Positions 1 to 33,823 of a DNA stretch of 33,823 nucleotides are shown piece by piece (positions within the stretch are counted from its first letter, which is position 1; each line of letters opens with the position of its first letter). A program made the translations under genes and the position numbers. Origin of the DNA: Parcubacteria group bacterium (lineage in GTDB: Bacteria > Patescibacteriota > Patescibacteriia > UBA9934 > GWF2-40-263); assembly GCA_013204395.1 (NCBI GenBank), contig JABMNZ010000019.1, positions 1 through 33,823 of the forward strand, given 5' to 3'. The notes beneath the pieces are model-generated. The model ran no database searches. It saw only the letters and a program-made list of their open reading frames with translations, and was not told the DNA's origin.

Positions 1-524
1 GGCTTGCCCCATGGGGCGTAAGCCTTTCCTGTTCCGTATCGGCCAGATCGGTAATCCTTGAGTCCTTTGCGTTCACCGTCGATCACCCAACGTGCAGGCT
101 GGGGACCAGTGGTTACACAGCTCGGAGTCACCTCAGGGGGGTTCTGTCTTTTCCAACTTGCGTCAGAAAGTTCGCCTTCCAGCATGGCCTTGGAGCGATC
201 CATGTGCCAGTCGTCTGTGACGAGATGAATCGTCGAGACGCAGTCCAGTCGCGGGTCGCGTCCGATGTTCTGAGCGACACACATTGCATCGGACAGAGTA
301 CTTGCGCCACTGTCGTAAAGCGCAATGACATAGAATACGCCACTAGCGACGGCCAGATCATTGAACTGTGCCACGTCCAGGCCACCATTGCCGTCACCAG
401 CAATCATCAGTGGCAGGCCCAGATGCAGAGCGAGTTCGATCGCCCTGTCGATTCGACGCGTTGGCGCGTCATCTCCTTCATCATGTGGGCCACAGAACAT
501 GGCAACAACCGCCTCGTACTCCAT
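1..524 (-). CDS. YdcF/DUF218-like protein, partial (runs off the left edge)
   Basis: Open minus-strand frame from ATG at 524 to the window edge, absent from the ORF track because it has no stop in the window: MEYEAVVAMFCGPHDEGDDAPTRRIDRAIELALHLGLPLMIAGDGNGG...LYDSGASTLSDAMCVAQNIGRDPRLDCVSTIHLVTDDWHMDRSKAMLEGEL. The late 'LVTDDWHMDRSKAML' resembles the DUF218 'LVTs.yHm.Ra' motif. Confidence 0.6.
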   Translation of the reverse strand, partial: MEYEAVVAMFCGPHDEGDDAPTRRIDRAIELALHLGLPLMIAGDGNGGLDVAQFNDLAVASGVFYVIALYDSGASTLSDAMCVAQNIGRDPRLDCVSTIHLVTDDWHMDRSKAMLEGELSDASWKRQNPPEVTPSCVTTGPQPARWVIDGERKGLKDYRSGRYGTGKAYAPWGK

Positions 525-598
525 CAACGCTCCTTCAGTAAGCGATTCACGTCTAGTCTAGATAGAATCCAGATTAGAAGTGAACCGTTTATAAAGAG

Positions 599-1354
599 CT
601 AGAGCTTCTCCCACATCGCCTCAAAAATCATCTCCTGTGTTGCGCTAATTGCATCGTCTTCGATTATTACGCCGAATAGTTGACGACGTTCATCCACAGA
701 AACAAAGGCACTCTTTCCTGGATATAAGAATGTGTAACTTGGAGCCTTATCATCCTTAGTGAGCCACTTACGTTCATCTAGTCCGTATGTGTGTCCACCC
801 TTTCCGATAGATATAGCTTTGACCATCACACGCTTGCGTACGCGTGTTTTTTTAAACGCTGGCCATGCGCTTGCGATCAAATCGCGAATTCCCTCTGATG
901 AGTACACACGAAAGAGTTTGTCTTTTGAGCGTTCACTCACCTTTAGAACATCCTCGAGAATCTCTCGCACTCCCCCATCACCTTCGTAATAACGAACGGA
1001 TGGACGATGAGAGCTTCGGCCAAGAAGTTCTTGTAGTTGCGGCACGACATCTTTTATTTTCTCCTGAGCCTCTTGGATCGAAACTTCTCGACGCGTAGCA
1101 ATCCCAGAAAGTTTCTGTGGATCCTCTGCGGTGAAGTAGCGATGACTCTTAGCGTCCATATAGCTGACAAGGCCGATGTCTATAAGACGCTTAAGCGCGT
1201 CATAGGCGGTACCTCTGTTCAGCCCGGATTCTTCTGCAATCCGACGGAGCGGAGCGGTTCCAAGAGTTAAGAGTGCTGTATACACCTCCATATCCTTGGT
1301 TTTGATTCCAAGAAGTTCGAGTGTGTCAGTAGGTAGTTTAGGTATACGTGCCAT
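599..1354 (-). CDS. TrmB-family HTH transcriptional regulator
   Basis: N-terminal winged HTH (LELLGIKTKDMEVYTALLTLGTAPLRRIAEESGLNRGTAYDALKRLIDIGLVSY) plus a C-terminal effector-like domain. ATG at 1354 preferred over the TTG at 1363. Confidence 0.8.
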   Translation of the reverse strand: MARIPKLPTDTLELLGIKTKDMEVYTALLTLGTAPLRRIAEESGLNRGTAYDALKRLIDIGLVSYMDAKSHRYFTAEDPQKLSGIATRREVSIQEAQEKIKDVVPQLQELLGRSSHRPSVRYYEGDGGVREILEDVLKVSERSKDKLFRVYSSEGIRDLIASAWPAFKKTRVRKRVMVKAISIGKGGHTYGLDERKWLTKDDKAPSYTFLYPGKSAFVSVDERRQLFGVIIEDDAISATQEMIFEAMWEKL

Positions 1355-1391
1355 ATGGGACAAAGATTACGACAGGTTTTTGTGGATAAGT

Positions 1392-1422
1392 AAAAATAGC
1401 CTTACTTTAAGGCTATTTTTTT
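1392..1422. terminator. Intrinsic terminator, bidirectional
   Basis: Perfect 13-bp stem AAAAATAGCCTTA-CTT-TAAGGCTATTTTT flanked by A/T runs, between lgt and the trmB-like gene. Confidence 0.8.
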
Positions 1423-1434
1423 ACAAGCAATCTG

Positions 1435-2190
1435 TCAATGTTTTCTCGACAATTTTCTGTGGAAAACCCACACTCCACCAGCCACCATCACCAAAGAGAA
1501 GTACTGGGCGGGTGTAAGTCCCAGATAACGCGTGTCGACAATATCTCCATTTGTAGCACGCAGAAAATCTAGAAAGAAACGCACTACCCCATACCACAGT
1601 AAAAATACAACAATATATGATCCTGTCTTGGCTCCACGCTTGGCCATTAAAAGAAATGTTAGGAAGAGAAGCAATCCATTAATCGACAAATACAGTCCAT
1701 GGTCATGACGCACGCCGTCTGGATACTGAACGCCGCCGATAAAATCTGTAAGCGTTCCAGGGTGATCATGAATCAAGAAGCATCCAATACGACCAATGAA
1801 GAGCCCGAGTGGGAGTCCAAACACTGCAGTGTCAGCGTAAGCATGGACATCAACTTTTCTTTTCTTCAAATACCAAACACCAACAATCAATGCTCCAAGG
1901 AATCCCCCCATGACGGAAAAGCCACCATGCCATACACGGAAAAACTCAAGAGGGTTAGCAAAATAAGATGCAGGCTCGTACACCACATGAATGATGCGAG
2001 CACCGATCATGGCCGCGACAATCACCCACACACTCAGATCCCAGATAATCTTCTCATCTTGCCCACGACGGCTTGCCATCTTTGCGGCCGCCCATGTCCC
2101 GACCAAAATCCCAAGTGCAACCATAAGACCCCACACCTGAATAGTGATGGGGCCTAGTGCAATAGTTGTAAATTTAAAGTACGGGATCAT
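1435..2190 (-). CDS. lgt: Prolipoprotein diacylglyceryl transferase
   Basis: Multi-TM protein with 'GLFIGRIGCFLIHDHPG' and 'VWHGGFSVMGGFLGA'. ATG at 2190 overlaps the gatA stop (ATGA). Confidence 0.93.
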   Translation of the reverse strand: MIPYFKFTTIALGPITIQVWGLMVALGILVGTWAAAKMASRRGQDEKIIWDLSVWVIVAAMIGARIIHVVYEPASYFANPLEFFRVWHGGFSVMGGFLGALIVGVWYLKKRKVDVHAYADTAVFGLPLGLFIGRIGCFLIHDHPGTLTDFIGGVQYPDGVRHDHGLYLSINGLLLFLTFLLMAKRGAKTGSYIVVFLLWYGVVRFFLDFLRATNGDIVDTRYLGLTPAQYFSLVMVAGGVWVFHRKLSRKH

Positions 2191-3635
2191 GAAGGTGTTT
2201 TTGTGTGCCAATCAGTTCTTTCCTGATAGGCCGCTCCAAGTTTAAAGAGTGTGTACTCATCAAACGGACGTCCCATAAACTGTAATCCCACTGGAAGATT
2301 CTTTACAAAACCACATGGCACAGACAAGGCCGGTATCGTCGCGAGGTTTGCGCTGATCGTATAGATGTCAGACAAATACATCGTGAGAGGATCGTTAAAC
2401 TTCTCCCCTATCCCCCATGCAACAGATGGACTTGTTGGTGTCACAATCGCATCGACTTCTTTCAATGCCTCATCAAAATCTTTCTTAATAAGTGAACGCA
2501 CCTTCAGAGCCTTGCGATAGTAGGCATCGTAGTAGCCGGCACTCAATGTGTAGCTACCAAGCATGATGCGACGTTTCACCTCAGGACCAAAGCCCTCACC
2601 TCGTGTACGTGCGTAAGATTCTTGTAAGTTTTCTCCGTTTGAATGATACCCGTAGCGTAGTCCATCGAATCTCCCAAGGTTAGAACTCGCTTCAGCCGGC
2701 ATGATGATGTAATAGGCCGCCAGCGCATATTGGGCATGTGGCAGGCTAATGTCGATAATCTCTGCTCCTGCGCGCTTAAGCTCCTCCACAGCCTCCATTA
2801 CCGCAGCCTTCACCCCCTCATCCATTCCATCAACAAAATATTCTTTTGGAAGACCAAGTTTCATTCCAGTTAAGTCCTTATCAATCAAAGCTGGAACTGT
2901 TGTGTTACTAAGTTCAACAGATGTTCCGTCATGTGGGTCCTTTCCCTCGATCACCTCAAGCACAATAGCTGCGTCTTCGACACTGCGAGTAATAGGACCG
3001 ATCTGATCCAAGCTCGATGCCATAGCCATAAGTCCGTATCGAGAAACTCGTCCGTACGTAGGTTTAAGTCCCACGACCCCACAAAGAGAGGCTGGCTGAC
3101 GAATAGAACCACCAGTATCTGATCCAAGTGCTACAGGTACAAATCCAGCAGCTACAGCCGCAGCACTACCACCCGATGATCCGCCTGGTACTTTTGTTTT
3201 ATCCCATGGGTTTGTTGTAGCGCCAAAGTGAGAAGATTCTGTAGACGACCCCATGGCAAACTCATCCATGTTGGCACGCCCCATCAAAATTGCTCCTGCA
3301 TTCTTAAGTCGATCAATCACAGTCGCGTTATACGCTCCCTTATGGCCCTCAAGTATTTGTGATCCACTTGCGGATCCCCATCCCTCAACCAACATATTGT
3401 CCTTCACTGCAATTGGAATTCCACCCAAGACACCAACATCCTCACCCACAGCCCGTCGTTTGTCGATCTCCCGCGCTTGTTCCAAAACATCCTCTGCAAC
3501 AAAAACAAATGCATTCACGTGTTCGTTCCCTGCTTCGATCCGATCGAGGTAACTTTTCACAAGCTCCTCGCTAGTTAGATCTCCACTATTCATTTTTTCT
3601 AAAGCTTCTTTGATCGTCATGGTTGATACATCCAT
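2187..3635 (-). CDS. gatA: Asp-tRNA(Asn)/Glu-tRNA(Gln) amidotransferase subunit A
   Basis: Amidase signature '[55 protein letters not shown]'. Confidence 0.97.
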
Positions 3636-3637
3636 AG

Positions 3638-5982
<2,345 letters not shown>

Positions 5983-6735
5983 TCAAACAAAGAATCCGAG
6001 GTACCAACTTATTATGGAATCTCCGCTCAGAATCATCAGCAGGGTCCCAACTGCAAGAAACGTGCCAAACGGAATTGGTGTCTTGCGATCGACCTTACCT
6101 GTAGCTAACAAGTAAGCCCCAACTGCCCCACCAAGGACATAGGCAAGGAAAAGTGCAACGAGACCATGAGTGAGTCCAAGCATGAATCCCATTAGGGCAC
6201 CCATGCGGATATCACCTCCTCCAACCCATGTGCCTTTTGATACTAAAAATTGAATCAAGAAAAACCCAGCCAACACAAGTCCACCTGCAAGAATCGACCA
6301 CGCCGGGATTATGCCGAGCCACAAGTTAGCTAGCAGGGCAACAATCATGGCTGGGATCGTAAACTTGTCTAGGATGTACATGTACCGCAGGTCATAGACA
6401 AAGATTATGATTAGGTAAGCCACAAAAACAGCATCCCGCAGTAACATCATCTCCATTCCGTGCATCAAGTACAGAAGAACAAATATCAACCCTGTAACAA
6501 GCTCGATCACTGGATACTGCCATGACACAACCGCCTTACACAGACGACATCGCCCCTTTAAAGCAATGTAACTCAGCACTGGCACAAGATCCTTAGGACC
6601 AAGGGGCTCCTCACAAGTCATGCACTTAGACCGGCCACGAACCACTTGTTCACCCTCATGAACCCTAAAAATGGCAACATTCAAAAAACTCCCAACACAA
6701 AGGCCTATAACAAAGACGAATAAAATAATACTCAT
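5983..6735 (-). CDS. pilD: Type IV prepilin peptidase / N-methyltransferase
   Basis: Two CxxC motifs (CMTCEEPLGPKDLVPVLSY...CRLC), 'VYDLRYMYI', 'GGGDIRMGALMG'. Confidence 0.92.
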   Translation of the reverse strand: MSIILFVFVIGLCVGSFLNVAIFRVHEGEQVVRGRSKCMTCEEPLGPKDLVPVLSYIALKGRCRLCKAVVSWQYPVIELVTGLIFVLLYLMHGMEMMLLRDAVFVAYLIIIFVYDLRYMYILDKFTIPAMIVALLANLWLGIIPAWSILAGGLVLAGFFLIQFLVSKGTWVGGGDIRMGALMGFMLGLTHGLVALFLAYVLGGAVGAYLLATGKVDRKTPIPFGTFLAVGTLLMILSGDSIISWYLGFFV

Positions 6736-6810
6736 ATGGCCACATTATACCATCCATGAAACAAAAAATCGGATAGCGTCATTACGCTTCCGATTATCGA
6801 TCTTTAATTA

Positions 6811-7350
6811 TTAGTCCGCACAGACACCGGCCTCCATGCCATCAGGGGTAGCGCAATTAACGCCCGCCTGTAGTCCAACTACTATGAGTGGATTTTCTAG
6901 TTCAAAATGTATCACATAAGATTCACCCTCAACAAGCTGTGAGTAACAGAAAGCCCTACGCGTTGGCTCACCACATCTCACAATTCCTTCAAGTCCCTCC
7001 TCACGTGTTGGCTGGATGGTACGCAAAAAAGTCGAGTTATCACTCGAGCAATTTTCCGCAAAACCACCTGAACCCAAACAAGTACTCTCAGACGAGTCTC
7101 CAAGTGGAAGCAAGTCACCAAGTGGATACATGTTTGTTTCGTTAAAGTAATTCTCAAGCGCCGACTGCACTAGGCGAACAGAGGAAAGGCGAGTCGCATC
7201 TCGCTCTTTGGAGCGTGCACTGTTCACCGCCACAGCAGCAAACACCATGATAATTGCAATAATGGCGATCACCACCAGCAGTTCAACAAGAGTAAACCCT
7301 CCTTCGCCAAGGCTTCGGTGGGCAGGTCCTTTTTTATTCTTCATAGACAT
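6811..7350 (-). CDS. Type IV pilin-like / pseudopilin protein
   Basis: Prepilin signal 'GEGGFTLVELLVVIAIIAIIMVFAAVAVNSARSKERDATRLSSVRLVQSALE'. ATG at 7350, just after the pilM stop. Confidence 0.9.
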   Translation of the reverse strand: MSMKNKKGPAHRSLGEGGFTLVELLVVIAIIAIIMVFAAVAVNSARSKERDATRLSSVRLVQSALENYFNETNMYPLGDLLPLGDSSESTCLGSGGFAENCSSDNSTFLRTIQPTREEGLEGIVRCGEPTRRAFCYSQLVEGESYVIHFELENPLIVVGLQAGVNCATPDGMEAGVCAD

Positions 7351-7351
7351 A

Positions 7352-8464
7352 TTATTCAATTTCACGCATGGCAAGTCCTATGGCCACCGACATCCTTGGC
7401 CCTATCTCTTCTAGTACAGCAGATAAATCAGCTGGGTAAACTACGCGTGCCCATGGATCTCCTCTGTAGACATTCATATTCAGTGTCTCGGCGAGATATT
7501 CCGGAACCCTAGGTAAGTGGGAAGAGCCACCGGTCACGATGATCTTTTCCACCTCTTTACTCTCAGCAAGCTCCATGCCGGCATACAGCTGAAAAGCATA
7601 GCGAATCTCATTTACAAGTGGAAGCATGATTGGTTCAAGCACATTTGGCAGTCCACCTGGAAGGGCTGAGGCTCCACTGGCAGTCACTCCCAAATCTCTC
7701 TTCATTCTCTCCGCGTCTTCTTCTGGCATGCTCATTGTTTGCATCAAATGCTGTGTAACCGTGTTGCCACCAATATTAATGGATCTAGAAACAAATGGAA
7801 TTCCTTTTTCCACGATCATGATATTTGTTCGCTTTGAACCAATATCTAGGAGCATGATGACCCCCATGTCCTTACCAATAAGAGCTCTGATCAAAGCTAA
7901 AGATTCTGTATCAATAGCCTGCAAGTTCAGCTTTGCCACCTTGAAAATCTCAATGTACTTCTGGATGAATGTCTTTGCAGACCCTGTCACCAGTGCACGA
8001 AACGTTTTATCTTTTCCGGCGGAGCCGGATCCGGCTCCGCCGGACTTGTCTGAATTGTCTTTTTTCTTACCAGAATCTAAGAACGTTGTCTGAGTAATCA
8101 TCTCGTTGAGCGGAATGGGTGTGAGCTTACCCACCTCTGCATCAACAGCTGCTTGTCTTAACTTTTTATCTGCCACTTCTGGAATAGACAATATCGCCGA
8201 AAAAACATTGGACGTTGGGAGTGCTGCCATGGCTGAGGTCGATTTACATCCTGCCTCCTTACACACCCTGGCAATCAGCTCACCAGTAGCCCTTGGATCT
8301 TCAAACATGGTGTTGCTTGCCTCTACCGTTGGCAGCTCAGCATACCCATATGTCAGGAGTGTTGCCCGACCTTTTTTGCTTTCAAATTCAACGACTTTAA
8401 CAGAGCTCGCACCAATGTCGACCCCCAAAAAACTGCTCGGCTTTTTCTTTCCGAATAAGCCCAT
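7352..8464 (-). CDS. pilM: Type IV pilus assembly protein PilM (actin-like ATPase)
   Basis: 'FLGVDIGASSVKVVEFE', 'LLDIGSKRTNIMIVEKGIPFVSRSINIGGNTVTQHLMQ', 'IIVTGGSSHLPRVPEYLAETLN'. Confidence 0.92.
   Translation of the reverse strand: MGLFGKKKPSSFLGVDIGASSVKVVEFESKKGRATLLTYGYAELPTVEASNTMFEDPRATGELIARVCKEAGCKSTSAMAALPTSNVFSAILSIPEVADKKLRQAAVDAEVGKLTPIPLNEMITQTTFLDSGKKKDNSDKSGGAGSGSAGKDKTFRALVTGSAKTFIQKYIEIFKVAKLNLQAIDTESLALIRALIGKDMGVIMLLDIGSKRTNIMIVEKGIPFVSRSINIGGNTVTQHLMQTMSMPEEDAERMKRDLGVTASGASALPGGLPNVLEPIMLPLVNEIRYAFQLYAGMELAESKEVEKIIVTGGSSHLPRVPEYLAETLNMNVYRGDPWARVVYPADLSAVLEEIGPRMSVAIGLAMREIE
8015..8044. repeat. Perfect 30-bp palindrome within pilM
   Basis: TCCGGCGGAGCCGGA|TCCGGCTCCGCCGGA; the two 15-mers are exact reverse complements. 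Confidence 0.95.
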
Positions 8465-8485
8465 AGATTACAAAAAGTATACCAC

Positions 8486-8890
8486 TTAACACCCCTCATC
8501 ATCGAGACACTTGTTAACAAGTGCGTCTGCCTCCTTGTTCTTTTCTCGATAGATATGGGTAAACGTGACTTTATCAAACTGATGTATCAAATTTTTTACT
8601 TCTAGAAATCGTTTAGCTATCTCTGGATTTTTTACTTTGTACTCGCCCTTAAGCTGTTTGGTTGCAAGTTCAGAATCCATAAATACATCCACCTTTACAG
8701 CGCCAAGCTCTTTAGCTTTCTCCAACCCAATGATAATAGCCGTATACTCTGCCTGATTGTTTGTTGTAATCCCAAGGTATTTCATGGCTTCGCCTATTAC
8801 CTTGCCCTTAGGGGTCTTGATGACGGCACCAGAGGCAGATGGTCCAGGATTCCCACGAGATCCTCCGTCCGTATAAAGATGTACATGCAT
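8486..8890 (-). CDS. rnhA: Ribonuclease HI-like protein
   Basis: 'LYTDGGSRGNPGPSASGAVI', 'TTNNQAEYTAIIIGLEKAKELGA', 'VFMDSELATKQLKGEYKVKNPEI', 'YREKNKEADALVNKCLDD'. Confidence 0.9.
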   Translation of the reverse strand: MHVHLYTDGGSRGNPGPSASGAVIKTPKGKVIGEAMKYLGITTNNQAEYTAIIIGLEKAKELGAVKVDVFMDSELATKQLKGEYKVKNPEIAKRFLEVKNLIHQFDKVTFTHIYREKNKEADALVNKCLDDEGC

Positions 8891-8892
8891 AG

Positions 8893-10641
8893 TTATTTCG
8901 TCAAATCTTCTATTCTAATCTGCAGCTCACGATTTCCATTCCATTCGTTTACTTGAATCTCGAAAGCTACATCGATCTCATCTCCCAACTTCAATTGCTC
9001 GGCCCAATGACCAAGCCTAAATCCAATCGCGTTCACTATTTTACCACCACGACCTTGCAGACGCATCTTCAAATGCGATCCATCTTTGCCAACAGGAGAA
9101 AACGAGACAACCCGCGCTCCTCGGCTTACAAACATTGGAGTTGGATTTCCTGTTCCAAATGGACGGAACGGTTGCATCGCATCATAAAGGGGCCAGTCGA
9201 TCTGATCGATTTCAATCTCTGCATCAATGATAACAGATGGCCCTAGCTGATCTTCTTGTATGTGCTCTTGAGCATACTCACGCATCACCTCAACGGCTTT
9301 CAAAAACTTCTCTTCTCCATGAACAGAAAATCCACATGCCTGAGGATGCCCACCAAACTTTTCTAAATGATCACTTGCGTGGCGCATGGCCGCCGTAATG
9401 TCGAACCCCTCTGGAGATCGTCCTGATCCAACAAATTTATCTCCATCACGTCCTACGCAGAATACAGGCTTTCCATGTTTATTCTGAATCTTCCCTGCAA
9501 CAAGCCCAACCAAACCAGCTCCCCACCCCTGCTGCCAAACAACTAGGAGCTTTTGATCTTCTGCTTCGGTAAGCTGTTTTTCTGCCTCAAGATACATGGC
9601 CTGAGAGGCCTTTTGTCTTTCTTTATTGATTTCCTGCAAACGCATCGCAAGTTTTGTTGCCTCTAGCTCATCTTCTTCTATCAAAAGCTCAAGGGCCTCC
9701 TGTGCGTGCGTCATGCGCCCTGCCGCGTTCAATCGTGGTCCAATTTGAAATCCAATCGACACCGTATCGAGTTCACCAGCCTTTGAACCAATAACCTCCA
9801 GCAGCTTTTGAATCCCGATGCGACGTGCTTTATTTAAGACAATCAAACCGAACTTTTCTAACACTCGATTCTCCCCCGTAAGCGGCATAACATCTGTCAC
9901 CGTCGCAATCGCTACAAGATCAAGTAACCATTTGCTATGCCCCTCAGGAACATCAGCTCCACGCTTTTTTGCCTCATCAATAAGTCCACACGCAAGCTTA
10001 TACGCCACACCTGTGCCACAGAGCTTTTTATTTGGAAACGTTTCTCCTGGGACAAGTGGGTGAATCAAAATAGCCTGGTCAGGTAATTCCGCTGGCATGG
10101 TGTGGTGATCACAAATGATCGTGTCGATCCCCAGTTCTTTCCCACGATCCACCGCTTCTTTATTCGAAATCCCACAGTCGACAGTAATCACCAACTTCGT
10201 TTTATCGTGCTCAGCCAAGTGATCCATAGTTGAAGGAGAAACCCCATAACCCTCCTTCTCTCGATGTGGAATGTAGTTAGTAATCTTCTTATCATCAAAA
10301 TTCAGTTTCCGAGCGATATCTCTCAAGCTGCTCACAAGCACAGCACTTCCACAGACGCCATCAGCGTCATAGTCTCCATGCACCGTTATCACCTCACCAG
10401 CTTCAAAAGCCTGAAACACACGTGTGACCGCAGCCACCATGTTGGTAAACAGATCATGAGAGTAAACGTCACGATCCCAATCTGGACCCAAAAACACATC
10501 AATTTCTTTCTGAGTCTGCAATCCCCTATTACAGAGTAATTGCAAAATAGCCGGATCAATCTCCGGAAACTCTTTTATTTTCGCATCACTGATTGGTTCA
10601 GCGACATCCCATCGTATAGCCAAAAAAACACGGGTTAGCAA
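8893..10641 (-). CDS. recJ: Single-stranded-DNA-specific exonuclease RecJ
   Basis: DHH motifs 'HGDYDADGVCGSAVL', 'VTVDCGISN', 'ICDHHTMP', 'GFQIGPRLNAAGRMTHA', 'GSGRSPEGFDITAAM'. Start is TTG at 10641 or 10623. Confidence 0.95.
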   Translation of the reverse strand: MLTRVFLAIRWDVAEPISDAKIKEFPEIDPAILQLLCNRGLQTQKEIDVFLGPDWDRDVYSHDLFTNMVAAVTRVFQAFEAGEVITVHGDYDADGVCGSAVLVSSLRDIARKLNFDDKKITNYIPHREKEGYGVSPSTMDHLAEHDKTKLVITVDCGISNKEAVDRGKELGIDTIICDHHTMPAELPDQAILIHPLVPGETFPNKKLCGTGVAYKLACGLIDEAKKRGADVPEGHSKWLLDLVAIATVTDVMPLTGENRVLEKFGLIVLNKARRIGIQKLLEVIGSKAGELDTVSIGFQIGPRLNAAGRMTHAQEALELLIEEDELEATKLAMRLQEINKERQKASQAMYLEAEKQLTEAEDQKLLVVWQQGWGAGLVGLVAGKIQNKHGKPVFCVGRDGDKFVGSGRSPEGFDITAAMRHASDHLEKFGGHPQACGFSVHGEEKFLKAVEVMREYAQEHIQEDQLGPSVIIDAEIEIDQIDWPLYDAMQPFRPFGTGNPTPMFVSRGARVVSFSPVGKDGSHLKMRLQGRGGKIVNAIGFRLGHWAEQLKLGDEIDVAFEIQVNEWNGNRELQIRIEDLTK

Positions 10642-10686
10642 TTAGTTAACGTTCTCCGATAGACACATGAGAACGCAGATCAATAG

Positions 10687-10785
10687 CTAAACACTGAAAC
10701 CAATGGCAAAGCTGAACATGACCATAGAAAGAATCACCATGATCCCCACTACACTCCAAAACATGCGTAACGTTTTCTTTTTCAT
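10687..10785 (-). CDS. Small predicted membrane peptide, 32 aa
   Basis: ATG at 10785, one nt after the lepA TGA: MKKKTLRMFWSVVGIMVILSMVMFSFAIGFSV*. Basic N-terminus plus one hydrophobic helix; below the ORF-track length cutoff. Confidence 0.6.
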   Translation of the reverse strand: MKKKTLRMFWSVVGIMVILSMVMFSFAIGFSV

Positions 10786-10786
10786 A

Positions 10787-12577
10787 TCACTCTCTTTTTA
10801 AGACTTTCAAATAAGCATCGGTAGGAATATTCACCTTTCCCTTTCCGTACAGGGCCATGCGGGCCTTTCCTTTCTTTTGTTTGTCCAAGAGCTTCCTCTT
10901 TCGCGTCACGTCTCCGCCGTAAAGCCCAGCCGTAACATCCTTTCGCATAGCGCTGATCCTCTCAGAGGCAATGATCTTTCCACCAATAGTCGCCTGTAGC
11001 TTGATCACGAAGTTTTGTCGTGGAATAGCCTCTTTCAAAAGCTTGGCAATGCGACGACCGGCTTTTTCTGCTTCATCGCGGTACACAAGCGTAGAAAAAG
11101 CATCAACCGGCTCGTCTGCCACCGACATATCCATCCTTACGACATCCGCCTCTCTATAGTTTATCAGTTCGTAGTTAAGAGAAGCATATCCCGCTGAGAT
11201 ACTCTTCAGTTTATCGTAAAAATCCACAATGATCATGGACAGTGGAATCTCGTAATGCAAAATGGCCCTGTCACCAGACAGATATTCTGTGGTCATATAG
11301 TTTCCACGCCGCTCCTGTAGAAGCTGCATGATCGCCCCAATGTAAGATGATGGTGTAACAATATCTATCTTCACCCAAGGTTCCTCAACTTTTTCAAGAA
11401 ATGAAGGATCAGGAAGTTCAAGAGGACTCTTGATGGTCTTGTGGGATCCATCTCTAATGTAGACCTCGTAAGCGACAGAAGGGACTGTAACAACAAGACT
11501 GAGCCCAAACTCACGTTCAAGTCTTTCTTTCAAAATCTCCAAGTGCAGCATTCCAAGCAAGCCGCAGCGGAACCCATACCCAAGCGCTGGCGAATGTTCA
11601 CTTTCAAATATGAGGGATGAGTCGTTGAGTTTAAGCCGTTCGATGGACTCACGCAGTTTGTGAAAATCATCACCCTCCTCAGGAAAAATTCCCGCGTACA
11701 CCATTGGCTTTACCTCTTTGTATCCTGGGAGGAATTCTGTCGCCTGGTTTGAAAAGTTTGTCACCGTATCCCCAACACGACAGCCCACAATTTCTTTCAG
11801 TCCCGTCACGATGTATCCAATTTGTCCCGTTTCAAGCGTCTCTGCAGCAACCAAACCACCTGGAGTCATGGCCCCCACCTCTAGCGCGTCACCATCAAAC
11901 CCAGTCACCATCATGTGAATCTTACTGCGCTTTTTTATTTCTCCATCCATCACTCGTATATACGCCATCACCCCACGATAATCATCGTAAAAAGAATCAA
12001 AAATCAATGCGCGAGCCGGTGCGTTTGTATCGCCCGTAGGTGGCGGAACCCTTTCTATGATCGCATCAAGAAGCTCTGGAACACCCTCACCTGTCTTTCC
12101 ACTCACAGCCAAAATCTCTTCTGGCTTACAACCGATCAGCTGAACCAGTTCTTCTGTGCGAGCTGGAACATCTGCTGCTGGCAAGTCGATCTTGTTAAGC
12201 ACAGGAATTATTTCCAAATCCTCTCCCATGGCCAAGTACAAGTTTCCGATCGTCTGAGCCTGAACCCCTTGACTAGCATCAACAAGCAAAATAGCTCCCT
12301 CAACAGCCGCAAGGGACCGAGACACCTCATAGGTAAAATCAACATGTCCCGGAGTGTCGATCAAGTTCAAGGTGTGACCCTTATAGCTCATGCGAGCTGG
12401 CGCAAGCTTGATAGTGATCCCCTTTTCGCGCTCAAGATCCATCGAATCCAAAATCTGTGACTTCATGTCGCGTTCATGGACCGTGCCCGTAGACTGCAAA
12501 AGTCGATCCGAAAGGGTCGACTTACCATGATCAATATGCGCAATAATGCAGAAATTTCGAATGTTTGATTGATCCAT
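10787..12577 (-). CDS. lepA: Elongation factor 4 / LepA GTPase
   Basis: 'IRNFCIIAHIDHGKSTLSDRLL', 'DTPGHVDF', 'LNKIDLP', C-terminal 'KKGKARMALYGKGKVNIPTDAYLKVLK'. ATG at 12577 (or 12589) preferred over the upstream 12631 start. Confidence 0.96.
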   Translation of the reverse strand: MDQSNIRNFCIIAHIDHGKSTLSDRLLQSTGTVHERDMKSQILDSMDLEREKGITIKLAPARMSYKGHTLNLIDTPGHVDFTYEVSRSLAAVEGAILLVDASQGVQAQTIGNLYLAMGEDLEIIPVLNKIDLPAADVPARTEELVQLIGCKPEEILAVSGKTGEGVPELLDAIIERVPPPTGDTNAPARALIFDSFYDDYRGVMAYIRVMDGEIKKRSKIHMMVTGFDGDALEVGAMTPGGLVAAETLETGQIGYIVTGLKEIVGCRVGDTVTNFSNQATEFLPGYKEVKPMVYAGIFPEEGDDFHKLRESIERLKLNDSSLIFESEHSPALGYGFRCGLLGMLHLEILKERLEREFGLSLVVTVPSVAYEVYIRDGSHKTIKSPLELPDPSFLEKVEEPWVKIDIVTPSSYIGAIMQLLQERRGNYMTTEYLSGDRAILHYEIPLSMIIVDFYDKLKSISAGYASLNYELINYREADVVRMDMSVADEPVDAFSTLVYRDEAEKAGRRIAKLLKEAIPRQNFVIKLQATIGGKIIASERISAMRKDVTAGLYGGDVTRKRKLLDKQKKGKARMALYGKGKVNIPTDAYLKVLKRE

Positions 12578-12621
12578 ATTCCCCGGCATAGTAGCTGATA
12601 ACGGGGTTATTGAAAAGGATA

Positions 12622-12687
12622 ATTCGTGCATTCAATGCATGATTCGGAACTAATCTTAGTACCAATTCGTGCATTGAATGCACGAAT
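12622..12687. repeat. Pair of 23-bp palindromes that together also form an 18-bp inverted repeat
   Basis: ATTCGTGCATTCAATGCATGATT (12622-12644, near-perfect) and ATTCGTGCATTGAATGCACGAAT (12665-12687, perfect arms). 12622-12639 is also the exact reverse complement of 12670-12687. Confidence 0.9.
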
Positions 12688-12710
12688 GTATGGGCAACAG
12701 AGGAGCTTGA

Positions 12711-12741
12711 AAAGAAAAAACCGACTCGCGTGTCGAGTCGG
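12711..12741 (-). terminator. Intrinsic terminator of the 473-aa gene
   Basis: CCGACTCG-CGTGT-CGAGTCGG preceded on the plus strand by AAAGAAAAAA (U-rich tract on the minus transcript). Confidence 0.8.
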
Positions 12742-12760
12742 ATATCGTTGTGCAGGCCCC

Positions 12761-14182
12761 TTAGGCCCGTCGCTGGAGTGGCACGACCTTTCTGGGGCAG
12801 GGCCAGGGGGCGAGCTCCAGGAACTGTTCTGGGGTGAGCGGCTCACCCATCTTACCGATGTGATCGGCGATGGCCCGCAGGAGTGCCTCTCCGTGCCTGA
12901 CGGATGCTTCATGGCGGTGGAATGAGGTTGTGGCGTGCTCGTACGGTTTCCAGGCTTCCACCAGCTCGTTGAGCGTGGGGCATAGCCGAATGATGTTCTC
13001 CGTGTCAAACGGGGTGGGAGCCCAGTGCTTGAGCCGCGCGAGCCACTGCTTGCGATCGCCTAGACGGATCATGGTGGCCTGAGCCCGCTGGTGGAACTTG
13101 GAAGAATCCTCGTCCCTCTTGGGGCGGAACATGATTTCGAGTGCAGACCATTGCTCAAAGGTGGTGGCACTGGTGCACAGACTTGAGTAGATCTTCTCTC
13201 GCTCATCGTTGAAACTCGTGTAGAGCAGTCCGCTCACGCGCTTCCACTCCTCGTGGCTCACAGCTCTGGACATCAACTGGTGAACCACCATGCGCTGAAA
13301 CTCGACGTCTGCCTTGGTGAAGGAAGTGTTTTTGCTGAGAGTCATCCACTCCTCGAAGGACAGCTTTCGCCCGAGGATTTCTTGAACGATGTCCTCACGC
13401 GGATAGGCGTCTGGACAATCCTTCAACCAGCACCACATCAGCTCAAGGTCCCTCAGAGACCGTTCGCTCAGCTCCACGTGTCCCCAGGCCCGGCGTCGGC
13501 CTTCCTCACTGGGAAGATCCCTCATGAGTTGAACTTGTGTCTCCGTGTAATCCGGGAACTCCTGCACCAGCCGGCGCAGACCCAGTGCCTTGATCCTGGA
13601 CACCTTCGAGCGGGTCACCATGGACAGCTCATCGTGTCTCACTGGCACCAGTCGCATGTGCCAGATAGCCATCTCGCGATGACACTTCACGGTCGAACGC
13701 TCCCAAACCCAGTACCAGTTGCCGAACGTCTCAGCAGTGGAAAGGAGCTTTGCCCACACCCTCGTGATGATGGGATCATCACTCTCGAGATTCCGAAGTA
13801 CGTGTACCCAGAAATCGAAGGGGGCTTGGGACCCAAGAAGCTGTTTTTGGACATAGGCCTTGCAGTCACTCGCTTTGGGGGAGTGGTTGTAGAAGGACCA
13901 CCACAGCAGTTGGGGCTCGACTTCTTCTGTTCGCCCCCAATTGGTGTGGATGAACGGACGGGGGTCCATGAGCCGCGCAAGCATGAGCTGATCGAGTCGC
14001 GACCCAGCTACGCAGTACGGGAGCAGCTTCTGGATAGGAGTGATCTGATTCACACCAAGTAGGGCATCGTCCGGCATGAGAGCCTGGAGTGCCACAAATC
14101 GGATCCAACCATCCAACATCTGTCCTTCCAGGCCACGGACCAAAGCCGACGCGTCAAAGACCTCTATTGCTTCCGCAGTCAT
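12761..14182 (-). CDS. Uncharacterised 473-aa protein with alpha-helical, Trp-containing repeats
   Basis: Long ORF bracketed by strong hairpin terminators. Recurrent '(F/H/R)xxW' units: LSFEEWMTLSKNT.., VSHEEWKRVSGLL.., TTFEQWSALEIMF.., DRKQWLARLKHW... Confidence 0.7.
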   Translation of the reverse strand: MTAEAIEVFDASALVRGLEGQMLDGWIRFVALQALMPDDALLGVNQITPIQKLLPYCVAGSRLDQLMLARLMDPRPFIHTNWGRTEEVEPQLLWWSFYNHSPKASDCKAYVQKQLLGSQAPFDFWVHVLRNLESDDPIITRVWAKLLSTAETFGNWYWVWERSTVKCHREMAIWHMRLVPVRHDELSMVTRSKVSRIKALGLRRLVQEFPDYTETQVQLMRDLPSEEGRRRAWGHVELSERSLRDLELMWCWLKDCPDAYPREDIVQEILGRKLSFEEWMTLSKNTSFTKADVEFQRMVVHQLMSRAVSHEEWKRVSGLLYTSFNDEREKIYSSLCTSATTFEQWSALEIMFRPKRDEDSSKFHQRAQATMIRLGDRKQWLARLKHWAPTPFDTENIIRLCPTLNELVEAWKPYEHATTSFHRHEASVRHGEALLRAIADHIGKMGEPLTPEQFLELAPWPCPRKVVPLQRRA

Positions 14183-14253
14183 TTAAGACCACCTTTCTCC
14201 AAAATGTTTTAGCCTGCGCATCCTCACTAAAAAAAGAAGCCGTGTCAAGACAT

Positions 14254-14293
14254 GATAAACAAACACCCTGGGTTACCAGGGTGTTTGTTTATC
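14254..14293. terminator. Bidirectional hairpin terminator
   Basis: Perfect 18-bp stem GATAAACAAACACCCTGG-GTTA-CCAGGGTGTTTGTTTATC, overlapping the stop codon of the MBL nuclease gene. Confidence 0.85.
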
Positions 14294-15660
14294 TATATAT
14301 CGTGTTCGCTTTGATATTCAGGGATAATCACCTCATTTCCGAAGTGATGTCTCAAATGAGTACCAAAGACCTCTTTTGATTCTGGATCTCCATGAACCAA
14401 GAAAATCTTTCCAACGGCACCCCCCTTCTCAGGAGTCAGCCACGTAGTGAGCTTGTCCATATCTCCGTGAGCACTGAATGATCCAATCGCTGAAACCCTT
14501 GCCCCAACTCTTACCTCCTCTCTGAATATATGTACCTTCTTAGCTCCTTCAAACAACTGTCGACCAATGGTTCCTCTTGCCTGGTACCCAATGATCAGAA
14601 GTCGGTTGTGACTGTTTGGAAGGTATCGAATAAGGTGGTGCATGATTCTTCCACCAGACATCATTCCAGATCCAGCAATGATAATTTTTGGTGGCGGAAC
14701 ATCATTGATCAATTTACTTTCTTCCACCGACAATGTTTCTCTCAAGTTCGGAAAACTGAAAAAATCTTGATCTGGCTCGCTTGTAATTGGTACATCAAAC
14801 TTTAAGTACCCCTTAAACTGTCGATACAGAGCCGTCGCCTTGATAGCCATAGGGCTATCTAAATAAATTGGAATCTTTGTTTTCAAATCATGCAATAAGA
14901 GGCGATCAATCTCATAAAGCAGCTCTTGTGTGCGTTCAATAGAAAACGCTGGGATCATGAGCACTCCGCGATTTTTAATAATATCTTCAATCGCTTCTTT
15001 CAGGCGAGTACTTCGCTCATTCACCGGCTCATGTTTACGATGCCCATAAGTGGATTCACAAACCACCACATCAGCGGAGGAAATTTTCTCCGTGTCTGGC
15101 AAAATAGGTACATCGTCGTTTCCAATATCACCAGAAAAGATCACACGCTTCCCCTCTGCCTCTACAGAAATATACGCCGAGCCGAGAACATGCCCCGCCT
15201 CATGGAACATCACCTTAACCCCTGGAGCGACATCAATTTGCTGGTGATAACCAACGCCCTCAACCTGTTCAAACGTGTGAGTGAGATCCTCAAGCTCATA
15301 AAGCACACTGCTCCCACATTTCTTCGCATCTTCCTTCATGATGTGATGAGCGTCCTCCAGAACAAGACGTGACAAGCTCACACAGGGCTCAATCATGTAG
15401 ATAGGGCCCTTAAATCCTTCCTTCGCTAACTTTGGCAATCGACCTGTGTGATCGGCATGAGGATGGGTTATAAAGACCGCGTCTATTTGTTTTGAATCAA
15501 AGCCAAACTCATCCATGTTTTTTGTTCCGCACATCTGCTCCCCTTGAAACATACCGCAATCAAAAAGAAGCTGATGGTCTTTGCCATCTGTATCTTTGAG
15601 TTGAAGTCTGTGACAAGACCCTGTAACTCCTCGTACGGCTCCGTGAAATGAAATTTTCAT
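14293..15660 (-). CDS. MBL-fold beta-CASP RNA-processing nuclease (CPSF/Ysh1-like)
   Basis: 'GAVRGVTGSCHRL', 'FDCGMFQG', 'ITHPHADHTGRLPKL', 'FSGDIGNDDVP', 'CESTYGHRKH', 'GSGMMSGGRIMHHL', 'SAHGDMDKL'. Confidence 0.93.
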   Translation of the reverse strand: MKISFHGAVRGVTGSCHRLQLKDTDGKDHQLLFDCGMFQGEQMCGTKNMDEFGFDSKQIDAVFITHPHADHTGRLPKLAKEGFKGPIYMIEPCVSLSRLVLEDAHHIMKEDAKKCGSSVLYELEDLTHTFEQVEGVGYHQQIDVAPGVKVMFHEAGHVLGSAYISVEAEGKRVIFSGDIGNDDVPILPDTEKISSADVVVCESTYGHRKHEPVNERSTRLKEAIEDIIKNRGVLMIPAFSIERTQELLYEIDRLLLHDLKTKIPIYLDSPMAIKATALYRQFKGYLKFDVPITSEPDQDFFSFPNLRETLSVEESKLINDVPPPKIIIAGSGMMSGGRIMHHLIRYLPNSHNRLLIIGYQARGTIGRQLFEGAKKVHIFREEVRVGARVSAIGSFSAHGDMDKLTTWLTPEKGGAVGKIFLVHGDPESKEVFGTHLRHHFGNEVIIPEYQSEHDI

Positions 15661-15665
15661 AAACG

Positions 15666-15902
15666 TTAATTTGCTTCCTCATCTTGCATGGCTTGGTAAT
15701 CTGCCCAGCGTCCACGCAGATGGGTTTCTAAATCCTCAGTTGGATCATCTGTGTGCATCTCGCCCACTTTGCGATGTTCCTCGATAACTTCCTCTACCAA
15801 AAAATCGTAAGCGGATTGATCGGTTACACCCTGCTCTCTGCCACGAGCAACAACCTCGCGAAACATATCTTCAGGGGTATAAGAAAGGTTAATGTTTGTC
15901 AT
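15666..15902 (-). CDS. Conserved-looking small hypothetical protein (78 aa)
   Basis: Tightly packed between the MBL nuclease and VKOR genes and overlapping the VKOR 3' end; acidic, low-Cys sequence. Confidence 0.65.
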   Translation of the reverse strand: MTNINLSYTPEDMFREVVARGREQGVTDQSAYDFLVEEVIEEHRKVGEMHTDDPTEDLETHLRGRWADYQAMQDEEAN

Positions 15903-16323
15903 ACGTTCTCAGTTTTAATACAAATCCAGTTATTACAACTATAATCGCTTGGCTCCCAAGACACAGTAGACACCAGGCATGTAGAACAAATGCTTCGATG
16001 CTTGAGAGATAAAAACTAAAAGCCAAGGCACCAAGAGTCGCAATCGTAATAAAAGTGGTAAGACTTTTATCCGATGGAGAGCAAAGTTTCAACAAGGCGG
16101 CTAGTGCAATAAACCCATACCCCAAAATACCCAACGCTGAAACAGGTATTCCAAGAATTACCGAGTAGACACTTTTATTCACTATCCCACAATCAAATGT
16201 TGCGTTGATAGTACAGAATTCAGCCGTGGTTGCCCCATACTTATAGGCAAGAGTGTAAGCAGAAAGTGCTGCACCAAGCAAACCTAGGAAGATGATTGAC
16301 TTGAGAACCCTGTCACGACTCAT
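15889..16323 (-). CDS. Vitamin K epoxide reductase (VKOR) family protein
   Basis: Multi-TM; loop cysteines 'FCTINATFDCGIVNKSVYSVILGIPVSALGILGY' and active-site 'CLLC'. Confidence 0.9.
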   Translation of the reverse strand: MSRDRVLKSIIFLGLLGAALSAYTLAYKYGATTAEFCTINATFDCGIVNKSVYSVILGIPVSALGILGYGFIALAALLKLCSPSDKSLTTFITIATLGALAFSFYLSSIEAFVLHAWCLLCLGSQAIIVVITGFVLKLRTYDKH

Positions 16324-16721
16324 ACTCCTTCCTGTGGCAGTTCACATCCAGTCTTGGCCGAGATGGCTTCCAAGGTCATGAAACCTCCTGAGCGTGAACT
16401 ATCTGAGAACTCCCATGTTGGATATCCCTCAATGCCTAGATCACGACACTCTTGTGTCATTGTCTTGGATGCGTTGGAACACTCAATGTAATCAATCAGG
16501 TCAAACGCGCTTCCGAATGCTTCCTTTTGATCATTGCAGTGTGGGCACCACCAAGCGCCATACATTAACGTTCCAGTGTCAGTCACACACTGTGCAAATT
16601 CGTCATAAATTGACGGTCCGCTCGTTGAGGCACTGTTGTTTGCCGCAAAAATGATGAGACCCACAGCAACAATCGCTGCGGCTCCGTATAAATAATAAGA
16701 AGATTGTTTAGACTTTGCCAT
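16320..16721 (-). CDS. Membrane-anchored thioredoxin-fold protein (likely VKOR partner)
   Basis: N-terminal TM helix then 'LMYGAWWCPHCNDQKEAFG' and 'GYPTWEF' (cis-Pro loop); 4-nt overlap with VKOR. Confidence 0.88.
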   Translation of the reverse strand: MAKSKQSSYYLYGAAAIVAVGLIIFAANNSASTSGPSIYDEFAQCVTDTGTLMYGAWWCPHCNDQKEAFGSAFDLIDYIECSNASKTMTQECRDLGIEGYPTWEFSDSSRSGGFMTLEAISAKTGCELPQEGV

Positions 16722-16729
16722 ATGCAGCC

Positions 16730-16735
16730 AGTATA
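16730..16735 (-). promoter_or_regulatory. -10 element (TATACT) for the Trx/VKOR operon
   Basis: AGTATA on the plus strand, 8 nt upstream of the ATG at 16721. Confidence 0.5.
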
Positions 16736-16855
16736 CTGAATATGATCAATTAAATCGAGACTCATAACACAATAAAGTTGCAAAGGTACTTTATTAAATA
16801 AATCAAAATGCAGACTGGCTCACATCAATCAACTCCGTCGACCCAGAAGGAATGC

Positions 16856-16884
16856 TTGAAAATATCCATTAAGTCAGCTATCCT
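16856..16884 (+). promoter_or_regulatory. Sigma70-like promoter of the dus gene
   Basis: TTGAAA - 17 nt - TATCCT, with ATG 9 nt downstream of the -10. Confidence 0.65.
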
Positions 16885-16893
16885 CGCCCCGTT

Positions 16894-17931
16894 ATGAAAC
16901 TTAACTGGGCCACAATCCCCCACCCTATCATTGCCCTGTCCCCCATGGCTGACATGACGGACAGTGCTTTTTGTCGTGTGGTAAGACAGGTCTCAGGTCC
17001 AGGAGTCATCGTCTTTAGGGAAATGGTCTCTTCTGAAGCTATCATACGAGGTAATGACAAGACTCTTGGCATGACAGAGATTCATGAGGAGGAACGCCCC
17101 ATCGTCCAACAGCTCTTCGGCAGCGAGCCAGAAAAAATGGCCGAGGCCACGGCGATCATTGATCGAGATCACAACCCCGAAGGATTTGATATCAATATGG
17201 GCTGTCCGGTCTATAAAGTGGTCCATTCCTTTAACGGGGCATCACTCATGAAAGATGCTGGGCGCGCTGGAGCCATCGTTCAAGCCATGAAGGCCGTCAC
17301 GAACAAGCCTGTAAGTGTGAAGATCCGTGCTGGCTGGGAAGACCCAAAAGAGTGCTTGAGCTTCGGCAAGGCCCTTGAAGAGGCTGGTGCTGACCTGATC
17401 ACCATTCACGGGAGAACGAAAATGCAAGGATACACCGGTCAAAGCGACTGGAACTTAATAGGAGAGTTTGCCAAAACGGTTTCCATCCCTGTGCTGGCAA
17501 ATGGCGACATATACACCCCGCAACTGATGACAGAGGCTCTTGAGACCAGTGGAGCTGCCGGAGTCCTTATTGCTCGTGGTGCACTGGGAAACCCGTGGAT
17601 CTTCAAACAAATCGAAGACCAGCTCGCTGGTCGCGAAGTAGAACCCATATCTCTTCAAGAACGGATAGATGTAATCAAGCAGCATGTTCGCTTCCACATC
17701 GACCAATTCGACCAAGGCTCTGTCCGTACATTTCGTAAACACCTAAGCTGGTACTTCAGATCCGTACCAGGAGCAAAACCTTTCAAAGCCAGGTTGCATA
17801 CCGTAGACACTCTTGAGGAGCTAGACATCGTCCTTGATGAAGTTCTGGCCGACGGGCTTGGAGGAGAAGCTCTTTCACGCAGAGACGCCTCGCACCCACT
17901 CGCCGCTGATCGATGGTTTATCGCAAAATAA
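16894..17931 (+). CDS. dusB: tRNA-dihydrouridine synthase
   Basis: 'LSPMADMTDSAFCRVVRQ', 'FDINMGCPVYKVVHSFNGASLMKD', 'VSVKIRAGW', 'ITIHGRTKMQGYTGQSDW', 'ANGDIYTPQ', 'IARGALGNPWIF'. Confidence 0.93.
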   Translation: MKLNWATIPHPIIALSPMADMTDSAFCRVVRQVSGPGVIVFREMVSSEAIIRGNDKTLGMTEIHEEERPIVQQLFGSEPEKMAEATAIIDRDHNPEGFDINMGCPVYKVVHSFNGASLMKDAGRAGAIVQAMKAVTNKPVSVKIRAGWEDPKECLSFGKALEEAGADLITIHGRTKMQGYTGQSDWNLIGEFAKTVSIPVLANGDIYTPQLMTEALETSGAAGVLIARGALGNPWIFKQIEDQLAGREVEPISLQERIDVIKQHVRFHIDQFDQGSVRTFRKHLSWYFRSVPGAKPFKARLHTVDTLEELDIVLDEVLADGLGGEALSRRDASHPLAADRWFIAK

Positions 17932-17932
17932 T

Positions 17933-18820
17933 ATGACTATTGGAATCCTCATTTACTCTGGTCCAGCACAAGAAACGTACACGGCAGCTGACAGACTTAC
18001 GGCAGCAGCAGAAAAATTAGGCCACCAGGTGATAAAGCTTTATGAGCCACTTCTTTCAATTTCCGAGACAGAGATCCTTCATGAGGGACTACCTCTGCCC
18101 CACCTGGATGTGATCATTGCTCGACCAAATTTTGTGGCAGAACCAAGCTTGCACCAGTACGTAACAGACAAACTCTTGGGTGTATGCCCGGTGATTAATG
18201 GCGCTGGAAATATCAGTGCTTCAAAAAACAAAATCGCTCAACACCTCCTTTTTGAAAAACATCAGCTCCCCTGTCCCAGATGGGGCATCGCTCGGAACTC
18301 AAAGGATCTCTGTAAGCTCGCAGAAGAGTTTGGTTACCCCGTCATTCTAAAAGTCGCCTTCGGCACCCATGGAAAGGGTGTCTTCTATGCGGACAAACGT
18401 GAAGTTCTCGATCCGATTGCAGGATACATAAGCATACGAGATGGCAACCCCCTTATCATTGAAGAATTTATTGCCGAAGCAAACAGAACAGATCTTAGAA
18501 TTTTTCTCATCGGGGGAGAAGTCATCGCAGCCATGGAGCGCAAGGCACCTGAGGGCGATGTGCGTGCAAATACATCAACGGGAGGCACCGGACATAAAGT
18601 TGTGCTCACGGATGAAGAGATCAACCTGGCAAAACGTGTCACAGAGCTCTTTCAACTAGATATCTCTGGAGTAGACCTTATCCGATCAAAACGCGGACCA
18701 CTGATTATAGAAATCAATGCGAATCCTGGATTTACAGAACTCGAGCGCATAACCGGCGTAGATGTTGCTGGTGCGATCATCGAGTATGCGACCAAGCAGA
18801 CACCGGGGTCGCAAAAGTAA
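17933..18820 (+). CDS. RimK-like ATP-grasp ligase
   Basis: 'GNISASKNKIAQHLLFEKHQLPCPRW', 'PVILKVAFGTHGKGVFYADKRE', 'LIIEEFIAEANRTDLRIFLIGGEVIAAMERKA', 'IIEINANPGFTELERITGVDVAGAIIEY'. ATG at 17933. Confidence 0.88.
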   Translation: MTIGILIYSGPAQETYTAADRLTAAAEKLGHQVIKLYEPLLSISETEILHEGLPLPHLDVIIARPNFVAEPSLHQYVTDKLLGVCPVINGAGNISASKNKIAQHLLFEKHQLPCPRWGIARNSKDLCKLAEEFGYPVILKVAFGTHGKGVFYADKREVLDPIAGYISIRDGNPLIIEEFIAEANRTDLRIFLIGGEVIAAMERKAPEGDVRANTSTGGTGHKVVLTDEEINLAKRVTELFQLDISGVDLIRSKRGPLIIEINANPGFTELERITGVDVAGAIIEYATKQTPGSQK

Positions 18821-18894
18821 TAAATTTTTGCGTCACTTGTTGAACAATATTTCAAAACCATTCCCTGCAAGGCAGTATCCTGCCTGCCAAATAT

Positions 18895-18921
18895 CTCCGA
18901 GCATTGTCTCGGAGGTTTTTT
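18895..18921 (+). terminator. Intrinsic terminator
   Basis: CTCCGAG-CATTGT-CTCGGAG followed by GTTTTTT. Confidence 0.8.
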
Positions 18922-18976
18922 GTTTATCTGGGGGAGGAAGGCGTGGTTAAGACTTTTTTGGTAAACTGTAGGTAAT

Positions 18977-19666
18977 ATGAAAAAAGAATTGCGAAACTCA
19001 GAACTTGCAAAGCTTCACGAGTGGCTTAGTTCTAATGTCGATGGTTACGTAGCGCTCTGCGAGGCAGGCTCTACAACGGCAGGAGATCCATGGGTAGAAG
19101 GACGGAGCGACCGTGATGTCACGATTGTATTCTCTGAGATAAATAAGGAGTTAAGGTCAACCGTACAGGCACAGCTTGGCCGAGTCGGTTTCGATGACAC
19201 GTACTTGTTTATCATGTTTCCACAAGACTACTTTCTGGAGACACAAAGCGAGCAGGATCTGTCGATGAAGTTTCGCGGGGAAACGCTGTACGGAGAAGAT
19301 CTGGTGAAGCTCAAGGAATTACCAACACGAGAATTTGCCCAGGACGTTGCTCATAGAGGACTCTCAACAATGTCCAGGAAGTTCAGTACACGATTGCTAA
19401 ACAGTGACCATTGGTCTATTGAGCACCTACGAGACATGCTCTACCCAGAGTTCAAGCGACTTATCATGTACTTGGCGGCAGCTCATTATGCACAAACGGG
19501 TGAGTATCCTCGGCGTCGATTGGATGTTGCAGAAGCCTACAATTCTGAAGAGCTTCGAATTATTGCAGATACAATTGCTACAATTGAGAGCGCAACAAGA
19601 GAAATATTGATAGTCACAACGAAGCATGCCATTGGTTTTTTATCTGATTTCTCTGTTAACACATAA
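18977..19666 (+). CDS. Nucleotidyltransferase-superfamily protein with helical C-terminus
   Basis: Pol-beta-like signature 'GSTTAGDPWVEGRSDRDVTIVF' (GS...SDRD), then a helical region. Confidence 0.65.
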   Translation: MKKELRNSELAKLHEWLSSNVDGYVALCEAGSTTAGDPWVEGRSDRDVTIVFSEINKELRSTVQAQLGRVGFDDTYLFIMFPQDYFLETQSEQDLSMKFRGETLYGEDLVKLKELPTREFAQDVAHRGLSTMSRKFSTRLLNSDHWSIEHLRDMLYPEFKRLIMYLAAAHYAQTGEYPRRRLDVAEAYNSEELRIIADTIATIESATREILIVTTKHAIGFLSDFSVNT

Positions 19667-19705
19667 GAATGACTATCCTGTCACTATTTGTTAGGATCTA
19701 TTTAC

Positions 19706-20512
19706 ATGAATGAGTTTTCAGATAAACAAATAAAGAAATTTCAAAAAGAAGGTTTTTTAGATCTTGGGCAGTTGTTTTCTGTTGAGGAAACAATAAGGGT
19801 TCGAACTGTTTTCGATTCTTTAGTATCAACCAATCCCAAGGGAGTCAAAGTGATTTACGAAACAGGATCTCGAGAAGAGGAGGAGAAAGTCGTCCGCAGT
19901 ATTATGGGGTGGCAGAGAGTGGTTGGTGTGTTGGAATCATTTGCAAAAGATAAACGAGTCCTTGATATTGTAGAGATTGTTCTTGGTTCAGAAGTCGAGT
20001 TTCACCAAACAAAGTACAACCCAAAAGCTCCAAGTGGAAAGAGTAAGAAATGGGATCCTCATAGAGGAGATACGTTCTGGTGTTTGAAAGATGGGATTTC
20101 TGATCCCGAAGGGATCCTTACAGTATTCGTTGCTCTTACAGATCAAACAGAAGATAATGGAGCTGTTATCGTATGGAAAGGTTCACAGTCAATATCACTT
20201 GAAAAAATCAAGAAGAATATTCTGGGGCTCGATAGTGGGGTGGATGTATCTCAGGATACAGCGGAGTACTTATCTCTTCAGTTAGATGAAGAGATTCAAG
20301 AAGAAATAAATGCGCGTTTTGAGAAAGTTGTTCTTGAAGGGGTGGCTGGAACAGTTTGGTTGATTCACTCGGGTCTTCTTCATTCCTCTAGACCCAATAT
20401 GTCTTCTGAACAAAGAGATTTGGTTGCGAACGTTTTTCGAAGAACGGATAATCGTCCGTCGCGTCCTAGGGCAGAGGAGTATTTAAGCGAGCCAGAAAAC
20501 GGACCACTTTAA
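19706..20512 (+). CDS. PhyH-family Fe(II)/2-oxoglutarate-dependent enzyme with atypical HxG motif
   Basis: 'WDPHRGDTFWCL' (H119-R120-G121-D122), 'VALTDQTEDNGAVIVWKGSQ', distal 'LLHSSRPNMSSEQRDLVANVF' (H226, R237). ATG at 19706 preferred over the TTG at 19688. Confidence 0.75.
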   Translation: MNEFSDKQIKKFQKEGFLDLGQLFSVEETIRVRTVFDSLVSTNPKGVKVIYETGSREEEEKVVRSIMGWQRVVGVLESFAKDKRVLDIVEIVLGSEVEFHQTKYNPKAPSGKSKKWDPHRGDTFWCLKDGISDPEGILTVFVALTDQTEDNGAVIVWKGSQSISLEKIKKNILGLDSGVDVSQDTAEYLSLQLDEEIQEEINARFEKVVLEGVAGTVWLIHSGLLHSSRPNMSSEQRDLVANVFRRTDNRPSRPRAEEYLSEPENGPL

Positions 20513-20532
20513 AAGAAAGGGTTAGAACCTGA

Positions 20533-20589
20533 CTAGCTAGCCCCCCGCCAGCACAGGTAAGTTTGACTCGTGCAGGCAAATCTAGTTAG
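20533..20589 (+). ncRNA. Candidate structured leader RNA upstream of the cupin gene
   Basis: Nested helices: CTAGCTAG (20533-20540)/CTAGTTAG (20582-20589) and GCCaGCAC (20547-20554)/GTGCaGGC (20570-20577), apical loop AGGTAAGTTTGACTC. Confidence 0.4.
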
Positions 20590-20627
20590 ATCACTCCATC
20601 GACATCAAGGGATCGTCGAGAGAGGAC

Positions 20628-21023
20628 ATGAACATGCTTACCAGTGTAGCCGGTGTGAAAGCCGCATTCCCCCACCTTACCTGGCGGGACCAACCCTCAC
20701 CTGAAGGCGGGAACATCTCCCTCGCCATCTGCGGAGGAGATCGAAAAACCGGTGACATCACCATGCTCTATGCAATGGATGATGGAGCCGTGTCACCACT
20801 ACATACTCATCACGAGCGCGTGGGATGGCCCTACGTGGAGAGCACCACGTGCCTGACAGGGAGAATGCTCGGGCTCGACCCGGACGACCCAACCTTCGTA
20901 CTGACAGCTGGCAATACGGTCGACCTGAACGACGACACACCACATCAACCGTACGTCGAAGCTGGTGGATTCGCTCTCGTCATCTTCCGCCAACCGGCCG
21001 GAAGCAAGGTGCTGGGACATTAG
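20628..21023 (+). CDS. Cupin-domain protein
   Basis: 'SPLHTHHERVGWPYVESTTCLTGRM...LTAGNTVDLNDDTPHQPYVEAGGFALVIFRQPAG' matches a cupin layout. Confidence 0.65.
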   Translation: MNMLTSVAGVKAAFPHLTWRDQPSPEGGNISLAICGGDRKTGDITMLYAMDDGAVSPLHTHHERVGWPYVESTTCLTGRMLGLDPDDPTFVLTAGNTVDLNDDTPHQPYVEAGGFALVIFRQPAGSKVLGH

Positions 21024-21105
21024 CCACCAGATCGGTTGAAGGATCCAAGATCGTCGGGCACAAAAACAGAGAAGGCAATACATCTGCAAAACTAACAGAT
21101 AGCGC

Positions 21106-21127
21106 ACCACCCCACGGGTGGTTTTTT
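21106..21127 (+). terminator. Intrinsic terminator
   Basis: ACCACCC-CAC-GGGTGGT followed by TTTTTC. Confidence 0.8.
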
Positions 21128-21195
21128 CTTTTCATATTGTATGGAGCGCCAACCAGCTTACCCACCATGCATCCACGATGTCATAATACTTTTGT

Positions 21196-22179
21196 ATGAA
21201 ACAAAGCTATCTCAACGGCATTATTGTCGTTCTTATCCTCATAGCCGCTGGACTCGGTTGGACCCTCTTGTCTTTAAACAAGCCAGCTCAAATCACAGAA
21301 CCCTCAACCACAGAAGTTACCGATCCAATCGTCGCTGACACTGAATCTGATACATCCACTGCAACAGACAAACGAAAACCCCCAAGATTTATCCCTGGCA
21401 CAACAACTCAAACCGAACCCGTCTCGGCAGATACAGAAACCATCCTTGATCTGACGCCAGGCTACTTGATCACGGTCCACATCGAGCCGGAGCAAAACCC
21501 AACAGTTGAACGGCAAAATTGGGGAACACTTAACACGCTCGTTAATCTGGCGAATGAGTACGACATGAAGCTCTCTTTACACTTCTCTGCATCGATGGCC
21601 TCACTCGTTTCTCAAAACATGGAATTCATCGACACTGTATGGAAGTGGGAACGAGACGGCCATGAGATTGGTGTCCATCATCATGATCCAAGCCACGCCG
21701 CCTGGGACGGCTACACAGATGATGCATCGCTCATAGGGTCACGGGGGTATCTCGGCACCATCAATGAGATGATGGACCTCGTCTCAGCATTGAGTGTAGA
21801 CAAGACTATTCTCACAGGATCTGGCACAAGTAACCCAGATGAATGGCCCGAGTGGGTCATCTATGGCTCACGTGGGGGTTCTCCTCCAAGCTATAAACAA
21901 ATGGTCATGCCGGCTGAAACGGATGTGATGGGTAACACAACAGTCACCTTCCTTCCCAAAGCTCCGTTCAATGTCAGTATGATCAGCGCCGCCAATAGTG
22001 CAACCTATGATCGAATCGAAGACGCGCTGAACGATGTTGACCCAGATGAATATCTAGGACTAACTATCACGGACAAAACTTTAGATGATCAAGGTCTCGC
22101 AGACCTCGAGCGTGTCTTTCAACTGTATGTCGACAACAACATTCAAACACAAACAATAGAAGTTCTCTTAAATCGATAG
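21196..22179 (+). CDS. Membrane-anchored polysaccharide-deacetylase-like protein
   Basis: N-terminal TM anchor and Thr/Pro-rich linker, then 'LITVHIEPEQN...LSLHFSASM...WERDGHEIGVHHHDPSHAAWDGY'. Confidence 0.6.
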   Translation: MKQSYLNGIIVVLILIAAGLGWTLLSLNKPAQITEPSTTEVTDPIVADTESDTSTATDKRKPPRFIPGTTTQTEPVSADTETILDLTPGYLITVHIEPEQNPTVERQNWGTLNTLVNLANEYDMKLSLHFSASMASLVSQNMEFIDTVWKWERDGHEIGVHHHDPSHAAWDGYTDDASLIGSRGYLGTINEMMDLVSALSVDKTILTGSGTSNPDEWPEWVIYGSRGGSPPSYKQMVMPAETDVMGNTTVTFLPKAPFNVSMISAANSATYDRIEDALNDVDPDEYLGLTITDKTLDDQGLADLERVFQLYVDNNIQTQTIEVLLNR

Positions 22180-22187
22180 TCAAAAAC

Positions 22188-22216
22188 AAAACCCGCCAGC
22201 AATGCTGACGGGTTTT
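22188..22216. terminator. Shared hairpin terminator (plus-strand deacetylase-like gene and minus-strand tRNA-Gln)
   Basis: AAAACCCG-C-CAGC-AAT-GCTG-A-CGGGTTTT, 2 nt beyond the tRNA CCA end. Confidence 0.75.
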
Positions 22217-22217
22217 G

Positions 22218-22291
22218 TGGTTCCCGAGCAGGGACTCGAACCCCAATTTCTTGGACCAGAACCAAGCGTCCTGCCATTAGACGACTCGGGA
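22218..22291 (-). tRNA. tRNA-Gln (anticodon CTG)
   Basis: TCCCGAG TC GTCTAATGGCAGGAC G CTTGG-TTCTGGT-CCAAG AAAT TGGGGTTCGAGTCCCTG CTCGGGA A CCA. Full cloverleaf, encoded CCA, T1:A72 pair. Confidence 0.95.
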
Positions 22292-22452
22292 ATGTAGTGA
22301 GCGGAATGAAAGACCAACGGTTTTTCATTTCCGAACGGAATGACTGAGTGTGGCTTCCTAGCCACTCCGGGAATGTAGTGAGCGGAATGAAAGACCAACG
22401 GTTTTTCATTCCCGAACGGAATGAACGAGTGTGGCTTCCTAGCCACTCCGGG
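22291..22452. repeat. Two tandem 81-bp repeats abutting the tRNA-Gln 5' end
   Basis: 22291-22371 and 22372-22452 have exactly 81-bp period and 3 mismatches; each holds several inverted repeats. Confidence 0.95.
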
Positions 22453-22480
22453 AAAATCAAAAAGTCTCTACGGCGACGAC

Positions 22481-22509
22481 AGAATATCATGTGGAAAATA
22501 CATAGTCAA
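22481..22509 (-). promoter_or_regulatory. Sigma70-like promoter for the repeat leader/tRNA-Gln transcript
   Basis: Minus strand TTGACT - 17 nt - TATTCT. Confidence 0.6.
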
Positions 22510-22558
22510 TCAACACCCACACAGACCTAAACCCCATCGACTGGGAAGTTATCAACAC

Positions 22559-22587
22559 TTGAGCCCTTTTGGTATTCATGCTAGTAT
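22559..22587 (+). promoter_or_regulatory. Extended -10 promoter for the zinc-ribbon gene
   Basis: TTGAGC - 17 nt - TAGTAT with TGc immediately upstream of the -10. Confidence 0.6.
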
Positions 22588-22622
22588 CCGCCGGCGTCTG
22601 TCATAGAACCTGGAGAAGTAGC

Positions 22623-22868
22623 GTGGAATTTATCTGTTCCTGGTGTCAACCGGAGCACGGCAAAGGGTCTGGAAATTGGCCAAAGGACATCAAGCACGGA
22701 ATCTGCGAAGATTGTGCAGTTGGAATGAGAGCCGAGCTCGATATGTGTCTGCCAGTGGCAGTTTCATCTGAGAAAGACGAGGACGTCCGCGTCGACCCAC
22801 CCCAAAGAGAAGACACACGATACGTCTTCACCATCAACACACCTGTGGCATCCTCCGCCACGGCATGA
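22623..22868 (+). CDS. Small CxxC...CxxC zinc-ribbon protein
   Basis: GTG start at 22623 with upstream GGAGA; MEFICSWCQPEHGKGSGNWPKDIKHGICEDCAVGMRAELDM... The track start (22569) lies upstream of the inferred transcription start. Confidence 0.55.
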   Translation: MEFICSWCQPEHGKGSGNWPKDIKHGICEDCAVGMRAELDMCLPVAVSSEKDEDVRVDPPQREDTRYVFTINTPVASSATA

Positions 22869-22876
22869 ACACGCCG

Positions 22877-22901
22877 CACCCGTACGCAACGGGTGTTTTT
22901 C
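22877..22901 (+). terminator. Intrinsic terminator
   Basis: CACCCGT-ACGCA-ACGGGTG followed by TTTTTC. Confidence 0.75.
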
Positions 22902-22931
22902 TTTGACACAATAACCCTCTGTATCAGAATA

Positions 22932-22955
22932 GAAAAAACACGCCTTACAGCGTGT
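22932..22955 (-). terminator. Intrinsic terminator downstream of dnaX
   Basis: Minus strand ACACGC-TGTAAG-GCGTGT followed by TTTTTTC. Confidence 0.75.
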
Positions 22956-22978
22956 CTTGAGAGCTCTAAGGCTCATTT

Positions 22979-24520
22979 TTACACAACACTTCCTCCAAAA
23001 TCCTGAATCAATGAATCAACGGTCTCATCAGCTGGCCCGCGCCCAAGCTTAGATTGAATCGCTTTTATTTTCATTCGCTTGCCAAGCACTTGTTCTAGAA
23101 CCCCCTCTATCACGTTTCTGTTCTTTTCCTGATTTACGGTTTGAACATAGAGATCATACTCAAACCCTAACTCCACACGTTCCCCCTCCACGCCCCGCAC
23201 CTCACAACCCCTCATCATGAGCGGCAAAGAAGCATTGCAGGATTTTATCTGCTCATATACTTCAGGCCACTTACTTTTAACGTCATCTAAACTTATCACA
23301 GGCACCGTATCAAAAACCGTTGCATCTGCACCTACCGAATTATCCGGGCGCACTGAATCAACCTCCTGCTTATTAAAATCCACTGAGTCTTCTGCTGGCG
23401 GCGACTCATCAGTTTCTATTGATACAGGAATCACCTCTTCGGTCTTCGTCTCTATGGTCTGTGATACAACCACCTCATGCACCACTTGGCTTGAGACACC
23501 ACAAATCCTTACAATCGCCAGCTCTACTGGAAGCTGTGGAATCTGCTCGCCACGAATTTCCCTTTGCGCCTCTAAAAGCTCAGTGATCATCTTGCTTAGA
23601 CCTGGCACAGAAGCACTCTCGCCAGCAGCAACATTTAACAAAAGTTGATCACGGAGGAGCCGAACGACATCCTGCACAAAATGACGGAGGTCAATTCCTT
23701 GTTCAAGATATGTATTCAAGAGCTCTATAGATGTCTTTGCGTCTTTTGAATTCAAAGCTTGTATGAATTCCTCTACAAGAACTGTCTGTGTAGCAGGAAG
23801 CACTAACACGGCTTCCTTCATTGTTATATTTTTTTCTCCTAGAGCAAGGACTTGTCCAAGTAAACTCTCAGCGTCACGCGCACACCCCTCTGAATGCCGT
23901 GCAATCTCTTCCAACACATCCACGTCAACCTTCACATCCTCTTGGAGCAAAATCTTCTCCATGCGCTCAACAAGCTCCAATTTGGCAATCCTTCTAAAGT
24001 CGAATCTCTGGCAGCGACTAATAATCGTCTCTGGCACCTTATGTATCTCCGTGGTCGCCAGCACAAACATCACATGTGCAGGTGGTTCTTCAAGCGTTTT
24101 TAAAAGCGCATTAAAAGCTGAGGTTGAAAGCATGTGCACCTCATCGATGATATACACCTTCTTACTCATCAAGTTGGGCATGAACCTTACAGAATCAATA
24201 ATGCTCTCACGAACATTATCTACACCCGTATTTGAAGCAGCATCAATCTCGTAAACATCTAACGCTTGCCCTGAACGAATCTGCTGACAATGTGAACAGG
24301 TATTACAAGGCTCATTATTAGTTGGATTTTCGCAATTTACCAGGGCTGCAATCAAACGGGCTATGGTGGTCTTCCCTACCCCTCTAGGACCAGTAAACAA
24401 ATACGCGTGAGCCAATGACTCACTCGCATGCTGGTTCTGGATGGTCCGGACCACATGCTCTTGTCCGCTCACCTCCTTGAACGTTGACGGTCTATATGTC
24501 CGAGAAATCGCCTTTCCCAT
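22979..24520 (-). CDS. dnaX: DNA polymerase III subunit gamma/tau
   Basis: 'YRPSTFKEVSGQEHVVRTIQNQ', 'LFTGPRGVGKTTIARLIAALVNCE', 'CNTCSHC', 'IIDEVHMLSTSAFNALLKTLEEPPAHVMFVLATTE'. Confidence 0.96.
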   Translation of the reverse strand: MGKAISRTYRPSTFKEVSGQEHVVRTIQNQHASESLAHAYLFTGPRGVGKTTIARLIAALVNCENPTNNEPCNTCSHCQQIRSGQALDVYEIDAASNTGVDNVRESIIDSVRFMPNLMSKKVYIIDEVHMLSTSAFNALLKTLEEPPAHVMFVLATTEIHKVPETIISRCQRFDFRRIAKLELVERMEKILLQEDVKVDVDVLEEIARHSEGCARDAESLLGQVLALGEKNITMKEAVLVLPATQTVLVEEFIQALNSKDAKTSIELLNTYLEQGIDLRHFVQDVVRLLRDQLLLNVAAGESASVPGLSKMITELLEAQREIRGEQIPQLPVELAIVRICGVSSQVVHEVVVSQTIETKTEEVIPVSIETDESPPAEDSVDFNKQEVDSVRPDNSVGADATVFDTVPVISLDDVKSKWPEVYEQIKSCNASLPLMMRGCEVRGVEGERVELGFEYDLYVQTVNQEKNRNVIEGVLEQVLGKRMKIKAIQSKLGRGPADETVDSLIQDFGGSVV

Positions 24521-24523
24521 AGG

Positions 24524-25138
24524 TTAAGTATGTATTTTTTCAATAGCAGCCCACACGCACCTCCCCCCAGTTGGTACAACAATGACCACTTCATCGCCGG
24601 GGATTCCTTTGTGATATGACACGCTTGCCGCAAGCACTTTATACACCTCATCACCACAGGCAACAACCGGATCGTTTGTGGATGAATCAACGGAAAGTTG
24701 CCCCACTAATCGTGTTCGCTCAACAGGGCCAATTTGTTTAAAGACATACCCCCCATCTGGCTTAATGAGTAGCTTAAGCATGTCACCCTCAATTAATTTT
24801 GACTTTGAAGCGTAATTCTCTGGGACGGCAAAACGAACCCCCTCACCACCAACCATTGACCGACCGTCGAACACTCCCTCAATAATCCTAGAACCCGTTG
24901 TAAGCTCTAGTTCCCCCTCAGTGGCCTTGCGGCGCGAAACAATATCAACCATCTGACGAGTGGCCTTAGCTGTATCACCTTCTTCAAGCAAATGAATGAC
25001 GTGTGTAATAGAATCACGCACCTGCTTAAGCATTTGCATGGCCAGTTGGTTTCTCGCATCACCATACTCACGCACATAAGCATGAGCCTCCACATCTGGC
25101 TCCATTTCAAATTCCTCCTCTTCGATAAATAATTCCAT
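24524..25138 (-). CDS. Uncharacterised protein, operonic with the ATPase and dnaX
   Basis: ATG at 25138 abuts the ATPase stop; MELFIEEEEFEMEPDVEAHAYVREYGDARNQ... with a C-terminal beta-rich-looking half. No family recognised. Confidence 0.7.
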   Translation of the reverse strand: MELFIEEEEFEMEPDVEAHAYVREYGDARNQLAMQMLKQVRDSITHVIHLLEEGDTAKATRQMVDIVSRRKATEGELELTTGSRIIEGVFDGRSMVGGEGVRFAVPENYASKSKLIEGDMLKLLIKPDGGYVFKQIGPVERTRLVGQLSVDSSTNDPVVACGDEVYKVLAASVSYHKGIPGDEVVIVVPTGGRCVWAAIEKIHT

Positions 25139-25139
25139 A

Positions 25140-27695
25140 CTATTTTGATGAAGCTCCAGTTTCGCCCGTCTGCGCGCCACCGATCGTTACCTGCGTCCTC
25201 TCCATAATCTCCTCGGCCACGATCGTCACGTCACGTCCATACTTTAATCGCGAGAGCTGCTTAATAGCAGTCGCTAATTCAGGATCACCATTACCTGCTG
25301 TCTTAATATTCATTGTGAATGGCTTGAGTTGTGAGTTATCCGCAATCATTTTCACGTACCAGGTGTACTTATCTGAGTTGATAAGATCATATCCTTTAAA
25401 ATACGGCTCAAAAATCTTTTCGAGAGTATCCACATCCTCTGGACCAATACGCGCCACATACATCGTTCCAACGTTTCCAAACACCGCCTCTTTAATTGAG
25501 GCATCATTATTTTTAACCAACTGACCAATATACTGGTGAGCGATAATAAGATTCAGTCGGTACTTTCGCGCCTCAGAAAGAATCACGGCAATAGAATCGG
25601 TAATGAAGTTTTGGAATTCATCGATATACAAGTAGAAGTCTTCTCGATCTTCTTCTGCCATATCAGCTCTTCCCAGTGCAGCCATCTGCAACTTTGAAAC
25701 AATCACAAGACCTAGCATCTCAGCGTTAACGTCACCAGTTTTTCCCTTAGAAAGATTCACGAGAAGAATTTTTTTCTTGTCCATCACCTCTCTAAAATCA
25801 AAGCTTGATCTTTGTTGTCCTATGATGTTTCGCATCATTTCGTTTTCCACGAAACGACCAACCTTTGAAGTGATATATCCAAACATCTCTGACTTGTGAT
25901 AATCACTTGTATTGTCTACTTCATTCTCCCAGTAAGATTTTACGACAGGGTCCGTAAGCTTAGCTCGCCATTCTTTTTGGAATTTTTCGTCCGTTACCAA
26001 CCTTGGCACCTCCGCGATCGTTCCAGGATTATTGATATCCGCCATGAGGGTCAACATCATGTTACGCATAGTGTGCTCAAACATCGGTCCAATCATCTCA
26101 GGTGGAAACAGTTTATAGAAAATCGAAATCATTTCTTGAACAGCAAAATCACGCATTTCTTCAGTAGGCGCTTCCAGCAAGTTGATTCCCAATGGTCTCC
26201 CCAAGTCCGATGGATCAAAGACGATCACATCATCAATACGCTCCTTTGGAATATTCCCAAGAACCTGCTCAACAAGATCCCCGTGAGGTTCGACAAGGGC
26301 AACCCCGTGGCCATTCTTAATATCTTCAATAATGTACTTTGCCATGGTCTGAGACTTACCAGAACCAGACTTTCCAATAAGATACATGTGCCGAGACCTG
26401 TCCGGACTCTTCATGTAAACATCTGTTTTTACTCCACGATAGTTGTTAAAACCCATGTGGAGAGAACCTGGTTCCTTTACTGGAACATCAGATGGAACTG
26501 GACCTTTTCTCGCCCCGAGCCACTGTATATTTGGTGTATCGGTCCATGGAAGTGGCAGGTGCCAAAGACTCGCCATCTCCTCCGTGTTGAGAATAAGCTT
26601 TCTTCTCTCATCAAAAGATCGATAGATAAAATTTGTAATGATCTTCTTTTTTGATCGAGGAACCACTTTATCAAAGGAATTGCCGTATTGATAAATATTG
26701 TACTGAGCAAAAGCGCTCAACATGTTTTGCATGAGTGTCTCTGCACTACTAGCTTTCTGTGCTGAGACTACCAATCGAATGCAAACATCCAAACCACCCT
26801 TACTAGCCTTTTCTTCAATACCTTTAACAACTTGTTCCTCTTGAGGAGAAAGTCGATGGTCTTTTTCCGGCTCAGCTTGGGAAGGCGAAGAAATTCCAGC
26901 AAGCTCCAACCAACTAGACTTCCCTTTTTTCTTTCCTCTTATGGCATCCTCTAGTTTCATGCCTTGTTGCATGTTGCTAGCAATCCAAACCCCCTTCCTC
27001 CTCCACTTTGCGTAAGAAGACCTGACAATAAACTGAAACGCTGCGCCTTCTCCATCAGGAACTTGAGAAAGAACATTCGTTATAGCATTCAGCGGATCGG
27101 TGTCTAACTGTTTATACGTCTTTATTGGAAAAGCGTGGTGTCGTTTTAAAATAAGATGGCTCCCTAAGATGACACCCTCTGGTTGAAACAAATTATAGTC
27201 TTCAACCTCTTCTGTATAGGCATCTGAATAGGCAGCTGAGAGTTGTTGTTCGATGAGTTCCCTCATTTCATAAGGAATGGTGACAAGAAATTTGACCAAT
27301 CTTTTTTCAGCTACAATCTCAAACGATATCTCATCACGACGGCCATAAAGCCAAGCCTTTAACCCACGCTGCGCGGTTAATCCTGCTATGGCGGAATAAA
27401 ATGTCTCAGCGGCTGAAATAGCCTCTTGCACAGAATCTTTTGTGGCACCACGCTCAGAATCTTCAATGCGTTTGAACTTTGGCAACGTTATCAAAAGCGT
27501 TACCCTGCGAAAGGTGGCCTGTTTCGCTACGGACATTCTTCGAATGAAGAATCTAGCTATGAACAAACCAACAATAGCTAGAAGTAGCAGCGTGACTCCA
27601 GCCAAAATCATGGCGGGAATAAAAAGATCCCCCTGTGGCACAGCCAGTACAGGCTCTGGTTCCGTTGCTAATCCAAATTGAAATAAATACATCAC
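25140..27695 (-). CDS. TraD/VirD4-HerA-like DNA translocase-type ATPase, membrane anchored
   Basis: N-terminal TM; Walker A 'LIGKSGSGKSQTMAKYIIEDI', 'GVALVEPHGDLVEQVL', 'DDVIVFDPSDLGRPLGINLLE', Walker-B-like 'FYLYIDEFQNFITDSIAVILSEARKYRLNLIIAHQYIGQL'. Confidence 0.88.
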   Translation of the reverse strand: MMYLFQFGLATEPEPVLAVPQGDLFIPAMILAGVTLLLLAIVGLFIARFFIRRMSVAKQATFRRVTLLITLPKFKRIEDSERGATKDSVQEAISAAETFYSAIAGLTAQRGLKAWLYGRRDEISFEIVAEKRLVKFLVTIPYEMRELIEQQLSAAYSDAYTEEVEDYNLFQPEGVILGSHLILKRHHAFPIKTYKQLDTDPLNAITNVLSQVPDGEGAAFQFIVRSSYAKWRRKGVWIASNMQQGMKLEDAIRGKKKGKSSWLELAGISSPSQAEPEKDHRLSPQEEQVVKGIEEKASKGGLDVCIRLVVSAQKASSAETLMQNMLSAFAQYNIYQYGNSFDKVVPRSKKKIITNFIYRSFDERRKLILNTEEMASLWHLPLPWTDTPNIQWLGARKGPVPSDVPVKEPGSLHMGFNNYRGVKTDVYMKSPDRSRHMYLIGKSGSGKSQTMAKYIIEDIKNGHGVALVEPHGDLVEQVLGNIPKERIDDVIVFDPSDLGRPLGINLLEAPTEEMRDFAVQEMISIFYKLFPPEMIGPMFEHTMRNMMLTLMADINNPGTIAEVPRLVTDEKFQKEWRAKLTDPVVKSYWENEVDNTSDYHKSEMFGYITSKVGRFVENEMMRNIIGQQRSSFDFREVMDKKKILLVNLSKGKTGDVNAEMLGLVIVSKLQMAALGRADMAEEDREDFYLYIDEFQNFITDSIAVILSEARKYRLNLIIAHQYIGQLVKNNDASIKEAVFGNVGTMYVARIGPEDVDTLEKIFEPYFKGYDLINSDKYTWYVKMIADNSQLKPFTMNIKTAGNGDPELATAIKQLSRLKYGRDVTIVAEEIMERTQVTIGGAQTGETGASSK

Positions 27696-28261
27696 AATTG
27701 ATCTAATGCGCGTTTCTTTTCTTCTTCTGCCACAATCAAAATCTTATCCGTTTTTATCTTTGCTTCCTGTGCCAAGAAGAAATTATTAACGCCAGGAATC
27801 ATTTTCAACCACTCCCCAATCAGCGAGAAAATCTTTTTCGCGTTGATCTTTGAAGCATTTAAAAGCACCCTGATCTTGCTTAACGTTTCTTCTCCCTTTG
27901 CTTTGAAAGCCGCTTGCTGATCCACTGGAAGCTTAAGGTATAGATCCATAAGATCTTCTTCTAGAATCACCTCTACTTCTTTTTCTAAACGATCTTTTTC
28001 TGGTGGAGGCGGCGGTGTTGCCACAACCGGCGCGGCAACCGGCTCTACAGCAGGAAGCAAATCTACGGATTCACTTTCCTGACCTGATTCTTGCACCGAA
28101 GTTTCAAAGTTGGTCTCTGGTGAGACCTCTGTTTCGGTACTCGAAATCTGCTCTACCGTTGCAACCATTGCCTCAGTAGATTCAGGGACTTGCTCTGGTA
28201 CCGAAATCTGCTCCTGTGTTACGAGAGCTTGTTTATCTTCTGGTCGAGTAGGTCTTGCCAT
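27692..28261 (-). CDS. Uncharacterised protein with acidic/Pro-rich linker and helical C-terminus
   Basis: Overlaps the ATPase start (ATGA); 'VATPPPPPEKDRLEKEVEVILEEDLMDLYLKLPVDQQAAFKAKGEETLSKIRVLL...'. Confidence 0.7.
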   Translation of the reverse strand: MARPTRPEDKQALVTQEQISVPEQVPESTEAMVATVEQISSTETEVSPETNFETSVQESGQESESVDLLPAVEPVAAPVVATPPPPPEKDRLEKEVEVILEEDLMDLYLKLPVDQQAAFKAKGEETLSKIRVLLNASKINAKKIFSLIGEWLKMIPGVNNFFLAQEAKIKTDKILIVAEEEKKRALDQL

Positions 28262-28280
28262 ATTACGGATGAATTTTACC

Positions 28281-28316
28281 ACAAAAACAAAAATCCACGG
28301 GGGATAAACCCGTGGA
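28281..28316 (-). terminator. Intrinsic terminator downstream of cysS
   Basis: TCCACGGG...CCCGTGGA with a U-rich tract on the minus transcript. Confidence 0.75.
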
Positions 28317-28323
28317 CTTCTTC

Positions 28324-29697
28324 CTATTTTTGTTTCACAACTGAGCCACTGTCAGTATCTTCAACTAAGTACCCAACCTCAGCAATCTTTATGCGCAATG
28401 CATCTGAAAGACCCCAGTCTTTATCGATACGAGCTTGCTCACGTTCACTCACCAAAACCCGCACGTTTTCAGGTACTTCGAGTGGAACTGCCACGTAAAG
28501 ATCCATCCCAAGTCCCAACACCTCATCAAACCGCAACAGTGACTTTGCCTTAGCGCTTGTTGAATGATCGCTGTCGACCATTTCCCACATGACAGCTAAC
28601 GCCTGTGGAGTATTGAGATCATCCGCCAGTGCTGCATTGAAACGATCTTCAAACTCCTTGATATCGCCCCCAGGAGCTTCCCAGGCCCTAACTGTCTCAC
28701 GTAAACGATTCAATGCATTCTGTGCTGCAGTAAGGGCCTCAAAGGTGAAGTTTAACTGAGTTCTGTAGTGCGCTCCCAAAACAAGATATCGAAAATCGAT
28801 TGGATCAAAACCTTTCTCAATCAAATCATCGACCGTAAACAAATTTCCCAATGACTTTCCCATACGTCCTCCATCAACGGTAAGAAACTCTCCGTGCATC
28901 CAAACATTTGCTTGCAGGGCATCTAAAGCTCCTTGCGTTTGTGCCAACTCGTTCTCATGATGTACAGCAATGTGATCTATACCACCGGTATGGATATCAA
29001 ACGGAGCATCTAAATACTTCACTGACATAGCAGAACACTCAATGTGCCAACCTGGAAAACCCACACCCCACGGCGATTCCCATTCCATGTCACGTTGCAC
29101 ACCATCTGGCGAAAATTTCCAAAGTGCAAAATCCGTCGAGTTCTTCTTCTCTCCCATATCAATCCTTGCCCCAGCTTTTTTCTCTTCTGCCAACTGTCCA
29201 CTTAGTCGTCCGTAGTCCTTAAGTTTTGAAGTATCAAAATAAACGCCGTCGCTTGTTTGATAGGTATACCCGTTTTTTTCAAGCGAGGAGACCATGTCGA
29301 TCTGTTCTTGGATATGATCTGTGGCTCTTGGATACTCATCTGCAGACAAAATATTTAGCCTATCGATATCCTTCATAAACGCCTGAGTATAAAACTCAGC
29401 TATCTCATAAGCCGTCTTCCCTTCACGCTTCATGGCTACGATCATCTTGTCCTCCCCGTCACTAGCATCATCAGTGAGATGTCCAACATCCGTTATGTTC
29501 ATAACAAACTTCACATCCAGACCGCTGTGCGTCAGCGTGCGACGAAGAACATCGGCAAAAACAAAAGATCTTAAATTCCCAATGTGAGCGAACCAATAGA
29601 CCGTTGGCCCACAAGCATAGATCCCAGCTTTACCCTTATGAATGGGCTTAAAATCCTCTTTCTGCCGTGTAAGTGTGTTGTAAAGTTTAATGCTCAT
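28324..29697 (-). CDS. cysS: Cysteinyl-tRNA synthetase
   Basis: 'YACGPTVYWFAHIGNLRSFVFADVLRR', 'GWHIECSAMSVKYL', 'HTGGIDHIAVHHENELAQTQ', 'GGRMGKSLGNLFTVDDLI'. ATG at 29697. Confidence 0.95.
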   Translation of the reverse strand: MSIKLYNTLTRQKEDFKPIHKGKAGIYACGPTVYWFAHIGNLRSFVFADVLRRTLTHSGLDVKFVMNITDVGHLTDDASDGEDKMIVAMKREGKTAYEIAEFYTQAFMKDIDRLNILSADEYPRATDHIQEQIDMVSSLEKNGYTYQTSDGVYFDTSKLKDYGRLSGQLAEEKKAGARIDMGEKKNSTDFALWKFSPDGVQRDMEWESPWGVGFPGWHIECSAMSVKYLDAPFDIHTGGIDHIAVHHENELAQTQGALDALQANVWMHGEFLTVDGGRMGKSLGNLFTVDDLIEKGFDPIDFRYLVLGAHYRTQLNFTFEALTAAQNALNRLRETVRAWEAPGGDIKEFEDRFNAALADDLNTPQALAVMWEMVDSDHSTSAKAKSLLRFDEVLGLGMDLYVAVPLEVPENVRVLVSEREQARIDKDWGLSDALRIKIAEVGYLVEDTDSGSVVKQK

Positions 29698-29707
29698 ATC
29701 GCCAAAG

Positions 29708-29713
29708 AGTATA
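29708..29713 (-). promoter_or_regulatory. -10 element (TATACT) just upstream of cysS
   Basis: AGTATA on the plus strand, 10 nt upstream of the ATG at 29697; weak -35. Confidence 0.4.
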
Positions 29714-29906
29714 ACAAATATCCACAAATATTGCTTGATAAAGATCTATTTTGATGTTGTGGTTAATCTATCTAGTAAAATGTTTATCTCCTACTATCGG
29801 TATCCCAAATCCCCCCAAACACGTTAATTTATGTTGGGGGGGGTGGTGGTTTAATTCTCCCGGGTCAGTTGGGCCTGCAATGGAATTAATTTTAAAATGT
29901 CAACCT

Positions 29907-29931
29907 AAAACACCCCATATTGGGGTGTTTT
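29907..29931. terminator. Intrinsic terminator of the ECF operon (bidirectional)
   Basis: AAAACACCCCA-TAT-TGGGGTGTTTT. Confidence 0.8.
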
Positions 29932-29942
29932 ACTGTCATCTA

Positions 29943-30455
29943 CTAAACTTCAATGTCCTGCTCCTCATCATTAAACTCAGGACGTTCTCCACCAAATTTC
30001 CCTTTAAACTTCTCACCCTGCTTATGCTTGCGCCGCTCTGGCTCAAGCTCATCCCAGACGACGATGTACTCTGCAGCGATTTCAGCCATGTACTCCTCAG
30101 ACTCATGGTTCACCTCTCCCCTCACATGAATCTTATTTCCTACTTGAATGGCTGATTCGTCGGACTCCTCTTTATCAACCTTGATTATTGTCTCATCATC
30201 ATAAGAAACTAATACGTACGGTTGCTCATCCCTCTCCTCACCCTCAGGGCCACGCCATTTCTGAATAAGAATAGTATTTGTTTCTGTGTCGATCTGTATG
30301 ACCTCTGCAATGTGAAACTGCTGGTTATTGTCGCAACGTTTCTCACCCTCACCTCCCTCATTAGCAGATACCATTAGTGCTGGTGCAATAATCATTGCGA
30401 CAACGGCTGCCACAGCAATTGGTAAGAATGCTTTAATAGAAATAGTTTTGTCCAT
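29943..30455 (-). CDS. Secreted DUF5666-like protein
   Basis: N-terminal signal/TM; 'FHIAEVIQIDTETNTILIQKW...YVLVSYDDETIIKVDKEE..IQVGNKIHVRGEV' resembles DUF5666. Confidence 0.6.
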   Translation of the reverse strand: MDKTISIKAFLPIAVAAVVAMIIAPALMVSANEGGEGEKRCDNNQQFHIAEVIQIDTETNTILIQKWRGPEGEERDEQPYVLVSYDDETIIKVDKEESDESAIQVGNKIHVRGEVNHESEEYMAEIAAEYIVVWDELEPERRKHKQGEKFKGKFGGERPEFNDEEQDIEV

Positions 30456-30466
30456 AGTGCGGAATT

Positions 30467-31147
30467 TTATTTACTAAATTCGAGTTTCTTGCTCTCCATC
30501 TCACGTGCGCCGCGCTTGATTTCGAACAATTTACTCTTTTCCTCTTCAGAGAGCCCCTTCCCTTCAATGCGCTTTTGAAGTGACGGAAAGTCTCCAACAT
30601 CCTCCTCACGTTCTAATACACGAGCAACGAGCTCTTCGTAACGAGCGTTCTTTATAGACAGAGCATCGATCAGTTCAACACGACTATCTTTCTCTTTCTC
30701 AACTGTTTCAATTTGCGTAACACTCTTCTCAAGATGTACGGCAGCCTTCTCTAACGCAGCTTCAACATCTTTAGAGTATTTCGGAAAATTCCGTTCCCCC
30801 TCACTTAACCGACGGCTCATCATTTTTGCGTGAAACGCAGCGCGGGCCTCAGGAGAACGAGCGAATCGTTCCTCCATATTCTCTATCCCGGCCTTGATTG
30901 GATAAAAAATATGTCCGTCAACAACATCAGGGCTTTCATAAGCATACACGCCTGTACCCATGGTAGTCATCAAAATAATGGCCAAGAGTCCTGCTGAAGC
31001 AAAACGAAATTTATGAGAGCAAACTGGTGTGTCAGAGTACTCTTTATCAAATGCCTCTGAGAGTGTGGACCATAGCTGTGCACGATTCGTTTTAGACATC
31101 TGCACACGCCTGCCCAATTTTTTTAATTGTCTTTTGAGAAAAAACAT
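30467..31147 (-). CDS. DUF5667-like membrane protein (putative anti-sigma partner)
   Basis: One TM (FASAGLLAIILMTTMGTGVYAY), then 'GHIFYPIKAGIENMEERFARSPEARAAFHAKMMSRRLSEGE'. Confidence 0.7.
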   Translation of the reverse strand: MFFLKRQLKKLGRRVQMSKTNRAQLWSTLSEAFDKEYSDTPVCSHKFRFASAGLLAIILMTTMGTGVYAYESPDVVDGHIFYPIKAGIENMEERFARSPEARAAFHAKMMSRRLSEGERNFPKYSKDVEAALEKAAVHLEKSVTQIETVEKEKDSRVELIDALSIKNARYEELVARVLEREEDVGDFPSLQKRIEGKGLSEEEKSKLFEIKRGAREMESKKLEFSK

Positions 31148-31148
31148 A

Positions 31149-31637
31149 TTATTTGATCATAACCCCCCTTAATTTTTTCACCGCTCGGTGTGTGGCAACT
31201 TTCAATGCATCCGAAGTCTTGCCAACTAATTCCGACATCTCCCTATATGAGTACCCATGAATGTATTTAAGGGTTACCAACTGACGTTCCTCAACCTCTA
31301 AACCATCAAGTGCCTTAGAGAGAAATAACTGTTCTTCTGTTTCCAAAATCGTCTCGCGTCCATCCTCACCAACCAACGTATATTTAACATCCTCTACATC
31401 CACCTGCAGTTTTTTATCCCTAAAGTAGTTAGCTATATGATTATGGGCAATCCGGTAGATCCAAGCTGATTTTGAAATTTCTGGATTGTATTTATGAAAA
31501 TTCTTTAGTGTTTTCATAAAAATCTCAGAAACAAGATCTTGTGCAACATCCTCATTGTGCCCTACACGAAAAAAGACGTATCGATAGATACGGTCTACAT
31601 TATCCTTATAAAATTGTTCAAAGGCACGTTTATCCAT
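31149..31637 (-). CDS. ECF-type RNA polymerase sigma factor
   Basis: 'FYKDNVDRIYRYVFFRVGHNEDVAQDLVSEIFMKTLKNFHKY', 'WIYRIAHNHIANYFRDKK', 'VTLKYIHGYSYREMSELVGKTSDALKVATHRAVKKLR'. Confidence 0.92.
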   Translation of the reverse strand: MDKRAFEQFYKDNVDRIYRYVFFRVGHNEDVAQDLVSEIFMKTLKNFHKYNPEISKSAWIYRIAHNHIANYFRDKKLQVDVEDVKYTLVGEDGRETILETEEQLFLSKALDGLEVEERQLVTLKYIHGYSYREMSELVGKTSDALKVATHRAVKKLRGVMIK

Positions 31638-31687
31638 GTTTTTGGATGTCGTGCAAACTATACACAGGGAGCGTCAACATGTAACCC

Positions 31688-32251
31688 CTACCTACGGCGA
31701 TCATCATCATCGTTGTGACTAAACAAAGCCATAGCGATTACGGGAAGCAGCACCCACACAGCACGTGCCGCATCACTTACAAACATCATCTGGGTAAGCG
31801 GAGACAGAACATTTGCAAGCTCGGTTGGGAAAAATGATAGTGTTACGGAAATAAGAAGTCCGACATGTAGAAAGGAAAAGATCATCACTTGCCAAAGTTT
31901 TCCTTGCGCTGCTCCGTGGCCAAGGGTCCTGATAAGTGCTGAGTGCGCCAAGAAGAAAAAAAGTATTATGAAGACACCAAGGAACACCGAGACCCTCAAA
32001 GCAAATGCATCGTTCACTGAGATGTTTGCGCTGAAACTAGAAAGGAACGGAATGTAGTTCACGATCGCCAAGGACATGTAGATCGCGACGAGTATAACTA
32101 TGATTCGATCGCGACCCAACGAAATTCCATAGATAAGCGACGCAACAATAAAGAACAACACAATGAACAGATCCCAGCTTGGGTTAAGCCAGTTAACGTT
32201 CGTGAGTGCTTCAACAGCCATCTGTTTGTCGAACACAGCAGTTTGCAACAT
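31688..32251 (-). CDS. Multi-TM membrane protein of unknown function
   Basis: Several hydrophobic segments and a C-terminal DDDDRRR tail. Confidence 0.65.
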   Translation of the reverse strand: MLQTAVFDKQMAVEALTNVNWLNPSWDLFIVLFFIVASLIYGISLGRDRIIVILVAIYMSLAIVNYIPFLSSFSANISVNDAFALRVSVFLGVFIILFFFLAHSALIRTLGHGAAQGKLWQVMIFSFLHVGLLISVTLSFFPTELANVLSPLTQMMFVSDAARAVWVLLPVIAMALFSHNDDDDRRR

Positions 32252-32284
32252 ATCCTCCTGAATAAATTAAGTATATCACTCAAA

Positions 32285-32305
32285 CCAAAAAACGGCATCT
32301 GCCGT
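32285..32305 (-). terminator. Intrinsic terminator after the ftsL-like gene
   Basis: ACGGC-ATCT-GCCGT with an A-run on the plus strand. Confidence 0.7.
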
Positions 32306-32312
32306 CTTGGAA

Positions 32313-32681
32313 TTATTCTGCCAATACGTAGCTAGGAGCTGACGCGTTTACGTATGTTGGCATTTCTTCCTTTTCAAAACCGAGCATTTTTACAGCATGA
32401 GCTACATGCTCAAGTGACTGCGCCTTACGCGCATCAAGCTCAATTTTTTCGTTTACTAGTGAGAGTTCATGAAGTTGTGTTTCCAGATCCCGCATCTGGT
32501 AGCCTTTGGTGGTCGTTACATTTACTTGAACAATGTAAGAAAATACCAGGACCCCAACGACTGCCATTGTGGCAACGTTTAATGCAATAACATTCTTCGA
32601 CAGAAACTGACCAACAGAAACGTGTCTAGAAAATCGATCTGGAGTGACCGAAACAACAGATTGTGCGACAGATGTCGACAT
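32313..32681 (-). CDS. FtsL-like / septum-formation-initiator-type protein
   Basis: Single TM then coiled-coil-like segment, directly downstream of rsmH. Confidence 0.6.
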   Translation of the reverse strand: MSTSVAQSVVSVTPDRFSRHVSVGQFLSKNVIALNVATMAVVGVLVFSYIVQVNVTTTKGYQMRDLETQLHELSLVNEKIELDARKAQSLEHVAHAVKMLGFEKEEMPTYVNASAPSYVLAE

Positions 32682-32714
32682 AGATAGACAGTGGGGGTGT
32701 CTAGGTGTATTTAA

Positions 32715-33599
32715 TTAGATCTTTTCCGCGACGCGGAGTTTTGCACTCCGCGCACGCGGGTTCTTTTTCACCTCTTCTTGGGAAGCTGTGATTGGACGTT
32801 TGCTCACCACCTTAAGGACCGAATGCGATTTGAAAAATTGTTTGATAATTCGATCCTCAAGGGAGTGAAAACTGATGATGGCAAGACGGCCACCTACCTG
32901 TAGTAGGTCAACGCAGTCAGGAAGCACTCGCTCCAACTCACCAAGTTCGTCGTTTACCGCTATACGAAGGGCCTGAAAAATTTTGGTAGCAGGATGTATT
33001 CTGCCACGTTGTCGCTGGGTCTGTGCGATCATCGCAGCAAGTTGCGTCGTGCTACTAAATGGTGTTTGGGCCCGTGCGGAAACGATCGCTTCAGCGATCT
33101 GACGTGCTTTTTTTTCTTCGCCGTATTGCCGGAAGATACGCGCTAACTCTTCTAAAGACCACTCATTTACAACCATCTCAGCTGTAATCTCTTGGGAGCG
33201 GTCATACCGCATGTCTAGCGGTCCATCCTGTCTAAACGAGAACCCCCTCTCCGGGTCATCCACATGAACGGACGAAAACCCGAGATCAAGGAGTATTGAA
33301 TCAACAGAATGAAACTGATGAGCATGCGCGTGGGTTTTGATGTTGGCGTAACTGTCGCGGACAAGCACAACGCTTTCGCCAAATCTTGAAAGGCGCTGGC
33401 GCGCGATCTCAAGATTGTCGGCATCTTTATCGATACCTAGGAGACGGCCGCCAGGAAGGACACGTGGCAGAAGAGCCTGCGCGTGACCTCCCAGCCCCAC
33501 AGTGCCGTCTATCAAAAGATTGTTCGGCTCCGGTTTGAGGTATTCGCTCACCTCACCAAGAAGGACGGGTATGTGATCCATAGGGATAACAGCCTCCAT
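32715..33599 (-). CDS. rsmH: 16S rRNA (cytosine(1402)-N(4))-methyltransferase
   Basis: 'MDHIPVLLGEVSEYL', 'LIDGTVGLGGHAQALL', 'LDLGFSSVHVDDPERGFSFRQDGPLDMRYD', 'FQALRIAVNDELGELERVLP', 'SFHSLEDRIIKQFF'. Start 33599 or 33581. Confidence 0.95.
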   Translation of the reverse strand: MEAVIPMDHIPVLLGEVSEYLKPEPNNLLIDGTVGLGGHAQALLPRVLPGGRLLGIDKDADNLEIARQRLSRFGESVVLVRDSYANIKTHAHAHQFHSVDSILLDLGFSSVHVDDPERGFSFRQDGPLDMRYDRSQEITAEMVVNEWSLEELARIFRQYGEEKKARQIAEAIVSARAQTPFSSTTQLAAMIAQTQRQRGRIHPATKIFQALRIAVNDELGELERVLPDCVDLLQVGGRLAIISFHSLEDRIIKQFFKSHSVLKVVSKRPITASQEEVKKNPRARSAKLRVAEKI

Positions 33600-33623
33600 T
33601 GGATTAGCCGAGGACTGGAGTTG

Positions 33624-33658
33624 CTTCTCTGGGAAAAGGTTCAGTAAACCCAGAGAAG
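33624..33658. promoter_or_regulatory. Leader hairpin upstream of rsmH
   Basis: Perfect 10-bp inverted repeat CTTCTCTGGG / CCCAGAGAAG, 15-nt loop. Confidence 0.45.
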
Positions 33659-33823
33659 AACTCCAAACCTCGACTAGTAACCAGTTAATAATTAGATCTT
33701 GGGGCCTCTGCAAAAGTTCAGTGCGAGTTCAAAGCGAGGAATTTTGCTCAGAGTTTTTTTCAGGATGACGAAGTGATATGTAATATCATTGAGGAGTCAT
33801 GAAAGAAACTCTGAGTGAAATGA

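Follow-up and report, generated by a model that had tools for sequence, protein, structure and literature searches.

Background

The described systems closest to the protein reported here are the ectoine hydroxylase EctD (3emr, 4mhr), the L-leucine 5-hydroxylase GriE (5nch, 5nci) and H11, a trans-3/4-proline hydroxylase (7dzz, 7e01). EctD holds its iron through H146, D148 and H248 and its 2OG through F143, S250 and R259 (PMC2871039), and contacts its substrate through Q127, W150 and R280 (PMC6890836); in GriE, R242 is the Arg for the substrate carboxylate (PMC5676206). In published Fe/2OG halogenases, Gly or Ala replaces the Asp or Glu at the ligand site (PMC13244439, PMC12346261). Human AspH, on the other hand, hydroxylates with a 2-His site and does not halogenate (PMC13168262), the D414G form of P4H is dead (PMC2767507), and in a BesD homologue the change from Asp to Gly alone gave no efficient conversion (PMC13244439). 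An HxG motif alone is insufficient as proof of halogenation.

An HxG protein and its metal site

The window, i.e. the whole stretch of DNA that was analysed (33,823 nucleotides), is an entire contig of a 1.1 Mb genome, whose size and gene content point to a Patescibacteria-like bacterium. At 19706-20512 on its plus strand, an uninterrupted ORF encodes a 268-aa PhyH-fold Fe(II)/2OG enzyme (P0001) with HxG in place of HxD, an assignment drawn from Pfam, alignments and a structural model. The original prediction had put this protein in the PhyH family, with a metal-site His119 followed by Gly121 where Asp would stand, and with the distal H226 and R237 present; all of this is borne out. The PF05721 profile search, now run, gives 60.3 bits against a gathering cut-off of 22. 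Residues 116-125 read WDPHRGDTFW, and the HxD...H triad of the family is incomplete: H119 and H226 are there, and the Asp has become G121. In pairwise alignments G121 falls, without gaps, under the HxD Asp of EctD, GriE and H11, as it does under a profile of 80 sequences. Scanned by alignment, 85,462 species genomes gave 80 nearest relatives (identity to P0001 at most 32% for each), all with Asp at this column, and no HxG homologue from the clade of P0001 itself; Asp is also found in 12 of 12 plasmid homologues. The Gly121 codon (20066-20068) is GGA, two base changes away from the Asp codons GAT and GAC, so a single sequencing error is excluded as its source.

The EctD residues can be mapped across the whole site (all codons on the plus strand). 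H146, D148 and H248 correspond to H119 (20060-20062; the proximal iron ligand, H110 in GriE), G121 and H226 (20381-20383; the distal iron ligand), while F143, S250 and R259 correspond to W116, S228 (20387-20389; hydroxyl of the 2OG site) and R237 (20414-20416; salt bridge to the 2OG C5-carboxylate). H226, S228 and R237 are family-invariant, the latter two being present in 80/80 relatives. EctD Q127 and W150 correspond to Q101 and W125 (20078-20080; the position of EctD W150/W152, which contacts substrate in EctD). Q101 belongs to a retained substrate-side strand of hydroxylase type, Q101-T-K103-Y-N105 (20006-20020), and the GriE/H11-like substrate-side residues kept by P0001 are Q101, K103, N105, W125 and N249. 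EctD R280 and GriE R242 probably correspond to R255 (20468-20470), shifted by one residue, which would be the candidate Arg for a substrate carboxylate. Because Q101, W125 and the probable R255 match substrate contacts of EctD and GriE, a small carboxylate-bearing free substrate would be likelier than a carrier-bound one.

Conservation around the metal loop

We call a column near-invariant if at least 95% of the P0001 relatives share one residue. P0001 keeps 19 of the 29 such columns, including every iron/2OG residue bar the carboxylate, and has lost 10, against 0-2 in held-out relatives and 7 in a single one. Conservation around residues 96-104 (a strand) and 144-152 is partly built into these counts, as the patterns used to retrieve the relatives covered both parts, and since P0001 branches outside its relatives some of the differences may be traits of its clade. 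Losses near the metal are W118P, Q120R and D121G, with Y/F122D adjoining. Judged from the alignment, the metal loop is remodelled and the remainder of the active site kept.

A pattern of this kind might also mark a pseudoenzyme, i.e. a protein that has lost catalysis and is kept for ligand binding or regulation, or else an acquired gene in decay. The ORF is intact and its codon usage host-like, and at only about 28% identity P0001 still has the two His, S228, R237 and the residues on the substrate side; retention of the 2OG site would be surprising in a dead enzyme. Although the iron carboxylate is gone, 10 of 29 near-invariant columns differ, the branch is very long (2.5 changes per column) and P0001 is known from one genome only, we consider this explanation fairly unlikely.

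Placement and fold

Scored against group profiles, P0001 obtains 154 bits with the hydroxylase relatives, 47 with chlorinase-type proteins and 52 with a third group. The best trees put it just outside the hydroxylase relatives, on the hydroxylase side of the chlorinase split (99/92; 99/96), and the AU test does not reject a union of P0001 with the chlorinases (p 0.37 and 0.13). In a PDB search by sequence, the nearest solved structures are EctD, GriE and H11, with SyrB2 far off at 24 bits. An AlphaFold model built from 57 sequences (pLDDT 90, pTM 0.90, compared with pLDDT 33 from the P0001 sequence alone) consists for the most part of beta-strands, with a helix that begins at residue 121; its best Foldseek matches are H11, GriE and EctD, at TM about 0.75-0.83 and 23-27% identity.

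Kinship of this kind bears on a second alternative, in which P0001 would be an AspH-like 2-His hydroxylase or oxidase: a water held by second-sphere residues would fill the carboxylate site, and the substrate would be hydroxylated, desaturated or epimerised with no part played by halide. AspH is a precedent (PMC13168262), the nearest kin with solved structures are hydroxylases, the 154 bits against 47 agree with this, and the Arg conserved in chlorinases is missing from P0001 (see below). AspH, however, needs its own second-sphere residues for the water, P4H loses hydroxylation in the D414G form (PMC2767507), and the D-T-F that follows Gly121 is a match to chlorinases and not to hydroxylases. 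We hold such an enzyme to be unlikely.

Comparison with chlorinases

A comparison set was obtained by searching the TIGR01762 profile in genomes reached through the loci under study. L128-L131, L133 and L134 score over the chlorinating-enzyme cut-off, and L128-L131 carry the motif DWHQADTF or DWHQADNF, which aligns with DPHRGDTF of P0001, its HRG ungapped against the chlorinase HQA. The alignment of HRGDTF with a SyrB2-type HQADTF, on which the original prediction leaned, is thus confirmed by four proteins above the cut-off. The accompanying suggestion of membership in the SyrB2/TIGR01762 family fares otherwise. P0001 scores 38.6 bits where the cut-off is 226.3, and the hydroxylase profile outscores that of the chlorinases; going by its sequence, P0001 should not be filed as a SyrB2-family member.

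Asp122-Thr123-Phe124 (20069-20077, plus strand) resembles the chlorinase HQ-A-D-(T/N)-F, position 122 being Tyr or Phe in hydroxylases. Over 30 columns that discriminate chlorinases from hydroxylases, P0001 is chlorinase-like at 12 and hydroxylase-like at 8, while hydroxylase relatives are chlorinase-like at no more than 5. An Arg six residues beyond the 2OG Arg is present in 10/10 chlorinase-type proteins; we take this, from SyrB2 numbering and from the spacing, to be the position of SyrB2 R254, and P0001 has Val243 there. Cys126 occupies the SyrB2 N123 position. Thr145 (20138-20140, plus strand) is Thr in 8/10 chlorinase-type proteins and Asp in 78/80 hydroxylase relatives. Both A143 and T145 occur also in L138, an HxD protein, so they are not diagnostic and may be ancestral, and we dropped them as halogenase markers.

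The comparison set holds further variants of the metal site. L133 and L134 read HQVET(Y/F), with Val, not Ala or Gly, at the carboxylate position, and weaker hits related to them have HxA (L135, L136) or HxE (L137). L140 (1114-1974, in the cyanobacterial genome G585) is PhyH-like with Gly at the carboxylate position (VDWHQGYGTW) and adjoins an isochorismatase-like gene; its near relatives L138 and L139 are HxD, and it is possibly an independent case of HxG.

The remaining alternative, raised by the original prediction itself, is that D122, which adjoins G121, serves as the carboxylate ligand (HxxD) of an ordinary hydroxylase; this is very improbable, given that there is no indel, that the H119-to-W125 spacing is that of all relatives, that the chlorinating enzymes L128-L131 also have the +3 Asp (HQADTF/HQADNF), and that SyrB2, whose ligand position is Ala, binds chloride instead (PMC2767507). 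Because the +3 Asp occurs in recognised chlorinases that lack the carboxylate, D122 would be a chlorinase feature and not a stand-in ligand. The original prediction had also weighed the chance that homologues carry HxD. They do, in 80/80 relatives, and Gly121 is therefore a private change within a hydroxylase-type lineage.

A candidate freestanding halogenase

In our estimate there is an even chance that P0001 is a freestanding Fe(II)/2OG radical halogenase of a small carboxylate substrate, of hydroxylase-side origin independent of SyrB2. The points in favour are G121 against Asp in 80/80 relatives, the line-up of HRGDTF with HQADTF/HQADNF, the 12/30 chlorinase-like columns, a remodelled metal loop in a site that otherwise retains its iron/2OG residues, the confident model with its matches to H11, GriE and EctD, and the Gly or Ala of published halogenases. 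Against it stand Val243 in place of the +6 Arg, Cys126 at the position of SyrB2 N123, the non-diagnostic nature of A143 and T145, the lack of a recognised biosynthetic cluster and of an HxG homologue from its clade, and the absence of COX1 from the genome. Confidence is limited by the three precedents given at the outset: AspH has the same gap yet hydroxylates, P4H D414G is dead, and Asp-to-Gly was insufficient in the BesD homologue.

The proposed chassis is a free-amino-acid hydroxylase of the GriE/H11/EctD kind. Fe(II) would be bound by H119 and H226 and 2OG held by S228 and R237, and the loss of the Asp at G121 would free a coordination site; up to this step the scheme rests on the sequence and the model. 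For what follows, we infer halide binding, substrate class and reaction outcome: chloride or bromide would fill the free site, decarboxylation of 2OG by O2 would produce a cis-halo-oxo-Fe(IV) species, this would take a hydrogen from a small carboxylate-bearing substrate held on the Q101/K103/N105/W125/R255 side, and the halogen would rebound onto the substrate.

A more specific version is offered tentatively, as something we rather doubt: that P0001 halogenates a free amino acid or a carboxylate like it, is independent of SyrB2 and convergent on the H-x-(A/G)-D-T-F loop, and would be both the first aliphatic halogenase of Patescibacteria and the first enzyme with HxG on the EctD/GriE/H11 side of PhyH. 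A literature search among open-licence papers gave no relevant report of a halogenase in Patescibacteria or CPR, and we noticed none there on the GriE/EctD branch. P0001 is a credible but unproven candidate for a freestanding halogenase. Should it halogenate, a well-understood amino-acid hydroxylase scaffold would have made the switch from hydroxylase to halogenase independently, offering a way to find the changes needed beyond Asp-to-Gly, and a reduced-genome bacterium would be capable of C-H halogenation. Should it not, nature would have provided a PhyH enzyme that functions, or is retained, with its iron carboxylate missing. A single 268-aa protein is enough to reach either outcome.

Gene island and probable acquisition

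The PhyH gene lies in a species-specific island of three genes, all on the plus strand. About 40 bp upstream is an orphan gene (18977-19666) for a 229-aa protein that contains GSTTAGDPWVEGRSDRDV, which recalls, by eye, the GS...DxD core of nucleotidyltransferases, and 115 bp downstream is an orphan cupin-like gene for 131 aa (20628-21023). Terminator-like hairpins stand ahead of the island (18893-18916) and beyond it (21106-21122), likewise on the plus strand. The cupin-like gene, at 58% GC amid 45-48%, is the compositional outlier of the island. Neither neighbour has an above-cut-off family in Pfam or NCBIfam, or a PDB or plasmid match. PADLOC gave no match, and no biosynthetic cluster was recognised beside the PhyH gene.

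The original prediction took the gene to be acquired and cited its T-rich codon usage; a recent acquisition is supported, on other grounds, and the codon argument is not. Searches of 39-59 neighbouring genomes gave no relative for any of the three island genes, and a sample of 380 other genomes of the phylum gave no PhyH-gene homologue (this sample shares G012 and G037 with the neighbouring-genome set, making about 439 other phylum genomes altogether). Single-sequence searches of genome contigs, viral contigs and phages returned no close relatives of P0001. PhyH proteins over the cut-off are present in 6/381 phylum genomes, including that of P0001; of the rest, those inspected seem to belong to different subfamilies. 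The rimK-like gene at the island's flank is conserved. Two relatives (L046, L047) have tRNA-Gln and dnaX after rimK, and the genus-mate L045 carries other cargo in the gap. The segment from the rimK-like gene to tRNA-Gln/dnaX (18820-22290 in the window) is a spot of variable insertion and speaks for acquisition of the PhyH gene. Third-position T in the gene is 35.4%, within the range of its neighbours, and in codon choice it ranks with the genes that fit the host best, so that atypical codon usage was rejected as a sign of transfer; a low GC3 (32.8%) is the sole codon measure to stand out.

The idea that the island is an integron cassette was not supported: no IntI exceeds the TIGR02249 cut-off (the best single stretch has 118 bits, against 265), and a candidate attC palindrome lacks unusual stability. 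Two full-length tyrosine recombinases that were examined look XerC/D-like.

Elsewhere in the window, a 473-aa ORF between lepA and an MBL-fold gene (12761-14182) is un-host-like in composition (GC 58%, GC3 71.5%). Adjacent VKOR-like and DsbA-like genes (15889-16721) suggest oxidative protein folding in a genome from which COX1 is absent.

Comparison with known systems

Human AspH is like P0001 in its triad gap and two His ligands. It differs in that it hydroxylates EGF-like domains, does not halogenate and has no sequence match to P0001. Freestanding amino-acid halogenases of the BesD type share with P0001 the HxG motif and, presumably, a free small substrate and a hydroxylase ancestry; no sequence similarity to BesD is detectable in the PDB search, and the comparison of mechanism draws on the literature.

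With SyrB2/CytC3-type enzymes (TIGR01762), P0001 has in common the 2-His iron site, the H-x-(A/G)-D-(T/N)-F loop and the Ala143 and Thr145 positions. Unlike them, it is without the +6 Arg, the Asn and the chlorinase insertion after the motif, it retains hydroxylase substrate residues, and no carrier-protein partner is seen. EctD is the top PDB sequence match (71 bits, aligned over its full length), and its iron/2OG residues are those of P0001 save the Asp. The EctD signature FxWHSDFETWHxEDG is absent from P0001, which reads WDPHRGDTFWCLKDG, the ectoine hydroxylase model TIGR02408 gives 65.2 bits against a cut-off of 336.5, and there are no ectoine genes near the P0001 gene.

H11 and GriE are about 25% identical to P0001 and have HxD where it has HxG; P0001 also has Asp for Tyr/Phe122, Pro for Trp118, and its substrate Arg one residue off. 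Their fold is nevertheless common with that of P0001 (TM about 0.77-0.83), as are the HQxKxN strand, W125, the two His, and the Ser and Arg of the 2OG site, and the substrates of both enzymes are small amino acids.
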